Part shown: positions 1-64,000 of the stretch, piece by piece | Numbering within the stretch: position 1 is the first letter of the stretch | How the letters are laid out: the number at the start of each line of letters is the position of its first letter | Assembly (NCBI GenBank): GCA_025998755.1 | Contig: AP024674.1 | Location: 2,124,162 to 2,188,161 of the forward strand | From: Armatimonadota bacterium | GTDB taxonomy: Bacteria; Armatimonadota; UBA5829; DSUL01 | DNA length: 64,000 nucleotides | Direction of reading: 5' to 3' | Notes under the pieces: generated by a model | Told to the model about the DNA's origin: nothing | The model's input: only the letters and a program-made list of their open reading frames with translations | Database searches by the model: none | Translations under genes and position numbers: made by a program

Positions 1-1
1 G

Positions 2-553
2 GCGAACATCGCGAGCCGCATCGCTTTTGCGGTGAGTTCGCAGGTGGACAGCCGGACCATTTTGGACCAGAATGGGGCGGAGAGGCTCATCGGCAAGGGG
101 GATATGCTCTTCCGTCCCATAGATGCTCCCAAGCCCGTCCGCATCCAGGGAGCTTATGTATCGGAGCAGGAGGTGAAGCGGCTGGTGGACCACCTGCGGG
201 AGCAGGGACGCCCCGAGTTCTCGCTGAAGCCGGTGGAGCCGTCCGTGAGCGGCGACGGAGAGTTCGCCGACGCGGAGGATGCGGCCTACCGGGACGAGTT
301 TTACGAGCCGGCGGTCCGGCTGGTGGTCAGCCAGGGCCGCGCCTCCACCTCCATGATCCAGAGGCGGTTCCGCATAGGATACACGCGCGCCGCCCGGCTG
401 GTGGACGCGATGGAGAAGCAGGGCATCGTGGGGCCGGCGGACGGAGCGAATCCCCGCGAGGTGCTGCTTTCGCCGGCTCAGATGGACGAGCTTTTTGGCC
501 TTCCTCAGGGAACCACCGCCGCCTCTCAGGACTACGATGAAGACGAAGGATAG
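2..553 (+). CDS. ftsK: DNA translocase FtsK/SpoIIIE, C-terminal part (runs off left edge)
   Basis: The frame is open to the left edge, so only the last ~183 residues are present. The opening residues ANIASRIAFAVSSQVDSRTI followed by GAERLIGKGDMLF are the conserved end of the FtsK motor ATPase domain. After a short acidic linker, residues from FYEPAVRLV to the end form the gamma winged-helix domain that reads the KOPS/SRS polarity sequences (ASTSMIQRRFRIGYTRAARL is its recognition helix region). FtsK pumps chromosome DNA through the closing septum and activates dimer resolution. The gene overlaps the likely start of rimO by 17 bases, suggesting translational coupling. The membrane N-domain and Walker motifs lie outside the window. 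Confidence 0.95.
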   Translation, partial: ANIASRIAFAVSSQVDSRTILDQNGAERLIGKGDMLFRPIDAPKPVRIQGAYVSEQEVKRLVDHLREQGRPEFSLKPVEPSVSGDGEFADAEDAAYRDEFYEPAVRLVVSQGRASTSMIQRRFRIGYTRAARLVDAMEKQGIVGPADGANPREVLLSPAQMDELFGLPQGTTAASQDYDEDEG

Positions 554-1898
554 AGGCTCCGCGCGGCAGGCCCGGACTCTGGGTCTGGTGCACCTGGGCT
601 GCCCCAAGAATCAGGTGGACTCGGAGGAGATGCTGGCCGTCCTGGCACAGGACGGCTGGACGCTTGTGGGCGACCCGGACGATGCGGACGTGCTGGTGGT
701 GAATACGTGCGCGTTCATTGACGCCGCGAAGGAGGAGTCGATGGCAGCCATCCGGGATGCCGTCCGCCGCAAGAAGCGGGGACGCTGCCGGAAGGTGCTG
801 GTGGCCGGATGCCTGGCACAGCGGTATGCCGGCCGCCTGGCGGAAGAGATGCCTGAGGTGGACGCCATTGTGGGTGTGGGTCATACCCGGGAGCTGCCGG
901 AGTATCTGCGCGCCACGTTTCGCGGCGAACGCCCGGTGGTCTCCACACCTCCCCCGCCGGAGTGGCAGGAGATCGGCGCCCGGCTGATGACCACTCCGCC
1001 ATGGACAACATACCTGCGGATCGGGGAGGGATGCGACCATACATGTTCTTTTTGCGCCATCCCGTCCTTCCGTGGAGGCTGGCGGAGCCGTCCGGCGGAA
1101 AAGCTGCTGGACGAGGTCCGGATGCTGGTGGATCTGGGCCTGAAGGAAGTTGTGCTGGTCGGCCAGGACACCACTCTGTATGGCCGGGAAACGCGGGGGG
1201 AGTGGAGCCTGGCGCGCCTGGTGCGTGAGCTGGGAAAGATCGAGGGGCTCCGATGGCAGCGGATCATGTATGCCCATCCCGGGCGCGTGGACCGCTCCAT
1301 CGTGGAGCTGTTTGGAGAAGTGCCGAATCTTGCGGCCTATATTGATCTTCCGTTCCAGCACGGAGACGACCGGATGTTGAAACGGATGCGCCGGGCCGGA
1401 AGCACAGCGCAGTATCTCCGGCTGGTGGACGAGCTGCGGGAAAGTTGCCCGCACATCGCCATTCGCAGCACGTTTCTGCTGGGATTCCCGGGCGAGACTG
1501 ATGAGGAGTTCGGGAACTGTCTGAAATTCCTGGAGGCGGTGAGGCCCGATCATGCCGGGGCGTTCGTCTACTCGCACGAAGAGGGGACCCCGGCGTTTGA
1601 GATGGACAACGACGTGCCCCGGCAGGTGGCCGAGGAGCGCCGGGCCGCGCTGATGGAGATGCAGCGCCGCATCTCGCGCGAGAGGCTGCGGGAGCTGGAG
1701 GGCAGGGAGATCGACGTGCTGGTGGAAGCCCAGGCGGGACCGGAAAGGATGACGGGCCGCTCGGAGCGCGACGCTCCCGAGGTGGATGGTCTGGTGGAGC
1801 TTTCCGGAAATGGTATCCGGCCCGGCGAGATCGTGCGCGCGAAGGTCGTCGAAACGGGCGACCATGACCTGAAGGCCGTGGCGACAGGTTGCGCCTGA
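537..1898 (+). CDS. rimO: Ribosomal protein S12 methylthiotransferase RimO
   Basis: A 453-residue radical-SAM methylthiotransferase, the normal RimO length. The N-terminal UPF0004 domain shows its three cluster cysteines in LGCPKN, NTCAFI and AGCLAQ. The radical-SAM cluster motif CDHTCSFC has cysteines 166, 170 and 173. A TRAM-like segment ends the protein. The N-terminal text GLVHLGCPKNQVDSE is typical of RimO rather than MiaB. By family knowledge it adds a methylthio group to the conserved aspartate of ribosomal protein S12, using two 4Fe-4S clusters and SAM. I chose the ATG at 537, which begins MKTKDR; an upstream in-frame start would lie deep inside ftsK. It follows ftsK with a 17-base overlap. 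Confidence 0.95.
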   Translation: MKTKDRGSARQARTLGLVHLGCPKNQVDSEEMLAVLAQDGWTLVGDPDDADVLVVNTCAFIDAAKEESMAAIRDAVRRKKRGRCRKVLVAGCLAQRYAGRLAEEMPEVDAIVGVGHTRELPEYLRATFRGERPVVSTPPPPEWQEIGARLMTTPPWTTYLRIGEGCDHTCSFCAIPSFRGGWRSRPAEKLLDEVRMLVDLGLKEVVLVGQDTTLYGRETRGEWSLARLVRELGKIEGLRWQRIMYAHPGRVDRSIVELFGEVPNLAAYIDLPFQHGDDRMLKRMRRAGSTAQYLRLVDELRESCPHIAIRSTFLLGFPGETDEEFGNCLKFLEAVRPDHAGAFVYSHEEGTPAFEMDNDVPRQVAEERRAALMEMQRRISRERLRELEGREIDVLVEAQAGPERMTGRSERDAPEVDGLVELSGNGIRPGEIVRAKVVETGDHDLKAVATGCA

Positions 1899-1951
1899 GG
1901 CGCTCCTGCGTCCACGATTGACAGGTCGAGTACACTCGGAGGAAGAATCTG

Positions 1952-3784
1952 GTGACACCCAAGACTGCTGCAGCGCCAAGCGCTGTTATGGAAGACCTGC
2001 CGATGACGGTCCTGCAGGACCGTCTGGCGGATATCCTGCTGCATACCGGACCACGCAAGACGGGCGAGCTGGTGACGGCAGTCAATCACAAGGCTGTGAC
2101 GCTGAAGCTCGCCAAGCACGCGCTGAAGTCCTCCTCCCGCTTCACACAGACATCGGACCGCAAGTGGGACCTGGCTGGACGATGGGAGGCGCCGGACTAT
2201 CCGTTCGAGGAGATACTGGAATCGCTGGTTAAGTGCGCCGGCCGCCCTCTGTCCGCGGAGACCCTAGGACGTGAGATGGCGAAGATCCTGGGACGTGACC
2301 CGGAAGTGATGGCGGAGACGGTGCTGAAGTTCGCAAGCGACTCTTCCCACTTCACGATTGTCGGCGAGACCGAGTTTGGATTGTCCGGGTGGCTACTGGA
2401 CACCGACTACGACCGCCCGGAGGATGTGATCTACTACAACTTCCTGGACGAGCAGCTCATCGAGCATTACCGTCCGGCGGCTGCGGCGCTGGACTGGGAG
2501 ACCGACCCGGCCGCCGCGGCGGTTCAGCTGGTGCTGGAGAATAAAGATCCGGTGCCGTTCAAGGTAGCGGCATACTTTGGCTGGGAGGCGCAGCGGGACT
2601 ATTTCGATCCCTCCGAGATGCTCACCGCCCTGTGGCAGGATGACGAGGTGGCGATGTCTTCCTCGCTGGTGCTCTACCGGAGGGACCGCGAGAAAGAGCT
2701 GCTGAACGCCCTGAAGAAGCTGGAGGCTACGCTGGCTGAGGAGCTGGAGGAGGAAGAGGAGGCGGAGGAAGCGCCTCCCGAGGTCACGGAGGACGATATC
2801 GCCGAGATGCGCCGGGCTATCCTGGAGAAGGGAGAGGTCTGCCGCATCGAGGATCTCATTCTGCAGACATTCGAGCTGGAAAAGGGAGAGAAGGCCTACG
2901 AGCCGACCGAGAAGACCATCGTGGAGCATCTGCGCCACGACATCGAGGTCATCTGGCTGGGAGCCGGACGATTTGCCCCGGCCGGCACAGTGCCCGCTCA
3001 CGTTCTGCAGATTCCGCAATCCCTGATCATCCCGGAATACGACTTCGCGACGCCGGACGGTGAGCGGTTCGACCTGGAGATGGAGCCCGCCGGGCTGGAG
3101 AGCTCGCTTGCGAAGGAGATCCACCTGCCCATTGTCCAGGACGTGGGGGACGAGGATCCGCCGGAGCGCCCCGAGAAGCGCCCAATGCGCGCGGACTGCG
3201 TGCTGAAGTATCACCACAAACAGGAGGGAACATTTCCGCTGGCGCAGCTTCCGGAAGGGCTGTTCGCGCCGGAGCCGGCCGTTCAGCAGATCAGCATCCG
3301 CCACAACGGGAACACCTACGAGGCATGGGTGAACCTGGACACGCGGCTGGTCTACGGACTGGGGCCCCTGTACGAGGCGCTGGAGCTGCCCATCGCCGGA
3401 GGGCTGTTCCATCTCAACGCGACGGAGGACTGGGACGTCTTCGATCTGGAGTATTCCGGAGAAACCGACGAGATGACCGCTGTCGCCCCGGCGCGGTTGC
3501 TGGAGCTCCTTCAGCTCAAGGACGAAGCGGACAACGAGCGCCTGCCCACGTTCGAGGTGATGTGCCGCCTGCTGGAGCGTCAGAGCTCCGGGATGAGCTA
3601 TCCGCATCTGTTCGTGGAGGTGAATCTGATCCGCCGTGTCTCCCGGATGCTGGTGGCGTCCATCCTGAGCGGTTATCCCTGCTTCACGCGTCAGCCCAAG
3701 ACGGGACTCTGGGTGTTCGACCCGAAGAAGAAAGATCAGGGGTTCCAGAAGTCCAAGAGAAAGTATGTGGTCAAAGAGTACTGA
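1952..3784 (+). CDS. Conserved-looking 610-residue protein with winged-helix-like segments, function unknown
   Basis: Translation probably starts at the GTG at 1952, behind a clear GGAGGA about 8 bases upstream. I do not recognise a named family. Residues ~20-70 (ADILLHTGPRKTGELVTAVN onward) and ~85-150 look like small winged helices of the HARE-HTH type, and a third helical repeat around 285-340 (EMRRAILEKGEVCRIEDLI) looks similar. Between them is a run of glutamates near residue 265. The second half is mixed alpha/beta with a basic C-terminus (KKKDQGFQKSKRKYVVKEY). There is no signal peptide or membrane segment, so it is presumably cytoplasmic and may bind nucleic acid; that role is inference from the winged-helix pattern and basic tail only. 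Confidence 0.8.
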   Translation: MTPKTAAAPSAVMEDLPMTVLQDRLADILLHTGPRKTGELVTAVNHKAVTLKLAKHALKSSSRFTQTSDRKWDLAGRWEAPDYPFEEILESLVKCAGRPLSAETLGREMAKILGRDPEVMAETVLKFASDSSHFTIVGETEFGLSGWLLDTDYDRPEDVIYYNFLDEQLIEHYRPAAAALDWETDPAAAAVQLVLENKDPVPFKVAAYFGWEAQRDYFDPSEMLTALWQDDEVAMSSSLVLYRRDREKELLNALKKLEATLAEELEEEEEAEEAPPEVTEDDIAEMRRAILEKGEVCRIEDLILQTFELEKGEKAYEPTEKTIVEHLRHDIEVIWLGAGRFAPAGTVPAHVLQIPQSLIIPEYDFATPDGERFDLEMEPAGLESSLAKEIHLPIVQDVGDEDPPERPEKRPMRADCVLKYHHKQEGTFPLAQLPEGLFAPEPAVQQISIRHNGNTYEAWVNLDTRLVYGLGPLYEALELPIAGGLFHLNATEDWDVFDLEYSGETDEMTAVAPARLLELLQLKDEADNERLPTFEVMCRLLERQSSGMSYPHLFVEVNLIRRVSRMLVASILSGYPCFTRQPKTGLWVFDPKKKDQGFQKSKRKYVVKEY

Positions 3785-3801
3785 GATGCGGGGAAGGTGC
3801 G

Positions 3802-3822
3802 GGGGCGCGCTCCGCGCGCCCC
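3802..3822 (+). other. GC-rich hairpin before gltX
   Basis: A 9-bp perfect stem (3802-3810 with 3814-3822) and a 3-base loop lie between the 610-residue gene and gltX. There is no following T-run, so it is a weak terminator candidate. It could act as an attenuating or mRNA-stabilising hairpin at the gene junction. Confidence 0.3.
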
Positions 3823-3853
3823 TTCGCGCGCCTGGAGGACGGGAGGGGCGGCA

Positions 3854-5260
3854 GTGAGCTTGCTTCGCACCCGATTCGCGCCCAGCCCGACGGGCAGCAT
3901 GCACATCGGGAACGCTCGCACCGCAGCCTTCGCCTGGCTGCTGGCGCGCCATCACGGTGGCCAGTTCATCCTTCGCATCGAAGACACGGACCGGACGCGC
4001 TACGTGGAAGGTTCCGTCGAAGAGATCCAGGACGGGCTGAAGTGGCTGGGGCTGGACTGGGACGAAGGGCCGTACTTCCAGTCGCAGCGTCTGGAGATCT
4101 ATCGTGAGCTGGCGGAGCAGCTTGTCCGGGAGGGAAAGGCCTACCGGTGCTGGTGCTCGCCGGAGCGCCTGGCGCAGATGCGCGAGGAGCAGAAGGCAGC
4201 CGGGCTGCCCACTGGATACGACCGGCGGTGCCGGGCAGGCGAGACGCGACACACTGCTGAGGAACCACACGTCATCCGCTTCGCGATGCCGCTCGACGGA
4301 GTGACTGAGTTTCACGATCACGTCCGCGGGACGCTCTCGTTTGAGAACGCACTGATAGACGACTTCGTGATGCTGAAGGCGGACGGGTTTCCCACGTATC
4401 AGTTCGCGAACGTCGTGGACGACCACCTGATGGGCATCACTCACGTGGTGCGCAGCGACGAATGGCTCTCCAGCACTCCCAAGCATGTGCAGCTTTATGC
4501 CGCCTTCGGTTGGGAGCCGCCTCAGTTCGTCCATCCCGCCCTGATCCTGGGACCGGACCGCTCCAAGCTCTCCAAGCGGCACGGGGCGGTGTCGTTCCGG
4601 GAGTTCACGCAGATGGGCTATCTTCCAGATGCCCTGCTGAACTTTTTGGCCCTGCTGGGCTGGTCGCCTGGGGACAACCGCGAGGTCATGACGAGACAGG
4701 AGCTGATCGAGGCGTTCGACATTCCGGGCATCGTCAACCATCCCGCCATTTTCGACCGCCAGAAGCTGGACTGGTTGAACCGGCAGCATATTCGGATGCT
4801 GCCCGACGGAGATCTGGCCAGGAGGGTGAAGCCTCTGCTGGAGGAGAAGGGCCTCGGCGGACTGCAGGATGGGTATCTGGAGAGTGTCGTGCGGGTCATG
4901 AAGGACCGGTTGACCTTCCTTCACGACATTGTGGATCTGGCCTCCTACTTTTTCACGGACGAGTTCGAATACGAAGAGAAGGGCGCCAAGTGGCTGAGGG
5001 ACCCGGGCGCGGCGCAGTTCCTGGAAGGGATTGCGGATGCTCTCAAGGATTGCGAATGGAGCGAGGCGGCCATTGAAGCCCGCGTGCGGGAGGCGGGGGA
5101 GAAGCTGGGACGGGAGGGTGGATCGCTGATCCACCCCATCCGCTACGCCTGCACGGGCAAGACGGTGGGCCCATCCCTGTTCGCCGCTCTCGAGACGCTG
5201 GGAAGGGACCGGGTGGTCAGAAGACTCCGGCGCGCGGCCGATGTCGCCCGTGTGCAATAA
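3854..5260 (+). CDS. gltX: Glutamyl-tRNA synthetase
   Basis: A class I glutamyl-tRNA synthetase of 468 residues, the usual bacterial size. It charges tRNA-Glu, and in organisms lacking GlnRS also tRNA-Gln. The ATP-binding HIGH-type motif is PTGSMHIGN (residues 12-20) and the KMSKS-type loop is SKLSKRHG (near 237-243). Cys/His zinc ligands are not complete in the usual place (CWCSPERL and RRC are present), so zinc binding is uncertain. The likely start is GTG 3854, behind GGAGGGG; a longer reading from 3797 would add a low-complexity arginine-rich tail lacking a family match. Whether it discriminates tRNA-Gln cannot be told from sequence alone. Confidence 0.96.
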   Translation: MSLLRTRFAPSPTGSMHIGNARTAAFAWLLARHHGGQFILRIEDTDRTRYVEGSVEEIQDGLKWLGLDWDEGPYFQSQRLEIYRELAEQLVREGKAYRCWCSPERLAQMREEQKAAGLPTGYDRRCRAGETRHTAEEPHVIRFAMPLDGVTEFHDHVRGTLSFENALIDDFVMLKADGFPTYQFANVVDDHLMGITHVVRSDEWLSSTPKHVQLYAAFGWEPPQFVHPALILGPDRSKLSKRHGAVSFREFTQMGYLPDALLNFLALLGWSPGDNREVMTRQELIEAFDIPGIVNHPAIFDRQKLDWLNRQHIRMLPDGDLARRVKPLLEEKGLGGLQDGYLESVVRVMKDRLTFLHDIVDLASYFFTDEFEYEEKGAKWLRDPGAAQFLEGIADALKDCEWSEAAIEARVREAGEKLGREGGSLIHPIRYACTGKTVGPSLFAALETLGRDRVVRRLRRAADVARVQ

Positions 5261-5287
5261 GCGTCGGGGGAACGGAAGGCGGACCTG

Positions 5288-6025
5288 ATGCGGATCATAG
5301 ACACATACACGATCTTCGGCTCCTGGCCGGCGGGAGGCGCGGACCTCTCGCTGGAGCGCCTGCTTCAGACGTTGGGGACGAACGGGGTGGAGAAGGCCAT
5401 TGCCCATTCTACCGATTGCGTCTTCGAGACCACACGGGGAACGTTGGAATCGCTGCTGCAGAAAACGGCCAACCATGCGATGCTGGCTCCGGCGGCGGCA
5501 GTGGACCCCACCCTCCTGGTAAAACCATGGGAGTTCGCGGCGGAGGCGGCTTCCAGGGGACTGGCGTGCCTGCGGTTCTTCCCCGAGATCCACGACTGGC
5601 CGGTGGCGGACTACCTGCCATTCGCCAGATGCCTCGAGGCCATCGCCCCGACGGGAACGCCGGTATCGGTGGCCATCACGCGCCCCGGGCAGATCACAGC
5701 TCTGTCGCGGGTGCCGCACGCGGGGGACTTGCCGGTCATCCTGGTGCACGTGGCCGACGATTGTATGTCTGAGGTGGCCGCGGTGGCTCCCGCTATGGAG
5801 AACTGGTATCTCTCGACGGACGGAATGTCGCATCTGGGGCTTCTGGAAGAGCTGGCCGATGCCATCGGGGTGGAGCGGTTGCTGTTCGGGTCATCCGCTC
5901 CGCGAGGCAGCCTGACCGGCTCGCTGGAATATGTCCGGATGTCGGCGCTCCCGGACTCAGCCAAGGAAGCCATTCTGTCCGGCAACGCGATACGGCTGTT
6001 TGGAGACCGACTTGGCAATCATTGA
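5288..6025 (+). CDS. Amidohydrolase-fold protein without the HxH motif (first of a pair)
   Basis: A 245-residue protein resembling the TIM-barrel amidohydrolase_2 family. The first strand reads MRIIDTYTIFG where active members have IIDxHxH, so both first metal-binding histidines are missing. The late strand LLFGSSAPRG matches the conserved LxFGSDxP position, but with serine in place of the catalytic aspartate. LVHVADD (near residues 154-160) keeps a single mid-barrel histidine. It is therefore probably catalytically altered or a non-enzymatic relative. A shorter relative follows immediately with a 14-base overlap, so the two may form a heteromeric complex. The start ATG follows a purine-rich GGAACGGAAGG. 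No export signal is seen. Confidence 0.75.
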   Translation: MRIIDTYTIFGSWPAGGADLSLERLLQTLGTNGVEKAIAHSTDCVFETTRGTLESLLQKTANHAMLAPAAAVDPTLLVKPWEFAAEAASRGLACLRFFPEIHDWPVADYLPFARCLEAIAPTGTPVSVAITRPGQITALSRVPHAGDLPVILVHVADDCMSEVAAVAPAMENWYLSTDGMSHLGLLEELADAIGVERLLFGSSAPRGSLTGSLEYVRMSALPDSAKEAILSGNAIRLFGDRLGNH

Positions 6026-6737
6026 CTCACTGGCGATACTGGGCTGCGGGGCTCCCTGCGTCGAGGAGTTCGGGCGTGAGCGGCTCCTGCAGCGGATGGA
6101 CCAGCTAGGCATCACGCATGCCATCGTGGCCAGTTCGCTGGCTATCTCCAGCGACTTCGAGGCGGGCAATGCCTGGCTGGCGGAGCAGATTTCGGGACAG
6201 AAGCGGCTGCTGGGCTATGCGGTGGTGAACACCAACCATCCCGAGGAGGCGCTGCAGGACATGCGCCGCTACCTGACCAAGCAACAGTTCCGCGGGCTGG
6301 TGATGATCGAGGGACGGCCGGACACACCGGTCAGCAGCGCGGACGCGGAGGAGCTTCTGAACGCCTATCGCCGCTTCGCAAAACCGCTGCTGATCTTCAC
6401 GCCCCACCGGGAGTGCGTATACGCGGCCGCGGAGATCGCCCGGAAGTTCGAACTGATCAAGGTGGTGCTGGTGGGAATGGGCGGCAAGGACTGGAGATCG
6501 GCCATCGCGGCGGCCCGGCAGCATCTGAACATCTACCTGCAAACCACGGGAGAGGTCTCGCCCAGCCGCATCCGGGAGGGATGGGCGGCGGTCAACGGAA
6601 ACCGGATGATGTTCGGTAGCGGGGCTCCCGTGACAGACCCGGCGGTGACCCTTGGGATGATCCGAGAGGCGGGCATCCCGGAACGGGATTTGCAGAAGCT
6701 GCTTTTCTCGAACGCGGAGAAGACTTTCGCGGGCTGA
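6012..6737 (+). CDS. Amidohydrolase-fold protein without the HxH motif (second of a pair)
   Basis: A 241-residue relative of the preceding gene. I place the start at TTG 6012 (reading MAIIDSLAILG), because this aligns with the first strand of the upstream paralogue and gives the 14-base overlap typical of coupled genes. Like its neighbour it lacks HxH after the first strand (SLA in its place) and has FGSGAP in place of the FGSDxP strand. Helical segments such as ERLLQRMDQLGITHAIVASS match the usual layout of the family. Retention of two degenerate paralogues side by side suggests a conserved joint role; substrate and activity are unknown. Confidence 0.72.
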   Translation: MAIIDSLAILGCGAPCVEEFGRERLLQRMDQLGITHAIVASSLAISSDFEAGNAWLAEQISGQKRLLGYAVVNTNHPEEALQDMRRYLTKQQFRGLVMIEGRPDTPVSSADAEELLNAYRRFAKPLLIFTPHRECVYAAAEIARKFELIKVVLVGMGGKDWRSAIAAARQHLNIYLQTTGEVSPSRIREGWAAVNGNRMMFGSGAPVTDPAVTLGMIREAGIPERDLQKLLFSNAEKTFAG

Positions 6738-6743
6738 GCGAAA

Positions 6744-7604
6744 TCAGTTGTTGGGAGTCCGGGAGGCCATCTCCCGGGGAGGCGGCATCAGGGCGCGGGT
6801 GATCTCCGCCCCCAGAAGCAGAATCAGCGCCAGGAAATAGCAGGCCATCAGCACCACCACGGTACCAGCCAATGGTCCGTACAGGCTGGAAAAGCGCGCT
6901 GATTGCGAGAAGTAAGCCACCAGCGCGCCGTTTGCCACCAGCCAGAGCAGCGCCGTCACCAGTCCCCCGGCGAACGCCTGCTTCCACGGCACCCGGACCC
7001 TGGGCAGCAGCACATAAGCGGAGGCCGCCAGAGTGGCGTTCAGAACCATCGAGACCGCCGCATAGAGCATTTTGCCGTGCAAGCCAGGCGTCACCACCCC
7101 GAAGGCCACCGTGGCCGCCAGAGAAAGAGCCGAGAGCAGTCCCATATACACCACGAACCCGACGCTTTTCAGACGTGCGATTCCCCAGATGCTCCTGCGC
7201 CTGGCATCAAAGATGCGGTTCAACGAGTGCTGCAAGGCGGCTACCACCTGAGAGGCGCTCCACAACAACAGCAACACGCCGGCGATGCCAGCTTCACCCC
7301 GTCCCTCGGCGATGGACTGAAGGAGTCTGTCGAAGTCTATCCCTGAGGATCGCAGAACAGGCGCAGAGCGGGCAAGAACCTCCAGCGTCTGCTGACGGGC
7401 CTCCGCAGAAGAGAGCCACACTCCCAGCCCCGACATGCCGATGAGCAGCAGAGGGAAAAGCGACAGCCAGGCATAGAACGCAACGGCAGCGGCGCAAAAC
7501 GGAACGTCGTGCGCCGATGCCGACCGGGCCAGTTCCTGCACCCAGCGTAGCGAGGACAGCACGGGCTCAGGCATCCGCAGGCAGCGGAGCCCGGCGGGAT
7601 TCAC
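6744..7604 (-). CDS. YihY/BrkB-family integral membrane protein
   Basis: A 286-residue polytopic membrane protein. The N-terminal motif FYAWLSLFPLLLIG, the segment LWSASQVVAALQHSLNRIFD, and PLAGTVVVLMACYFLALILLLGAEITRAL near the C-terminus are hallmarks of the YihY/virulence factor BrkB family (once mis-named RNase BN). About six transmembrane helices are visible. The molecular function of the family is not settled; transport or envelope roles have been proposed. The start overlaps the stop of the upstream reductase by four bases, so the two are likely co-transcribed on the minus strand. Confidence 0.88.
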   Translation of the reverse strand: MNPAGLRCLRMPEPVLSSLRWVQELARSASAHDVPFCAAAVAFYAWLSLFPLLLIGMSGLGVWLSSAEARQQTLEVLARSAPVLRSSGIDFDRLLQSIAEGRGEAGIAGVLLLLWSASQVVAALQHSLNRIFDARRRSIWGIARLKSVGFVVYMGLLSALSLAATVAFGVVTPGLHGKMLYAAVSMVLNATLAASAYVLLPRVRVPWKQAFAGGLVTALLWLVANGALVAYFSQSARFSSLYGPLAGTVVVLMACYFLALILLLGAEITRALMPPPREMASRTPNN

Positions 7605-8833
7605 AGCAGATCCTCAAGCGGCCTTCGCGGGTTTTTGAGAAGGGCGATCCGCCCGGCCACATTAAGCCGGGCACGGATGATCTTCTCCACGATTTCCGAC
7701 TCTTCCGGCGGGCGGCCCATAAGGACGGCCGCATTGATCACGTCGTCCCGCAGGTGCCAGGCGAAGATGGAGCGGTCGCTCAGGTCGCCACGCAGGACAA
7801 TGCGATCCCCCTCCCGCGGCATCCCCCAGACTTCAAGGGAAAGGTCGAACAGGTCCGTGAAATACATGGACACGCGATCGAACCGTTCCCCCGCCCCCGC
7901 GAGATTGCGGCCAGCCACCCTTCCCTGGGACTCGGCATTGTCCCAGTGCTCCACCCGCCTGCGTACCCCGAAGACGGCGTCCGGGAAGATGGCAACATCG
8001 CCCGCGGCGTAGATGCCGGGGACTGCAGTCTGAAGGCACGAGTCCACCAAAACGCCGTTTTCGACCCGCAGCCTGCTGGCCTGCGCCAGTTCCACATTGG
8101 GCACGGCCCCCACCCCGAAGACTACGCCATCGCAGGCCACCTTCTGCCCGGCGCGCGTGTGGATCAGGTTGACCTCACCGGACCCCAGCAGACCGTAAGG
8201 TTCGTCCTCCAGGAGGAAGCGCACCCCGCGCCGCTCGAAATACCTCTGCAGGAACGCGGAGACCTCCGGGTTGTGCATCTTGTCCAGCACCATGCGGCCC
8301 CGCGATATGACCGTCGTGCGGATGCCCCGCGCCGCAAACGCCGCAGCCAGTTCCATCCCGATGAACCCGGCTCCGATTATGGCCACCTCGTTCCAGTCAT
8401 CCGAGGCCCTGCGGATGCGTTCTGCGTCCTGGATGTTGCGCAGGTAGTGGACGCCTTCCAACGCCCGGCCCGGGCCCTCGAAACGCACCGGCGAGGCGCC
8501 GGTGACGATGAGCGCCCGCTCGAATGCAATGGAGCGGTTCAGTTCCAGTTCGCACACCCGGGATGCGGGATCTATGAGCCGGGCCCGGGTACGGAAGCGG
8601 ACTTCGATTCCGTTGGAGGAGTAAAAATCCTCCGGATGCACGAAAAGGTCCTCGCGCTTCTCGCTGCCCGTCAGGAAACCCTTGGAAAGAGGGGGGCGAT
8701 GATAAGGCAGTTCGGCTTCCGCCGTCAGGATGACCGTCGCGCCCCTGGCCGACTCATCCGCGCGGACCAGCTCCTCCGCAGCCGTGGCGGCCGCCAGCCC
8801 GCCGCCAATGATGAGATATTTCGTAGACTCCAC
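7601..8833 (-). CDS. FAD-dependent NAD(P)H oxidoreductase, ferredoxin/rubredoxin reductase type
   Basis: A 410-residue pyridine-nucleotide-disulfide oxidoreductase-fold flavoprotein. The N-terminal FAD motif is YLIIGGGLAAATAAEELV, the second dinucleotide motif is VAIIGAGFIGMELAAAFA, and the second FAD-contact motif is GIYAAGDVAIFPD. The PYHRPPLSK element after the first domain is typical of BphA4/rubredoxin reductase-like enzymes that pass electrons from NAD(P)H to a small iron-sulfur protein. No redox-active CxxC is present, which separates it from thioredoxin and mercuric reductases. No ferredoxin gene is adjacent, so the partner is unknown. It probably forms a two-gene unit with the YihY gene downstream. 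Confidence 0.9.
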   Translation of the reverse strand: MESTKYLIIGGGLAAATAAEELVRADESARGATVILTAEAELPYHRPPLSKGFLTGSEKREDLFVHPEDFYSSNGIEVRFRTRARLIDPASRVCELELNRSIAFERALIVTGASPVRFEGPGRALEGVHYLRNIQDAERIRRASDDWNEVAIIGAGFIGMELAAAFAARGIRTTVISRGRMVLDKMHNPEVSAFLQRYFERRGVRFLLEDEPYGLLGSGEVNLIHTRAGQKVACDGVVFGVGAVPNVELAQASRLRVENGVLVDSCLQTAVPGIYAAGDVAIFPDAVFGVRRRVEHWDNAESQGRVAGRNLAGAGERFDRVSMYFTDLFDLSLEVWGMPREGDRIVLRGDLSDRSIFAWHLRDDVINAAVLMGRPPEESEIVEKIIRARLNVAGRIALLKNPRRPLEDLL

Positions 8834-8920
8834 TGACCGGATTCCCCGTTCCCTGTTCGATCTCTCAAATACACCGGACCAGCTTGGCGCCGGACCCCGG
8901 CCGGGAGGATATTACCCCAA

Positions 8921-9331
8921 TCAACGCTCCGGGGCGCAACCGGAATCCGCGCCGCCGAAGGGACCGTCACCGAAGAAGCTCCACATCGCCGGATCGCGGT
9001 CGGCCTGTATGGCCAGCCACCGCCACGGTCCGAACCGCCGGAGAACAATGCGCACCGGGTGTTCGGCGGCGAAGCGGGCCACCACGTGATGGCAGAACAG
9101 CGGAACGCCGCCCGCATCTCCCACAGGGACAAGGTCCGGATCCGCCGAGGCGTCCGCCAGGCTTCGCCACACCAGCCGTACCATCGCTCCCGCCGCACAG
9201 CAGCCTCCCGGCTGCAACTCTCGGAACTGCAGGGTCAGGGCGCGCCCCCGCGCTTCCGCGGCCGCGCGTCCGGCAGCCTCCGGCGAGACTTCCAGCCTGA
9301 TGGGTCTGCGCTGTGCAGCATCCACCATCAC
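8921..9331 (-). CDS. Small CC-motif protein next to cstA
   Basis: A 136-residue soluble protein beginning MMVDAAQRRPIRLEVSPEAA. The central PGGCCAAG is reminiscent of the CC/Se-motif family of small (seleno)proteins, which share a distant HesB/IscA-like layout: a short N-terminal SPEA helix, strand, CC, then a strand with a late hydrophobic C-terminus. I rest the resemblance on pattern only. Its ATG overlaps the cstA stop by four bases, so the two genes are translationally coupled. Two further cysteines (PLFCHH and DSGCAPER) might serve a redox or metal role. Direct function is unknown. Confidence 0.65.
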   Translation of the reverse strand: MMVDAAQRRPIRLEVSPEAAGRAAAEARGRALTLQFRELQPGGCCAAGAMVRLVWRSLADASADPDLVPVGDAGGVPLFCHHVVARFAAEHPVRIVLRRFGPWRWLAIQADRDPAMWSFFGDGPFGGADSGCAPER

Positions 9332-11145
9332 GCCGCCGAGCTATCCTGAACGGGGGCCGCCACCAGAGACCGGCCGTTCAGCCAGCCCCGGACGGACACC
9401 AGCACGATGACGGTGCTCAGCACCAGCATGGCGATGGAGAGCAGCGCGTTGACGAAGAACATGTCGAAAATCCGCGTGGACTTTTGCATGTAGCTGGACA
9501 GGTTCATGAACCCGGCTACGTAAGTGGTGACAGCCAGCACCACGAACGGCAGAAACGTGGTGGCGGCGTAGATGCGCTTCGGGGCGGCGCGGAGCAGGTA
9601 GGAAGTGCCGATGGCAAGCCCCAGAGCCGCCAGCAGCTGGTTTGCCAGACCGAACATCGGCCAAATGGTGGAGATGGTGCCCCCGTAAAGCAGCCCGCCC
9701 CAGGCCAGACAGATGAGCGCACTCGTCAGCACCACTCCGGGCATCCACGTGCTGGATCCCAGAGGACGATACACCTTGCCCAGCATCTCCTGCAGAATGA
9801 AGCGGGCCACGCGCGTGCCGGTGTCTATGGTGGTAAGGATGAAGAGCGCCTCGAACATGATGGCGAAGTGGTACCAGTAGGCCATCATGGCCTTCATCCC
9901 CGGAAGTCCGGAGAAGACCGACGCCATCCCCACCGCCAGCGTGACGGAGCCGCCGGGACGCCCCATCAGGTCTTCTTGAACCGCCGCGGACAGAGCGGGC
10001 AACTCCACCGTTGAAATCCCGGTGCTGGCGGAAAGAGCGCTCCACACTTCGGGTTTGGTGGAAATGGCGAAGTAGTCTCCCTGGTGCAGGGCGCACGCCG
10101 CGATGAGAGCCAGGATGGCCACAAAGCCCTCCACCGCCATGGCTCCGTAACCGATGAACTTCATCTCGGATTCGGAGTTCAGCATCTTGGGGGTGGTGCC
10201 GCTGACGATGAGGGCGTGGAACCCCGAAATGGCCCCGCACATAATGGTGATGGTGACATAGGGCCACACCGGTCCCGGCACGATGGGCCCCCCACCGGGC
10301 AGGAACGGCGTGGTGGCCGGCATGCGCAGCTCGGGGTTGACGATCATCAACCCCACTGCAAGAAGCGCCACTGTTCCCAGCTTCAAATAGGTAGATAGAT
10401 AATCGCGCGGACACAGCAGCATCCAAACGGGCAGCACCGCCGCGATGAACCCGTACAGGGCCAGTCCCACCTTGATCTGCTGCTCTGTGAAAACGAGGTA
10501 CTTCCCAAACGCCGAGTGCGCCACCGGCCCGCCCGCGACGACCGCCGCAAGCAGCAAGACCACTCCGATGGCGGATGCTTCTCCCACGCGCCCCGGCCGG
10601 ATCTTGTAGAGCCACTGACCCATCAGGAGCGCGATAGGGATGGTGCAGAGCAGGGTGAAGGTGCCCCAGGCACTCTCCCGGAGCGCGTTGACCACCACGA
10701 TGGCCAGCCCCGCGAGCGCCACGATGATGATAAACAGGATGGCCAGTCCGGTGCACCAGCCGGCCACGGTCCCCAGATACTTCTGCGCAATATGCGACAG
10801 CGACCGTCCGCCGTTCCGGACACTCGCGTGCAGCAGGATGAAGTCGTGCACACACCCGGCGAAAATGGCTCCCACAAGGATCCATATGGCGCCCGGCAGG
10901 TATCCGTACTGCGCGGCCAGCACAGGCCCGATGAGCGGCCCTGCTCCGGCGATGGCGGCGAAGTGATGCCCGAACAGAACGATGCGGTTGGTGGGATGAT
11001 AATCGCGGCCGTCGCGGAACTCGTGAGCCGGAGTGCGCCGCTCCGCCTCCACGACTGCGACCCTGGCTGCCAGGAATGCGGCGTAATAGCGATAAGCCAG
11101 ACCCAGCACCAGCAGCGAGATGAGAATCAGATAGAGAGCGTGCAA
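9328..11145 (-). CDS. cstA: Carbon starvation protein A family transporter
   Basis: A 605-residue membrane protein with about 16 hydrophobic helices. PTNRIVLFGHHFAAIAGAGP near the N-terminus and the following LIGPVLAAQYGYLPG are signature sequences of CstA/BtsT. Family members take up peptides or pyruvate, typically in carbon limitation. A perfect TATAAT on the minus strand (complement of 11272-11277) lies about 125 bases upstream of the start, but I see no convincing -35. The small CC-motif gene follows with a four-base overlap; no YbdD-like (DUF466) companion is visible. The gap 11146-11381 towards the divergent gene holds no other gene. Confidence 0.93.
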   Translation of the reverse strand: MHALYLILISLLVLGLAYRYYAAFLAARVAVVEAERRTPAHEFRDGRDYHPTNRIVLFGHHFAAIAGAGPLIGPVLAAQYGYLPGAIWILVGAIFAGCVHDFILLHASVRNGGRSLSHIAQKYLGTVAGWCTGLAILFIIIVALAGLAIVVVNALRESAWGTFTLLCTIPIALLMGQWLYKIRPGRVGEASAIGVVLLLAAVVAGGPVAHSAFGKYLVFTEQQIKVGLALYGFIAAVLPVWMLLCPRDYLSTYLKLGTVALLAVGLMIVNPELRMPATTPFLPGGGPIVPGPVWPYVTITIMCGAISGFHALIVSGTTPKMLNSESEMKFIGYGAMAVEGFVAILALIAACALHQGDYFAISTKPEVWSALSASTGISTVELPALSAAVQEDLMGRPGGSVTLAVGMASVFSGLPGMKAMMAYWYHFAIMFEALFILTTIDTGTRVARFILQEMLGKVYRPLGSSTWMPGVVLTSALICLAWGGLLYGGTISTIWPMFGLANQLLAALGLAIGTSYLLRAAPKRIYAATTFLPFVVLAVTTYVAGFMNLSSYMQKSTRIFDMFFVNALLSIAMLVLSTVIVLVSVRGWLNGRSLVAAPVQDSSAA

Positions 11146-11381
11146 GTGAACCCTCCTCTCCGGCGGCGTCTCAGGATGTGCCGCAACACTTGCTTTAAGC
11201 GCGCCTGACGCCGGAGGCAGACACTGGAATCCCGACCGCTTTCCCGGGCACTGCGGCGGCCGGGCACAGGCATTATATCACGCCCTTTCGCGCAAAAGGA
11301 CGGCCGGCGTGCGGGACGGATACAATACCGGCGTTTGCCCGTGCCATCCGGGCGAAGCTGGAAGCGGAGGATGAGATCAGA

Positions 11382-12269
11382 TTGAAAGTCCTTGCAGCCG
11401 CGCTGGCGGCCTTTCTGACGGCAGGAGGAGTGATGGCAGACCAGGGGAAAGCAACGGTGAAAGTGGAGCCCGTGCCGGTGGAGGGCCCCTACCCCCACGC
11501 GATGTCCGTTGCCATCTCTCCGCCCTGGGATCAACAAGGACGGTGGATCCTGAGATCTCCGGAGACCATCGGAAGCAACCACGGGCTGCTGTTCATAGAC
11601 CACTCGCGCCCGGACATGCCGCCCGTCACGATACCGAAGCATCCGCTGGAGTGGAAGCGCAGCCGCCAGGGCATTCTGTTCTACGATTGCGCTCTGGAGA
11701 ACGGCATCTCGTTCTCGGTGCGCATCCGTCCCGGAAAGACGGATGTCGAGATCGTGTCAACCATCACGAACGGATACGTGGCGGATATGACGGACTCGGG
11801 CAACCAGTACTGCCTTATCCAGAAGGGTGTGCAAGGCTTCGAGGATCCCCGCGCGGAGCGGACGTTCATCCGGGTGAAGGGAAAATGGGTGGCGCTTGCG
11901 CGGACCAGACCGGGTCTGAAACCGGGCGAGAAGCCGTTCTTCATCGTCACGAACACGGCCGACCTCCCTCCGCTTCCGAAGGCGCAGATCGAACGGAGCT
12001 GGTGGGCGGATGAGCAGGCAGATATCCCGCTCATCACCACGGTCTCCGAGGACGGCCGTCGGCTGGTGGCACTGGCCTTCGACAACAGCTACAAGATTAT
12101 GACGAACGCGGACATCCCCTGCATCCACGCAGATCCGATGTTCCCGGACTGCCCCGTGGGGCGCACCGTGGGCGTGCGCGGCAAGCTCTACTTCGTGGAA
12201 GGCAAGCTGGACAACGTGCTGCCGCTCTTCCTGCGCGACTTCCCCGAGTGGCGTGACAGGGTGCGATAG
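11382..12269 (+). CDS. Secreted protein of unknown function
   Basis: A 295-residue protein with an N-terminal signal peptide (MKVLAAALAAFLTAGGVMA, likely cleavage after VMA). I use the TTG at 11382 because a GGAGG lies 11 bases upstream and the nearby ATG at 11371 stops after four codons. The mature part is rich in beta strands and aromatic residues (GRWILRSPETIGSNHGLLFI, SWWADEQADIPLITTVSEDG) with no recognised domain. It may be a beta-sandwich carbohydrate-associated protein, but that is a guess. A TACAAT -10-like sequence lies at 11321-11326 without a good -35. It stands alone between divergent cstA and the next exported gene. Confidence 0.75.
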   Translation: MKVLAAALAAFLTAGGVMADQGKATVKVEPVPVEGPYPHAMSVAISPPWDQQGRWILRSPETIGSNHGLLFIDHSRPDMPPVTIPKHPLEWKRSRQGILFYDCALENGISFSVRIRPGKTDVEIVSTITNGYVADMTDSGNQYCLIQKGVQGFEDPRAERTFIRVKGKWVALARTRPGLKPGEKPFFIVTNTADLPPLPKAQIERSWWADEQADIPLITTVSEDGRRLVALAFDNSYKIMTNADIPCIHADPMFPDCPVGRTVGVRGKLYFVEGKLDNVLPLFLRDFPEWRDRVR

Positions 12270-12391
12270 GCGATTTTTGCACTTTACGCGGCGGAAATTC
12301 CGTGGGAGAATGAAAGTGGGTTCGCCAGACTGCCGGGAACCCGCGCCGGCGGTGAACTTTTCACTTCTGCGGAGAGAAAGGAGGTCCAGCC

Positions 12392-13450
12392 TTGCGACCT
12401 TTGGAGACCAGAGGGGCAGGGGTGTTTTTTTGCCTCTGCCTGATTAGTTTTTTTGTCGTTACCGCCGCGCTCGCCGATGTTCCCCGGCAGATCTCATACC
12501 AGGGACGCCTGACCGACGCGGCCGGCCAACCCGTGGCGGACGGTAGCTACGTGATGGATTTTGCAATCTACGCGACCCAGACTGGCGGTTCGCCGGTCTG
12601 GCAGGAGTCCGGAAGGGTGGTGTCTGTGTCAGGGGGGCTCTTCACCACTCTTCTCGGCAAGGAGGTTCCTCTTCCGGACTCAGGTCTCCCGGTCACTGCG
12701 TGGCTGGAGACCAGGGTCGGGGGGATCGCCCTGAGCCCAAGGGTCCGTCTGGCCTCAGTTCCGTTCGCCCTCCGGTCCCTCACTGCGGAGCATGTGCTCC
12801 CCGACGCGGCGGTCACCAGCCTGAATTCCCTGAAGGGAGATGTGACGCTGGCGGCGGGGGACAACATCTCCATCACGCAGTCGGGCAACACCATCACTCT
12901 GGCCGGTCTGAACATTCCCAATCCGCTGCCGGTCAGCCAGAGCGGAGCCTGGAACGTGGGCATCACGGGGACCCCTTCTGTCAATGTGGCCAACAGCCCG
13001 GCAGTCAGAATAGATACATCCCAGAACACGGTAAGGATAGATACCTCGCAGAACACGGTGAAGACGACGACGCAGAGCGGCTACATCCAGCTGTGGACGT
13101 CAAACATGACCGTTAACCCGGGAGCGTCAATCTGGTCGCCTTCCATCAACTGCGATGGTTACAAGGAACTGCGGTTCACACTGTTTACGACAAGCAATTA
13201 CACTCAGCCAGAACTGATCCGCATCAGAATACGTTACTTGACTCCGAATAATAGCTGGGCCCTCATCGGGACAGCGGACTTCGCAACCCCGTCCATACAG
13301 CCGATTGCGGGTGCCAACTTTCAGCAGTCGTCATTCGCCGCGATCTTGATTGTTCCCGCCCTTGCTCCTCAGATGCGCCTGGAGATCGTCAACAACAGGA
13401 CCACAGCAGTCGAGATCAACTCGAGCAGTTGCGTGTACCTGGTGAACTGA
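12392..13450 (+). CDS. Exported beta-structured protein with an ISYQGRLTD N-terminal module
   Basis: A 352-residue protein starting at TTG 12392 behind a consensus AAAGGAGGT. It has a signal peptide (hydrophobic ~11-27, cleavage near AALA). The mature N-terminus, RQISYQGRLTDAAGQPVADG followed by WQES, GLFTTLLG and LRSLTAEHV, is a repeated module found at the head of many secreted proteins of Armatimonadota and Planctomycetota. After it come a TSLNSLKGDVTLAAGDNISI tail-fibre-like stretch and a nine-residue tandem repeat (VRIDTSQNT twice, near 205-225). The C-terminal third has no recognised domain. It is probably displayed on or released from the cell surface. The next gene begins nine bases downstream, so both are likely co-expressed. 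Confidence 0.75.
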   Translation: MRPLETRGAGVFFCLCLISFFVVTAALADVPRQISYQGRLTDAAGQPVADGSYVMDFAIYATQTGGSPVWQESGRVVSVSGGLFTTLLGKEVPLPDSGLPVTAWLETRVGGIALSPRVRLASVPFALRSLTAEHVLPDAAVTSLNSLKGDVTLAAGDNISITQSGNTITLAGLNIPNPLPVSQSGAWNVGITGTPSVNVANSPAVRIDTSQNTVRIDTSQNTVKTTTQSGYIQLWTSNMTVNPGASIWSPSINCDGYKELRFTLFTTSNYTQPELIRIRIRYLTPNNSWALIGTADFATPSIQPIAGANFQQSSFAAILIVPALAPQMRLEIVNNRTTAVEINSSSCVYLVN

Positions 13451-13458
13451 GGAACAAA

Positions 13459-14313
13459 ATGCGGAGCTGGACATTCATTGCGCTGGCGACGACCGTCGTG
13501 CTAAGTGCTCCGCGTGGCTGGAGCCAGGATTACCGGATCGGCTGGTCCTCCATCAATTCGGGTGGCGAAACCCAGACCGGCGGCTCTATCAGGCTGGACA
13601 GTTCCATCGGACAGGCTGTGGCAGGCTATTCCGAAGCAAGCGGGGGACGGCACTGGATCGGCTTCTGGCATCCCGCGACGGGCGTCACGCCGGAGATGCT
13701 GCCCAGGCTGGACGCGGCAAAGACGCTGCCGGACGGTCGCTACGTGGGTGTCGCAGGCAAGATCGCTACCTCAGGGGCGTTGGATTTCAATGGCTTCTTC
13801 TATCTGGAGGAAGCGGACCGATCCAGCGGGATGCGCATAAGCGTTCCATTCTGGCCCGTTCCCGGCCTGACAGAAGGCAGCATCGTGCAGGTGACCGGCA
13901 CGACCGGCACCACCCCTGACGGGGAGCGCCAGATCGTGGCGTCCTTTGTGATCGTCACGTCAAGCGCCCCGCCGCTTGCCCCTCTGGGGATGATCCAGCG
14001 CGCCATCGGCGGAGGCGACTTCGGAACGCCGCCGCTCGGGCAATACGGAGTGACAGGCGGGACAGGAGTGAACACCATCGGGCTGCTCATCCGCGCATGG
14101 GGAACGGTGACCGAAACCGGGACGGGATACGTTACGTTGGATGACGGGTCGGGCAGGCCTCTGAGGGTGGACACATCCACTCTCCCTGTGCCTCCGGCCG
14201 CCGGCAGCTTCGTTACCATCACCGGGATCAGTAGCCTGAGGCAGGCAGGCTCTCCGCCTCAGCGCCTGCCACTGCTTCTGCCACGGCGAGGATCCGACGT
14301 AAGCTCACCCTGA
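13459..14313 (+). CDS. Exported protein with GWSSINSGG module and OB-like repeats
   Basis: A 284-residue protein. I prefer the ATG at 13459 (behind GAGGAAC) because it places a signal peptide, RSWTFIALATTVVLSAPRGW, at the N-terminus. The mature protein opens with YRIGWSSINSGGETQTGGSI and SSIGQAVAGYSEASGGRHWI, a short module common at the start of secreted Armatimonadota proteins and often found with C-terminal PEP-CTERM signals, although none is seen here. Two segments, near 85-150 and 205-260, resemble OB-type folds (LPDGRYVGVAGKIA, IVQVTGTTG, SFVTITGISS). Ligand and role are unknown. It forms a pair with the upstream exported gene. Confidence 0.72.
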   Translation: MRSWTFIALATTVVLSAPRGWSQDYRIGWSSINSGGETQTGGSIRLDSSIGQAVAGYSEASGGRHWIGFWHPATGVTPEMLPRLDAAKTLPDGRYVGVAGKIATSGALDFNGFFYLEEADRSSGMRISVPFWPVPGLTEGSIVQVTGTTGTTPDGERQIVASFVIVTSSAPPLAPLGMIQRAIGGGDFGTPPLGQYGVTGGTGVNTIGLLIRAWGTVTETGTGYVTLDDGSGRPLRVDTSTLPVPPAAGSFVTITGISSLRQAGSPPQRLPLLLPRRGSDVSSP

Positions 14314-14335
14314 CCAGGGCTCGGGGTTTGACAAA

Positions 14336-14361
14336 GGCCGGCCGCCTGCAGTCGGCCGGCC
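14336..14361. terminator. Bidirectional terminator-like hairpin between convergent genes
   Basis: A perfect 9-bp GC stem (14336-14344 pairs with 14353-14361) with an 8-base loop lies between the end of the exported-protein gene and the end of the convergent quinone reductase gene. The flanks carry only short T-runs (GTTTG upstream, GGTTCC downstream), so termination strength is uncertain, but the position suits both strands. Confidence 0.55.
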
Positions 14362-14388
14362 GGTTCCTACGATATCAGGCGCCTGCCA

Positions 14389-15348
14389 TCAGGGCTCGAG
14401 GACGATCTTCCCGTATGCCCCCGGAGCCAGCACCTGCTCGTGCGCTTTCGGAGCTTCCGCAAGAGGCAACACCGTACCCACGACCGGCGTCAGGACCCCG
14501 GACGCCAGGCCGGGTGCCATCCGGCGGAAGACATCCGCGAGTTCGTCCTCCGTATAGCTGAGCACCAGCAGACCAATGACGCTGGAATCCTGCCGCATGG
14601 TGTCCCGAGGATCTATGGTGACCTCTCCGCGGCTGCCGATGACCACCACCTTGCCCTTCCGGGCCAGCAGCTTCAGGTCGCGGGCAAGGTTCACATTGGC
14701 GAGCATCTCCAGAATGATGTCTACGCCCCGTCCGCCGGAGAGCTGCATGATCTCTTCCTCATAGCCGCTGCGGGAGTGATCCACCACGTGGTGCGCCCCC
14801 TGCTCCAGCACGAGCTGCCTGCCTCGCTCGCTGCCGGCGGTGCCGATGACCGTTAGGCCGGCCTGACGCGCCAGCTGAACGGCCGCGATACCCACGCCGC
14901 CGCTAGCGCCGTGAACCAGCACCGTCTGCCCCAACGCCGCCCATGCGCGGTCGAACAGGGCCGTGTAGGCTGTGGAATACGGCACGCCCAGAGCCGCCCC
15001 CTGCGCAAAGGACAGGTTATCCGGAAGGGGATGGACGCGCTTCGCGCTGCACAGGGCAAGCTCCGCGTATGTGCCGGAAATGGAGCCGGCCACGAAGACC
15101 CGGTCGCCGGGACGGACACGCTCGACGCCCTCTCCTACACTCTCCACTACTCCCGCTCCGTCCATACCGGGGGTGAAGGGACACGTCACCTGCCCATAGG
15201 CACCGGCGCGGATGTATGTATCCACCGGATTGACACCGGCCGCCTTGATCCGCACGACCACCTGCCCTGCGCCGGGCTGAGGATCCGGGACATCCTCCAG
15301 TTTCATGACCTCGGGCGCGCCGGGCGCATGAACGCGAATGGCTTTCAT
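14389..15348 (-). CDS. Zinc-independent NADPH:quinone oxidoreductase (zeta-crystallin-like)
   Basis: A 319-residue medium-chain dehydrogenase/reductase. The text VNPVDTYIRAGAYG, PFTPGMDGAGVVESVGEGV and VLVHGASGGVGIAAVQLARQ matches quinone oxidoreductases; the last is the NADPH-binding Rossmann motif. The structural and catalytic zinc-binding cysteines of alcohol dehydrogenases are absent. It would reduce quinones or activated alkenes in the cytoplasm. The gene is preceded on the minus strand by a GGAGGAAAC ribosome-binding site and stands alone, 82 bases from smpB. Confidence 0.92.
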   Translation of the reverse strand: MKAIRVHAPGAPEVMKLEDVPDPQPGAGQVVVRIKAAGVNPVDTYIRAGAYGQVTCPFTPGMDGAGVVESVGEGVERVRPGDRVFVAGSISGTYAELALCSAKRVHPLPDNLSFAQGAALGVPYSTAYTALFDRAWAALGQTVLVHGASGGVGIAAVQLARQAGLTVIGTAGSERGRQLVLEQGAHHVVDHSRSGYEEEIMQLSGGRGVDIILEMLANVNLARDLKLLARKGKVVVIGSRGEVTIDPRDTMRQDSSVIGLLVLSYTEDELADVFRRMAPGLASGVLTPVVGTVLPLAEAPKAHEQVLAPGAYGKIVLEP

Positions 15349-15430
15349 CGCTGGAATGTTTCCTCCTTCCGTACAGTGTGCCGGGAAGTATTTACCCTGC
15401 GGAGGTCAACGGAAAGCAGGGCGGGGAAGT

Positions 15431-15898
15431 TCACTCCTCGCCGCGGCGAAGCGCCCGCTGGATGTCGCGCTCCTTGATGGCCTGACGGCGGTCATACTGC
15501 TTCTTGCCGCGAGCGACACCCACCTCCATCTTGGCCCACCCACGCTTGAAGTAGACCTTCAGGGGAACCAGGGTAAGGCCTTTCTCCTGCACCTTCTGGC
15601 CCAGGCGCAGGATATCGTGCTTGTGGACCAGCAGCTTGCGCGGACGGCGCTCCTCGGCCGCCCATCGGTTGGCCATTTCGTAGGGGCGGATGAACATCCC
15701 CAACACCCAGAGTTCGCCGTCTTTTACCTGAACGTAGGCATCCTGCAGGTTGGCATTTCCCTGCCTCAGGCTTTTGACCTCGGAGCCTTTCAGCTCCAGC
15801 CCCGCCTCGAAGGTATCCTCGATGAAGTAGTCGTGACGGGCTCTGCGGTTCTCGATGACCGGCGGCCCCGACGGGCGTTTAATCCCCTTGACGGCCAT
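15431..15898 (-). CDS. smpB: SsrA-binding protein SmpB
   Basis: A 155-residue SmpB, the tmRNA-binding partner in trans-translation that rescues stalled ribosomes. The core reads NRRARHDYFIEDTFEAGLEL then KGSEVKSLRQGNANLQDAYV, with the C-terminal GKKQYDRRQAIKERDIQRAL helix that enters the mRNA channel. I start at the ATG at 15898 (MAVKGIKRPSG), since upstream in-frame codons overlap the CCA-adding gene and do not match the family. The start lies 20 bases inside the upstream gene. No tmRNA gene is visible in this window. Confidence 0.96.
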   Translation of the reverse strand: MAVKGIKRPSGPPVIENRRARHDYFIEDTFEAGLELKGSEVKSLRQGNANLQDAYVQVKDGELWVLGMFIRPYEMANRWAAEERRPRKLLVHKHDILRLGQKVQEKGLTLVPLKVYFKRGWAKMEVGVARGKKQYDRRQAIKERDIQRALRRGEE

Positions 15899-17270
15899 AA
15901 TCCTGCTCCAGTTTCCGGCGCAGCAGCCGCTCAGCGGTCTCGCGGTCGCCTTCGGCCAGCCGCCCCTCAAGGATCTCGTTCACCAGATAGTCCTTCAGCC
16001 TGCCTACCTCCGGTCCCGGCTCCAACCCCGCGATGCGCATGATCTCCTTCCCGTTCAGCGGGCTCTGCACCCTGGCGTAGTCTGCCTCTTCCTGCACCTT
16101 CCGGATGCGCCCGCGGACCACGGCAAGATCAAGATAGTGATGCTCCGGGTTGCAGGCGGCGCGGTCTGCCTCCGCGATGGTGAAAAGCGACTCCATATCT
16201 TCGCCCAGATCACGCACCAGCCGCCGCACCGCACTGTCAGACCACTCGTCCGAGTATTCCCCGATCCGCATATGCTGCGCCACCAGACGGGCAACCCGAC
16301 CGACAGTCTGGTTGGGAAACTTCAGACGTTGGAGAAACTCGCATGCCATCTCCGCGCCCACCTGCTGATGCCCGTAAAAATGCACCCCGCCCGCCCCGTC
16401 CACCGTGCGTGTGCGCGGCTTGCCCACGTCGTGGAGCAACATCGCCAGGCGCTCGTCCAGGCAGGATTCATCCGGAAGGTTCTCGATGGCCTTCAGGGTA
16501 TGCGTCCAGACGTCGTAGAGATGGAACACGTTCTGATCAACGCCCACCATCTGCGCGATTTCCGGAGCAAACTGCGCCATCAGGCCGCTTAGCATCATCA
16601 GATCAAGGCCTCTTGCAGCGCGGCGCGGGGGCAGCATCAGGGTTTTGGCCAGCTCGTCGCGGATGCGCTCCCGGCTGATGATCTCCAGGCGTCCGGCGCA
16701 CTCCCGGATGGCATTCCAGGTGTCCTCCTCGATCTGGAATTCCAGTTTGGCCGCAAACCTCACGGCCCGCAGCATCCGTAGCGGGTCGTCGATGAATGTC
16801 TCCCTAGGGTCGAGCGGAGTTCGGATGATGCGGGCTTCCAGGTCCCGGAGCGCCCGGCCGGTGAGATCCAGCAGTCCTCCCGTAAAGAGATCTTCCAGCA
16901 GCGTGTTGACAGTGAAGTCCCGCCGCAGGACATCCTCTTCCAGCGTGGCCGGCTCTACACGGTCCGGCTTCCGGCTATCAGGCGCGTAGGTTTCGCGCCG
17001 GGCGGTGGCCAGTTCCACCTGAATCCCGCGAACCGATACCATTGCCGTGCCGAATCGGGGGTAAACCACTGGGGAGTGATCGGCCACACCGGCATCCTGG
17101 AGCCACCGGGCGGCCTCCAGCGCATCGCAGAGACAGACGAGATCAATATCCTGCTCGGGCGGCAGGCCCAGCAGACGATCGCGGATGAGTCCCCCCACCA
17201 GGAACAGCTTTCCTTCAAAGGGACTCCCCCGAAAGGCGTTCCGAACTGTGGCGATAGCCTCGTCAAGCAT
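15879..17270 (-). CDS. CCA-adding enzyme / poly(A) polymerase family nucleotidyltransferase with HD domain
   Basis: A 463-residue class II nucleotidyltransferase. LVGGLIRDRLLG (24-35) and the DxD pair in PEQDIDLVC (D41, D43) form the catalytic site, and RRDFTVNTL is the second family motif. RFAAKLEFQIEEDT and the neck region that selects the nucleotide follow. The C-terminal half has an HD phosphohydrolase domain (MLLHDVGKPRT, FYGHQQVGAEM). HD-containing members usually add or repair the CCA end of tRNA. Whether it adds CCA alone, or only A or C, cannot be read from sequence. It overlaps smpB downstream. Confidence 0.92.
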   Translation of the reverse strand: MLDEAIATVRNAFRGSPFEGKLFLVGGLIRDRLLGLPPEQDIDLVCLCDALEAARWLQDAGVADHSPVVYPRFGTAMVSVRGIQVELATARRETYAPDSRKPDRVEPATLEEDVLRRDFTVNTLLEDLFTGGLLDLTGRALRDLEARIIRTPLDPRETFIDDPLRMLRAVRFAAKLEFQIEEDTWNAIRECAGRLEIISRERIRDELAKTLMLPPRRAARGLDLMMLSGLMAQFAPEIAQMVGVDQNVFHLYDVWTHTLKAIENLPDESCLDERLAMLLHDVGKPRTRTVDGAGGVHFYGHQQVGAEMACEFLQRLKFPNQTVGRVARLVAQHMRIGEYSDEWSDSAVRRLVRDLGEDMESLFTIAEADRAACNPEHHYLDLAVVRGRIRKVQEEADYARVQSPLNGKEIMRIAGLEPGPEVGRLKDYLVNEILEGRLAEGDRETAERLLRRKLEQDYGRQGD

Positions 17271-17312
17271 GTGCGTCCTGCCGCCCGGACACGGGGATAA
17301 CGCAAACAGAAA

Positions 17313-17333
17313 GGCCGGCGCATCGGGCCGGCC
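17313..17333 (-). terminator. Terminator after the translin gene
   Basis: A 7-bp perfect stem (17313-17319 with 17327-17333) and 7-base loop lie 34 bases past the stop of the minus-strand translin-like gene. On the minus strand the stem is followed by TTTCTGTTTG. Position, GC stem and T-rich tail fit intrinsic termination before the CCA-adding gene. Confidence 0.5.
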
Positions 17334-17366
17334 GCGCGAAGCAGGCTGGGCTTCTGTCCGGCCGCC

Positions 17367-17999
17367 TCAGGAGCCCAGTTTCTCCACGGCGCGGGCGATG
17401 GCCTTCTGAAGCTCCTCTTCACGCATGGTGGTTGTCAGGTCTCCGCGCGTGCGCTCCGTGACCCCACGGACCATATCCGTTGTCCGCCTGAGTCCGTTGG
17501 TTACGGCGTCCGGGTAGTCGAAGGTGACCAGGACATAGTACGCCTCGTCCATGATCTCCAGCAGCTCCTCGGCTCGCGCCACATCCCCCCTGCGGATGGT
17601 GTCCAGCACGTGCCGGCGCGTCTCGCCGATGGCCTCACCCAGGGCATTGAGCCACGGGGCGGGCTCCACGCCCAGTTCCTGAGGGCTCTTGAGAGGCCGC
17701 CCCCGGACGATGTCCATGGTCAACTCGCACTCAGCGTACTCCTTCTGGGCATCCTGCGTGTATCCCGCGAAATAGATGTCCTGATGATCCTTCAGCAGCT
17801 CCTTGCACTCCAGCACACGGGAGCGCGACTCGGCCATCAGGGCTTCGGCTTCCTCCCACTCCTGACGGTGCGTGGCGCGGATGGAGTTGGCGGCGAACCG
17901 GATGGCCTCCCGGGAGAGCCTGAGGGCTTCCTCCCTGACGGCGTTCTTGGCATCCAGCAGCTCCCGGATGTCCTCCGCGATCTCGTTCAGTCTCAGCAT
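17367..17999 (-). CDS. Translin family protein
   Basis: A 210-residue all-helical protein. The C-terminal half (LGEAIGETRRHVLDTIRRGD, LLEIMDEAYYVLVTFDYPDA, GLRRTTDMVRGVTERTRGDL) carries the conserved translin text shared with archaeal and eukaryotic translin/TRAX, and the N-terminal helices match too. Translins form ring-shaped oligomers that bind single-stranded RNA or DNA; TRAX-type members have RNase activity through an acidic patch. Here glutamates and aspartates in EIMDEAYY and FDYPDA could contribute, but I cannot assign activity. I start at ATG 17999 because a well-placed promoter gives a ~25-base leader and AGAGGA lies upstream. Translins are uncommon in bacteria and archaeal members are often mis-annotated as dehalogenases. 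Confidence 0.85.
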   Translation of the reverse strand: MLRLNEIAEDIRELLDAKNAVREEALRLSREAIRFAANSIRATHRQEWEEAEALMAESRSRVLECKELLKDHQDIYFAGYTQDAQKEYAECELTMDIVRGRPLKSPQELGVEPAPWLNALGEAIGETRRHVLDTIRRGDVARAEELLEIMDEAYYVLVTFDYPDAVTNGLRRTTDMVRGVTERTRGDLTTTMREEELQKAIARAVEKLGS

Positions 18000-18031
18000 A
18001 TTCCGTCCTCTGCCGCCCGGCGGCACAAGGT

Positions 18032-18069
18032 ATGTTAGCCGCCGGCAATATGGCTGTCAAATGACAGCC
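18032..18069 (-). promoter_or_regulatory. Near-consensus promoter with overlapping palindrome, for translin
   Basis: On the minus strand there is a perfect -35 TTGACA (complement of 18055-18060), a 17-base spacer and -10 TAACAT (complement of 18032-18037). Transcription should begin near 18025, about 25 bases before the translin ATG. A palindrome of 8-bp arms around two bases, GGCTGTCA-N2-TGACAGCC at 18052-18069, covers the -35, a normal place for a repressor operator. The rest of 18000-18338 holds no gene I can support. Confidence 0.65.
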
Positions 18070-18338
18070 GTCCCGGAGTTGTATCTTCCACGAAGCAGGT
18101 GCGGCGCTTGCTCTCCAGAGCAGAAATGTCAAATCCAGGGAAAGCGCAGTGTGGTTTTGGCGGGAAGATCCGGACAGAGGGTGGTAGAAGTAAGACCAGG
18201 AAAGGTGGGCAGCGCCTTACCCTTGCTGTCGGTCGGGCACAAATCGGGGACGGTTTTCGTCAATAAAGAGGAGCGAATGTGAGGCAGACAGCGCTCTCCG
18301 GTGGCAGGGCGGAACACGGGGTGCTCTCCGGGGTGCGA

Positions 18339-18947
18339 ATGCTTATGGAGTGCGAACAGGTCCGGGAATACATCAGCGGTTATGTGGCGGGTGTTCTGGA
18401 TGACGGTCTGAACGCTGCCGTCGCTGCGCACGTGGAGCGTTGCGAGGAGTGCGGCCAGATCGCCAAAGTGGAGCGTCTGCTCACGACTCCTCCCGCCGAA
18501 CCTCCGTCATCGGCCCGACGCATCATCGCCCTGACCCTGCGCGACCTTGAGACCGGGGCGGAAGCGGCCAAGAAGGTCTGGAGCGATCTGAATGCCTTGC
18601 AGGCTGCCACCGAGGAGGCTCCCATCATCAGGATCGCCCACGCGCTCATCGAGCAGGCCATCCGGGGAGGCGCCGCCGCGCTCCGCATCCTGCCGCGCGA
18701 GGACAGCGTCAGTGTGGTCTACGAAGTGGGCTCGCACGAGGCGGAGCTGGCCGTCATTCCCAAGTACATCGAGGCGCCTCTGATTGCACGCTTCAAGAAG
18801 ATGGCCGGTCTGGACATCGCACCGGTGCGGGAAAGCTGCAGCGGCGAGATTGCGGTCCGGATGGGCCGGAAGGACTACCGGCTTCTGGTCCGCGTGTCTC
18901 CTTCCGAGTTCGGCGAAGAGGTGGACGTGCAGATCGCGCTGGAGTAG
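18339..18947 (+). CDS. Zinc-finger protein fused to a PilB/GspE-like N-domain without ATPase core
   Basis: A 202-residue soluble protein with two parts. Residues 3-40 form a zf-HC2-type anti-sigma zinc finger: C5 and the HxxxCxxC motif H31, C35, C38 (HVERCEEC). Residues ~94-200 match the domain that precedes the Walker site in type IV pilus and type II secretion ATPases: PIIRIAHALIEQAIRGGAA, then ILPREDSVSVVYEV, then FKKMAGLDIAPVRE and a closing FGEEVDVQIALE. The ATP-binding half is absent and the frame ends cleanly. No transmembrane segment follows the zinc finger, unlike classic membrane anti-sigma factors. Start ATG 18339 (or 18345) is chosen from the domain. A role as regulator or assembly modulator is inference. 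Confidence 0.7.
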   Translation: MLMECEQVREYISGYVAGVLDDGLNAAVAAHVERCEECGQIAKVERLLTTPPAEPPSSARRIIALTLRDLETGAEAAKKVWSDLNALQAATEEAPIIRIAHALIEQAIRGGAAALRILPREDSVSVVYEVGSHEAELAVIPKYIEAPLIARFKKMAGLDIAPVRESCSGEIAVRMGRKDYRLLVRVSPSEFGEEVDVQIALE

Positions 18948-19020
18948 ACTCCGTGCCGTCGGGGACTCCGCTGTATAAAAGCCGGATCCCTGAGTTCCCC
19001 GGACAAAGGAGACCGGCGCA

Positions 19021-19773
19021 ATGAAATACCGCTACGTGATCCATCCCCTGCTAAACGGACGCTGCGTGATCGCGGGCAATCACGCCTTTCACGAAGGCGA
19101 TCCGGCGGAAAGCTGGCCCTACTCCTGCTATGTCTGGCTGATTCTGGGCGGCGAGCGGCCCGTGCTGGTGGACACCGGGCTGGACAATGTGGAGGAGATG
19201 AACCGTGGAGCCGCCCACGTGCTGCGCCAGCCCATCACCCAGGAACCGGGGCAGACCACGCGCGAGCAGCTTGCGCGTTTCGGGCTGAAGGGAGACGACA
19301 TCGGGGCCGTCATCATCACGCACCTGCACTTCGACCACGTGGACTGCCTGGATCAATTCCCCTCCGCGCGCATCTATGTGTCGGGAAAGGGGCTGGAGCT
19401 TGCCACCGCCAACGGCTGGAAAGGCTCCTGGGCGCCGGGCAAGACCCTGGAGATCCTGACCCGCACCGCGAAGGACCGGACAGTGGCGGCTGACGATGTG
19501 GAGGTAGCTCCGGGCATCCGGACGATGTGGGTCGGCGGGCACACCCCCTGCAGCCAGGCGGTCCTTGTGGACACCGCGGCGGGGCGAGCTTGCCTGACGG
19601 GCGACACCGTGTCGCTTGCCGCCAACCTGGAGCGCGGCATTCCGGTGGGGGTCTTCCACGACGTGGGGGAGTGCCGCCGCGCGATGGATCTCATCCGCAG
19701 TGAGGCCGACATCGTGGTGCCATCTCATGAACCAGCCATTCCCGGCATCTTTCCGCGGGGCATCGGAGCGTGA
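19021..19773 (+). CDS. Metallo-beta-lactamase-fold hydrolase (AHL-lactonase-like), first of pair
   Basis: A 250-residue metal-dependent hydrolase. The metal motif HxHxDH is THLHFDHVD (H101, H103, D105, H106); further ligands fit GGHTPCSQ, LTGDTV and PSHEP. The fold is that of N-acyl-homoserine-lactonase-like MBL proteins, which open lactone or ester bonds; the true substrate is unknown. A good AAAGGAGA lies 7-8 bases before ATG 19021. A TATAAA -10-like sequence (18974-18979) is present but no -35 is evident. Its stop overlaps the next MBL gene by four bases, giving a coupled paralogous pair. Confidence 0.88.
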   Translation: MKYRYVIHPLLNGRCVIAGNHAFHEGDPAESWPYSCYVWLILGGERPVLVDTGLDNVEEMNRGAAHVLRQPITQEPGQTTREQLARFGLKGDDIGAVIITHLHFDHVDCLDQFPSARIYVSGKGLELATANGWKGSWAPGKTLEILTRTAKDRTVAADDVEVAPGIRTMWVGGHTPCSQAVLVDTAAGRACLTGDTVSLAANLERGIPVGVFHDVGECRRAMDLIRSEADIVVPSHEPAIPGIFPRGIGA

Positions 19774-20489
19774 CATACCGGATCCGCGCGCTCAAGAACG
19801 GCGAGTGCAACGTCCGCGACTACATCACGTTCCACGACGGGGGCGAACAGACCAGTCTTTTCTACTTGTATGTCTGGCTCATCGAGGGCGGAGCAGCTCC
19901 GATGCTCGTGGAGACGGGCGTCTCGGATGTGGAGGGCTTCAACCGGGGTGTTGAGGCCTATATCCCGGGCGGCGTCCGCCAGCGGCCAGAGGAGCGCACG
20001 CTTGCCTTGCTTGCCTCGGCAGGTGTCAGTCCGGAACAGGTCAGTCACGTCTTCGTCACCCATTTTCACGGAGATCACTATGACAGCTTTGGGCTGTTTC
20101 CGAACGCTGTCATGGTGGCGGGCAGGACAGGCTTCCCCGGCTTGGACGCTCTGGCGGGCGATGTGGCGGAGGCACTTCGGCGGCGCGGAGAGGACGCTCT
20201 GATGCTGGTGGAGGACGGCGAGGTCCTTCCCGGCATCCACGCCTTTCATCTGGGAGTGCATTCCCCCTGCAGCGTGGGCCTTGCCGTCCAGACGCAGGCG
20301 GGGGTGGCGGTGCTGCCCGGGGACCTGATCTACAAGTATGAGAATCTGGAAACGCCTCGCCCGCCCGGATGGACGGATGTGAACGCGTGGTGGAAGGCGC
20401 TGGAGAAGATCCGCACGATGGGAGACTTCGTGCTTCCGGCGCACGACCCGGAGGTGCTTTCGCGTTGGCCCGGCGGGATCATCGGCTGA
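19770..20489 (+). CDS. Metallo-beta-lactamase-fold hydrolase, second of pair
   Basis: A 239-residue relative of the preceding gene, beginning at GTG 19770 within its stop codon. The metal motif is VTHFHGDHYD (H98, H100, D102, H103), with later ligand candidates in HLGVHSPCS, LPGDLIYKY and LPAHDPEV. The shared N-terminal plan (YRIRALKNGECNVRDYITFH compared with KYRYVIHPLLNGRC in its neighbour) shows duplication. The two may act on related substrates or form a heterodimer. It ends facing the RibD-like gene, with a dispersed repeat in the gap. Confidence 0.87.
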   Translation: MTYRIRALKNGECNVRDYITFHDGGEQTSLFYLYVWLIEGGAAPMLVETGVSDVEGFNRGVEAYIPGGVRQRPEERTLALLASAGVSPEQVSHVFVTHFHGDHYDSFGLFPNAVMVAGRTGFPGLDALAGDVAEALRRRGEDALMLVEDGEVLPGIHAFHLGVHSPCSVGLAVQTQAGVAVLPGDLIYKYENLETPRPPGWTDVNAWWKALEKIRTMGDFVLPAHDPEVLSRWPGGIIG

Positions 20490-20592
20490 CTCCGGCTGTT
20501 CCGGGACGGGTGAACCCTTACCGGCGGCCGTGCTGCCAAGTGGCTCCATCCTCCACCTCCGCGGAACCGCTTCCGGGTGCCTCTCCGGTAAC

Positions 20593-20689
20593 TACGGTGG
20601 TTGCGCCGTCCGGCAAAGCCGGACGAGTCGAAACCACGGCTGCCGAAAACTGGTCTCGATACGCGCGCCTTCGGCGCGCTACTCGACCA
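20593..20689. repeat. Dispersed palindromic repeat, copy 1
   Basis: About 97 bases, closely matching the complement of 63305-63409. It starts TACGGTGG and can fold into two hairpins: a 7-bp stem GTCCGGC/GCCGGAC (20608-20624) and a 7-bp stem GCGCGCC/GGCGCGC (20663-20679). The right end is less exact than in copy 2. It lies between two convergent genes (20489 and 20725), so it could also act as a transcription barrier. Shared blocks include GCCGGACGAGTCGAAACCAC and TGGTCTCGATACGCGCG. Confidence 0.8.
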
Positions 20690-20724
20690 TCGAGACGAGG
20701 GGGAGGTGGAGAAAGTCGGACGGG

Positions 20725-21582
20725 TCACGGGTCCCTGTTCAGCACGCGGTAGCGCAGGAAGAGGTGGTCCGGGTCGCGGATGCCGGTGCGAAAGCTGAGA
20801 AGCTGCAGGCGCGGAGTCTCCTGCGGCAGCCACATCCCGCTCCCGGTCAGATGCCGCCGGGACTGCGCATCCCCCAGGCCCGCCAGGCGGGGCGATACCG
20901 TGTGGAAGCATTCGTCCACCAGCCGGAGCGCCAGCATCTGGCCGAACAGAGAAGGTCCGCCCTCGCAAAGAAGATACCTGACGCCGGCCGTCTCCCCGAG
21001 ATCCCGCAGGACGGCTGTCAGATCCACCCGGCTGTCGCGCTCGAAGACTCGCACGTCGGCACCTCGCTCCCGCAGGCTTGCTGCGGACTGCTCGCCCGCA
21101 CGGGTGGTGTAAATGATGACCCTGAGATCGTCCCGCCCGAAAACGGCCATCTCTTCCGGCAACGAACCGGACGCGCTCACGAAGCACTGGATGGGATGAA
21201 GCGGGCGGCCCTGCGAGATCCTCCACTCTTCAATGGCCGCAGCATCTGCGCGCCGAAGAGCACGGGCAGTCCAAGTGTGCCGCGGCTCGGCGCGAGCCGT
21301 GCCTGCAGCCACCAGCACCGCATCCGCCGCCCCGCGCAGGAGGCCCATCAGCCACTGGTCGTCCGCGCTGCCATAGGAGATGACCCGGCCCTCCGAACCT
21401 TTCTCTACTCCCAGCACCGCAACTCCATCCAGGGTGGCTACGAAGTTGGTGAAAACATATGGCCGTCCCGGCGGAGGGTCCGGGAAGGTCAGATCGCCGC
21501 CGTAGGCCTCGCGCAGGCCAGGGGGCAGACCGTGCTGGGCCGGCCCGGTTCTGTCAACGTGGACCGCGAAGAGCGGCCTCAC
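20725..21582 (-). CDS. RibD C-terminal/dihydrofolate-reductase-fold reductase
   Basis: A 285-residue reductase. PYVFTNFVATLDGVAVLG is the start of the RibD_C/DHFR-like domain, and LLCEGGPSLFGQML is its conserved glycine-rich NADPH-binding segment. No deaminase zinc domain is fused, so it is not a bifunctional RibD. It may reduce a pyrimidine such as 5-amino-6-ribosylamino-uracil phosphate or another ring substrate. The start is taken at GTG 21582, which overlaps a small upstream open frame by four bases (GTGA); longer readings give a glycine-rich tail without family match. Confidence 0.82.
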   Translation of the reverse strand: MRPLFAVHVDRTGPAQHGLPPGLREAYGGDLTFPDPPPGRPYVFTNFVATLDGVAVLGVEKGSEGRVISYGSADDQWLMGLLRGAADAVLVAAGTARAEPRHTWTARALRRADAAAIEEWRISQGRPLHPIQCFVSASGSLPEEMAVFGRDDLRVIIYTTRAGEQSAASLRERGADVRVFERDSRVDLTAVLRDLGETAGVRYLLCEGGPSLFGQMLALRLVDECFHTVSPRLAGLGDAQSRRHLTGSGMWLPQETPRLQLLSFRTGIRDPDHLFLRYRVLNRDP

Positions 21583-21668
21583 GCCCGTTGCGCCTCCCGC
21601 GCCTCCGCCACAATTCTCCTCAGCGCCTTCAGACGCCGGATCTCGCCAGCGGTAATGTCCGGCTCCAT
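21579..21668 (-). CDS. Possible 29-residue leader or small protein before the RibD-like gene
   Basis: The frame MEPDITAGEIRRLKALRRIV ends AEAREAQRA with its stop overlapping the GTG start of the reductase by four bases. It would be a short basic helix. Overlap of this type is typical of coupled genes, but the peptide is too short to judge and may be fortuitous. Confidence 0.25.
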   Translation of the reverse strand: MEPDITAGEIRRLKALRRIVAEAREAQRA

Positions 21669-21711
21669 CACTCCTTCCCACCTCGGCACGCCGCAAAAGC
21701 CCGCTTCTTTC

Positions 21712-22620
21712 CTACGCCTCCAGCGGATCCTGGCCGGCGATGATCCGGTCAACCCGGCGCGCAACCTCTTTCAGGTATGCTTCGTCTCCTGCCGGCAGCT
21801 CGCACGTCAGCCAGCCGGAGTATTTCACCTGGTCCAGGGCCCGGCGGACCTCCGGGTAGTCCGCGTCGCCTTCGCCCAGGGGCACCCACTTGCGGCCGTC
21901 ACGCCGGAAATCCTTCAGATGAACCTTGACGATCCGGTCTCCAAGCGTGCGGATCCAGTCCTCCGGCCATCCGAAGTCTATGACATTCCCAACATCAAAG
22001 TAGGCCCTTACCCAGGGCGAGCGGAGCTCGTCTATATAGCGGGCGAACTCTAACGGGCTCAGCAGGAATTTGTTCCAGACGTTCTCGATGTTGATGCGCA
22101 CTTTCAGGCTGGCCGCCAGGTCCAGCGCCTGACGGATGCCCTCCTGCGAACGCCGGTAGGCATCAACATAACGGGTCTCTTTGTTCACTACGGCGGGGAC
22201 CAGCAGAAGGCCGTCCGCGCCGATCTCCTTCGCGCCCTTCAGGGCCGTTTTGAGATCCTCCAGCCCCTGACGGCGAACCGCCGGATCGGGATGCGATAGA
22301 GGCTTCCCCCACCCACCGAAGATGACCGAGTGCGCCGGAATGCCGGACTCATGCACGGCTTTTTGCACATCCGCGATTGCTTCGGTGGTCATCGGCGGCG
22401 GAACTTCGATGCCCTCAAAGCCGCAGTCCCGGGCCAGCTTGAAGCGGTCCGGTGTGGACATCTCGCCCTGGACCATGCCGAGAACAATCGCTTTCTTGAA
22501 CCTGCCATTCTTCTGCTCCACCGCCGCCTCCGATCCTTTTGTCAGCACTGCCGCACCCACCTGGGCGGCTGCCGCGGCTTTTGCCGCCGTTTTCAGGAAA
22601 TCCCGTCTGTCCATCGGCAT
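21712..22620 (-). CDS. Tat-exported TIM-barrel sugar isomerase/epimerase-like protein
   Basis: A 302-residue protein with a twin-arginine signal: MPMDRRDFLKTAAKAAAAAQ followed by an alanine-rich hydrophobic run. I start at ATG 22620, behind AGGGAGA; the second ATG at 22614 is possible. The body is the AP_endonuc_2 TIM barrel of xylose-isomerase-like sugar epimerases (GFEGIEVPPP, IGADGLLLVP, RINIENVWNKFLLSP, VRAYFDVGNVIDFGWPEDW, KVHLKDF), with metal ligands expected at the E, D, H and E at strand ends. It should act outside the cytoplasmic membrane on a sugar or polyol. A Tat-signal Gfo/Idh oxidoreductase gene lies just upstream, the common partner for this family. Confidence 0.88.
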   Translation of the reverse strand: MPMDRRDFLKTAAKAAAAAQVGAAVLTKGSEAAVEQKNGRFKKAIVLGMVQGEMSTPDRFKLARDCGFEGIEVPPPMTTEAIADVQKAVHESGIPAHSVIFGGWGKPLSHPDPAVRRQGLEDLKTALKGAKEIGADGLLLVPAVVNKETRYVDAYRRSQEGIRQALDLAASLKVRINIENVWNKFLLSPLEFARYIDELRSPWVRAYFDVGNVIDFGWPEDWIRTLGDRIVKVHLKDFRRDGRKWVPLGEGDADYPEVRRALDQVKYSGWLTCELPAGDEAYLKEVARRVDRIIAGQDPLEA

Positions 22621-22663
22621 TCTCCCTGTGGAAGGCACGAGGCCTCCCGGGTCTCCACCCTCT

Positions 22664-24013
22664 TTACACCTTCGGCAACTGCCAGGGAGCCCGGTAGCGC
22701 GAGGTGGCCTCTGCCACGGCGGCCCGGGAGCCCTCCACACGCTGCCTCCGGTCATTCCAGGAGAGCTTCTCCCCCGAGAACAGGGCGGCGTGTCCCATGC
22801 CGATGGCCACCGCCAGCGGCAGATGATACTCGAAGTTGCATGGCGGCTGCTGTCGCGTCTTGACGGCGTCCAGGAACTCCCGCTGATGCCCCGGCGAACG
22901 GGGGATGCTGGGCTCCGGCAGCTTTACGTCCTCGGCCTTGCCGCCCTCCAGGAACAGCCGGTAGGATCCGTAGTCCGCCGCCAGAGTGCCCTGAGTGCCA
23001 TGGAACAAGACCATCAGGCGCCGTCCGCGGTCCGGCTCGGGGCCGAAGCCGAAGTTGTATCCGTTGGTGGCGGTGTGCGTGAAGGTCATCGAGAAGTCCG
23101 GATACTCGAACAGCATATCCACCGTATCCGGGATGTCGCTGACGTCCTGCAAGGCGAACCGCCCGCCTGACGCTTGCGCGGAGCGCGGGATCCCCGGGTC
23201 CATCGCCCAGAAGGCCAGATCCATAATGTGGGGGCCAAGCTCGTTCACCCAGCTTCCCACGCACGCGCGGAAATACCGGTGGCCACCGGATTCAAACAGC
23301 GCGCGGTTGAATGGCCGCTTCGGGAGAGGGCCCAGCCACATATCCCAGTCCATTCCCTCGGGCGGATCGCTGTCCGGCACATTTCCGAGCTTGCCCGGAT
23401 ACTCGTTCAGGGAGACGATGGTCCGGACACTGGTGATCTTGCCCAGCAAGCCGCTCTGGACGATCTCCACCACGCGCCGGAAGTTCTCGCCAGCGTGGAT
23501 CTGCGTCCCCAGCTGTGTCACGCGGCCGGTTCTCTGCATGGTGCGGACCATGGCCACGCCCTCATCCGGGCGCAAGCACATGGGCTTCTCGCAGTAGACG
23601 TCCTTTCCCGCCTCCATAGCAGCGATGGAGATAAGCGGGTGCCAGTGCGGCGGGGTGGCTATGACCACCGCATCGGCCTTCGTCTTCTCCAGCAGTTCTC
23701 GAAAGTCAGAGTAGACCTCGGCGCGGCCGCCCGCCAGCTCCCGCGCGGCTTCCGCGTGTGGCCGGTAGACGTCGCAGACATCGGTGATCACCGTCTCCGG
23801 CAGGCGTTTGAAATCGTTCATCAGGGCCGAGCCGCGCCCCGCCACTCCGATGAACGCCAGCAGGATCCTCTCACTGGGTGGCGCCACAGCGCCCTGCGCC
23901 CGGAGCCTGCGCGGGGCGAGCCCGCTGCCAACCGCCGCCCCCACAGCCAGCGCCGTGGAGGCACCTTTCAGGAACTCTCTTCTCGTGACGTTTGCGCCTG
24001 TCTTGCGTGCCAT
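22664..24013 (-). CDS. Tat-exported Gfo/Idh/MocA family oxidoreductase
   Basis: A 449-residue NAD(P)-dependent oxidoreductase with the twin-arginine signal NVTRREFLKGASTALAVGAA. The Rossmann domain begins ILLAFIGVAGRGSALM. The CEKP motif of the family (KDVYCEKPMCLRPDEGV) supplies the substrate-site lysine, and the C-terminal half is the usual beta-sheet substrate domain (WVNELGPHIMDLAFW carries the histidine/aspartate site). Family members oxidise or reduce sugars and inositols; export of an NAD(P)-binding enzyme through Tat implies cofactor loading before export. Start ATG 24013 is chosen so the Tat motif lies at residues ~10-16. It forms a pair with the TIM-barrel gene 43 bases downstream. 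Confidence 0.9.
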   Translation of the reverse strand: MARKTGANVTRREFLKGASTALAVGAAVGSGLAPRRLRAQGAVAPPSERILLAFIGVAGRGSALMNDFKRLPETVITDVCDVYRPHAEAARELAGGRAEVYSDFRELLEKTKADAVVIATPPHWHPLISIAAMEAGKDVYCEKPMCLRPDEGVAMVRTMQRTGRVTQLGTQIHAGENFRRVVEIVQSGLLGKITSVRTIVSLNEYPGKLGNVPDSDPPEGMDWDMWLGPLPKRPFNRALFESGGHRYFRACVGSWVNELGPHIMDLAFWAMDPGIPRSAQASGGRFALQDVSDIPDTVDMLFEYPDFSMTFTHTATNGYNFGFGPEPDRGRRLMVLFHGTQGTLAADYGSYRLFLEGGKAEDVKLPEPSIPRSPGHQREFLDAVKTRQQPPCNFEYHLPLAVAIGMGHAALFSGEKLSWNDRRQRVEGSRAAVAEATSRYRAPWQLPKV

Positions 24014-24242
24014 CTTCCGGATCGTCCATCCTTCCGCCAGATTCGCCTCAAGCGGCTCTGCGCCGCCAGCGAGGCCGGGACATCCCACCTTTCATCTCTT
24101 TGGCGCAGCCGACGCGCAATCCTCCGCGCCGCAACGCAACAACTTTGCAACACAGCAGACGCAGCCGCGACCCTTGCCCGTTGCCCGAAGGCAAGGTCAA
24201 GGTTTGGGTCTGAAAGTTGGCCAGGAAAAGAGGTTTTCCTTC

Positions 24243-24272
24243 TTGACCCCCGTCCTCTCCGGTCGGTAAAAT
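24243..24272 (+). promoter_or_regulatory. Sigma-70-type promoter for DUF2905-queA
   Basis: TTGACC at 24243-24248, an 18-base spacer, and TAAAAT at 24267-24272. Each hexamer has five of six consensus bases. Transcription would start near 24279, which leaves about 40 bases of leader if translation starts at 24319. Confidence 0.7.
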
Positions 24273-24318
24273 GGGGAGTCGGATGCGTGTTGCCGCGGCG
24301 CAAGCCGCGGGGTCTGTT

Positions 24319-24537
24319 ATGGGGAAGTTCATCATCTTTGCAGGATTGTTGCTGGTTGTTTTCGGCGCGGTGGTGACGGCCATCGAACACCTGGCCGGAT
24401 CCCGCGGGGGCATTCTGCCGGGGGATATCGTCATCCGCCGCGGAGGCTTCACGTTCTACTTCCCCATTGTGACCTGCATTGTCGCCAGTGTGTTGCTGAC
24501 CCTGCTTCTTTCGTTTCTGGCAGGGTTGCGGAGGTGA
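24319..24537 (+). CDS. DUF2905 family small membrane protein
   Basis: A 72-residue protein with two transmembrane helices (FIIFAGLLLVVFGAVVTAI and the C-terminal CIVASVLLTLLLSFL) around the signature LPGDIVIRRGGFTFYFP, which identifies the DUF2905 family. Function is unknown; family genes often lie beside ruvB, queA or tRNA-modification genes. The start at 24319 fits family length. An alternative ATG at 24283 has a GGGGAG before it but would lie only a few bases after the predicted transcription start. Its stop overlaps queA by four bases. Confidence 0.82.
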   Translation: MGKFIIFAGLLLVVFGAVVTAIEHLAGSRGGILPGDIVIRRGGFTFYFPIVTCIVASVLLTLLLSFLAGLRR

Positions 24538-25583
24538 CACAGGGTCTTTCCGGAGAAGCTCTTACGTTTCGCACGGCGGATTTTGATTATCACCTTCCGC
24601 CCGATCTGATCGCGCAGGAGCCGCTGCAGGACCGGAGCGCTTCGCGCCTGCTGGTGCTGGAGCGCGAGACGGGTCGCGTGGAGCACCGCCGGTTCCGGGA
24701 GATCGGACGTTTCCTGCGTGCGGGTGACGTGCTGGTGGTGAACGACACGCGAGTCTCGGCGTTCCGCCTTCGGGGACGCAGGCCTACCGGGGCCGCGGTG
24801 GAAGCCCTGTTCCTGCAGCGCGCAGGGGATAACCTCTACAGGGCGCTGATGAAACCCGGAAGGCGCTTGCGGGCCGGGGATGAGGTGCTGTTCGGCGAAG
24901 GGGAGAACGGGGTCCGCGCGGAGGTTGTCCAGCGTCTGGACGACGGCAGCCGCCTGGTGCGGCTTTGCTCCGAAGGCGCGGAAGAGAAGATCCGGCAGAT
25001 TGCCGAGACTCCTCTACCTCCCTATGTCCGCCAGCCGCTGCCGGCGGGCGAACGGTATCAGACAGTGTATGGAGCCAGAGAGGGCTCCACAGCCGCTCCC
25101 ACGGCGGGGTTGCATTTTACTGCGGAGCTTCTGGAAGAGCTGAAGGCTCAGGGGGTGGGCGTCGTCAAGGTGACGCTGCATATCGGGGCGAGCACGTTTC
25201 GGCCGGTGCGCTCCGAGACGCTGGACGGCCACCGGCTGGAAGGAGAGTGGATCTCTGTCAGCCCGGAGGCTGCGGATGTCATCAACAATGCGCAGGGACG
25301 CGTAATCGCCGTCGGAACGACCTCCGTCAGGACGCTGGAGGCGGCGGCTGCGGGGCCTGGCCGGGTCAGGGCGGTGGAAGGCGAGACCGACCTTTTCATC
25401 AAGCCCGGACACCGGTTTCAGGTGGTGGAGGGGATGGTCACCAACTTCCACATGCCCCGCTCGACGCTTTTGGTGCTGGTCTGTGCGTTCGCAGGCCGGG
25501 AGAAAGTTTTGCACGCTTATCAGGAGGCGGTTCGGGAACGGTACCGGTTCCTGAGTCTGGGCGACGCCATGATGATCCTTTGA
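24534..25583 (+). CDS. queA: S-adenosylmethionine:tRNA ribosyltransferase-isomerase
   Basis: A 349-residue QueA, full family length. Motifs include FDYHLPPDLIAQEPLQDRSA at the N-terminus, VVNDTRVSAFRL, GSTAAPTAGLHFT, LHIGASTFRPV and MVTNFHMPRSTLLVLVCAF. The enzyme transfers and rearranges the ribosyl part of SAM onto preQ1 in tRNA, forming epoxyqueuosine. The GTG start at 24534 overlaps the DUF2905 stop (GTGA), so the two are coupled. No other queuosine genes are nearby. Confidence 0.96.
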   Translation: MTQGLSGEALTFRTADFDYHLPPDLIAQEPLQDRSASRLLVLERETGRVEHRRFREIGRFLRAGDVLVVNDTRVSAFRLRGRRPTGAAVEALFLQRAGDNLYRALMKPGRRLRAGDEVLFGEGENGVRAEVVQRLDDGSRLVRLCSEGAEEKIRQIAETPLPPYVRQPLPAGERYQTVYGAREGSTAAPTAGLHFTAELLEELKAQGVGVVKVTLHIGASTFRPVRSETLDGHRLEGEWISVSPEAADVINNAQGRVIAVGTTSVRTLEAAAAGPGRVRAVEGETDLFIKPGHRFQVVEGMVTNFHMPRSTLLVLVCAFAGREKVLHAYQEAVRERYRFLSLGDAMMIL

Positions 25584-25680
25584 GGATCTGAGACACTGTG
25601 GCACGGCGTCGCCCCGGCCCGCTGCCGCGGTTCCGGGACACGCGGCAAAGCTTGCGGGAGACGAACGGAGGTTCAGGACG

Positions 25681-26856
25681 ATGCGGCTGGAGGATTGGTA
25701 CAAATACGTCGAACAGCTCGAGAAAGGGCAACAGGAGGTGACTTCTCCTGAGCAGCCTGCGGTGCCCCCGGAAAAGGCATCCGCAGAAGCAACTGCGGCC
25801 GGTCTGGCTGAACAGTCCCCCGCACACAGCGCTCCGCCCACGCGATCCGTCGAGCGGAGCGAAGACGACGCTCCAGCCCTGACAGGCAGCCTGTTCGAGA
25901 GGGATGTGGTGCTTGCCCGGCCGATTCCACCATCGGCAGCGTCTTCTGCGGCTCCGGCGTCCGAGGCATCGCCCGTCCCACCCATCACCCCGGGGGATCT
26001 GGACATTCCGGAGATAGAGGAGTTCCTTCCCTTCCTGAAAGAAACGGACGGGAAGGATGCCGTAAAGCCCGAGGCGGCTGCCGCTCCCGCACAGCCACCT
26101 GTGACGACGGCCAAGCCATCTGCGGCACCGGCGCCGTCCATCGCTCCGGAAGCCGCCACGGGAGGGAGAATTGGCGGAGATGCCTCCACTCAGGGCACCC
26201 GCCAGCCAGCCACGCCGGTCCAGAAGCCGTCGCCTGAGTCCGCTGCGGCGACTCCAGAACATAAAGCGACTCCCGCTCCGGCAACGCCGCCCACGGGAAC
26301 GGCCGCTCAGGCCGAGCAGCCTGCCGTGCGTAAGTCACCTGAGGAGAGAATAGAGAAGCCCGTGCCGCCCCCTGCTACGCAACCGGCAGGCGCGGCCAAG
26401 GCTCCGGCCACGGCCGCAAGGCCGCAGAGACCGGCGCCGCGGCCAGCCCCGGCGGCCCCGCCGGTCCGGGAGGCCGGGGTGGAGGAAGAAGAACAGGCGG
26501 CGGAGCCGGTCTGGAACCGTTTGCCCGCGCATCTGCAGGCATTCGCCAGCATGCAGGTGGAGGAGGTGGCCCAGCGATCCTACAAACGCGGCTTCCGCGA
26601 GTCGCGCCAGGAGCTGCTGGCGCGGCTGCTGGATCCGCCTCTGTCGCTCGAGGAAGCGGCGCGCATCCTGAACGTGTGTCCCACCACCGTGCGCCGCTAC
26701 ACAAACCGCGGGCTTCTGCCGCACTTCCGCACGGCGGGCAATCAGAGGCGGTTCCGATTCAGCGACATCGTGGCTTTCATGGAATCCCAGCAGAACGCAG
26801 GCCGCAGGAAGCGCGTCCGGAGGACGGGGGACGAGACTGAGAACGCCGATTCCTGA
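25681..26856 (+). CDS. Pro/Ala-rich protein with C-terminal MerR/excisionase-type HTH
   Basis: A 391-residue protein. The N-terminus MRLEDWYKYVEQLEKGQQEV is a short amphipathic helix. Residues ~20-280 are low-complexity, rich in proline, alanine and acidic residues, with one short conserved-looking island, DIPEIEEFLPFLKET. Residues ~285-320 are helical (LPAHLQAFASMQVEEVAQRS). The C-terminus holds a helix-turn-helix of MerR/excisionase type: LSLEEAARILNVCPTTVRRY then GLLPHFRT and RRFRFSDIVAFMES. It likely binds DNA through that domain while the long flexible region tethers it to a partner. It begins 97 bases after queA with GGAGG upstream. Targets are unknown. Confidence 0.8.
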   Translation: MRLEDWYKYVEQLEKGQQEVTSPEQPAVPPEKASAEATAAGLAEQSPAHSAPPTRSVERSEDDAPALTGSLFERDVVLARPIPPSAASSAAPASEASPVPPITPGDLDIPEIEEFLPFLKETDGKDAVKPEAAAAPAQPPVTTAKPSAAPAPSIAPEAATGGRIGGDASTQGTRQPATPVQKPSPESAAATPEHKATPAPATPPTGTAAQAEQPAVRKSPEERIEKPVPPPATQPAGAAKAPATAARPQRPAPRPAPAAPPVREAGVEEEEQAAEPVWNRLPAHLQAFASMQVEEVAQRSYKRGFRESRQELLARLLDPPLSLEEAARILNVCPTTVRRYTNRGLLPHFRTAGNQRRFRFSDIVAFMESQQNAGRRKRVRRTGDETENADS

Positions 26857-26877
26857 CAGGCAGCGGGTGGGTCCCGT

Positions 26878-28029
26878 TTGAAAATCGCGGTCTTTTCCGA
26901 GAGCTTCGAGCCGGTCATCAATGGAGTCTCCGTCTCCATCTCGCTTCTGGCAGGCCGGCTGGAGGCTCTGGGGCACGAGGTCTATTGCTTCGCGCCGCGC
27001 TATCCCGGTCATACGGACGCATCTCCCAGGGTGTTCCGCTTTCCCAGCGTGCGCGCGCCCGGTGTTCCGGATTATCCTCTGGCCCTCCCGTGGAGCGGCG
27101 GGCTGTTCCGCGTGTTCCGGGATCTGGCCCCGGACGTGGTGCACACGCACACGCCGTTCGCGCTGGGACTGCGCGGACAGAAGTGGGCCGCCAAGCTGGG
27201 GATCCCTCTCGTGTCCACCAACCACACGCTCTATACGGAGTATGTCCACTACATCCGCCCGGTCCCGCCGGCGTTGATGCGCTTCCTCGCCGTCTGGTGG
27301 ATGCGGCGCTATTACAACCGCTGCCACCACGTTATCGTTCCGAGCGCTGCCACCGGGCGCAGGCTGGAGTCCTACGGGGTGCGCACGCCCTGGACCGCCA
27401 TCCCCACGGGGATCTCCTTCCCAGATGCTCCGGAGGGAGTGGACGGGCGAAGCGTAGTCGGGGCGTCTGCGGACGAGAGGATCCTGCTGTATCTGGGACG
27501 CATCGCGCGGGAGAAGAATCTGGATCTCCTGCTGGACGCCTTCCGCATCATCTCAAACAGGGTGGCATCCGCGCGGCTGGTGGTGGTGGGCGGAGGGCCG
27601 TATCTGGAGCGATGCCGGGAGCGAACGGCCGGCATGCGCCTGAACGGGCGGGTCACCTTCACCGGCCCGTTGCCGCGGGAAGTGCTGCCCGCGGTGTTCC
27701 GCGCCGCGGATCTGTTCCTCTTCCCCTCGACCACTGAGACCCAGGGACTGGTGGTGGGCGAAGCCGCCCTGCACGGCCTGCCGTGTGTGGCCGTGGATGC
27801 CGGAGGAACGCCGGAGTTCGTCCGGCACGGCGAGACCGGCCTGCTGGTGCGGCCGGATGCGCAGGAGTTCGCGGCCGCGGCGCTGGAGCTGCTGGAGGAC
27901 CGGGAGCGCAGGGAGGCATTCTCGCGCGCCGCCCGGGATTTCGCTGCCACGCTTACCGTGGATGGGATGGCTCGCAGGGTTCTGGAAGTTTACCAAAAGG
28001 TGACAGGGGAGCGAGGCGCGGGCTCTTGA
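26878..28029 (+). CDS. Glycosyltransferase family 4 protein
   Basis: A 383-residue GT-B glycosyltransferase. The N-domain begins KIAVFSESFEPVINGVSVSI and includes DVVHTHTPFALGL; the C-domain carries LLYLGRIAREKNLDLLLDAF, LVVVGGGPYLERC and the donor-site motif SVVEG-like region LFPSTTETQGLVVGEAALHG followed by GLPCVAVDAGGTPEF. The closest named types are alpha-mannosyl or glucuronosyl-diglyceride transferases (MgtA/GtfA-like), so a membrane glycolipid product is plausible, but substrate is unproven. Translation starts at TTG 26878. The DedA-like membrane protein gene follows closely. Confidence 0.92.
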   Translation: MKIAVFSESFEPVINGVSVSISLLAGRLEALGHEVYCFAPRYPGHTDASPRVFRFPSVRAPGVPDYPLALPWSGGLFRVFRDLAPDVVHTHTPFALGLRGQKWAAKLGIPLVSTNHTLYTEYVHYIRPVPPALMRFLAVWWMRRYYNRCHHVIVPSAATGRRLESYGVRTPWTAIPTGISFPDAPEGVDGRSVVGASADERILLYLGRIAREKNLDLLLDAFRIISNRVASARLVVVGGGPYLERCRERTAGMRLNGRVTFTGPLPREVLPAVFRAADLFLFPSTTETQGLVVGEAALHGLPCVAVDAGGTPEFVRHGETGLLVRPDAQEFAAAALELLEDRERREAFSRAARDFAATLTVDGMARRVLEVYQKVTGERGAGS

Positions 28030-28086
28030 TGGACGGCGGATGTAAGGCATATCCTGCAGAATACACGAAGAGGAAGGATTGAGGAT

Positions 28087-28710
28087 TTGCTGAAGCGGCT
28101 GGCTACTGCGCCTTCGCGCGCGATGCGTGCTCTGTATGACTGGACCATCGGATGGTCGCGCACGCGCCATGCCCCGTGGGCGCTGTTCGGGATCGCCTTC
28201 GCGGAAAGCTCCTTCTTCCCCGTCCCCCCCGATGTGCTGCTTATTCCCATGGCCCTGGCTGCCCCCCGGCGGTGGTGGTTGACGGCTCTCATCTGCACCG
28301 CCGGATCGGTGGCGGGCGCAGCGCTTGGCTATTATATCGGGCTTGCATTCTACGAGACGGTGGGCGTGCGAATCGTGGACTTCTATGACCTTCACGCCGC
28401 GATGGAGACCGTGGGGCGGAAGTACTCGGAGAACGCATTCGCTGCTGTCTTCACCGCCGCGTTCACGCCCATTCCGTTCAAGGTGTTCACCATCGCTGGT
28501 GGAGTATTCCAGATCCCCCTGCCAATGCTGCTGGCGGGCTCGGTGGTGGGGCGTGCCGGGCGGTTCTTCCTGGTGGCCGGACTGCTGCGGCTCTTCGGTG
28601 AGCCGGTGCAGCGCTTTATCGAAAAGTATTTCGATATTCTGTCGCTCGTCTTTGTGGCCCTGCTGATCGGCGGGTTCGTGGTGGTAAAGATGATGGGCGG
28701 AGGGCACTAG
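28087..28710 (+). CDS. DedA/YqaA (SNARE-associated/VTT) family membrane protein
   Basis: A 207-residue membrane protein with four to five hydrophobic segments. FAESSFFPVPPDVLLIPMAL and FTAAFTPIPFKVFTIAGGVF are the two re-entrant loop motifs of the DedA/VTT domain, and SVVGRAGRFFLVAGLLRLFG is the characteristic arginine-containing helix. Homologues help recycle lipid carriers such as undecaprenyl phosphate and maintain envelope stability. It starts at TTG 28087. Location after a GT4 glycosyltransferase fits an envelope role. Confidence 0.88.
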   Translation: MLKRLATAPSRAMRALYDWTIGWSRTRHAPWALFGIAFAESSFFPVPPDVLLIPMALAAPRRWWLTALICTAGSVAGAALGYYIGLAFYETVGVRIVDFYDLHAAMETVGRKYSENAFAAVFTAAFTPIPFKVFTIAGGVFQIPLPMLLAGSVVGRAGRFFLVAGLLRLFGEPVQRFIEKYFDILSLVFVALLIGGFVVVKMMGGGH

Positions 28711-28720
28711 GGTTACCGCT

Positions 28721-29749
28721 ATGCAGCCAAGGCTCCAACGACGACCGTCACTGGCGGGCCGGCCGGAATCCGGCATCTTCCTGGCGCTTGTAGTGATGGT
28801 CGCCGTCGTCGCGGCGCTGAACCCCAGGGCCTTTTTTCAGTCTTACTCGCTGAATCTCTGGCTTTTCTCGCTGTCGCTCTACGGCATTCTTGCCATCGGC
28901 GAGATGCTGGTCGTTCTGACGGGAGGGATAGACCTCTCCCCCGGATCGCTCATTGCACTGATGGGGGTTCTCTCCGCGCTGGCGGTCAAGGCGCTGGTTG
29001 CAGCCGGTATGAACCCGGGGCTTGCCGTGGCGGTTGCAGTGGCGGCCACGCTGGCTGCCGGGGCGCTGATCGGGCTGGGACACGCATTCTATATCAACCG
29101 GCTGGGCGTGCCGCCGTTCATCATCACTCTGGGGACGCTTATCATCGCACGCGGTGTGGCGGAGCTGATCACGCGGGGAAGCACCATCAGCGGGCTGCCG
29201 GAGGAGTTCAAGGCCATCGGGGCGAACGGCTCTGCCCACGTTCCCGGCCTTCCGTTCTTGCCCGTGGCGGGAGTGATCTTCGCGGTCATCGCGGTGGCCG
29301 CCCATCTGCTGGCTCAGAAGACCCGCCTGGGGCGGCAGATCTACGCCGTGGGCGGCAACGCGGAGGCCGCCCGCCTGTCGGGGGTCAATGTGGAGGGTGT
29401 CCGAGCGTTCTGCTACGGGGCGAGCGCGGCAGCCGCGTCCCTGGCGGGCGTGCTGTACGCGTCCAGCGTCACCATCGGCGACCCGAAGGCCGGTCTGGCC
29501 TACGAACTTACGGCCATCGCCGCGGTGGTGATCGGCGGCACCAGCCTGATGGGTGGAGTGGGGACTGTGCCTGGCACCGTTCTGGGTGCGGCCATCATGA
29601 GCCTGCTTCCGCTGGGGCTCACATACATCCGCGTGGAGGCGTGGTGGCAATCCATCAGCACGGGCGCCGTGGTGGTGCTGGCTGTGACTGTGGACAGCAT
29701 CCGCCGCAGACGCCGGGAGGGCGCTCCCCGGCGGGGGGAGCAGGAATAG
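28721..29749 (+). CDS. Ribose-type ABC transporter permease
   Basis: A 342-residue permease of the RbsC/BPD_transp_2 family with 8-10 transmembrane helices. The motif IGEMLVVLTGGIDLSPGSLI is the family signature, and YAVGGNAEAARLSGVNVEGV is the cytoplasmic coupling loop that contacts the ATPase. The C-terminal IAAVVIGGTSLMGGVGTVPG is also conserved. It imports a pentose or similar sugar across the inner membrane. The matching binding protein follows, but no RbsA-type ATPase gene is nearby. It begins 10 bases after the DedA gene. Confidence 0.92.
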   Translation: MQPRLQRRPSLAGRPESGIFLALVVMVAVVAALNPRAFFQSYSLNLWLFSLSLYGILAIGEMLVVLTGGIDLSPGSLIALMGVLSALAVKALVAAGMNPGLAVAVAVAATLAAGALIGLGHAFYINRLGVPPFIITLGTLIIARGVAELITRGSTISGLPEEFKAIGANGSAHVPGLPFLPVAGVIFAVIAVAAHLLAQKTRLGRQIYAVGGNAEAARLSGVNVEGVRAFCYGASAAAASLAGVLYASSVTIGDPKAGLAYELTAIAAVVIGGTSLMGGVGTVPGTVLGAAIMSLLPLGLTYIRVEAWWQSISTGAVVVLAVTVDSIRRRRREGAPRRGEQE

Positions 29750-29826
29750 AACCTGCCGACGGGGAACTTTCCGCCAAACGCTGCGGGGACGCCCGTGCCC
29801 CGACGGTCGCGAAGGGAGCTTCGAAG

Positions 29827-30843
29827 ATGATGCTTCAAGTCCGGACGATGGCGATTGTGGCCGCGGCGGGTCTGATGCTTACCGGTTGTGCGCGGGAGGC
29901 GACGCCGCCTGCGGCTCCCGAAGGAGAATCCGGCACGGTCATCGGAGGGCTAGGCAAGTCCATCCATCCGTTCTGGGACCAGGTTGAAAAGGGCATGCGC
30001 GACGCCGCCGAGCCTCAGGGCATTCAGGTGGAGTTCTACGTCCCCACCAAGGAAGACGCCCGAAAGCAGGCCGAGAAGATCAAGAGCTGGGTGGCCGTGG
30101 GGGTTTCCGGCATACTGTTCGCAGCATCGGATCCGGAGACGGTGGGGCCGGCCATCAAGGACGCCACGGCACGCAACATTCCTTGCGTGGCCATGGACAC
30201 GGACGCTCCGGACAGCGGGCGGCTGGCCTACGTTGGCACCGACAACTATGAGGCCGGCAAGGTGGCCGCGCGCGTGCTGGGCGACCTGCTGAAGGGGAAG
30301 GGAAAGGTCTGCATCGCCACGGGGTCACTGACCGCGTCCAACTCCCTGGAGCGGATCCGGGGGTTCAAAGAGGTGCTGGCCAAGGATTACCCGGGCATCA
30401 CCGTGCTCCCGGAGATCCTGGTGGACAACGAGGACCGGGCGGTGGCGGAGCAGAAGGCGAAGGCCAAGATCGCCGCGGAGCCGGACCTTGCGGCGTTCTT
30501 CGGGGTGTATGCCCTGAACGGTCCGGCCTGCGCAAACGCGGTGAAGGGCGCGGGAAAGCAGGGGAAGATCCGGGTGGTGTGCTTCGATACGACTGCGGAG
30601 CACATGAATATGCTAAAATCCGGGATGATAGACGCCGCCGTGGGGCAGCGTCCGTATCTGATGGGCAAGAAAGGCCTGGAGCTGCTCGCGCTCGTCATCA
30701 AGAAGGGGCCGGAGGAGGCGCTCAAGGAGATGGGCGCGAAGAACGGCTCCATCGACACCGGCGTGGATGTGGTCCGCCGGGAAGATGTCGAGGAGTATCG
30801 GGCCAGGCTGAAAGACCTGGGCATCCCCGTGGAGGGCTGGTAA
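29827..30843 (+). CDS. Sugar ABC transporter substrate-binding lipoprotein (RbsB type)
   Basis: A 338-residue periplasmic binding protein of the type 1 fold. The N-terminus is a lipoprotein signal with lipobox LTGC (C21). The mature part contains [60 protein letters not shown] and [20 protein letters not shown], as in ribose/galactose binders. It would hand a sugar to the permease encoded 77 bases upstream. Start ATG 29827 is preceded by GGGAG; a longer frame upstream would run across the intergenic gap and lacks a family match. Confidence 0.92.
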
Positions 30844-30895
30844 AGGCGGAAAGCCGTTTTGCGTGAGCCTTCAGGTAGGAGGCCAGAAGGCGACC

Positions 30896-33800
30896 TTGAG
30901 ACTGAAGAAGATACAGATCCGCGGGTTCAAGACCTTCGCGGATACCACGGAGATTGAGTTTACGCCAGGGATTACGGCGGTCGTCGGGCCGAACGGCTCA
31001 GGGCAAGAGCAACATCTCCGACGCCATCGCGTGGGTGATGGGCGAGACCAACGTCCGCAACCTGCGCGCCACCCGCACCGAGGACGTCATCTTCAACGGC
31101 AGCGCCGCCCGAAAGCCGGTGGGGCTGGCCGAAGTCACCCTCACACTGGACAACTCCAGCGGCAGGCTGCCCATCGGCTTCTCCGAGGTGACCATCACCC
31201 GGCGCGCCTTCCGCTCCGGCGATAGCGAATACTTCATCAACAAAGTCCCCTGCCGTCTGCGCGACATCTATGAGCTGTTCCTGGACTCCGGCGCGGGTGG
31301 CGGGGCGTACTCCATGATCAGCCAGGGCGAGGTGGACGCGCTGCTGACCGGCAAACCGGAGGATCGCCGGGAGCTGCTGGAGGAGGCCGCCGGCGTCAAG
31401 AAGTACCGCCACCGCCGCAACGAGACCTGCCGCAAGCTGGAGCACACCCGCGAGAACCTCTCGCGCGTGGACGACATCATGAACGAGCTCCAGGCGCAGA
31501 TGGAGCCTCTGGCGGAGCAGGCGGAGAAGGCCATCCGCTACCGCGAGCTGACCACCCGGCTCCGGGAGATCGAGGTGGGGCTGCTGGTCTCCCGCGTGCA
31601 GACGCTGAACGGCGAGATCGAGGAGTGGCGCTCACGCGACGGCGAACTGCGGGACGAGTTGGCCGCTCTGGAGCGGCGCATCATCGAGCAGACGCAGGAG
31701 GAGGAGCGCTGCTCGGAATCGGCGCGGAAGGCTCGCGAGGAGCTGGAGGCGGCTCACGAGACCCTGTCGCGGGCTCAGAGCCGGGCCGAGCGGCTGCGGT
31801 CGGACCTGGCGCTGGCGCAGGCGCGCAGACAGTCCGCCGAGGAGACGCGCCGACGTCTGACGCTGGAGATCGCAAGCCTGTCCTCACGCGTGCAGGAGCT
31901 TGCAGGAGCGCTCGTCCCGTTCCGGGGAGGAACTGCAGGAAGTGCTTGCCCGGCGGTCCGACCCTTGAGGAAGAGGTCCGCAGGGCGCGGGAGATGAGCG
32001 ACGGGGTGGCGGCGAAACTGGCGGACTGCGAGGAGGAGCTTGCCCGCCACGAGTCCGGCGCCCGCGGACTGGCGGAGGACAAGGCAGCTCAGCGGAGCCG
32101 CCTGGAGAGCTGCCGGGCGCGGATGCGACAGCTCGAAGAGGAGGCTACCGCGCTTCTGAGGCGGCAGGCGGAGCTTGAGGAGCGCCGGGGGCAGCGTTCG
32201 GCGGAGGCCGGGGAGGCTTCAGGCTGCCGCCGCTGGCCTGGAGGAGCGCCTGCGGACTCTGGACCGCGAACTGGAGCAGGCGCGCTCGGCGGCCGAGCGG
32301 CTTGCTGCAAGCCTGCGTGACGAAAGCGCGCGCTCTGGAGGAGATCACGCGGGAACATCTGGAGCAGTCCAGCCGCCTGAAGACCCTCAAGCAGATGCAG
32401 GAGGCAGGCGAAGGTCTGTATGCGGGCGTGCGCGCGGTACTTGCGGCATCCCGGCAGGGACGCCTGCAACGTGGGTATGCCATGGTGGCTGACGTCCTGG
32501 AGGTCCCCGACCACCTGGATCATGCTATCGAAGCGGCTCTGGGCGGAGCGCTTCAGGATATCGCGGTGCGCGATTTCAGCCTGGTGCGGGAGGCGATCGA
32601 ATACCTGAAGCAGGGCGGGCACGGCCGGGCGACGTTTTTGCCGATGGACCGTCTGGAGCGCCCGGAAGTGCTGCCCGCGGAAAGGCTGCGCGGCGAAAAA
32701 GGCATTGTGGGCTGCGCCTACGATCTCGTGGGATTCGCCCCGGAGTATGAGCCCGTGGCGCGGCTGCTGCTCGCGCGCGTGCTTGTGGCGGAGGACCTGG
32801 ACAGCGCGGCGGAGGCCGCGCGCAGGATGCGGGGATGGTCCAAGATCGTCACACTGGACGGGGAGCTGCTGCTGCCGAGCGGCGCGGTGACCGGCGGCAG
32901 CCGTCCGAGACGCGGCCCCGGCCTTACGGAGCGGCGCCGGGAGATCGCCGCGTTGGAAGGGAGCGTGCGGGATCTGGAGCGGCGCAGGCGCGAGTGCGAA
33001 GCCCGTGTGGCGGACGTGAAGGACCGCCTGGAGCGCGAGACTCACCGGACCGGCGAGCTGCAGAAGCAAGCCGGGGAAGCGCGGCTGGCGCTCACACGCA
33101 TCGCTGGGGCAAGGGACGCCGCGCTCAATGCCCTTCGTGAACTGGAGGATAGCTCCCGCGAGCTGGCTGTCAGACTGGAGGCGTGCTCCCGGGCTCGCCA
33201 GCAGACTCAGGACGAGATCCGCATGCTGGAGGCCATGCTTTCAGACTCGGATGCCGCGGGAGATGAACTGGAAGCCCTGCTGGAGGCGCGACGCTCGGAA
33301 GTGGCGGCGCTGCGCGCGGAAGCTGCCGCCGCGATGCGTTCCCTTCAGGAGACGGCGGCAGAGCTTTCGGCGGCCGCTGAGCGGGAGCGTGCCCTGAAGC
33401 AGGCGGCGGCAGCCCTGGAAGAGGACCTCAACAGGACACGGAGCCTTCTGGAGGAACGCAGGCGCGAACTGGAGGCCGGCGGCGATGCCGGTGAGAGGGA
33501 CGCGCTGGAGCTGGAGGAGCTTGCTCAGCGGGCCGACGAGGCGGCCGCCGAGATGGAAGCGCGGCAGGTAGAGCTGATGCAGGCTCAGTCGCGGGCTCAA
33601 AAGCTTTTGAACGCTCTGGAAGACGTTTCCCGCGCGCTGCGCGAAAGCCGCGAGCGTTCCGCTGGGCTGGCTTCCGAACTGCACGAGCTGGAGCTTGCCC
33701 TGGCGCGGGGCGAGGCCGAGATGGCCCAGATGCTGGAACGGCTCTGGGATGAATATGAGATCACCCGCAACGACGCCCTCACCTGGCCGGAGCCCCTTCT

Positions 33801-34455
33801 GGTGAAGCACGGGACGGCTGCGGAAGTGGCGCGGCTGCGCCGGGAGATCCGCGCGATGGGAGAGGTGAACACCGGTGCGGTGGCCGAGTTCGAGCGCGTC
33901 CGTGAGCGCTGGGAGTTCCTGGCTTCCCAGCGGGCGGACCTGGAGGAGGCGGAACGGGATCTGCTGCAGGCCATCCGGGAGATTGACGACAGCACGCGCG
34001 GGCTGTTCATGGAGACGTTCGAGCGGGTGCAGCAGCATTTCGCCGAGGTGTTCACAATGCTCTTTGGCGGGGGGGTGGCCCGGTTGGAACTGACCCAACC
34101 GGAAAACCTGCTGGAGACGGGCGTCGAGGTTTTTGTGCAGCCTCCAGGCAAGACGCTGCAGAATATGAATCTGCTATCCGGTGGGGAAAAGGCGCTGACC
34201 GCGCAGGCGCTCCTGTTCGCCCTGATGCGCGTCAAACCCAGCCCGTTCTGTGTTCTGGACGAGGTGGACGCTCCGCTGGATGACGCCAATGTGGTCCGCT
34301 TCGCCGAGCTGGTTCGCCAATATGCGCGGGACTCTCAGTTCATCGTCATCACTCACAACCGTGCTACAATGGAAGCCGCGGATGTGCTCTACGGCGTCAC
34401 CATGCGCGAACCCGGCATCTCCAGCCTCTACAGCGCGAAGCTCTCCGACGTCTGA
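30896..34455 (+). pseudogene. smc: Chromosome segregation protein SMC, interrupted by several +1 frameshifts
   Basis: The two ends are clearly [22 protein letters not shown] and VVGPNGSG at the start, and LLSGGEKALTAQALLFALMR with FCVLDEVDAPLDDANVVRF at the end; coiled coils and the hinge (RGYAMVADVLEVPDHLDHAI onward) lie between. The reading frame breaks first inside Walker A, where one extra G in 31001-31003 turns GSGKSN into another frame. Further +1 shifts fall near 31902, 31962-31964 (CCC), 32210-32213 (GGGG) and 32321-32336. From ~32330 the last ~710 codons are intact. SMC is normally essential for chromosome organisation, so base-calling errors are as likely as a true pseudogene. The start is probably TTG 30896. 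Confidence 0.85.
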
Positions 34456-34492
34456 GTAGCCGCCGCGGACGCCGCAGGAGGAGTTTCAAGAC

Positions 34493-35122
34493 TTGACCGG
34501 GACACAGGGACTGCTTCTGAAAACGGGAGACCGCGTGGTCTTTTTCGGGGACAGCATCACCGCCGCGGACCCGGGATATGTCAGCTTCATCCGGGAGATG
34601 CTGGATAATCTCTACCCGGAGCGCCGCATCGAGATCGTCAACAAGGGTATCGGAGGCAACAAGGTCACCGACCTGCTGGAGCGCGTGGACCGGGATGTGC
34701 TTGCGCTGGAGCCGGACTGGGTGAGCATCGCCATCGGCATCAACGACGTGTGGCACGGCCCAAACGGCACTCCCATAGACGTTTTCCGCCTTGTTTACGA
34801 GGAGCTTCTGGACCGCATTGCGCAAGGGTCGCGCGCCCGAGTGGTGCTCTGCACGCCGTCCATCATCGAAGAAGATCCGGAGAGTGAACTAAACATCCAG
34901 CTCCGCCCGTATGTGGAGGCTGTCCGCGAAATCGGGCAGCGACGGGGGCTGCTAGTGGTTCCCATCCGTGAGGCGTTTCTGTCCGCGCTGGAGCGCGCAC
35001 GGCAGACCACGCAGAGGTCATTGTTCACCACGGACGGAGTCCATCTGAATCAGGCCGGCAACACGCTTTTCGGGACCACCTGGCTGAAGGCGCTCGGGGC
35101 CTTCGGCGACCTGCTGCCCTGA
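34493..35122 (+). CDS. SGNH/GDSL-family hydrolase
   Basis: A 209-residue esterase-like protein. Block I is VVFFGDSITAADP with nucleophile S21, block III is GINDVWHGP with the oxyanion asparagine, and block V is TDGVHLNQAGN with the catalytic Asp and His. No signal peptide is present, so it is probably cytoplasmic. Likely substrates are acetylated sugars or short esters. It starts at TTG 34493 behind AGGAGG. Its stop overlaps the start of the following MFS transporter by one base, so a linked sugar-uptake and deacetylation role is plausible. Confidence 0.9.
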   Translation: MTGTQGLLLKTGDRVVFFGDSITAADPGYVSFIREMLDNLYPERRIEIVNKGIGGNKVTDLLERVDRDVLALEPDWVSIAIGINDVWHGPNGTPIDVFRLVYEELLDRIAQGSRARVVLCTPSIIEEDPESELNIQLRPYVEAVREIGQRRGLLVVPIREAFLSALERARQTTQRSLFTTDGVHLNQAGNTLFGTTWLKALGAFGDLLP

Positions 35123-36417
35123 TGACGCAGCACGCGACTCCCCCCGGCCGGTCCACCGGACCGCCGTCGCCCACCCTCAGGGATTATCTCGGCGTCAGCC
35201 TGTTCTGGCTGGCGCTGTCGTTTTTCTGGGGTGCCATGCTGGTAATGGTGCTGCCGTTCCGCGCGGAGGAGCTGTTCGGGACGGTGGGCAAGGACGCGGC
35301 CCTGGCCAGACTTCTCAGCATCGGAGCAGCGGTGGCGGCCGTCACTCAGGTGCTGTCCGGCGCCTTGAGCGACGCGGCAGGGTTCCGCTGGGGGCGGCGA
35401 AGGCCGTACATGCTGGCAGGCACGGTGGCGGCGACCGCCGCGTTGCTGCTCTTTCCGTCCGCAGAGAATATGGCTCAGTTGCTGGCGTGCTACGTGGCCA
35501 TCCAGTTTTTGCTGAACATCGCCATTGGGCCGTACCAGGCGCTGATTCCGGATCTCATTCCCCTGGCGCATCACGGACGCGCATCGGCATTCATGGGGGT
35601 GTGGGCGCTTCTGGGCCGGATCGGCGGTCCGGCGGTGGCGGCGGTGCTGCTTGCGCGGCCGGACGGGCTCTCGCAGGTCATCATCGTCTTCGCCATGCTG
35701 CTGAACGGCTTTATGCTGGTGAACCTGGCCCTCATCCGCGAGCCACCCTCCAGCGGCCGGAGGTCCGGATTCCGTGATACCCTGCGTCGGATGCTGCAGA
35801 TACCGCTGCGGCCCTATCCGGGCTTCGTCTGGATCCTGATCTCCCGTTTCGGGATTATGATGGGGCTGTATACGGTGATGTTCTGCCTGCTGTATTACGT
35901 CCGCTACTCGCTGGGCGTGGGCGGCGAGGCCGAATCGCTGGCCGTGGTTCGGAACTTCATGGTGCTTTCCACCCTGACCGGCCTGGCAGGCGCGGTGGCT
36001 GGAGGCATGATCAGCGACCGCATCCGCAAGGTGCGTGTGCTCTACGTCTCCAACTCCGTTTGCGTCGCCGCGGGACTGGCCTTCCTGATGGTTCCCGATG
36101 TCAGCTTCGCCTACTGGGCGGTGGCGCTGTTCGGCGTGGGGATGGGAGCATTCCAGTCCGTGGACTGGGCGCTTGGCTGCAACCTGCTGCCGGAGCACGC
36201 GCCGGCCAAGTATCTCGGCGTATGGGGGATGTCCGACACCATCCCGCAGGTCATCGCGCCGCTGATCGCCGGGCCGGTGGCCATCGCCTTCAACCGGCCG
36301 GACGAGCCAGGCCTGGGGTACCGGGTGCTGATGGTGGTGGCGATGGTGTATTTCATCCTGGGAACCCTCGCCCTGACTCGCATCCGGGAGCGGACACCGC
36401 CGGGAATGCGCGGCTAG
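35122..36417 (+). CDS. MFS transporter (GPH/SLC45-like)
   Basis: A 431-residue, 12-helix major facilitator protein. FRWGRRRPYMLAGTVAATAA between helices 2 and 3 matches the GxxxDrxGRR-type loop of sugar:cation symporters and SLC45-like transporters, and IGPYQALIPDLIPLAHHGRA is a typical helix 4-5 segment. A matching WALGCNLLPEHAPAKYLGVW lies in the second half. It probably carries a sugar. Its start overlaps the SGNH hydrolase stop by one base (TGATG), indicating coupling. Confidence 0.88.
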   Translation: MTQHATPPGRSTGPPSPTLRDYLGVSLFWLALSFFWGAMLVMVLPFRAEELFGTVGKDAALARLLSIGAAVAAVTQVLSGALSDAAGFRWGRRRPYMLAGTVAATAALLLFPSAENMAQLLACYVAIQFLLNIAIGPYQALIPDLIPLAHHGRASAFMGVWALLGRIGGPAVAAVLLARPDGLSQVIIVFAMLLNGFMLVNLALIREPPSSGRRSGFRDTLRRMLQIPLRPYPGFVWILISRFGIMMGLYTVMFCLLYYVRYSLGVGGEAESLAVVRNFMVLSTLTGLAGAVAGGMISDRIRKVRVLYVSNSVCVAAGLAFLMVPDVSFAYWAVALFGVGMGAFQSVDWALGCNLLPEHAPAKYLGVWGMSDTIPQVIAPLIAGPVAIAFNRPDEPGLGYRVLMVVAMVYFILGTLALTRIRERTPPGMRG

Positions 36418-36473
36418 TCTCTTCCCGCGCGTCGTTTTGCGACCTGTCCGCAGGGGCGTGTAAACTGCTTCCG

Positions 36474-37731
36474 ATGCGTTCCCCATCCGGTCACTCAGGC
36501 GATACTACCTCCAGCGCGTCCCGAAGGGCGCTGGGGGCCGTGTTCGCCGTTGTCTTTCTGGACGTGTTCGCGTTTGCGCTGGTCATTCCGCTCCTGCCGG
36601 TCTGGGCGCAGCGATTCACTGCCAGTCCGTATGCCATCATCTCGCTGTCCTCGGTGTACGCATTGGCGCAGTTTGCGTTTGCGCCGGTGTGGGGAGCCCT
36701 CTCGGACCGGGCGGGGCGCAGGCGGCTCCTGGCGGTATCCATCGCCGGTGAGGCAGCCTCCTTTGTGGGGATGGCGCTCGGCAGCGGGCTGGGCTGGCTC
36801 TATGCGGCGCGCGTCGCCCAGGGGATCTTCGCGGCAGGCACATTCGCCATCCCGCCCGCGCTGGTGGCGGATGTCACTGCACCGGACCGGCGATCGCGGG
36901 GGATGGGATATATCGGCGCGGCTCTGGCTCTGGGTTTTGTGCTGGGTCCGGGAACGGGCGCGCAGCTTGCAAAGATCTCCACCGCCCTGCCGTTCTTCGC
37001 GGCGGCTGCCGTTTCGGCCGTCAACCTGCTTGTGGCCATCTTTCTGCTCCCGGAGACGCATCTTGCCTCCGGGAAGGTCCCTGCGGACCGAGCAACCCGC
37101 TGCCTCTGCCTCGCTGGAGCTTGCCCAGAAGGGGCTTGCGGTGCTGATGATATTGTTCGCCGTGAACACCTTCGCCTTCAGCAATATGGAGAGCTCCTTC
37201 ACGCTGTTCCTGCAGGCGCGGTTCGGCCTTGCAGAGCAGGAGACGGTGGTCCTCTCCGGCCGGCTTCTGGCGTTCGTGGGCGTGGTGGCGGCCTTGGTGC
37301 AGGGAGGCCTGATCGGCCCCCTGACGGCGCGGTTCGGTGAGAAGGCTCTTCTGGCCGCCGGCTTCGCCGGAACAGCCGCCGGGTTGGCCGCCGTGCCCGG
37401 TCAGAATTCCGTATTGGCGCTCCTCCTGCCACTCGCTCTGACGGCCGCCGGATTCGGGCTTATCGGTCCTTCGCTGATCAGCCTCATATCCCGCGCCGCC
37501 GGGCCCGAGCGCCAGGGCGCCGTTCAGGGAGTGACGCAGGGTCTGGGGAGCGTCTCGCGCACGCTGGGTCCGCAGGCCGCGGCGGTCAGCTTCGGCGCGC
37601 TGGGAATCGGATGGCCTTTCTGGACGGCTGCCGTTCTGCTGGCGGCGTGCCTTGTCGTAAGTATCGTCTCAGTCCGGGTGCCCCCGGGGAAGCCCGGCTG
37701 TGCCATGGAACGGAGGGAACGCCCCGCATGA
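36474..37731 (+). pseudogene. MFS transporter (MdtG/TetA-like) with one +1 frameshift
   Basis: The first ~205 codons read VFAVVFLDVFAFALVIPLLP, APVWGALSDRAGRRRLL and GFVLGPGTGAQLAKIS, an N-terminal MFS half. The rest continues in the next frame from about 37090 (LELAQKGLAVLMILFAVNTF and AGPERQGAVQGVTQGLGSVS). One extra base near 37085-37090 explains the break; removing it gives a ~418-residue, 12-helix drug/sugar transporter. A promoter-like TTGCGA-N18-TAAACT (36437-36466) would start transcription at or next to the ATG. The stop overlaps the next MFS gene by four bases. Sequencing error or inactivation cannot be told apart here. Confidence 0.8.
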
Positions 37732-38939
37732 AGAACCGTCCTGTCCTGACAATCATCTTCCTGACGGTCTTCATAGACCTTCTGGGCTTCGGGATGGTGC
37801 TGCCTCTGCTGCCCGTGTGGGCAGAGCGCCTGACCGCCAGCAAATACCTGATCATTCTGCTGGGTTCCGCATACTCGCTTGCGCAGTTTGTTTTCGCGCC
37901 AGCCTGGGGACGGTTGTCGGATGCCATCGGCAGGCGTCCTGTTCTTCTGCTGTCGCTCGGGGGCGGAGGGCTGGCCTATCTGCTGATGGCGTTCGCGGAG
38001 AGTCTGGGCGTGCTCTACGCGGCGCGCTTCCTGCAAGGACTTTTCACGGCGGGCGGTCTTGCTGCTGCGCCGGCGCTGATCGCGGACGTGACTTCCGACG
38101 AGGAGCGATCCCGGGGGATGGGACTGATCGGGGCGGCGTTCGGACTGGGTTTCATCTTCGGTCCGGCCCTGGGAGCCGCCCTGGCGCAGGTGACACTGGG
38201 AGCGCCGTTCCTGGCGGCGGCGGGGTTGTCCTTCGCCAACTTCATCTGGGCCGCAGCCGTGCTCCCCGAGACTCTGGACCGCACCGTGGCGCGCGAGGCG
38301 CACACGCGGTTTCTGGACATGCAGAAGCTGCGGGAGACGCTCACCTCTCCCGTGCTGGGGCTACTGTTTTTCCTGCTCTTCATCAACACGTTCGCCTTCA
38401 GCAACCTGGAGCAGACATTCACCCTGTTTGTGCAGGAGCGGCTGGTATTGGACGGACGCGCAGCCGGGCGGACTACGGGCTTCCTTCTGGCCTATATCGG
38501 AGTGGTCGCCGTGCTAGTGCAGGGATTTCTCATCCGGCCTCTGAGCCGCAGATTCGGCGATGAGCGTCTGCTGCTGGCGGGCATTCTGTTGACCGGCGCG
38601 GGAATGATGCTGATGCCGCTTCCCCGCGGCGTGGGCGGGCTGATGCTGGTGAGTACGCTCATCTCCTTCGGGTGGGGACTGGTGAACCCCTGCACCTCCA
38701 GCCTGATCTCACGCTCGGCCGGCCGTGACCGTCAGGGGGGCGTGCTCGGCCTCTCGCAGGGGCTGGCCAGTCTGGCGCGGATCGCCGGGCCGGTGTGGGG
38801 AGGGTTCGCCTTCAGCCGTATCGGGATCGCCTGGCCCTACTGGAGCGGCGGGGTCATCCTGTTGACCAGCTTTGCAGTGGCGATGATGCGGCTGATCCCT
38901 CCATCAAAAGCCGTGCGGAGGGATGCGGAGGGTGTCTGA
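37728..38939 (+). CDS. MFS transporter (MdtG/TetA-like)
   Basis: A 403-residue, 12-helix transporter. TIIFLTVFIDLLGFGMVLPL at helix 1 and APAWGRLSDAIGRRPVLLLS (motif A) mark the drug:H+ antiporter group; the SPVLGLLFFLLFINTFAFSN segment starts the second half. It is a close paralogue of the preceding frameshifted gene and starts in its stop codon (ATGA), so the pair arose by tandem duplication. The presence of an intact second copy may have relaxed selection on the first. Confidence 0.9.
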   Translation: MKNRPVLTIIFLTVFIDLLGFGMVLPLLPVWAERLTASKYLIILLGSAYSLAQFVFAPAWGRLSDAIGRRPVLLLSLGGGGLAYLLMAFAESLGVLYAARFLQGLFTAGGLAAAPALIADVTSDEERSRGMGLIGAAFGLGFIFGPALGAALAQVTLGAPFLAAAGLSFANFIWAAAVLPETLDRTVAREAHTRFLDMQKLRETLTSPVLGLLFFLLFINTFAFSNLEQTFTLFVQERLVLDGRAAGRTTGFLLAYIGVVAVLVQGFLIRPLSRRFGDERLLLAGILLTGAGMMLMPLPRGVGGLMLVSTLISFGWGLVNPCTSSLISRSAGRDRQGGVLGLSQGLASLARIAGPVWGGFAFSRIGIAWPYWSGGVILLTSFAVAMMRLIPPSKAVRRDAEGV

Positions 38940-40020
38940 GTGGACATCCCGGGATCTGACAATCCGGCAGAGGGAGCGGCTGGAGCGCCTGCATCGGAGG
39001 TTCGGACGTGAGCCGCTGCCGCCGGATTTACCCACAATCCTGAAGGAGCAACTGGCCATCGATTTCAGCTCGCGACTGGGCACCCTGGAGCTTGGCCATC
39101 CTTTTATGGTGGCGCCGGGAGAGTGGACGGGCACGCCGGAGCGAGTGGCGGCCGCCGCGGAGGCCGGCTGGGCGGCGGTGGTGCTGCGGACGGCGGCAGC
39201 CTGGGGACCGGATGGCGACGCTTCGCTCGCCCACCTGCGCGCCCGCCCGGGGCCTGGAGTGCGCAACCTGTACCACCCTTCCGATGTGCGCCGCGAGCGC
39301 CCCGCCCTGATCTGGGACCGCAGGCTGGACAGCCGAGGGCCGGAGGAGTATCTGGAGTTCGTCCGCGCCGCATCCAACATTGTGGGAGAGCGGACGGCGA
39401 TCCTCGCCTCCCTTGCTTCTGCTGCGGACCGCGCAGACGAGGAGTTAGCGCACGCGGGAAGGCAACTGCTCGCGGCGGGCGCGGATGCTCTGGAGGCGCT
39501 CTGGAGTCCCGGAGGCGAGGCAGCAACTGGCCACCTGCCGAAAGGGGATAGCCCGGAGGCGTTGCGCGTCATCTGCGCCGATGTGCAGGATCTGCAAGCG
39601 ACGGAACGCGCCCGGACTCAACAGGCCTTTCACGCGGCTCCGGCCCTGACGCTTGACTTCGGGACTCCGATTGTGGGCGGGCCGCGCACATTCCGTCCGG
39701 GAGATCTGGCAGGGTTCCTCCGAGAGTGGAACCTGGAAGGACGGGCGGTGGCGGCCGCCGGTGGCGTTTACTCCGGGCGCGATGCGCTGGCCTACATCCT
39801 GGCGGGAGCGTCGGCGGTCCAGGTATACAGCTACATCGCGGGCCGGGTTCGTCCCGTTCTCAAGCAGAGCCGCAACAAGTTCGAGCAGGTGCTTTACCGC
39901 TTGCTGCTTGATCCGCGGGATGGCCTGGCCGCAGGCATGGCGGCGCTGAAGAACCGCTTCGGGATCTCCCGGCTGGCGGATGCCGTCGGATTGGAGCATA
40001 AGACGGCAAGAGACGCCTAG
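38923..40020 (+). CDS. Dihydroorotate dehydrogenase-like TIM-barrel protein
   Basis: A 365-residue FMN-binding TIM-barrel protein. LGHPFMVAPGEWTGTPERVA matches the first flavin strand of DHODH-like enzymes, and the C-terminal GRAVAAAGGVYSGRDALAYI, LAGASAVQVYSYI is the phosphate-binding FMN site. The active-site loop region (AAPALTLDFG) lacks an obvious catalytic Cys or Ser-N motif, so a true dihydroorotate dehydrogenase activity is uncertain. The start at ATG 38923 overlaps the MFS stop by 17 bases; an internal GTG at 38932 is an alternative. Confidence 0.78.
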   Translation: MRRVSEWTSRDLTIRQRERLERLHRRFGREPLPPDLPTILKEQLAIDFSSRLGTLELGHPFMVAPGEWTGTPERVAAAAEAGWAAVVLRTAAAWGPDGDASLAHLRARPGPGVRNLYHPSDVRRERPALIWDRRLDSRGPEEYLEFVRAASNIVGERTAILASLASAADRADEELAHAGRQLLAAGADALEALWSPGGEAATGHLPKGDSPEALRVICADVQDLQATERARTQQAFHAAPALTLDFGTPIVGGPRTFRPGDLAGFLREWNLEGRAVAAAGGVYSGRDALAYILAGASAVQVYSYIAGRVRPVLKQSRNKFEQVLYRLLLDPRDGLAAGMAALKNRFGISRLADAVGLEHKTARDA

Positions 40021-40050
40021 CTTCACCAGCGCAACGCGGAGTTCCAGCCC

Positions 40051-41154
40051 ATGGCAGCGCATCCCGGCACAAAACAGATTCTGATGGACCTGGTGGCTAT
40101 CCCCAGCGTGGGGCAGGAGCCTGTCCCTGAGGGCCGCGAAGGCGGCGAGGCCGCGGTCTGCCGGTATTTGGCCGGAGTGCTGGAGCCCGCAGGCCTGGAC
40201 TGCCAGATGGAAGACGTTCTGCCAGGGAGGCCCAACCTTTACGCTCATCTGGACCGGGGATGCGCCCGGACGGTGATCCTCTCCGCCCACACGGACACCG
40301 TGCCCGCAACGGACTGGGAGGGGGATCCGTTTCTGCCGGAGGAGCGAGACGGACTCATTTTCGGGAGGGGGAGCTGCGATACCAAGGCGAGCCTGGCCGC
40401 CTTCACGGCGGTAATACTGGAGGCCGCGCGGGAGCGAACGGGGGACTCCAACCTGATTCTTGCAGCCGTCTGCGACGAGGAGGTGAGTTTTTCGGGGTCG
40501 CGCGCGGCGGCCGGGCGTCTGCAAGCGGATCTTGCCATTGCGGGCGAGCCCACGTCGCTTTCCGTGGTGCACCGGCACAAGGGGGTCATGCGTTTCGTGC
40601 TGGAGGCCAGGGGGCGCAGTTGCCACTCTTCCACGCCGGAGAAGGGAGAGAACGCCATCTACCGGATGTCCCGGGCGGCCTTGGCGATTGAGCGCCTGGC
40701 AACGGACTGGCAGCAATTCCGGGAACCGGATCTGGGTCCGCGATCCATCTCGGTGACCACGGTTTCGGGCGGGCAGGCGCCGAACATTGTGCCGGACCTC
40801 TGTCGGGCAGACGTGGACGTCCGCAGCCTGCCGGGGGACCGGCTGGAGGAGTTGCTGGAGGAGGTGCGGGCAAGATCGGGCGAGGACGCTGCCGTTCTCT
40901 CGCCTTACATGGAAGGGCCGGCGCTGGAGACAGACCCGGAGCATCCCCTGGTCCGCCGGCTGGTGGAGGCATCCGGGCGAGGACTGAAGTGCGCTCCCTA
41001 TGCAACCGACGCGCCTCAATATGCCCTTCAGGGGATTCCCGCCGTGGTCTTCGGCCCGGGCGATGTGACGCTGGCGCACACCCCGCGCGAGCACATCCGC
41101 CTTGCGGAGGTGGACGAATGCGTCACCATCCTGCGCCGCTTCCTGGGGGTGTGA
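40051..41154 (+). CDS. M20 family metallopeptidase (ArgE/DapE-like)
   Basis: A 367-residue zinc aminoacylase/peptidase. Metal and catalytic residues are visible in LSAHTDTVPA (H, D), GRGSCDTKAS (D), CDEEVSFSGS (EE) and AGEPTSLS (E), and the dimerisation lid domain includes ARGRSCHSSTPEKGENAIYR. Near relatives deacylate N-acetyl amino acids or succinyl-diaminopimelate, but substrate is not fixed by sequence. It follows the DHODH-like gene after 30 bases. Downstream, 41155-41373 holds only a repeat unit and a terminator. Confidence 0.9.
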   Translation: MAAHPGTKQILMDLVAIPSVGQEPVPEGREGGEAAVCRYLAGVLEPAGLDCQMEDVLPGRPNLYAHLDRGCARTVILSAHTDTVPATDWEGDPFLPEERDGLIFGRGSCDTKASLAAFTAVILEAARERTGDSNLILAAVCDEEVSFSGSRAAAGRLQADLAIAGEPTSLSVVHRHKGVMRFVLEARGRSCHSSTPEKGENAIYRMSRAALAIERLATDWQQFREPDLGPRSISVTTVSGGQAPNIVPDLCRADVDVRSLPGDRLEELLEEVRARSGEDAAVLSPYMEGPALETDPEHPLVRRLVEASGRGLKCAPYATDAPQYALQGIPAVVFGPGDVTLAHTPREHIRLAEVDECVTILRRFLGV

Positions 41155-41247
41155 CTGGGCGGCGAGCCGCCTTGCTTCTCCTCACTTCTTGGCCCGGCGC
41201 TCGACACTCGACTGTGATCCCTTGACTGGCCGATTGCCCGAAACGCC

Positions 41248-41303
41248 GGTGCAGCATCGCGCCGCAGGCGCGGGCATTCAGAACCATCGTCTGAGGGACG
41301 GGG
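41248..41303 (+). repeat. 56-bp direct repeat, left copy
   Basis: Identical to 42204-42259; the shared core is TGCAGCATCGCGCCGCAGGC followed by GCGGGCATTCAGAACCATCG. The two copies flank the PEP-CTERM gene 956 bases apart. The unit resembles the second half of the ~100-bp dispersed repeat (GCGCC-N3-GGCGC hairpin, then ACCATCG). Confidence 0.85.
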
Positions 41304-41320
41304 AAACCACCGGACAAAAA

Positions 41321-41344
41321 CGGGCCGCCCCGCAGGGCGGCCCG
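41321..41344 (-). terminator. Intrinsic terminator of the PEP-CTERM gene
   Basis: A perfect 10-bp stem (41321-41330 with 41335-41344) and a 4-base loop are followed on the minus strand by TTTTTG. It lies 30 bases past the stop of the minus-strand PEP-CTERM gene and has the full layout of an intrinsic terminator. Confidence 0.85.
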
Positions 41345-41373
41345 CAGAAATATGCTGATTGCGGACTGGCCGC

Positions 41374-42012
41374 TTACGCCTTGCGGCGCAGGCGCAGCAG
41401 ACCCAGGCCGCTCAGACCCATCAGCGCACCCATCTGGAAGAAGACGGGCTCGGGGATGGGCTGCACCGAAAGGACCATCGGCCCCTGGTAAAACTGGCCG
41501 TTGTCGGGCCAGCCGCCGTCAACGCCCGGATTGTAAGTGAGCGTTCCCGTCAGCCGGAAAGCGTTGGTCATGCCATAGTCGCTCAACTGCTTCTGGGTGC
41601 CGTCCGGCATGTGGAGGGGACCAACGCTGAACAGATTGGCCGCGAAATTGACCACGCCAGGCGACACCTCCTGGTATGTGACCGATGTCACAGTGCCTTG
41701 GAGGAGCGTGCCCAGTCCATTAGAGTCGTACGACAGCGCCCATCCTCCCGACCAACTCGGTGGATTAGCGTCAATAGAGAGGAGAAGCGGATAGCTCCCC
41801 CCGAGCTCGGCATCCACCTGGGAGGGGTAATACCAGGAGAAGGAAGGAGAGGTTCCTGTTGTATCGTCATAAAGAGATGCCGTCAGACCATCCCCCGGGT
41901 CGTACAACAAAACCCCGCCCGTATCAGCGGTCTGCCCGATGGGGATCCAGGCGCCGGCCGGCTGGGCCAATATCGCCGCCAAAACGACGGCAACCATCAA
42001 CACGCGTCTCAT
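41374..42012 (-). CDS. PEP-CTERM sorting domain protein
   Basis: A 212-residue exported protein. It has an N-terminal signal peptide (MRRVLMVAVVLAAILAQPAG) and ends with the PEP-CTERM sorting signal: IPEPVFFQMGALMGLSGLGL then LRLRRKA. Such proteins are cleaved at PEP by an exosortase and released to the surface or extracellular matrix. The passenger (WIPIGQTADTGGVLLYDPGD, PSFSWYYPSQVDAELGGSYP) looks beta-rich with no named domain. A strong GGGAGGT lies before the start. No exosortase gene is in the window. It stands alone with its own promoter and terminator. Confidence 0.88.
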   Translation of the reverse strand: MRRVLMVAVVLAAILAQPAGAWIPIGQTADTGGVLLYDPGDGLTASLYDDTTGTSPSFSWYYPSQVDAELGGSYPLLLSIDANPPSWSGGWALSYDSNGLGTLLQGTVTSVTYQEVSPGVVNFAANLFSVGPLHMPDGTQKQLSDYGMTNAFRLTGTLTYNPGVDGGWPDNGQFYQGPMVLSVQPIPEPVFFQMGALMGLSGLGLLRLRRKA

Positions 42013-42101
42013 CTAGAGATTTACCTCCCTTGTTTGAAAGTGTTCCGACTATTCCACCGAACGCTTGACGCGGTCCTGCGGTAGCCCGAATTTACGGAAT
42101 T

Positions 42102-42131
42102 AGGATAGCACGCTGGCGGCGCGCCGGGCAA
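42102..42131 (-). promoter_or_regulatory. Candidate promoter of the PEP-CTERM gene
   Basis: On the minus strand, TTGCCC (complement of 42126-42131), an 18-base spacer and TATCCT (complement of 42102-42107). Both hexamers match four of six consensus positions. The site is ~90 bases before the start codon. Confidence 0.4.
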
Positions 42132-42203
42132 GTAAAAAGTCGCAAATCAGGTATTCTTTGCAGGTTCCAAGCCTGTTTGCCGGTTCCGCTACCCCGGCAG
42201 GGG

Positions 42204-42299
42204 GGTGCAGCATCGCGCCGCAGGCGCGGGCATTCAGAACCATCGTCTGAGGGACGGGGCTGAGCCATCCGGCTGCGCCGGACGGCTAAACCATCGTTG
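42204..42299. repeat. 56-bp direct repeat (right copy) joined to a half dispersed repeat
   Basis: 42204-42259 is identical to 41248-41303. It is directly followed at 42261-42299 by TGAGCCATCCGGC, a GCG loop, then GCCGGACGG and AACCATCG, which is the hairpin half of the dispersed ~100-bp repeat. The stretch 42013-42516 has no gene. It also has a short palindromic CCCTCTCCC/GGGGCAGAGGG hairpin at 42360-42383. Confidence 0.75.
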
Positions 42300-42516
42300 C
42301 GGGAGATTGCGGGAGCTTGTTCTTCGAACGCCGATTTTCCAGATCATCCCTCACCGCAACCCTCTCCCACAGGGGCAGAGGGGGTTACATTCCCGACGAG
42401 CAGGTCTGCTTGAGACCCAACCTTCTGCCACCGTGAGAGAGGTTTCCGGGCGCGCACTTCGCAGCCTTCGACTGTCAGTTCTCAAGCACGGAGCCCGAGG
42501 ACTTCCCGGAGGAGCG

Positions 42517-42918
42517 CTATCCCCGGCGGATCTCGTCGAGGTAGACTTCCCAGAGGCCGGACCAGGGGTAGCGCCGGGATGCGCGCTGAAGCTTGCGGCG
42601 CATGCGGCCGATAACGCGCCGGACGGCCTCCCGCGAGCATCCCCGGTCCCGCGCAATCCGGTGGGGCGGCTGGCCGGCCAGGAGCCGCTCCAGCGTGCCG
42701 TTTTCCAGATCCGTCAGATCGGCCAGTCTTGCCAGCTCGCGCACTTCGCGGCGCAGCAGATACATCCCCGGACGGAAGCACTCCACCGGGGGTAAGCCTC
42801 GCCCCCGCTCCAGTTTTCTCCGTTCACGGGCGATCTTTCGGCTCAAGTCCTTCTCCGAGCAGAACACGCCGGGCTCGGAGGTGGGCAGGACGGGGAAGCG
42901 CTCTTCCCGGACAGCCAT
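42517..42918 (-). CDS. Helix-turn-helix regulator of the head-gene cluster
   Basis: A 133-residue basic protein. The N-terminal 50 residues are charged, and the C-terminal half holds a sigma-70 region-4-like helix-turn-helix: LERLLAGQPPHRIARDRGCS then REAVRRVIGRMRRKLQ. It ends SRRYPWSGLWEVYLDEIRRG. Start ATG 42918 has AAGGA before it. It is divergent from the phage-type head genes, and a LexA-type palindrome lies at its predicted promoter, so I infer a late-gene activator or control protein. No DNA-binding target is proven. Confidence 0.68.
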   Translation of the reverse strand: MAVREERFPVLPTSEPGVFCSEKDLSRKIARERRKLERGRGLPPVECFRPGMYLLRREVRELARLADLTDLENGTLERLLAGQPPHRIARDRGCSREAVRRVIGRMRRKLQRASRRYPWSGLWEVYLDEIRRG

Positions 42919-42944
42919 GGTTCCTTGACCCTCCTTGACGTAAT

Positions 42945-42958
42945 CGAACATATGTTCT
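42945..42958. promoter_or_regulatory. LexA/DinR-type SOS box at the regulator promoter
   Basis: CGAACATATGTTCT contains the perfect palindrome GAACATATGTTC (42946-42957), which matches the GAAC-N4-GTTC form of the SOS box of Firmicutes, Actinobacteria and several other phyla. On the minus strand it follows a possible promoter, TTGCCG-N18-TATCAT, so it covers the transcription start of the regulator gene. LexA in this organism has not been seen; the match is to a family consensus. Confidence 0.65.
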
Positions 42959-42995
42959 ATGATATACCCATCTCGATGCCCTCGGCAACTGTTTC

Positions 42996-43106
42996 TATGC
43001 AAAAGTTTTCACGTTGCAGCCCTTGTACCTGGCACGGGCGACGAAAAAGCAGGTTGACGCAGGGGCCTTCTGACGCCCTTTATCCATGGGAGTGAACTTT
43101 TGCATA
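42996..43106. promoter_or_regulatory. 12-bp inverted repeats bracketing the divergent interval
   Basis: TATGCAAAAGTT at 42996-43007 recurs inverted as AACTTTTGCATA at 43095-43106, with 87 bases between. The arms are exact, AT-rich in a GC-rich setting, and the right arm lies just before the ribosome-binding site of the small terminase gene. They may be paired operator sites for the divergent HTH regulator, or ends of an insertion. Confidence 0.5.
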
Positions 43107-43120
43107 CACACAGGAGACAG

Positions 43121-43495
43121 ATGCCAACAGCGAAGCAGAGGCAGGCTCTGGACCTGCTGTTCGCCATGGCTCCCGAGGAGGCGGCGGCCCGGCTGGGCGT
43201 CCGGCCCGCCACGGTTCGCAGGTGGCTGGACGACCCGGCCTTCGCCAGGGCGTTGCGCAGACGGTGCGCGGAGCGCAGAGAAGCGGCAAGGCGCATCGCG
43301 GCGGAGGGCATACTGGCCGCCGCCCGGGAGCTGGCCCGGCAGGCGGGAGCGGGAGAGGAGAAGACGGCGGCGCGGTCGGCGCTGGATGTGCTGAAGGCGA
43401 GCGGAGTGCTGGAGGCGGCCGATGAAACCGGCAGCGTGGACGGTGCGGCCATAGCCGAGCTGATGGAGAACCTGGCCGCAGAGGAAGAAACTTGA
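43121..43495 (+). CDS. Small terminase-like HTH protein (Mu gp27 position)
   Basis: A 124-residue protein starting at ATG 43121 behind CAGGAGA. APEEAAARLGVRPATVRRWL is a helix-turn-helix, followed by a long helical stretch (RAEG-type helices up to ARSALDVLKASGVLEAADET) that suits an oligomerising small terminase subunit. It precedes the large terminase by a four-base overlap, the usual order of packaging genes. Small terminases vary greatly, so the call rests on position and shape more than on sequence identity. Confidence 0.7.
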   Translation: MPTAKQRQALDLLFAMAPEEAAARLGVRPATVRRWLDDPAFARALRRRCAERREAARRIAAEGILAAARELARQAGAGEEKTAARSALDVLKASGVLEAADETGSVDGAAIAELMENLAAEEET

Positions 43496-44859
43496 CGTGG
43501 GATAGCCGCCCGAAGCCCCGCATGGCGCTGGCCCGTGCGCTTTGGGGATGGCGTCCGCATCCCAGTCAGCGCGAGTGGCTGCTGGACGACTCGCCGGTGA
43601 AGGTGGCGGCATGCGGTCGGCGCTGGGGCAAGACGGAGTCCCAAGCCGTGGACGCCGCCACATTTGCGCTCGCCCGCCCCGGGTCCGTCCAGATGATCGT
43701 GGCGCCCACGTATGACCAGGCGAGGCTGATAGGCGGCGGAGTGGAGAGGCTGCTGACGGGATGCGCGCTGACGCGGCGGCTGGCGCGCATCCGCAGGACA
43801 CCCTATCCGCAACTGCAGGTCCTGGGCAGCCTGATCTCGGCCCGCAGCGCGGACGACGGCGGCCGGGCCCTGCGCGGTCACCGGGCGGACCGGGTGATGG
43901 TGGACGAGGCAGCATTTGTGCCGGAGAGCGTCATCGCCGACGTGATTCAGCCGATGCTGGCCGATACGGCGGGGCAACTGATCCTCATCAGCACACCCTA
44001 CGGGCGCAATCACTTCTGGCGAGCCTGGTGCGCCGGGCAGCAGTCCGGCGGGCGCATCCGATCGTTTCGCTTCCCCTCTGAGGCCAACCCGCACATCAGC
44101 CTAGACTACATCCGGCATCAGCGCGCGGAGCTGCCGGAGCGGGTATTCCGCACGGAGTATCTGGCGGAGTTTGCAGACGACTCATCTTGCGTGTTTCCCT
44201 GGCACGAGGTGGAGCAATGCGTCCGGTTGTGGGAGAGCACGGCGGATGCGCCGGAGAGCCGGGTGGTGGCCGGTGTGGACTGGGCGCGATACTCGGACTT
44301 TACCGCCTGCGTCGCCATCGAGGCGGGCGGATTTCCCTGGAAGGTGACCGCGCTGGACCGGTTTCACGGTCTCAGCTGGGAGGCCTCCCTCGAACGGGTG
44401 GCCGACTTCGTGGAGAGGACCGGAGCCCTGGCGGTGCTTTGCGATTCGACATCACTTGGGGATCCGCTGCTGGAGCAGCTGGACCGGCGGCTTGCATGGA
44501 GCCGGCTGGGAGCGGCGGCGGAGGGGCTGGTGTTCACCGCGCGAAGCAAACGCGACATCGTGGAGCACCTCTCCCTGCGCATTGCGCACAGGGAGATCGC
44601 CCTTCCGCCGCCGCGAGGGGTGGATGCCGCCGCGCTCCACCGGGAGCTGCTGGCCTTTGGGCGCGACGTGCGCGCTTCTGGTGCAGTGTCCTTCGGGGCT
44701 CCCACGGGAGAGCACGATGACTGCGTCATGGCTCTTGCGCTAGCCGCCTGGCGCGCCAGAAGCCTACCGGAGTTCGCCGTACGCCTGGAGCGCTCAAGCT
44801 GGAGCGATGAGGACGGCAGCCACTCCGTGGCCCTAAGGGACTTTACCGGCGGCTTTTGA
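43492..44859 (+). CDS. Phage terminase large subunit
   Basis: A 455-residue DNA-packaging motor. The Walker A motif is CGRRWGKTES (41-50), Walker B is DRVMVDEAAF (D138, E139), and the coupling motif is ILISTPYGRNHFWRAW. The C-terminal RNase H-like nuclease domain starts VVAGVDWARYSDFTACVAIE and includes LCDSTSLGDPL and GEHDDCVMALALA, with aspartates for two-metal cleavage. It cuts and pumps phage DNA into preformed heads. Start TTG 43492 overlaps the upstream gene. All catalytic motifs appear intact, so it is not obviously decayed. Confidence 0.93.
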   Translation: MTWDSRPKPRMALARALWGWRPHPSQREWLLDDSPVKVAACGRRWGKTESQAVDAATFALARPGSVQMIVAPTYDQARLIGGGVERLLTGCALTRRLARIRRTPYPQLQVLGSLISARSADDGGRALRGHRADRVMVDEAAFVPESVIADVIQPMLADTAGQLILISTPYGRNHFWRAWCAGQQSGGRIRSFRFPSEANPHISLDYIRHQRAELPERVFRTEYLAEFADDSSCVFPWHEVEQCVRLWESTADAPESRVVAGVDWARYSDFTACVAIEAGGFPWKVTALDRFHGLSWEASLERVADFVERTGALAVLCDSTSLGDPLLEQLDRRLAWSRLGAAAEGLVFTARSKRDIVEHLSLRIAHREIALPPPRGVDAAALHRELLAFGRDVRASGAVSFGAPTGEHDDCVMALALAAWRARSLPEFAVRLERSSWSDEDGSHSVALRDFTGGF

Positions 44860-44870
44860 GGAGGAGAGGA

Positions 44871-45998
44871 ATGCTGAAGACCCTTCTGGAGCGCCTGAGA
44901 CGGCGGCATCCGGAGACGGAGGAGCTGGCTGCGGGGCGGCGCAGCCTGTGGAGCAGGGATCCCGTCTTTCCGCCGTGGTCTCCCGACGATCTGGTGCGGC
45001 GAAGGGGGCTGGAGATCTATGACCGCATGCAGACGGACTCGCAGATTTCGGCCTGTCTGACCACCAAGAAGTTCGCCGTGCTGGCGGATGGCTGGAGCGT
45101 GATTGGCGCCTCGCCCCACCCGAGGGATCAGGAAGCTGCCCGCTTCTGTCACTGGGCGCTGAGCGAGATGCGCACACCGGTTCAGGACGTGCTCTTTTGC
45201 GTGATGGACGCCCTGGCGAAAGGCTACTCCATCAGCGAGATGAACTTCCGGCGCGTGAAAGAGGGGCCGTACCGCGGGCTCGTAACGCTGGACTCCATCA
45301 AGCACAAAGATCCCGCGCTGTTCGACTTCCGGACAGACGAGTATCTCAACGTAACCGGTCTGGTGCGACTGGGAAGCGACGGCGAGCCGGAGCGGGACCT
45401 TCCCCGGGAGAAGTTCGTGATCTACACTTACATGCCCGCCTATGAGGATCCGCGAGGGCGGTCCGACTTACGCCCGTGCTACCGCCACTGGTGGGTTAAG
45501 GATGTGGTGCAGAGGTTCCTGGCCATCCATCTGGAGCGGCACGGGTCGCCCGTGGTGAAAGGCACCTATCGTCGGGGGGCCACCCGTCAGCAGCAGGAGG
45601 AGCTTCTGCGCGTGCTGGAAGGCATCCGTCAGGAGACGGCCATCGTGGTGCCGGAGGACGTGACGGTGGAGCTGATGGAGGCAGCCTCCCGCGGAGAGCA
45701 GGGATATCTGGAGACACTCTGCTATCACGACCGGCAGATCGCCAAGGCAATTCTGGGGGAGACGCTGACACAGGAGGAGGGCTCCCGGACCGGCGCGCTG
45801 GCTCTGGCGAGGGTGCATCAGGACACTTTGCGGCAGCGGGTGAACAAGGTCCGCCGCGACCTGGAGGAGACGGTCATGCGCTCCCAGGTGCTGCGGGCGC
45901 TGACTGTGCTGAACTTCCCGGGCTCCGCCGTTCCTCGATTCTCGCTGGCGGGGGCTGGAGAAGAGACACGGGTAGAAGACAGGAGGAGCGACGTATGA
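44871..45998 (+). CDS. Portal protein, DUF935 (Mu gp29-like)
   Basis: A 375-residue portal protein of the DUF935 family. Conserved stretches include LEIYDRMQTDSQISACLTTK, AKGYSISEMNFRRV, KEGPYRGLVTLDSIKHKDPA, KFVIYTYMPAYEDPRGRSDL, HWWVKDVVQRFLAIHLERHG and ILGETLTQEEGSRTGALALA. Portals form the dodecameric entry ring through which DNA passes. Start ATG 44871 lies behind GGAGGAGAGGA. It is shorter than Mu gp29 (~510), mostly because the C-terminal tail is reduced. Its stop overlaps a 48-residue gene. Confidence 0.92.
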   Translation: MLKTLLERLRRRHPETEELAAGRRSLWSRDPVFPPWSPDDLVRRRGLEIYDRMQTDSQISACLTTKKFAVLADGWSVIGASPHPRDQEAARFCHWALSEMRTPVQDVLFCVMDALAKGYSISEMNFRRVKEGPYRGLVTLDSIKHKDPALFDFRTDEYLNVTGLVRLGSDGEPERDLPREKFVIYTYMPAYEDPRGRSDLRPCYRHWWVKDVVQRFLAIHLERHGSPVVKGTYRRGATRQQQEELLRVLEGIRQETAIVVPEDVTVELMEAASRGEQGYLETLCYHDRQIAKAILGETLTQEEGSRTGALALARVHQDTLRQRVNKVRRDLEETVMRSQVLRALTVLNFPGSAVPRFSLAGAGEETRVEDRRSDV

Positions 45999-46141
45999 GA
46001 CTGGGAATGCTGGCACGGCCGCTCTGGGCGGTGCTGGCCAGAGCTGTCAAGGAGCGGCTGCACAGGCTGGTGGACTCCATAGACGAGGAGGATCTGACGG
46101 AGTTCAAGGCGCGCCTGCACGAGCGCATCGAGCGGCTGTGA
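45995..46141 (+). CDS. 48-residue helical protein after the portal
   Basis: The frame MRLGMLARPLWAVLARAVKE continues as an amphipathic helix ending FKARLHERIERL. Its ATG overlaps the portal stop by four bases (ATGA). It occupies the place where Mu has gpF, a much larger head morphogenesis protein, but is far too short to be gpF. It could be a shortened remnant or a small head-assembly factor. Coding evidence is the tight overlap and codon use like that of its neighbours. Confidence 0.55.
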   Translation: MRLGMLARPLWAVLARAVKERLHRLVDSIDEEDLTEFKARLHERIERL

Positions 46142-46185
46142 GGCCCGGCTGCGGCGCCGGCGGGCAAGGAGAGGGGAAAGACCCA

Positions 46186-47040
46186 ATGGCAAGTGACACG
46201 CCCCGGCCGCAGTCCGGGGAGGTGGAGCGGACCGCCCGGATCTTTCGGGCCGGAAGCTACCCTGAGAGAGGACTTGAGATCGGCCCCGGCGATCTGGATG
46301 CCATCGCCGGGGCTTTCTGTTCGCCGGCCCCGGTGCTGGTGGAACACCTGGAGGGGCCGCTGCGTCTGGGATGGCTGACCCGCGTCTGGCGGGAGGGAAC
46401 ATCCCTGTTCGGCCGGCTTGTGTTCAGCCGGGCGGCCTGGGATCTGATGCGAGAGTGCGGGGCGCGCGCCCTGTCCCTGGGACTGGACCGGGAGACCCTG
46501 CGCATCCGTGAGGTCTCGCTGGTCAGCCGTCCCCGCGTGGCGGGGGCGCAGGTGTTCTCGCAGCGCGCTGTGAGCGCGGCGGTATTCCACGTGGACGATG
46601 AGGAGGAGAGTGCGGCATTGACGGAAACGCAAAAGGATGACATCCGGCCCGGGGGGACCGGAGAGCAACGCAGGGATGCGGCGGAGCTCAGGGAACGATT
46701 GAGGATCAGCGAGGCGGAGAAGACCCTGAAGCAGTTCATCGAGGAGGGGAAGATCGCCCCGGCAGCGGCCGGAGCGGCTTTGGCGATCCTGTGCGCGGAT
46801 GACCCGGCAGCAGTCTGCTTTGCGGACGGCAGCCGTTCCAGCGCGGCGCAGGCGTTCCGGCAGTTTCTGGAGGCCCAGCCGCCTGTGGTGCTGTTCGGCG
46901 AGACCGCCCCGGCGGGGTCACCTGGCCGCAGGCACGGAGTCTCGCGGGATCTGCTGGAAGCGTTCGGGCTGAGCGACGACGACATCGCCCGCTACGCGCG
47001 GATGAGCGAGGAGGACTGGAATGGCCGCATTGCAGGATGA
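46186..47040 (+). CDS. Prohead protease/scaffold protein, Mu gpI-like
   Basis: A 284-residue protein. The N-terminal half (ARIFRAGSYPERGLEIGPGD, APVLVEHLEGPLRLGWLTRV, GTSLFGRLVFS, GARALSLGLD) has the layout of Mu I-type or related capsid maturation proteases, with a likely catalytic His in VEHLEG and Ser in ALSLGLD. The C-terminal half is a charged helical scaffold segment (RDAAELRERLRISEAEKTLK) ending with GLSDDDIARYARMSEEDWNG, the kind of tail seen in Mu I proteins. By family knowledge the protease trims scaffold during head maturation. The start ATG 46186 follows GAGAGGGGAAAG. The end overlaps the next gene by 20 bases. Confidence 0.75.
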   Translation: MASDTPRPQSGEVERTARIFRAGSYPERGLEIGPGDLDAIAGAFCSPAPVLVEHLEGPLRLGWLTRVWREGTSLFGRLVFSRAAWDLMRECGARALSLGLDRETLRIREVSLVSRPRVAGAQVFSQRAVSAAVFHVDDEEESAALTETQKDDIRPGGTGEQRRDAAELRERLRISEAEKTLKQFIEEGKIAPAAAGAALAILCADDPAAVCFADGSRSSAAQAFRQFLEAQPPVVLFGETAPAGSPGRRHGVSRDLLEAFGLSDDDIARYARMSEEDWNGRIAG

Positions 47041-47434
47041 CCGCTACGTCTGGCGGCGCGACGGGCATATCCTCTGCATTCCCGTGAAACAGGGGGCGCG
47101 CATCTACAAGGGAGCCCTGGTTTGCCGCAGCGGCGGCTACGCCGTGCCGGCGGCTGACGCATCCGGCCTGAGCTTCGCCGGCGTGGCGCTGGAGAGCGTG
47201 GACAATACGTCCGGAGCAGACGGCGACGCCGAAGTGCGGGTCTGGCAGACAGGGGTTTTCCCCGTGTTCAAGGCCTCGGCGGCGATGGCCGACATCGGGC
47301 AGCCTGCTTGCTGTGTGGACGACCAGACCGTCGGGCTACCCTCCGCCACCACTCACGACGTGATCTGCGGCCGCATTGTGCGGGTGCTGGCCCCGGGGGA
47401 GGTGGAGGTAAAAATTGACGGGTCGGCGTTTTGA
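47021..47434 (+). CDS. Head decoration protein, DUF2190-like
   Basis: A 137-residue beta-rich protein. ILCIPVKQGARIYKGALVCR, GYAVPAADASGLSFAGVALE and VRVWQTGVFPVFKASAAMAD are typical of small capsid-decorating or capsid-stabilising proteins of the DUF2190 type, which trimerise on the outer shell. It lies between the protease/scaffold and the major capsid, the usual position. It starts within the upstream gene (20-base overlap). No signal or membrane segments. Confidence 0.75.
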   Translation: MAALQDDRYVWRRDGHILCIPVKQGARIYKGALVCRSGGYAVPAADASGLSFAGVALESVDNTSGADGDAEVRVWQTGVFPVFKASAAMADIGQPACCVDDQTVGLPSATTHDVICGRIVRVLAPGEVEVKIDGSAF

Positions 47435-47479
47435 TGAGGCAGCGCCTCTCTGGCAGGGATTGAAGGAAAGGAGGGTGTC

Positions 47480-48373
47480 ATGCTGACGGGATCGGACATC
47501 CCGGCCGGGTTGAGCGACGGGGTGCGAGCGCTGTTCTTCAAATCTCTGGAAAGCGCTCCAGGCCAGTACAGGAAGCTGGCGATGGTGCTGCCGTCGTCTC
47601 AGAGCCGGGAGACCTATGCCTGGCTTTCCGCCGTTCCGGGAATGCGGGAGTTCGTGGACGAGCGCCAGCCCTATGGGCTCCGGGAACATTCGTTCACCAT
47701 CGAGAACAAGACCTGGGAATCCACCATCCAGGTGGAGCGCACGGCGCTGGAGGATGAGCAGTACGGGCAGATCCGTCTGCGAATCCAGTCTCTGGCTGAG
47801 GCAGCCGCGCGTCACAAGGAGCAGCTTGTCTTCGAGCTGGTGCGGGACGGGTTCACTGCGCGCTGCCATGACGGGCAGACGTTCTTTTCGAATGCCCATC
47901 CCACGGGAGGCGGCACAGTCTCGAACCGGGGCGATGAGGAGCTTTCGTCCGCGGCGCTGCAGTCCGCCATGTCGCGGATGGCTCGTCTGAAGGACGATCG
48001 GGGCCAGCCACTGGGCATCCTGGCGGACACGCTGGTAGTGCCTCCGGAGCTGGAGTGGAAGGCGCTGGAGATCGTCACCAGCCCGCTGGATCCGGACGGA
48101 AGCGGCAATGCGGCCAATGTGCTGCGCGGACGGCTGGAGGTGATCGTCAGCCCGTATCTGACTGATCCGGATGACTGGTTCCTGTTCTGCACGAGGGGCG
48201 CTCTGAAGCCACTCATCCTGCAGGAGCGCACGTCCGTGGAGTTCCGCGGACTGGACTCCGGCTCCGCCGGCGAGGAGGCCTTTATGCGGGACAGGCTGCT
48301 GTACGGCGTGCGTGCCCGCTACAACGCAGGTTACGGACTGTGGCAGCTAGCGTTCGGAAGCAAAGTGAGCTGA
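47480..48373 (+). CDS. Major head protein, Mu gpT-like
   Basis: A 297-residue major capsid protein. ALFFKSLESAPGQYRKLAMV, the stretch PGMREFVDERQPYGLREHSF, TIENKTWESTIQVERTALED and GYGLWQLAFGSK match the Mu-like prophage major head subunit gpT, and VFELVRDGFTARCHDGQTFF with NAHPTGGGTVSN is another family block. It builds the icosahedral shell. GGAAAGGAGG precedes ATG 47480. The protein is full length and shows no internal breaks. Confidence 0.93.
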   Translation: MLTGSDIPAGLSDGVRALFFKSLESAPGQYRKLAMVLPSSQSRETYAWLSAVPGMREFVDERQPYGLREHSFTIENKTWESTIQVERTALEDEQYGQIRLRIQSLAEAAARHKEQLVFELVRDGFTARCHDGQTFFSNAHPTGGGTVSNRGDEELSSAALQSAMSRMARLKDDRGQPLGILADTLVVPPELEWKALEIVTSPLDPDGSGNAANVLRGRLEVIVSPYLTDPDDWFLFCTRGALKPLILQERTSVEFRGLDSGSAGEEAFMRDRLLYGVRARYNAGYGLWQLAFGSKVS

Positions 48374-48439
48374 ACTTGCCTGCGGGAGACCGGGCCGCGA
48401 CACCCGGTCTCCCTTTCGTTTTTGAAGGAGGTTCCTGCT

Positions 48440-48937
48440 GTGGGAGCAGCCAGAAACGTGTTGCCGGTGCTGGTGGATATCGCCCGGATGGCGGGGCAGG
48501 ATCTGTCCAGCGGGCGAGTCAGGACTGTGTGCGGCGGTCCCGCCGCCCTGCGCGTATACACGCCGGCGGAGTTGGGAATCAACGGAATATATCTGGGCGC
48601 CGGGGCCGCCAGCGCGTGGGTGGACGTGGCGGGCTACCGCTCGCTGACGGCCTTCATCCGGATCGAAGGGGTAGCAAGCAACTCGGCCAACATCAACCTG
48701 ATTGCCACGCCGGTGGGGCCGGAAGACACCTGGGGCACTGCCGAGCAATACCAGGCCACCATCGCCACGCGCGCCTCAGTAAACGGACCCGGGAACTACC
48801 TCGTGGCCAACGCCGGCAATCAGACCATCATCTCCGGGACGTCCTGGACCGGATGCATCGCACGCCGCGTGAAAATCGAGGTGGGACCCCTCGGCGCAGG
48901 GGCTCAGGCCTGGGCTTATCTGCTCTGTCTCCCGTGA
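48440..48937 (+). CDS. Head-cluster protein of unknown function
   Basis: A 165-residue protein. I start at GTG 48440, which has AAGGAGG seven bases upstream. After a helical N-terminus, the body is beta-rich (YTPAELGINGIYLGAGAASA, WVDVAGYRSLTAFIRIEGVA, RRVKIEVGPLGAGAQAWAYL), resembling a jelly-roll or Ig-like accessory such as a capsid fibre or Hoc-type decoration. No named family is recognised. It lies between the major head protein and the head-tail connector. Confidence 0.65.
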   Translation: MGAARNVLPVLVDIARMAGQDLSSGRVRTVCGGPAALRVYTPAELGINGIYLGAGAASAWVDVAGYRSLTAFIRIEGVASNSANINLIATPVGPEDTWGTAEQYQATIATRASVNGPGNYLVANAGNQTIISGTSWTGCIARRVKIEVGPLGAGAQAWAYLLCLP

Positions 48938-48968
48938 CCGAGCTGCGGCAAAAGAGGGGGAAGCAAGC

Positions 48969-49403
48969 ATGCCTCTGTCTGTGACCCGTTCCGACGTGAA
49001 GCGAAAATGCATGGTGGCCTCTTCCGAGGCCACTTACGACAGTGCCATTGACGCGCTCATCGCGGAGATGCTGCCCGCCATCGAGCACTCGCTCGACCCA
49101 ATGTATGTTCAGGACACCTCGAACACCGGGCTTCAGGCGGAGCTGCGTCTGGGAGCGCTGGAGTTGATCGCCGCCGAGTTCCTGGCCCAGCGAGCTCGGG
49201 AACCCGGTTTCATGGAAGAGTTGCAGGTGGGCGGCGTGAGGCTGGGTCCGGCGTGGGAGCGGGGCAGAGCGCTTGCGGAGCAAGGCTCAGCCCGGCTTGC
49301 TCCCTACCAGCGCGCCTTGGGAGCAGCGGCGCAGGCGCTCCCGGCTTGCCGGACTGCCCGCGCCACCCCGCTGCTGACGCACGAGACGCTGAAGGAGGTC
49401 TGA
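48969..49403 (+). CDS. Head-tail connector protein, Mu gp36 (DUF1320)-like
   Basis: A 144-residue mostly helical protein. DAAIDALIAEMLPAIEHSLD-like region (SAIDALIAEMLPAIEHSLDP), YVQDTSNTGLQAELRLGALE and LIAAEFLAQRAREPGFMEEL fit the helical core of gp6/gp36-type adaptor proteins that extend the portal. The position just after the capsid genes agrees. It is the last clearly neck-like gene. The DUF1320 link rests on position and helical pattern, and I have not aligned it. Confidence 0.65.
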   Translation: MPLSVTRSDVKRKCMVASSEATYDSAIDALIAEMLPAIEHSLDPMYVQDTSNTGLQAELRLGALELIAAEFLAQRAREPGFMEELQVGGVRLGPAWERGRALAEQGSARLAPYQRALGAAAQALPACRTARATPLLTHETLKEV

Positions 49404-49409
49404 GACAAG

Positions 49410-49715
49410 ATGGGCATCCTGGCCGGCCGTGTGCGCCGGAAGCTGGAGGTGTTCGGGACGGCGGTCAACGTTGCCGGCAAAGGGACGCACCGGCTTCTGC
49501 TTCAGGACCTGACCGCGTCGCAGATGGCCATCTATCTGGACCCGGCGGAACAATCGCAGATGACGCTGCCGGGGGTGTTCGCTGTTGCGACGGCGGATGC
49601 GAACATCGTCGAGAACGATACCTTCACCGTAGACGGACGGACTTTCACGGTCCGCAAGGTGATCCGGCCGCGCCTGAAGGGTGAGGAGCTCTGCCGCGGT
49701 CTGCTGGCCTGGTGA
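49410..49715 (+). CDS. Putative head-completion protein
   Basis: A 101-residue beta-rich protein (MAIYLDPAEQSQMTLPGVFA, VENDTFTVDGRTFTVRKVIR) of a size and composition like head-closure or stopper proteins. It starts six bases after the connector gene. I recognise no named family. If it is a stopper, it would close the filled head; tail genes expected after it are missing. Confidence 0.6.
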   Translation: MGILAGRVRRKLEVFGTAVNVAGKGTHRLLLQDLTASQMAIYLDPAEQSQMTLPGVFAVATADANIVENDTFTVDGRTFTVRKVIRPRLKGEELCRGLLAW

Positions 49716-49750
49716 TAACCCGGCGGCGGTTCTGGAAAGGAGAGAAGGCC

Positions 49751-49981
49751 ATGCCCGACCAAACGGAGATTCTGAGCCGGCTGGCGGTGATCGAAAGCCG
49801 ACTGCAGGACATCCTGGGGCACCTGATGGATCTCCGGCGATACGTGCCGGACCGGGTTGTGGAGCATTCGGAGCGCCTGGAGCAGATTGAGCGCGCCCTG
49901 CGCAGCGTGGTCTGGGGAGTGGCGCTCGCTGCAGGAGGGCTTCTCAGCGCCTTCCTGGCGCACGTGTTCGGAAAGGGTTGA
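49751..49981 (+). CDS. XhlA-like coiled-coil membrane protein
   Basis: A 76-residue protein: ILSRLAVIESRLQDILGHLM and RVVEHSERLEQIERALRSVV form coiled-coil helices, and WGVALAAGGLLSAFLAHVFG is one C-terminal transmembrane helix. This is the layout of haemolysin XhlA, the small membrane protein of phage lysis modules in PBSX-type elements. It may take part in lysis, but no endolysin or XhlB-like holin follows. GGAAAGGAGAGAAGG precedes the ATG at 49751. It ends the cluster, facing the convergent DUF5916 gene 14 bases away. Confidence 0.68.
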   Translation: MPDQTEILSRLAVIESRLQDILGHLMDLRRYVPDRVVEHSERLEQIERALRSVVWGVALAAGGLLSAFLAHVFGKG

Positions 49982-49995
49982 TCTCTTGACCCTTG

Positions 49996-52026
49996 TCAGT
50001 ATGCCTTGACCACCTTGAGCAGCAGGCGGTCCGTGAACGACCGGCTGTTCGGGTCGCCAAGGATCAGGAAGTACTCCAGCCCGCCGTAGCCGGAGCGCGA
50101 GAGACTGAGATACCAGTTGGTGTCCCCGCCCGAGCGGACCAGACGGCCGCCCGCGTAGCGATCCGGGGCGAACTGATAAGATACGCTCAGGATGTCCTGA
50201 CGCGCCGACGTTCCCACCCGCACCTGCTCCGAGGACGCCGAGACCGTGAGGCGGTCGAAAAAGCGCCACGTGACCGACGGCCGCACCAGCCGGTAGTCCT
50301 TCCCGGCGCGTGTCCCCCACGCCACGCTCAGCGCCAGGGCATGGTAGCGGTCCAGTTCCGGCCAGCTCCATCCGGCCGAGAAGAACGCGTCCCGCCGCTC
50401 CTCGAACCTTCCCTGCGTCCATGAAGCCGACACCCGGTGTCCTGCGCGGAAGGAGACCGCGCCCTGCGCCGACCATCCCTCCCGGAAGAACCCGCCATGA
50501 TAGCGGGAATAGCTGTAAGCGGAGACCGAGAGATCATACCGGCGCAGAAGTCCCGTGCGGGGCTCCAGGGTGTAAGAGGTCTCCCATTGCGCCCCCCACT
50601 GATCCCTGTGGTTGATGAAGCCGTTCCTGGGCCGGAACTGCGGGCTGACGCAGACAAGCGCAAGGGAGGACGTGTACCGGGGGCTGCTCCATTCGATTGC
50701 GATGTTGGAGTAGTCCCCATCATCTCCCGCGTCCTCCGAGCGCGCCACTCCGCCCCACATCCTCCAGTCTCCCCTCCGGAGGCTGCCGGCGGCGACAGCC
50801 ACCCGGTTGACACGATCCCCCTCGTCGCGCTCCACATACTGCAGAACCGCCGACGAAAACGGCGAGAACTGCTTCTCCACGCGGGCCACCGTGTCCCGGC
50901 GATCCCCGATGTTCTCAGCGCGCATGATCCCCAGATCCACCCCGCCCCGGAACCTGCCGAACAGCCTTGCCCCCACGTCGAACTGAGGGATGCGCACACT
51001 GCGGAATGGATTGAAGCCGGTCAGGGCACCCGTAAAATAGCCCGATCCCTCCAGAAAGAACGCCCGGCGCTCGTCGGGCAGCTTCTCGGAGTAGGAGAAG
51101 TCAATGCTGGTGACCGCCCCTTCCACGTTCGAGAAGTCCGGGTTCACGGAGAACACCGCCGCCTGAAAGGCGCTGAGCTGATAGCGCACGTCCAGCCCTG
51201 AACGAAGTGTGCCGCCGCCGTCGTCCCATCCGCCCAGGGTGTAGGCCAGCACCGAAAGCGGCCGAAGCGGTTTTGCGGGAGGCGGCACCACCCCCACCCA
51301 CTCCCCGTTCAGATCCGGAAGCTCGCGTGGACCGATGTTGGACCAGTAGCACTCCACGTCCAGCCGGGCGATGTATCGCTCGAAGTTTAGCCCCATCGTC
51401 ACGGGATTGCCGCCGGTCTCCGGGCGGATCAGGATATCCCACGGGATGGCCATCTCGGCTGTCCATCCGTCGTCCACGATTCGGGCCGCGCTTTTCCAGA
51501 CGCCCTCCCACTCCTGGCGGTTGGCGCGGCCGCCCGCCAGCCGCGTGTTCTGGGTGCCCAGGGCGTTGATGGTGAAGCGGTTCTCATAGTCGGAGGTCTT
51601 GCTGTTGAAGGTGTCCAGCCGCAGGCGGAGCCTGTCCTCTCCCACGAAACCGGCCTCGCGCCGGGTCTCCACAGCGCGGATGCGATGTGGCTCCGAATCG
51701 AACGCGTGGAACGCCACGTAGATGTTCTCGCTGTCGTAGCAGATCCACACGCGGGTGTCGTCGGCCATCGGCTGGCCGGTCTGCTCGTCGGTGAAGCCTT
51801 CCTGATACGGTACCTGTGCCCAGCAGGCATCGTCCAGCACGCCGTCAATGACGGGCGGCGGGCTGACGCGGACCGCCGGGAAAGAGCGCACGGTCTCCGG
51901 CTGCGCCGCGCAGGAGGCGCAGAGCGCGGCGGTCAAGAAACAGATTGTGGCAATGAACCTCAAAGCATCAGATGCCGGAGTTCTGTATATCAGAAACCGC
52001 CGCACGTCCGCCCGGGAAGGACGCAT
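49996..52026 (-). CDS. CBM9-like and DUF5916 outer-membrane protein
   Basis: A 676-residue exported protein. The signal sequence is FIATICFLTAALCASCAAQ. Residues ~45-230 form a family-9 carbohydrate-binding-like domain (PPVIDGVLDDACWAQVPYQE, DTRVWICYDSENIYVAFHAF, DDGWTAEMAIPWDIL). The rest is the DUF5916 region, probably a beta barrel (FSVNPDFSNVEGAVTSIDFS, YSEKLPDERRAFFLEGSGYF, FRSVRIPQFDVGARLFGRFR) ending in strands typical of outer-membrane proteins. I use ATG 52026, a start that leaves three bases to the divergent M14 gene; a later TTG at 51963 is also possible. It may bind or pass carbohydrate. Confidence 0.85.
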   Translation of the reverse strand: MRPSRADVRRFLIYRTPASDALRFIATICFLTAALCASCAAQPETVRSFPAVRVSPPPVIDGVLDDACWAQVPYQEGFTDEQTGQPMADDTRVWICYDSENIYVAFHAFDSEPHRIRAVETRREAGFVGEDRLRLRLDTFNSKTSDYENRFTINALGTQNTRLAGGRANRQEWEGVWKSAARIVDDGWTAEMAIPWDILIRPETGGNPVTMGLNFERYIARLDVECYWSNIGPRELPDLNGEWVGVVPPPAKPLRPLSVLAYTLGGWDDGGGTLRSGLDVRYQLSAFQAAVFSVNPDFSNVEGAVTSIDFSYSEKLPDERRAFFLEGSGYFTGALTGFNPFRSVRIPQFDVGARLFGRFRGGVDLGIMRAENIGDRRDTVARVEKQFSPFSSAVLQYVERDEGDRVNRVAVAAGSLRRGDWRMWGGVARSEDAGDDGDYSNIAIEWSSPRYTSSLALVCVSPQFRPRNGFINHRDQWGAQWETSYTLEPRTGLLRRYDLSVSAYSYSRYHGGFFREGWSAQGAVSFRAGHRVSASWTQGRFEERRDAFFSAGWSWPELDRYHALALSVAWGTRAGKDYRLVRPSVTWRFFDRLTVSASSEQVRVGTSARQDILSVSYQFAPDRYAGGRLVRSGGDTNWYLSLSRSGYGGLEYFLILGDPNSRSFTDRLLLKVVKAY

Positions 52027-52029
52027 CGG

Positions 52030-52719
52030 ATGATGCGGCGCTTCCTCGCGGGAACCTCTGTGCAAGGCAGGCCCATCCGCGCCTTCGAGGTGCGCCCTGA
52101 GCGGGAGCCGGGATCCTGGCTGCTTCTGCTGGGGGTGGTCCACGGAGACGAGCCCCAGGGGCGCTGGCTGCTGCGCGACGCCCTGCGCCAGTGGCGGGAG
52201 GAGCCGCCCGCCCGGAACATCGGGCTGGTGGTGATTCCCTGCCTGAACCCGGACGGCTCCGCGGCTCGCACGCGGGTGAACGCCCACGGCGTGGACCTGA
52301 ACCGCAACCTGCCCACGCGCGACTGGACCCCGCGCTCGCCCCGGGAGTCCAACCACCCGGGTCCGGCGCCCGCCAGTGAACCCGAGACGCGCGCCCTGCT
52401 GCATCTCTTGGAGAGCTATGATTTCCGCGCCATACTGAGCGTGCACTCCATGCGGCGCTATCAGATCAACTGCAACGGGCCCGCGCGGGACTGGGGCGAG
52501 GCGTTGGCGGCGGTGTGCGGCTATCCTGTGACGGACGATATCGGCTACCCCTGTCCGGGGTCGCTGGGAACATACGCCGGCGCGGAGCGGCAGATCCCCA
52601 CCATTACGCTGGAGGTGGACAGCCGCGCCCGGATGCCGGACACTCTGCGGGTGCATTCCCCGGTCATCCGCAGGGCGGTGGAGTGGTGGGACCGGACAAT
52701 GGAGGACCACGCAAGGTGA
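52030..52719 (+). CDS. M14-family zinc carboxypeptidase (MpaA-like)
   Basis: A 229-residue protein. Zinc ligands fit GVVHGDEPQG (H and E) and the later SVHS histidine; NRNLPTRDW and ITLEVDS carry the substrate-carboxylate arginine and catalytic glutamate positions of M14. The closest type is murein tripeptide amidase MpaA, which releases amino acids from peptidoglycan peptides in the cytoplasm. No signal peptide is present. ATG 52030 or 52033 follows GGGAAGGA. It is coupled to the methyltransferase by a four-base overlap. Confidence 0.88.
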   Translation: MMRRFLAGTSVQGRPIRAFEVRPEREPGSWLLLLGVVHGDEPQGRWLLRDALRQWREEPPARNIGLVVIPCLNPDGSAARTRVNAHGVDLNRNLPTRDWTPRSPRESNHPGPAPASEPETRALLHLLESYDFRAILSVHSMRRYQINCNGPARDWGEALAAVCGYPVTDDIGYPCPGSLGTYAGAERQIPTITLEVDSRARMPDTLRVHSPVIRRAVEWWDRTMEDHAR

Positions 52720-53375
52720 GACATTGCATTCGTGATTTCGTACGGATTGTAAGCGAGACGCTGCCCGTACCGGAGCCAGTCTATGAGTTCGGATCTCTGC
52801 AGGTGGAGGGCCAGGAGGGTTTCGCGGACCTGCGCCCACTCTTCCCGGGCAAGCAGTATGTGGGCTGCGACATGCGGGAGGGCCCCGGCGTGGACGTAGT
52901 TGCTGACCTGCACGACCTGAAACTGGAAAGTGGTTGCGCCGGCACGGTGCTGATGATGGAAACGCTGGAACACGTAGAATATCCCTGGAAGGCCATGGCG
53001 GGGGTGCACCGGGTTCTGCGGGAAGGCGGTCTGCTGGTGATGAGCTCTGTCATGAACTTTCCCATCCACGCCCATCCCAACGATTACTGGCGCTTCACGC
53101 CCGAGGCCTTCCGCAGCCTGATGCGGGATTTCCCCGTGGCGCACGCGGACTTCGCCGGGGATGACGAATTCCCCCATACGGTGGTGGGGGTTGCGCGCAA
53201 GAGCACGGAGCCTCTACCGCCGGAGTTCTTTGCGGCACTGGAGCGGTGGAAGAAGCGCTGGTACTATCGAGACGGCAACTTGAGGCGGGACATCAAGAGG
53301 ACGTTGCTCCTGTTTGTCCCGCCCATTGTGCGGATGGCGCTGCCCACAAAGCTGGCCCGGGCAATATGGAGGTGA
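52716..53375 (+). CDS. Class I SAM-dependent methyltransferase
   Basis: A 219-residue protein. Rossmann-type SAM motifs are PVPEPVYEFGSLQVEGQEGF, YVGCDMREGPGVDVVADLHD and VLMMETLEHVEYPWKAMAGV; HRVLREGGLLVMSSVMNFPI is the usual post-motif region of type 11 methyltransferases. The C-terminal tail is basic and hydrophobic (RTLLLFVPPIVRMALPTKLA), perhaps for membrane contact. The GTG start at 52716 overlaps the peptidase stop. Substrate is unknown. Confidence 0.88.
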   Translation: MRHCIRDFVRIVSETLPVPEPVYEFGSLQVEGQEGFADLRPLFPGKQYVGCDMREGPGVDVVADLHDLKLESGCAGTVLMMETLEHVEYPWKAMAGVHRVLREGGLLVMSSVMNFPIHAHPNDYWRFTPEAFRSLMRDFPVAHADFAGDDEFPHTVVGVARKSTEPLPPEFFAALERWKKRWYYRDGNLRRDIKRTLLLFVPPIVRMALPTKLARAIWR

Positions 53376-53443
53376 TGGAGTCAAGAGCGAGCGGCGCCCG
53401 GAAGCAGTGTTGCTGAGAGCGCAGCCGGAAGGAGGGAGGACGA

Positions 53444-53779
53444 ATGGCAGGACCAGCCACAGCCCTTGAGCACCTGGCACGCCTCGCTGCGAAGGGTCTG
53501 CCGCGGCAGGGCGAAGCTGACGCGCTCGCCCAGTAGATCGAGCAGGCAATGGAGGAGATCTTTGGGGAGCGCTACCGCAAGGACACTCACTGGCTCACAC
53601 GGGTGCGCTACATGGAAGGCGACAGCAATGTGCCGTTTGCCGGCTTCGTGCATCCGGAGAGCCCTACCGAGCACGCATCCCGGATCTCCTCTTCCGCCTC
53701 CTCCGCGCTGAGACAAGAGACCCCCTGCACGACCATCTCACCGAACACCTTCCCGTTGGACGCGTCGCGGTACCTGTAG
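53444..53779 (+). pseudogene. Small gene remnant broken by an in-frame TAG
   Basis: After GGAGGGAGGA, the ATG at 53444 opens 30 codons (MAGPATALEHLARLAAKGLP, RQGEADALAQ) and then meets TAG at 53534. The same frame continues at once as IEQAMEEIFGERYRKDTHWL, TRVRYMEGDSNVPFAGFVHP with protein-like composition and then becomes serine-rich. The most likely reading is a gene broken by a nonsense mutation and a later 3' rearrangement. I recognise no family. Confidence 0.5.
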
Positions 53780-54266
53780 CTGAAGCAGACATCTCGGGCC
53801 ATCGGCTTCCGCAGGGAGCTTGATGCCGATTACCTGGACATCGTCCTGATCCACTGCGTAACGGAACCGAAGTGGACCGCCGACCCCCGTCCGATGATGG
53901 ACGTCCTGGAGGAGGCACGCCAGAAGGTGTCATCCGCGGCCGCACGATCGCCACCCATGACCTGGAGACCCTGCGGCCCGCGTACGGCTATGACAGGGTG
54001 CAGGCCGTGTTTGCCCGGATCAATCCGGAGGGGGCGGTGATGGACGGAACGGCTGCCGACGTTGTCCCGGCTCCCGGAAGAATCCACGCTGCCCGCAAGG
54101 GGTCGTGGGGATGAAGATCGTGGGCGAGGAGCGGATCTCAGAGAAGCGCAAGGCGCCGCTCAGGTTCGTCCTGGAACTGGACTGCGTGGAAGCCACAGTT
54201 ATCGGCTTCGAGTCCCCGGAGCAGATTGACGAGATCATCAAGCCGGGGAACAGGGCTCTGGCCTGA
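53780..54266 (+). pseudogene. Decayed aldo/keto reductase, middle to C-terminus
   Basis: Three pieces in three frames make one protein. Frame one has LDADYLDIVLIHCVTEPKWT and PMMDVLEEARQK; frame two, from ~53925, has GVIRGRTIATHDLETLRPAY, VFARINPEGAVMDG and VVPAPGRIHAARKG; frame three, from ~54105, has MKIVGEERISEKRKAPLRFV and LELDCVEATVIGFESPEQID. Together they are the second half of an aldo/keto reductase of the type that often follows Tat-exported oxidoreductases. Each join looks like one missing G within a G-run. The N-terminal third, with the catalytic Tyr, is missing. Confidence 0.75.
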
Positions 54267-54296
54267 GGGAGAACGGGACCAGGCGGCGAACTGCCG

Positions 54297-54389
54297 CGGT
54301 TGAGCCATCCGGCGCAGCCGGACGAGTCGAAACAGCATGCCTGCGTTCCCGGTCTCCATTCGCGCCCCTTGCAGCGCACCACGCGACCA
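54297..54389. repeat. Dispersed palindromic repeat, copy 3 (diverged)
   Basis: It reads GGTTGAGCCATCCGGC, then GCAGCCGGACGAGTCGAAAC, then GGTCTCCATTCGCGCCCC and GCGCACCACGCGACCAGCG, following the order of copies 1 and 2 (20593-20689; complement of 63305-63409) at roughly 75-80 percent by eye. It lies just past the decayed aldo/keto reductase. Confidence 0.65.
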
Positions 54390-54439
54390 GCGTCTTGCGA
54401 AATCCGCTGCCCCTGATTGAGTGCCAATCCGTGGGAGCC

Positions 54440-55756
54440 TCAGCCCTTCAGGCCGGTGAGGGTGATGCCCTGGATGAAATACCGCTGCGTGAAGAAGAAC
54501 ACCAGCAGGACGGGGAGCATCATCATTGTGGCGGCCGCCATCAACAGTCCCTGCTCAGCCCCGTGCATCCCCTGGAATAGATACAGGGCATAGGAAAGAG
54601 GCATCTTCTGGGGCGAGTTGATGTAGATCAGCGGGCCCATGAAGTTGTTCCAGCTCCCCATGAAGGCCATTATGGTCACCGCGGCCAGCGCGGGTTTCAC
54701 CAGCGGCAGCATGATCCGCCAGTAAGTGGTGAACGGATTGCAGCCGTCTATCTTGGCGGCTTCTTCCAGCTCCATCGGGATGGTCATGAAGAACTGGCGC
54801 AGCAGGAAGATGTGAAAAGCACTGCCCAGAAACGCCGGAGCCCAGAGAGGCCGTAGCGTGTCCACCCATCCCAGCCAGCGGAATATCAGGAAAACCGGGA
54901 GCATCGTCACCGCGGCGGGCAGCATCATGGTGGCCAGCAGCACCACGAAGAACACCTCACGGCCCGGCCACCGCAACCGCGAGAACGCGTAGGCCGCCAG
55001 CGAACTGCTGAGCAGCAGCCCGATGATGGAGAGAACCGTCACATAAACCGTGTTCCACAGCGGAACCAGCCCTCTGTGGTATTCCGCGGGCAGGTACTCC
55101 AGCGCCTCGGCGTAGTTCTCCCAGCGGGGGCGGAAGTAGCGGATCTCGCTGAGATCGGAGACAGGCACTTCGATGGCGCGGGACGGGTCCTGGACGTCCA
55201 GGGGCAGCACCCGCGCCCGGTCCCCGGGCAGCTCCTCCAGAATGCGCACGCGCTCAGAGGTTTCTCCCCGCCGCAACTCAAAGACCTTCACCTCTTCATC
55301 GCCCACGAACACAGTCAGCGCCTTGGTGGGGATGAACGTCGGCGGGAAGGCCTTCATCTGATCATCGAACTTGAGCGATGTGGAGACCAGCCACAGGAAG
55401 GGCAGGATGAACACCGCCGACCCGCCGGCAAGCGCCAGGTGCAGCCAGCTCTGCCGATTGATCTCGGCCCACCGCTTGCGCGTTTTCCAGTCTCCGTCCG
55501 TCGGCGGCTGCAAAACGGCGCTCAGCCGGAACCAGACAACCCAAACCAGCGAAGCGGCCAGCAGTCCGCCCGGGGCAGGCAGGGTCCTGAGAAGCACTGC
55601 AGCCATCGCCAGCGCGGGCAGCAAGCCAATCGCCAGGCGCACCTTCAGGCCTGCGCTCCAGACCCATCCGGCAAAAGCCATGGCACGCTGGGCGGCGGCA
55701 GCAGCCGCCACCAGGGCGATCATCCAGTAAAGGGCAAGCAGCAGCTCACCTTTCAC
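54440..55756 (-). CDS. Sugar ABC permease, MalG type, with a large extracytoplasmic insertion
   Basis: A 438-residue permease. The C-terminal half is a standard MalG/UgpE permease with EAA motif (EEAAKIDGCNPFTTYWRIML, 331-350) that contacts the ATPase. It differs from the family in two ways. Residues 1-85 add two or three extra helices. Residues ~130-230, between the first two core helices, form a hydrophilic insert (TVFVGDEEVKVFELRRGETS, ERVRILEELPGDRARVLPLD) where MalG has a short loop. The paralogue at 61132 has a similar insert. It probably pairs with the permease at 56551, with RNase HI and a small gene between them. Confidence 0.9.
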   Translation of the reverse strand: MKGELLLALYWMIALVAAAAAAQRAMAFAGWVWSAGLKVRLAIGLLPALAMAAVLLRTLPAPGGLLAASLVWVVWFRLSAVLQPPTDGDWKTRKRWAEINRQSWLHLALAGGSAVFILPFLWLVSTSLKFDDQMKAFPPTFIPTKALTVFVGDEEVKVFELRRGETSERVRILEELPGDRARVLPLDVQDPSRAIEVPVSDLSEIRYFRPRWENYAEALEYLPAEYHRGLVPLWNTVYVTVLSIIGLLLSSSLAAYAFSRLRWPGREVFFVVLLATMMLPAAVTMLPVFLIFRWLGWVDTLRPLWAPAFLGSAFHIFLLRQFFMTIPMELEEAAKIDGCNPFTTYWRIMLPLVKPALAAVTIMAFMGSWNNFMGPLIYINSPQKMPLSYALYLFQGMHGAEQGLLMAAATMMMLPVLLVFFFTQRYFIQGITLTGLKG

Positions 55757-55763
55757 TTCGGTC

Positions 55764-56273
55764 TCATCCCTCCCCCGCTTCGTCGGGCCTGTAGCCCGGA
55801 TCTTCCGGCAGATCAGGGCGTCGGGCGGCCTCCACCGCCAAACGGTCGCATAGCTCGTTTTCCTCGTCTCCGTAGTGGCCCCTTAGCCAGCGGAATTCCA
55901 CCCTGTGCCGCTCACACAGTTTCAAGAGCTCCTCCCATAGATCCGGATTGAGCGCCCGTTCATTGCCGGACTTGCGCCATCCCTTCTCGCGCCACCGCCT
56001 CGCCCAGCCCTTCGTCATGGCGTCGACGACGTAGCGCGAGTCACTGTAGAGAATCACGTCGGAGGGGTTCCGGATGCGCTTCAGCGCCTCGATGCAGGCC
56101 ATCAGCTCCATCCGGTTGTTGGTGGTGCGGCGGTATCCTCCCGAAACCTCCTTGCGGTGCGCTCCGCATTTGAGCACGGCGGCATAGCCTCCCGGACCTG
56201 GGTTCCCGGAGCAGGCGCCGTCGGTATAGATGGTGACAGGCGCGCGGCCTGAGCCGGAGCGTCCCGCCGTCAT
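55764..56273 (-). CDS. rnhA: Ribonuclease HI
   Basis: A 169-residue RNase HI that cuts the RNA strand of RNA-DNA hybrids. The catalytic D-E-D-D set is D18 ([20 protein letters not shown]), E56 ([12 protein letters not shown]), D78 ([12 protein letters not shown]) and D143 ([12 protein letters not shown]), with the helper histidine in WLRGHYG. The C-terminus is short. It begins within the stop of a 94-residue gene and lies seven bases before the MalG-type permease. Such a position inside a sugar transporter operon is unusual. Confidence 0.95.
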
Positions 56274-56554
56274 CGCACAGAGCCCTCTTCATGCAGTATT
56301 CCAGCACTGTGCGCAGTGGGAGCCTGCAAGTCGGCGCGTCTTCCCTGCCGTGTCACAACTAACCACCGACCCGCTTCTCCTGCCTGCAGGATGCGCTTGA
56401 AGTCTTGGCCGAGGTCCCCACGGCCGGACACAATGCTCCCGGCGGCCGGGTAGTGTTCTCCCTGCAGACCCACAGCAAGGCCAAGGGTGCAGTCAAGAGC
56501 GACATCGCTTGCGAGCCCGTCCGTGACGCCACCCAACGCTGCCCTCCCGCTCAT
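56270..56554 (-). CDS. 94-residue protein of unknown function
   Basis: The frame [20 protein letters not shown] continues with [40 protein letters not shown] and [17 protein letters not shown]. It overlaps both neighbours by four bases (ATGA at each end), which favours a real, coupled gene. No family is recognised. It precedes rnhA. Confidence 0.5.
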
Positions 56555-57891
56555 CTCCGCTCTCCTTCATAGTGCACCCACCGTGGAGCAAGGCGCAGTT
56601 GAGCCAGGGTAAGCACCAGCACGATCAGGAACATGACCCACGCGATCGCCGAAGCGTAGCCCATGTTGAAGTAGCGGAACGCGTTGTCGAACAGATACAG
56701 CACCGGCACCCGCGTAGCGTTCACCGGACCCCCGCCCGTCATGATGTAGACGTTCTCGAACGTCTGCAGCGCGCCGATGGTCCCCATAATGAGATTGAAG
56801 AAGATATAAGGCGTCAGCATCGGCAATGTCACGTGCCGGAACTGCTGCAACGGTGATGCCCCGTCCAGCTCCGCCGCTTCATACAAATGCTGCGGGACCC
56901 CCTGAAGCCCGGCCAGCCACAGGATCATCCCGCCTCCCGCTCCCCAAAGCCCCATCAGGATCAGCGCAGGTTTGGCCCACTGCTCGCTTGCCAGCCAGTT
57001 GGGAGGATCAATGCCGGACCAGCTTGTCAGAAGCATCCTCCACGCGGCGTTCAACAACCCGGCGTCCGGGTTGAGGATCCAGATCCAGAGGATGCTGCTG
57101 GCCACGATGGGAACGATCGAAGGCAGGTAGTAAATGGTCCGGTAGTAGTGCATCCCGCGGACGCTGGCGTTCAGCAGCATGGCGATGGCCAGGCCTGTGG
57201 CTATACCGAGCGGAATGCCGAACGCCGCCAGATAGGCCGCGTTGTACAGCGTCTTGGAGAATATCGGCCAGTCCTCCGTAAACAGCATCCGGAAGTTCTC
57301 CAGGCCCACCCACCGCGGCGGATGCAGCACGTCGTAATGACAGAAACTGAAGATGACGGATGCCAGAAACGGGCCCGCAGTGAACACCACTAGTCCCAAC
57401 AGCCAGGGAGAGGCGAACAGGTATCCCCACATTGCCTCGCCGCGCATCAGCCGGCCTACCGGTCCGGACCGCCGCGACAGAATCGCCGCGACGGCCGCCA
57501 GCGCGGCCAGAGCAAGCGCCAGAATGGCCATCGGCACAGCCAGAGGAATGACCGGGTAACGCTCCCGGGTGAACGTGCGGTCCAGCTCGGCCTGAACCCG
57601 CCGGGTGCCCGCCGCCAGAGCCTCCTTGGCTGTCATCTTGTGGCGAGTGGCGTTCTCGAAGGCGATGACGTGTTCATCCCAGAGAAGCTGGCCGACGTGC
57701 GTAACCGGCCGGAACCGTGCATAGGGCATCAGGCTTTGGAACAGACGCAGAGGCTCCCGGAACTTCGGGTAGCGGTCGGCATAGACGGCGTAGACCGCCT
57801 CGTTCACCCGCATGTTGGCGCTGAGGCGAGGCACGAACATCCGGCCTTTGGAGCGGTTGTACTCCTCCTGCGCCCTGCAGCCGATCAGCAT
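56551..57891 (-). CDS. Sugar ABC permease (MalF type) fused to the C-terminus of a solute-binding protein
   Basis: A 446-residue frame. Residues ~1-105 (VPRLSANMRVNEAVYAVYAD, RPVTHVGQLLWDEHVIAFEN, AKEALAAGTRRVQAELDRTF) are the C-terminal end of a type 1 sugar-binding protein, not permease. An extra hydrophobic helix (VPMAILALALAALAAVAAIL) then joins to a MalF/UgpA permease from ~150 on, with EAA-type motif YEAAELDGASPLQQFRHVTL. The upstream binding-protein gene stops at an amber codon 12 bases before this ATG in the same frame, so the two were one polypeptide. Near the ATG is GGAGG with only two bases of spacing, so restart translation here is doubtful. Confidence 0.8.
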   Translation of the reverse strand: MLIGCRAQEEYNRSKGRMFVPRLSANMRVNEAVYAVYADRYPKFREPLRLFQSLMPYARFRPVTHVGQLLWDEHVIAFENATRHKMTAKEALAAGTRRVQAELDRTFTRERYPVIPLAVPMAILALALAALAAVAAILSRRSGPVGRLMRGEAMWGYLFASPWLLGLVVFTAGPFLASVIFSFCHYDVLHPPRWVGLENFRMLFTEDWPIFSKTLYNAAYLAAFGIPLGIATGLAIAMLLNASVRGMHYYRTIYYLPSIVPIVASSILWIWILNPDAGLLNAAWRMLLTSWSGIDPPNWLASEQWAKPALILMGLWGAGGGMILWLAGLQGVPQHLYEAAELDGASPLQQFRHVTLPMLTPYIFFNLIMGTIGALQTFENVYIMTGGGPVNATRVPVLYLFDNAFRYFNMGYASAIAWVMFLIVLVLTLAQLRLAPRWVHYEGERR

Positions 57892-57903
57892 CGCCTCCGG
57901 CGA

Positions 57904-59001
57904 CTACATCCACTTAATGAACTCCCAGGCCAGCTCCACACGCTCTTCCGGCACGCCTCTGGGGATGGCCCAGGAAAACCCGCCGGCCCAAGTGATGAAC
58001 CTGGGTTGTCCCTTGAAGCGGCCTTCCTGGCGCAAGCGCGCCGCGGGAACGGGGGCCGGAGCCACCCCGAAATCCATATCGGGGGCAAAGCGCGCCAGCG
58101 ACTGCAGAAACCAGTCGCCATCTATCTTCATCGCCACCCGCCCGATGATGAACGGGTCCATCTCTGGAGGGAGCGCGGAGAAGCCCCGCTGATAGGCATC
58201 CAGCTTCTCGGCGCCTTTCAGCGCATCGTACACGCTGGTCATATACTCCAGCGCTTCCACCGTGTACGGGTTGTCCATGGTGCAGGTGCGCCCGTCCGGA
58301 CTCATGAACTCCCCGCCGTTCTGCCAGGAGTACAGGTACAGCCAGCTGTTGCCGAAGTTGGGAATGAAGCCCGCCCTCGCGAACGTCCCGTCCGGATTGT
58401 ACTTCGTGAGCCTGACGGCATACTCCCGCAGCTCTTCCCACGTCCGAGGAGGGCGGTCAGGGTCCAGCCCCGCCTCCCGGAACGCCTTGCGGTTGTAGTA
58501 CAGGGCGCGATCGTCCGTATTGGAAGGGATTGCGTATACCTTGCCGCGGTAAGTGGCTTCCTTCCACGTGGCCGGGTAGTAGTCCTCCGGGCGCACGCCG
58601 TAAGGCTTGTCCCGGTCCCGCTCGATGAGATCGTTCAGAGGCCGGAAAGTGTCGCGGCTGGCCCAGTCGCCGATAGTGAACCGGTCCTGATGCACCACGT
58701 CCGGCGGGGATTTGCCGACGATGGCGGTCATCAGCTTCTGCGGGTTCATCCCGCCCGCGCCCATGCTCAGCATGCTGACGCGCACGCCCGGGTGCCGCCG
58801 TTCGAACTCGCGGACACGGGCCTCCTCGATCCTGGTCTCTTCGGAGAGTTGCACCCCCCAGACCACCAGCGTGACGCGATGGTCCCGCTCGCGCGCGCAC
58901 CCCGACGCAAGCAGCGCCACGGACGCGCAGACAATCGCCAGGAGCACTCTCACGCGGTAGCGGCCCCCACTTTCTGCCAAACACGCGGACACACGATGCA
59001 T
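57904..59001 (-). CDS. Sugar ABC solute-binding lipoprotein, ended early by an amber codon
   Basis: A 365-residue frame from ATG 59001. The lipoprotein signal ends LLASGC (C35). The body is an extracellular solute-binding protein family 1 (RVTLVVWGVQLSEETRIEEA, PDVVHQDRFTIGDWASRDTF, YPATWKEATYRGKVYAIPSN, TDDRALYYNRKAFREAGLDP). It breaks at AWEFIKWM followed by TAG (57904-57906). The family would continue with SPEA and the ~110 residues that are found in frame just after the TAG, at the front of the MalF-type permease gene. Without them the protein lacks its last helices. Read through, the whole fusion would be 816 codons. Confidence 0.82.
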   Translation of the reverse strand: MHRVSACLAESGGRYRVRVLLAIVCASVALLASGCARERDHRVTLVVWGVQLSEETRIEEARVREFERRHPGVRVSMLSMGAGGMNPQKLMTAIVGKSPPDVVHQDRFTIGDWASRDTFRPLNDLIERDRDKPYGVRPEDYYPATWKEATYRGKVYAIPSNTDDRALYYNRKAFREAGLDPDRPPRTWEELREYAVRLTKYNPDGTFARAGFIPNFGNSWLYLYSWQNGGEFMSPDGRTCTMDNPYTVEALEYMTSVYDALKGAEKLDAYQRGFSALPPEMDPFIIGRVAMKIDGDWFLQSLARFAPDMDFGVAPAPVPAARLRQEGRFKGQPRFITWAGGFSWAIPRGVPEERVELAWEFIKWM

Positions 59002-59010
59002 TGCCGCATC

Positions 59011-59040
59011 ATAATAGCGGAGGCGCCCCCCGCTGTTCAA
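59011..59040 (-). promoter_or_regulatory. Promoter of the solute-binding protein gene
   Basis: On the minus strand, TTGAAC (complement of 59035-59040), 18-base spacer and TATTAT (complement of 59011-59016). Transcription would start two to four bases before ATG 59001, giving an almost leaderless mRNA and supporting that start. The -35 lies inside the end of the upstream Arc-like gene. Confidence 0.55.
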
Positions 59041-59234
59041 CCCTCCTTTTCATCCCCCTGTTGTGGACCGGCTCCCGCACGCCTGCCACGCAGCCTCCCA
59101 CGCCGCAACAGCGCATCGCGTAGCAGGTATTCGATCTGCGCGTTCACACTGCGGAGTTCGTCCGAAGCCATCCGCTGGATCTCCTCGAACACTTCAGGAC
59201 TCAGACGAAGCAGGAATGTCTTTCTCTCCGGCAT
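59037..59234 (-). CDS. Arc-like ribbon-helix-helix DNA-binding protein
   Basis: A 65-residue protein. PERKTFLLRLSPEVFEEIQR is the ribbon and first helix, and SVNAQIEYLLRDALLRRG is the second helix, of the Arc/MetJ ribbon-helix-helix fold that binds DNA as a dimer. The tail is basic. It lies nine bases after the SPFH gene; a small Arc-like gene directly after an SPFH/Band-7 gene is a pairing seen in many bacteria, its role unresolved. Confidence 0.85.
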   Translation of the reverse strand: MPERKTFLLRLSPEVFEEIQRMASDELRSVNAQIEYLLRDALLRRGRLRGRRAGAGPQQGDEKEG

Positions 59235-59243
59235 CCGACTATG

Positions 59244-60104
59244 CTACTGATAGAGAGTCCCCGTGTTCAGCACCGGCTGGGCTGCATGCTCGCTGCAGAG
59301 CACCACCAGCAGGTTGGAAACCATGGCCGCCTTGCGCTCCTCATCCAGATGGAGCTTCTCGTATTTCTCCAGCTTGTCCAGAGCCATCTCCACCATCCCG
59401 ACAGCTCCGTCCACGATCTTCTGCCGCGCAGCGATGATGGCAGCGGCCTGCTGCCGGCGCAGCATGGCCCCGGCGATCTCCTGAGCGTAGGCCAGATGAG
59501 TCAGGCGCGCCTCCATCACCTCGACCCCTGCCAGGGCCAGCCGCTCCTGCAACTCCTTCTGAAGATCTTGCGAGACCTCTTCGGCGTTGCGCCGCAGCGA
59601 GACGGTCTCATCCTCGGCGTCGTAGGGGTAGGAGGAGGCCAGGTGCCTGACGGCGCTTTCGCTCTGGGTGTGGACGTACTGCTCGTAGTTGTCCACTTCG
59701 AAGCTGGCCCGGTAGGTGTCGCGCACCCGCCAGACCACCACCGCAGCGATCTCGACGGGGTTGCCGGCCAGGTCGTTGACCTTCAGCTTCTCGCCGTTCA
59801 GCGTGCGCGCCCGGAGTGAGACGGAACGCTTGATGAAGAACGGATTCGCCCACCAGAAGCCGCTGGATTTCACCGTGCCGGAGTAGCTGCCGAACAGCAG
59901 CAACACCTTGCTGCCATTGGGCTCCACAATGAAGAACCCACCGGCCAAAAGCGAGAAGACCAGCAGCAGGATAATGGCGGGGACAGGTGACGCGGCCGCG
60001 CGGCTCCCCAGGACGAAAAGGTAAATGGTAGCGGCCAGCACAGCCAGGGTCACGGCCAGCATCAGCCAGCCGCTCAAAGCTTGATACTCTTTTTCCTCAG
60101 TCAT
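59244..60104 (-). CDS. SPFH/Band-7 domain membrane protein
   Basis: A 286-residue protein. Two N-terminal transmembrane helices ([39 protein letters not shown]) precede the SPFH domain: [81 protein letters not shown] coiled-coil C-terminus follows. SPFH proteins assemble cage-like or raft-like membrane platforms that control proteases or membrane fluidity. No NfeD gene is nearby. It is divergent from the next ABC permease. Confidence 0.92.
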
Positions 60105-60180
60105 TCCGTAAAGCCCCTTCCGCGGTTAAGTTAGCGTCATGATATCACTTTAATATCTGTCCGTCCACACAGGCTGCCTC

Positions 60181-60209
60181 TTGCATTCCGCGCGCTGATT
60201 TGCGACAAT
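60181..60209 (+). promoter_or_regulatory. Weak promoter candidate for the second ABC permease pair
   Basis: TTGCAT (60181-60186), 17-base spacer and GACAAT (60204-60209). The -35 matches only three positions. Transcription would start near the ATG at 60216, another leaderless arrangement. Confidence 0.3.
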
Positions 60210-60215
60210 ACGGCG

Positions 60216-61124
60216 ATGCGGCGAAGCTCCACCCTGCTGAGACGGGAAGCCCTGGACGGCTTCCTGTTCATATCGCCCTGGATCATCGGGTTCCTTCTGT
60301 TCACCCTGGGCCCGATGGCTTATTCGCTGTACGCGTCCTTCTGCGACTGGGACATGCTCCATCCGCCGCGCTGGGTGGGGCTGACCAACTACCGGCAGAT
60401 GTTCACCGACGACTTCCGCTTCGCGAAGTCGCTGGGTGTCACGCTGAAGTATTCGGCCATGGCGCTTCCGCTCGGCGTGGTGACGTCGCTGGGCATCGCC
60501 ATCCTGCTGAACCAGAAGGTGAAGGGGCTCACCTTCTTCCGCGCCATCTACTACATCCCTGCCATCCTTCCTGGAGTGGCCGTGGCCATGCTCTGGAAGT
60601 GGATCTTCAATCCGGAGTCCGGGGTCATCAACCTGCTGCTGGGGCGGCTGGGCATCAATGGCCCCGGCTGGTTCACGGACCCGGCCTGGGCGGTGCCAGC
60701 TCTGGTCATCATGAGCCTGTGGGGAGCGGGGGCGGGGATGATCATCTATCTGGCCGGTCTGCAGAGCGTGCCCACGCAGCTCTACGAGGCTGCGGAGATT
60801 GACGGCGCCGGGGCGTGGATGAAGTTCCGCAGCGTCACTCTTCCGATGATCAGCCCTACCATATTTTTCAACGTGGTGATGGGCATCATCGGCAGCTTCC
60901 AGGTGTTCACCAGCGCATTCGTCATTACGGGAGGGGCGGGAAGCCCGGCCTACAGCACGCTGTTTTATGTGCTGTACCTGTATCAGAAAGCCTTCAACTA
61001 CTTCGCCATGGGCTATGCCTGCGCGCTGGCCTGGGTGCTGTTCCTCATCATTCTGACCCTGACGCTGATCGTGTTCTGGAGCGGGAAGCACTGGGTCTAC
61101 TACGAAGCGGAGCGGAAGGGTTGA
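60216..61124 (+). CDS. Sugar ABC permease, MalF/UgpA type
   Basis: A 302-residue, six-helix permease. DGFLFISPWIIGFLLFTLGP at helix 1, HPPRWVGLTNYRQMF after it, and the EAA loop LYEAAEIDGAGAWMKFRSVT are typical of MalF/UgpA. It is closely related to the permease half of the fusion gene at 56551 (LHPPRWVGLENFRML is nearly the same text). It forms a pair with the MalG-type gene seven bases downstream. No binding protein or ATPase gene is attached, so those must be encoded elsewhere. Confidence 0.93.
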   Translation: MRRSSTLLRREALDGFLFISPWIIGFLLFTLGPMAYSLYASFCDWDMLHPPRWVGLTNYRQMFTDDFRFAKSLGVTLKYSAMALPLGVVTSLGIAILLNQKVKGLTFFRAIYYIPAILPGVAVAMLWKWIFNPESGVINLLLGRLGINGPGWFTDPAWAVPALVIMSLWGAGAGMIIYLAGLQSVPTQLYEAAEIDGAGAWMKFRSVTLPMISPTIFFNVVMGIIGSFQVFTSAFVITGGAGSPAYSTLFYVLYLYQKAFNYFAMGYACALAWVLFLIILTLTLIVFWSGKHWVYYEAERKG

Positions 61125-61131
61125 CGCTCCG

Positions 61132-62208
61132 ATGCGCACGGGCGAGCTGGCGAGAAGCAGGCGCAGGCAGGAGGCGATCGCCCGAGCGGTGGCCTATGTC
61201 ATCCTGGTGGCCGGAGCGGTGGCCATCATGGTGCCGTTCGCCTGGATGGTGTCCACGTCCCTGAAGGACAAAGACCAGCTCTTCACCCGCGAGCTTCAGT
61301 GGATCCCCACCCTCCCCGTCACGGTCCGGGTGGCCGAGCAGGACTACAACGTTTACACTTCCCTGAGCGACGGGCGCTACGGTCTGCTGCTGGAGCGCCT
61401 GCCGGCGGGCAAACTGCGCATCGCCTGGCTGGGGAAGGAGCAGCCGCCGGAGACCCTTTCGCGCGTGCCGGATGATGTGTCGATCGTGCCGGAGGAACTG
61501 GTGGCGCAATACCGCAGGCCGGGCGCGCGCTGGTCAAACTACCGTGAAGCGCTCACTCCACCGAACTTCCGCTTTCTGCTCTATCTGCGCAACACGCTTA
61601 TCATCACCATCGCCGCGCTGGTCGGCCAGGTGCTGAGCTGTTCGCTGGTGGCATTCGGATTCGCCCGGCTGCGCTTCCCGGGAAGAGGACCGCTCTTCAT
61701 TATGGTGCTGGCGACGATGATGCTTCCCGCGCAGGTGACCATGGTGCCGCTGTTCAAGCTGTTTGTGACGGTGGGGTGGTATGACACCTTCCTGCCGCTC
61801 ACCGTGCCGGCGTTCTTCGCCACATCTGGCTTCTTCGTCTTCCTGCTGCGGCAGTATTTCATGGGCATCCCGCTGGAAATGGACGAGGCGGCGCGGATAG
61901 ATGGCGCGTCGAGCTGGCAGATCTATCACCGCGTGGTCCTTCCCCAGGCGCGGGCCGCTGTGGCTACGGTGGCCATCTTCAGCTTCATGGCGCACTGGAA
62001 CGACTTCCTTGGACCCCTGATCTACCTGGGCAGCCCGGAGCTGCGCACGCTGTCTCTGGCGCTTTACGCGTTTCAGGGAGAGCACAGCGTTGACATCCAG
62101 CTTTTGATGGCGGCGGCCACGGTGGTGATGCTGCCGCTGCTGGTCTTGTTCGCGGTGGCGCAGCGCTACTTCATCCAGGGAGTTGTGATCTCCGGCGTCA
62201 AAGGCTGA
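61132..62208 (+). CDS. Sugar ABC permease, MalG type, with a large extracytoplasmic insertion
   Basis: A 358-residue permease. The core matches MalG, with EAA motif MDEAARIDGASSWQIYHRVV and C-terminal RYFIQGVVISGVKG. Between core helices 1 and 2 (residues ~46-146) lies an inserted domain of ~100 residues (TLPVTVRVAEQDYNVYTSLS, GLLLERLPAGKLRIAWLGKE), in the same place as in the paralogue at 54440. The insert should face the periplasm and could contact the binding protein or the lipid surface. Confidence 0.92.
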   Translation: MRTGELARSRRRQEAIARAVAYVILVAGAVAIMVPFAWMVSTSLKDKDQLFTRELQWIPTLPVTVRVAEQDYNVYTSLSDGRYGLLLERLPAGKLRIAWLGKEQPPETLSRVPDDVSIVPEELVAQYRRPGARWSNYREALTPPNFRFLLYLRNTLIITIAALVGQVLSCSLVAFGFARLRFPGRGPLFIMVLATMMLPAQVTMVPLFKLFVTVGWYDTFLPLTVPAFFATSGFFVFLLRQYFMGIPLEMDEAARIDGASSWQIYHRVVLPQARAAVATVAIFSFMAHWNDFLGPLIYLGSPELRTLSLALYAFQGEHSVDIQLLMAAATVVMLPLLVLFAVAQRYFIQGVVISGVKG

Positions 62209-62223
62209 GATGCCGAGCGCAGT

Positions 62224-62253
62224 TTGACGCACCTTTCTCCACGGGCCTATAAT
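62224..62253 (+). promoter_or_regulatory. Strong sigma-70-type promoter for the dehydrogenase gene
   Basis: TTGACG (62224-62229), 18-base spacer and perfect TATAAT (62248-62253). The leader to ATG 62313 is about 53 bases. This is the best promoter match in the window. Confidence 0.8.
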
Positions 62254-62312
62254 GCCCGCAGCGCGCGGGAATGCGACACTGGCGCGCAACGGAACTGGAG
62301 GACAATGGTCGG

Positions 62313-63242
62313 ATGAAGGTTGCGATAGTCGGCGGCGGAGGACGGGTGGGCTCGAATGCCGCGCTGTGCATGCAGTTCGGGGCGGTGGCGCGGGAGATCG
62401 CTCTGGTGGATGTGGCGGCGGACCTTGCCGCCGGCGAGGCGCTGGATCTGCGCCACGGAGCGTCTCTTGCAGGCTCACAGGTGTTCACTTCGGGCGGGTA
62501 TGAGCTTGCCGAGGGAGCCGATGTGCTGGTCATCACGGCCGGTCTGCGGCGCAAACCCGATGAGAGCCGGCTGGATCTCATCAACCGCAACGTCGGCCTG
62601 TTCCGCACCATCCTGCAGGAGTGCCGCAAGGTGCGTCTTGCGGATGATGCCGTGCTGGTTGTGGTCTCGAATCCCGTGGACGTACTGACCTATCTGGCGG
62701 TGAAGGAATCCGGCCTGCCGCCGGAGAGGGTCATCGGGCTGGGGACCCTGCTGGACACCACGCGCTTCCGGTCGCTGGTTGCGGACTTTCTGCAGGTGGA
62801 TCCTCTCTCGGTCAACGTGCTGATGCTGGGCGAGCACGGAGACAGCATGGTGCCCATCTGGTCGTCGGCCACCATCGGCGGAGTTCCCATCGCCAGCCAT
62901 CCGCAGGGGTCGCCGGAGAATCTGCAGGCGGTCACGGACCTGACGCGCAGAAGCGGGGCGGAGGTCATCCGGCTGAAGGGTGGCGCGGGCTACGCCGTCG
63001 GCTGGGCCATCCGCGAGCTGGTGAAGGCCATCCTTTACGATTCGCGATCCGTGCTGCCCGTCTCCACTCTGATGACGGGTCAGCTGGGCATCTCGGATGT
63101 GTGCTTCTCGCTGCCCACCATTGTGGGACGCAGGGGCGTGCTGGACGTCATTGTCCCTCAGGTTTCCGATGAGGAGAAGGCTCAGCTGCAGCAGAGCGCA
63201 AAGGTGCTCCGGGAGACCATCGAGCAGGTTCTGGCCTCCTAG
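62313..63242 (+). CDS. Lactate/malate dehydrogenase family enzyme
   Basis: A 309-residue NAD-dependent 2-hydroxyacid dehydrogenase. The NAD motif is VAIVGGGGRVGSNAALC. Catalytic residues fit DTTRFR (D148, R151) and GEHGDS (H175), and SNPVDVLTYLAV is the conserved loop. Position 80 in the substrate loop (GLRRKPDESR) is arginine, where lactate dehydrogenases have glutamine; that favours malate/oxaloacetate, though overall the text is LDH-like. Start ATG 62313 fits the family. It has its own promoter and a downstream hairpin terminator. Confidence 0.9.
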   Translation: MKVAIVGGGGRVGSNAALCMQFGAVAREIALVDVAADLAAGEALDLRHGASLAGSQVFTSGGYELAEGADVLVITAGLRRKPDESRLDLINRNVGLFRTILQECRKVRLADDAVLVVVSNPVDVLTYLAVKESGLPPERVIGLGTLLDTTRFRSLVADFLQVDPLSVNVLMLGEHGDSMVPIWSSATIGGVPIASHPQGSPENLQAVTDLTRRSGAEVIRLKGGAGYAVGWAIRELVKAILYDSRSVLPVSTLMTGQLGISDVCFSLPTIVGRRGVLDVIVPQVSDEEKAQLQQSAKVLRETIEQVLAS

Positions 63243-63304
63243 CCGCAGGGCGGCTCCACGGCCCGGTGAGCGGTTCCGGGCCGCTTGATCCAGAGAGCGG
63301 TAAA

Positions 63305-63409
63305 TACGGTGGTCGAGTAGCGCGGCGTCACCCGCGCGTATCGAGACCACGCAGGTTGATGCCCGTGGTTTCGACTCGTCCGGCTTCGCCGGACGGCTCA
63401 ACCACCGTA
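63305..63409. repeat. Dispersed palindromic repeat, copy 2 (complete, with terminal inverted repeats)
   Basis: A 105-base element whose ends are the perfect 9-bp inverted pair TACGGTGGT (63305-63313) and ACCACCGTA (63401-63409). Its complement matches copy 1 at 20593-20689 along most of its length. It contains the 8-bp stem CGTCCGGC/GCCGGACG. Size and terminal inverted repeats resemble a MITE or REP-type element. It lies in the 63243-63700 gap, which has no gene. Confidence 0.8.
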
Positions 63410-63471
63410 GAAGAAAACGGGCCGCCCGGCAGGTGGCACGGTTCAGCAGATAACCCGTAGAAGAACACCAA

Positions 63472-63511
63472 GGGGGTGCGGGCAGTCCACTCTGTGACTG
63501 CCCGCACCCCC
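63472..63511. terminator. Strong hairpin terminator between convergent genes
   Basis: A perfect 16-bp stem (63472-63487 with 63496-63511) and an 8-base loop. A short TTT follows on the plus strand and a CTTGG on the minus strand. The stem is very strong and lies between the dehydrogenase and the convergent PEP-CTERM gene, so it may stop both. Confidence 0.75.
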
Positions 63512-63700
63512 CTTTCGGAAGTCGGAGAAAGGAGAGGTAAACCGCGTTCCGTTGCCTTGCGCTCGACTGGCCGCGGCCGCTTTCACTTTTCATTACGGCA
63601 AGCTCTGCCGAAGGGTTCCCGGCTACGCAAAAAAGCTCATCCGTTGGTGGGACTACAGGGCATTTCCACCCCGCTCTGCATCCGGAAGTCAAGCGGCAAT

Positions 63701-64000
63701 CTAACCCGGCCGCAAGCGCATCACGCCCCCAATCACTGCCAGCCCGGCCGCAATGACGGGAAGGGAGGCGGGCTCCGGAATCACCGTGGCCGTCAGGGCG
63801 AAAAGATAACCCTCCCTGCCGTCCGATGTCTTGAACGGAGGAAGCTGCACGCCACCATAAGGCTTAGCGGAAAGGTTCCACGCTGTTCCCACCGCAGGTC
63901 CCTCAGTGATGCCTTCAGGCTTCGCCAGAAGGGTGATGGTGACCAGAAGATCCGGCGGAGGTGATGACGAGAGCCAACCCAGAGCGAACCACGAAACAGG
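63701..64000 (-). CDS. PEP-CTERM sorting domain protein, C-terminal part (runs off right edge)
   Basis: The frame is open to the right edge. The last 99 residues are present, ending with the sorting signal VIPEPASLPVIAAGLAVIGG, VMRLRPG. Upstream residues include FALGWLSSSPPPDLLVTITL, KPEGITEGPAVGTAWNLSAK and REGYLFALTATVIPEP, a beta-rich passenger. This is the second exosortase substrate in the window. The short tail after the helix (RLRPG) is compatible with PEP-CTERM. Confidence 0.85.
   Translation of the reverse strand, partial: PVSWFALGWLSSSPPPDLLVTITLLAKPEGITEGPAVGTAWNLSAKPYGGVQLPPFKTSDGREGYLFALTATVIPEPASLPVIAAGLAVIGGVMRLRPG

Follow-up and report, generated by a model that had tools for sequence, protein, structure and literature searches.

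A cluster of phage head genes in this Armatimonadota genome is preceded by a small divergent regulator gene, and the gap between the two holds a palindrome that resembles an SOS box. We asked if this palindrome is a LexA operator, and if so, whether it could place the heads under the control of DNA damage. The window here means the whole 64-kb stretch of DNA that was analysed.

The palindrome covers the likely transcription start of the regulator

The sequence at 42946-42957, GAACATATGTTC, is a perfect 12-bp palindrome of the GAAC-N4-GTTC form, as originally claimed; the span 42945-42958 is the same with one flanking base per side. It sits in the gap between the divergent regulator gene (42517-42918, minus strand) and terS (43121), 1 bp from the predicted -10 element of the regulator. 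On the minus strand, TTGCCG, an 18-bp spacer and TATCAT lie ahead of the box, and the box therefore covers the likely transcription start. This bears out the placement given in the original prediction, with a promoter that was read by eye and not mapped. An alternative regulator start, TTG at 43002, gives a longer open reading frame and would place the box within the gene. Because the sister genome has a stop in this longer frame, we took ATG 42918 as the likely start codon, which leaves the box in the promoter and outside the regulator gene. The features of the intergenic region are:

42517-42918, minus strand: regulator, 133 aa, sigma-70 region 4 / LuxR-type HTH, start ATG 42918
42946-42957, no strand assigned: putative LexA operator (SOS box) GAACATATGTTC, from the palindrome, motif-model score and conservation
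42959-42964, minus strand: predicted -10 TATCAT of the regulator (read by eye, inferred)
42983-42988, minus strand: predicted -35 TTGCCG of the regulator, 18-bp spacer (read by eye, inferred)
42996-43007, no strand assigned: TATGCAAAAGTT element upstream of the regulator promoter, the same at the regulator in G001 and G003
43095-43106, no strand assigned: inverted copy AACTTTTGCATA, just upstream of terS

Measured against the published Firmicutes LexA consensus CGAACRNRYGTTYC, CGAACATATGTTCT matches at all core positions and differs in its final base (T, not C), and the box motif agrees with both this consensus and the published palindrome TACGAACATATGTTCGTA (PMC2248561).

The regulator box scores close to that of a Y-family polymerase gene

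The bare GAAC-N4-GTTC form is weak evidence, because it occurs 51 times in the 3.29 Mb genome compared with 43 times for a reversed control pattern. Within the window we counted four copies against 0.66 expected, and none of 100 shuffles reached four. We built a motif model from 22 boxes taken only from other genomes, each sitting either at a Y-family polymerase gene or at a regulator from another family, and applied it to 50 of the 51 genomic copies, each judged from its surrounding stretch, without a whole-genome scan. Scores from this model are rough, since two of the training boxes (G017, G015) were not upstream of the polymerase, yet fit the motif.

Among the 50 sites scored, the highest value was that of the Y-family polymerase site (238123; 26.5 bits), placing the same motif at another SOS gene of this genome, and the box at 42946-42957 ranked second (25.9 bits). 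Third and fourth were site 3137313, upstream of a TerS-like open reading frame (22.5 bits), and site 148993, inside thpR upstream of recA (21.9 bits); the remaining sites reached at most 16.3 bits, leaving only four of 50 above 17. The other copies in the window (13166, 25663 and 47684; scores of -4.6, 6.5 and 7.1) look like chance occurrences, and site 47684 was rejected as an operator for its low score and its coding position inside the major head gene.

The polymerase gene behind the best box (C1:237918-239343; L020 919-2344) looks frameshifted, with its catalytic and C-terminal domains in two overlapping frames. Its counterpart in the sister genome is a single 453-aa frame, and the copy here is either a pseudogene or an assembly error. 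The TerS-like frame, with its strong LexA box just upstream (C1:3137313), belongs to a second phage-like module (C1:3134718-3139507; L322 4719-9508) that also carries a D5-type primase and, on the opposite strand, a tyrosine recombinase.

The genome encodes a LexA with conserved cleavage residues and no GAAC-type box at lexA

We found a single LexA, which exceeds the TIGR00498 cut-off by a wide margin and has both the DNA-binding and the self-cleavage domain. Alignment to solved LexA structures showed that the Ala-Gly cleavage site and the Ser and Lys of the catalytic pair are conserved, and the recognition helix (SSPSTVQAHL) is of the first type (compare SSSSTVHAHL). The presence of the motif at lexA and recA had been put forward as a check, and the outcome was mixed: no GAAC-type box is present at lexA of this genome, where lexA overlaps the end of gyrA, and for recA we found a strong box only ~500 bp upstream, within thpR, which is not conserved in most relatives. 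As the exact box at recA is not conserved in the class, recA was dropped as the main SOS test. The criterion of LexA autoregulation through a GAAC-type box is not met in this genome; such autoregulation is usual in the regulon and is not required of each operator. Palindromes ~440 bp upstream of lexA in some relatives were rejected for middle bases that do not fit, and the one checked (L101) reads as coding (EHKFE).

Several class genomes encode a second LexA paralog (L096, L097, L102, L105, L106, L120, L121) with its own palindrome, GTAGAC-N4-GTCTAC, ahead of the gene. It precedes, by 34-63 bp, lexA paralogs with SLRGVT-HLDALE in place of SSSSTVHAHL as the recognition helix.

The box is conserved at the regulator across the class

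The exact GAAC-N4-GTTC form was present at the regulator in 11 class genomes (G000, G002, G003, G005, G007, G017, G018, G020, G022, G024, G026). At the same place, G004, G010, G012, G014, G015 and G016 instead carry GTAGAC-N4-GTCTAC with 0-2 mismatches, a form that 10 of 13 genomes sampled from other classes also have at their regulator (at most two mismatches). Shuffles in this comparison across genomes were simple base shuffles. G011 and G021, in which two domain searches detected no LexA, have neither box type at the regulator. Upstream of the Y-family polymerase, the box tends to accompany LexA: 14 of the 17 class genomes that have LexA carry it, against one of the five that do not (one-sided Fisher p 0.02).

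Some genomes provide counter-evidence. Sister genome G001 has LexA and a degenerate regulator site, TAACGCATGTTC; G008 has LexA and no box at its weak regulator match; and G002 has the box at both the regulator and the Y-family polymerase, with no LexA found in its 94% complete assembly.

The motif at the Y-family polymerase, the single LexA with its cleavage residues intact and the conserved box at regulator orthologs of the class support the SOS-box reading, and the motif's absence from related clusters, which would have refuted it, was not encountered, as it is present in related loci. We conclude that the palindrome at 42946-42957 is very probably a LexA operator, with LexA binding inferred and no binding data available. 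The apparent exchange of operator type at the same promoter position suggests that damage control of the regulator is selected for.

The head cluster is kept throughout the class

The genes facing the regulator make up a head and packaging cluster, preceded by a predicted promoter region similar to the TATAATTATGGGAG element that other families carry ahead of terS:

43054-43084, plus strand: predicted head-operon promoter TTGACG ... TTTATC, then CATGGGAG (inferred)
43121-43495, plus strand: small terminase subunit, terS
43492-44859, plus strand: large terminase subunit, terL
44856-45998, plus strand: Mu-type portal protein
46138-47040, plus strand: head maturation protease/scaffold
47021-47434, plus strand: cement/decoration protein
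47480-48373, plus strand: major head protein, Mu gpT family
48422-48937, plus strand: cluster protein conserved in the family, no assigned function
48969-49403, plus strand: conserved cluster protein, probable head completion protein (inferred from position)
49410-49715, plus strand: probable head-tail attachment-type protein (weak PF05354)
49712-49981, plus strand: small conserved protein with a C-terminal hydrophobic stretch, last cluster gene (a holin-like role is only a guess)

The major head gene was found in 25 of 28 class genomes, in single copy apart from two copies in G005, and gene order is kept in nearly all class genomes that carry the cluster. Distances between head proteins correlate with those between RecA proteins (Mantel r 0.79, p 0.0001, 23 genomes). 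From these comparisons, inheritance across the class looks largely vertical; old transfers are not excluded, because the deep branches of the head-protein and RecA trees are not identical. In comparison to the sister genome, the cluster genes are under purifying selection (dN/dS 0.10-0.35, portal excluded), with a value of 0.19 for the regulator. Relatives were also found on contigs labelled Fimbriimonadia and Chthonomonadia, and a viral contig set contributed no more than 17, with 55% identity for the best.

No tail genes were found among the cluster genes, and a genome-wide search with a single tail family (PF10145) gave no match. The cluster contains no clear lysis genes and is followed by a long opposite-strand gene that is not phage-like in appearance. 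The locus does not fit an intact prophage, since the cluster consists of head and packaging genes only, without integrase, replication or tail genes.

The same head protein occurs on contigs labelled Methanoregulaceae archaeon and Deltaproteobacteria (L204, L240), which are probably mis-binned Armatimonadota. In G024, parB and a competence gene of the ComEC type come directly after the head cluster (L184 14974-18741).

A proposed route from DNA damage to phage heads

In an undamaged cell, LexA would sit on the transcription start of the regulator, at the operator whose conservation we computed, and keep the regulator off; this binding is inferred. Upon DNA damage, active RecA would promote self-cleavage of LexA, the residues for which are present in the alignment, and the regulator would be made. 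Carrying a sigma-region-4-like domain, the regulator would then most likely activate the head operon, computed to be class-wide, from the promoter upstream of terS. Its role as an activator and the head operon as its target are both inferred. Damage inducibility of the cluster, which the original prediction asserted, is likewise an inference, because the box here lies at the regulator and not at terS, and induction has not been shown. We regard the complete chain from LexA through the regulator to the head operon as likely, with less assurance than the operator itself, and phage-head production is probably wired to DNA damage.

The explanation that competes best is that the LexA operator does control the regulator, while the regulator targets other genes and its proximity to the heads in this family is incidental. 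Most families do not have the regulator next to the head genes (in G007 the distance is 83 kb), and a late-promoter motif, CTTRTAATTAYGRRA (29 copies versus 3 in the reversed control, in one family), is present at terS and also upstream of a few other genes that do not encode head proteins. Against this, one family has terS beside the regulator in two layouts, divergent in G000 and G001 and co-directional in G002, where terS lies downstream of the regulator within ~50 bp. Moreover, an operator-like ACTA-N-TAGTGAACA element is common to the regulator and terS promoters in one family, and in G017 and G018 terS is immediately preceded by LexA boxes, with a further LexA box upstream of the major head gene of G018. 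Incidental proximity is thus unlikely, and remains a possibility to be taken seriously. The ACTA-N-TAGTGAACA and CTTRTAATTAYGRRA elements point to a putative small regulon; binding of the regulator to them has not been shown. In most genomes of one family (L323-L351), CTTRTAATTAYGRRA recurs 1-5 times, a possible dispersed regulon. The cement gene of G004, G010 and G012 also contains boxes, which were rejected as operators because they are coding and fall where the protein is conserved.

Small HTH proteins can repress, and no computed result fixes the sign of regulation. If the regulator were a repressor of the head operon, cleavage of LexA would shut the heads down further. However, 10 of 15 regulator family members have an HTH of the sigma-region-4 type, as in positive late regulators, and the boxes directly at terS in G017 and G018 imply that damage induces the heads, leaving repression improbable.

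Both of these alternatives accept the LexA operator. Its location at the regulator's own promoter would also fit a binding site for the regulator itself, that is, autoregulation; yet Y-family polymerase genes carry the same box, a lexA paralog is preceded by the alternative type, and two genomes without detected LexA lack both types, so that we give this idea very little weight. A chance palindrome, conceivable from the lack of genome-wide enrichment of the bare form (51 versus 43), can be set aside, given that an independently trained model ranks the site high and that it is conserved at this position of the promoter across the class.

Relation to known systems

The box resembles the Gram-positive-type LexA operator (SOS/Cheo box) in its GAAC-N4-GTTC core, its agreement with the Firmicutes palindrome (PMC2248561), its overlap with a promoter and its presence at a Y-family polymerase. 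It differs in that it is found in Armatimonadota, that lexA itself lacks the box, and that some relatives have a second LexA and GTAGAC-N4-GTCTAC at the same place.

The cluster had been likened to PBSX-like defective phages. PBSX of Bacillus subtilis encodes a sigma-like positive control factor, Xpf, and is induced by replication arrest or DNA damage (PMC9836290). The head genes and the sigma-like regulator beside them, comparable to Xpf, uphold the likeness, whereas the lack of tail and clear lysis genes in the cluster, the absence of any phage repressor that we could see, the largely vertical inheritance and the spread over the whole class and beyond do not, and PBSX serves as an analogy only. 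Because no tail genes were found, the cluster more closely resembles a domesticated head module of the kind seen in gene transfer agents (GTAs). With RcGTA-type agents, too, a large clade retains head and terminase genes of phage origin as a locus of the host, and the criterion that structural genes be inherited with the host over such a clade is fulfilled here (25 of 28 class genomes, synteny, RecA correlation). LexA influences RcGTA indirectly through CckA (PMC6363796, PMC9638019), in contrast to the putative LexA operator at the regulator itself in this locus, where the head genes are of Mu gpT type and tail genes were not found.

No Armatimonadota SOS regulon or gene transfer agent was described in the literature that we searched. 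We tentatively propose, as a possibility that we do not yet favour over its absence, that an ancient phage-head system, domesticated and possibly a GTA, is common to the Armatimonadota and under LexA control phylum-wide, and that lineages with a second LexA changed the operator and kept the control. A cluster of phage head genes that a whole bacterial class has retained would then be tied to the SOS response, the exchange of LexA operator types at one promoter position would offer a natural experiment, and the direct prediction is that head particles should appear after DNA damage.
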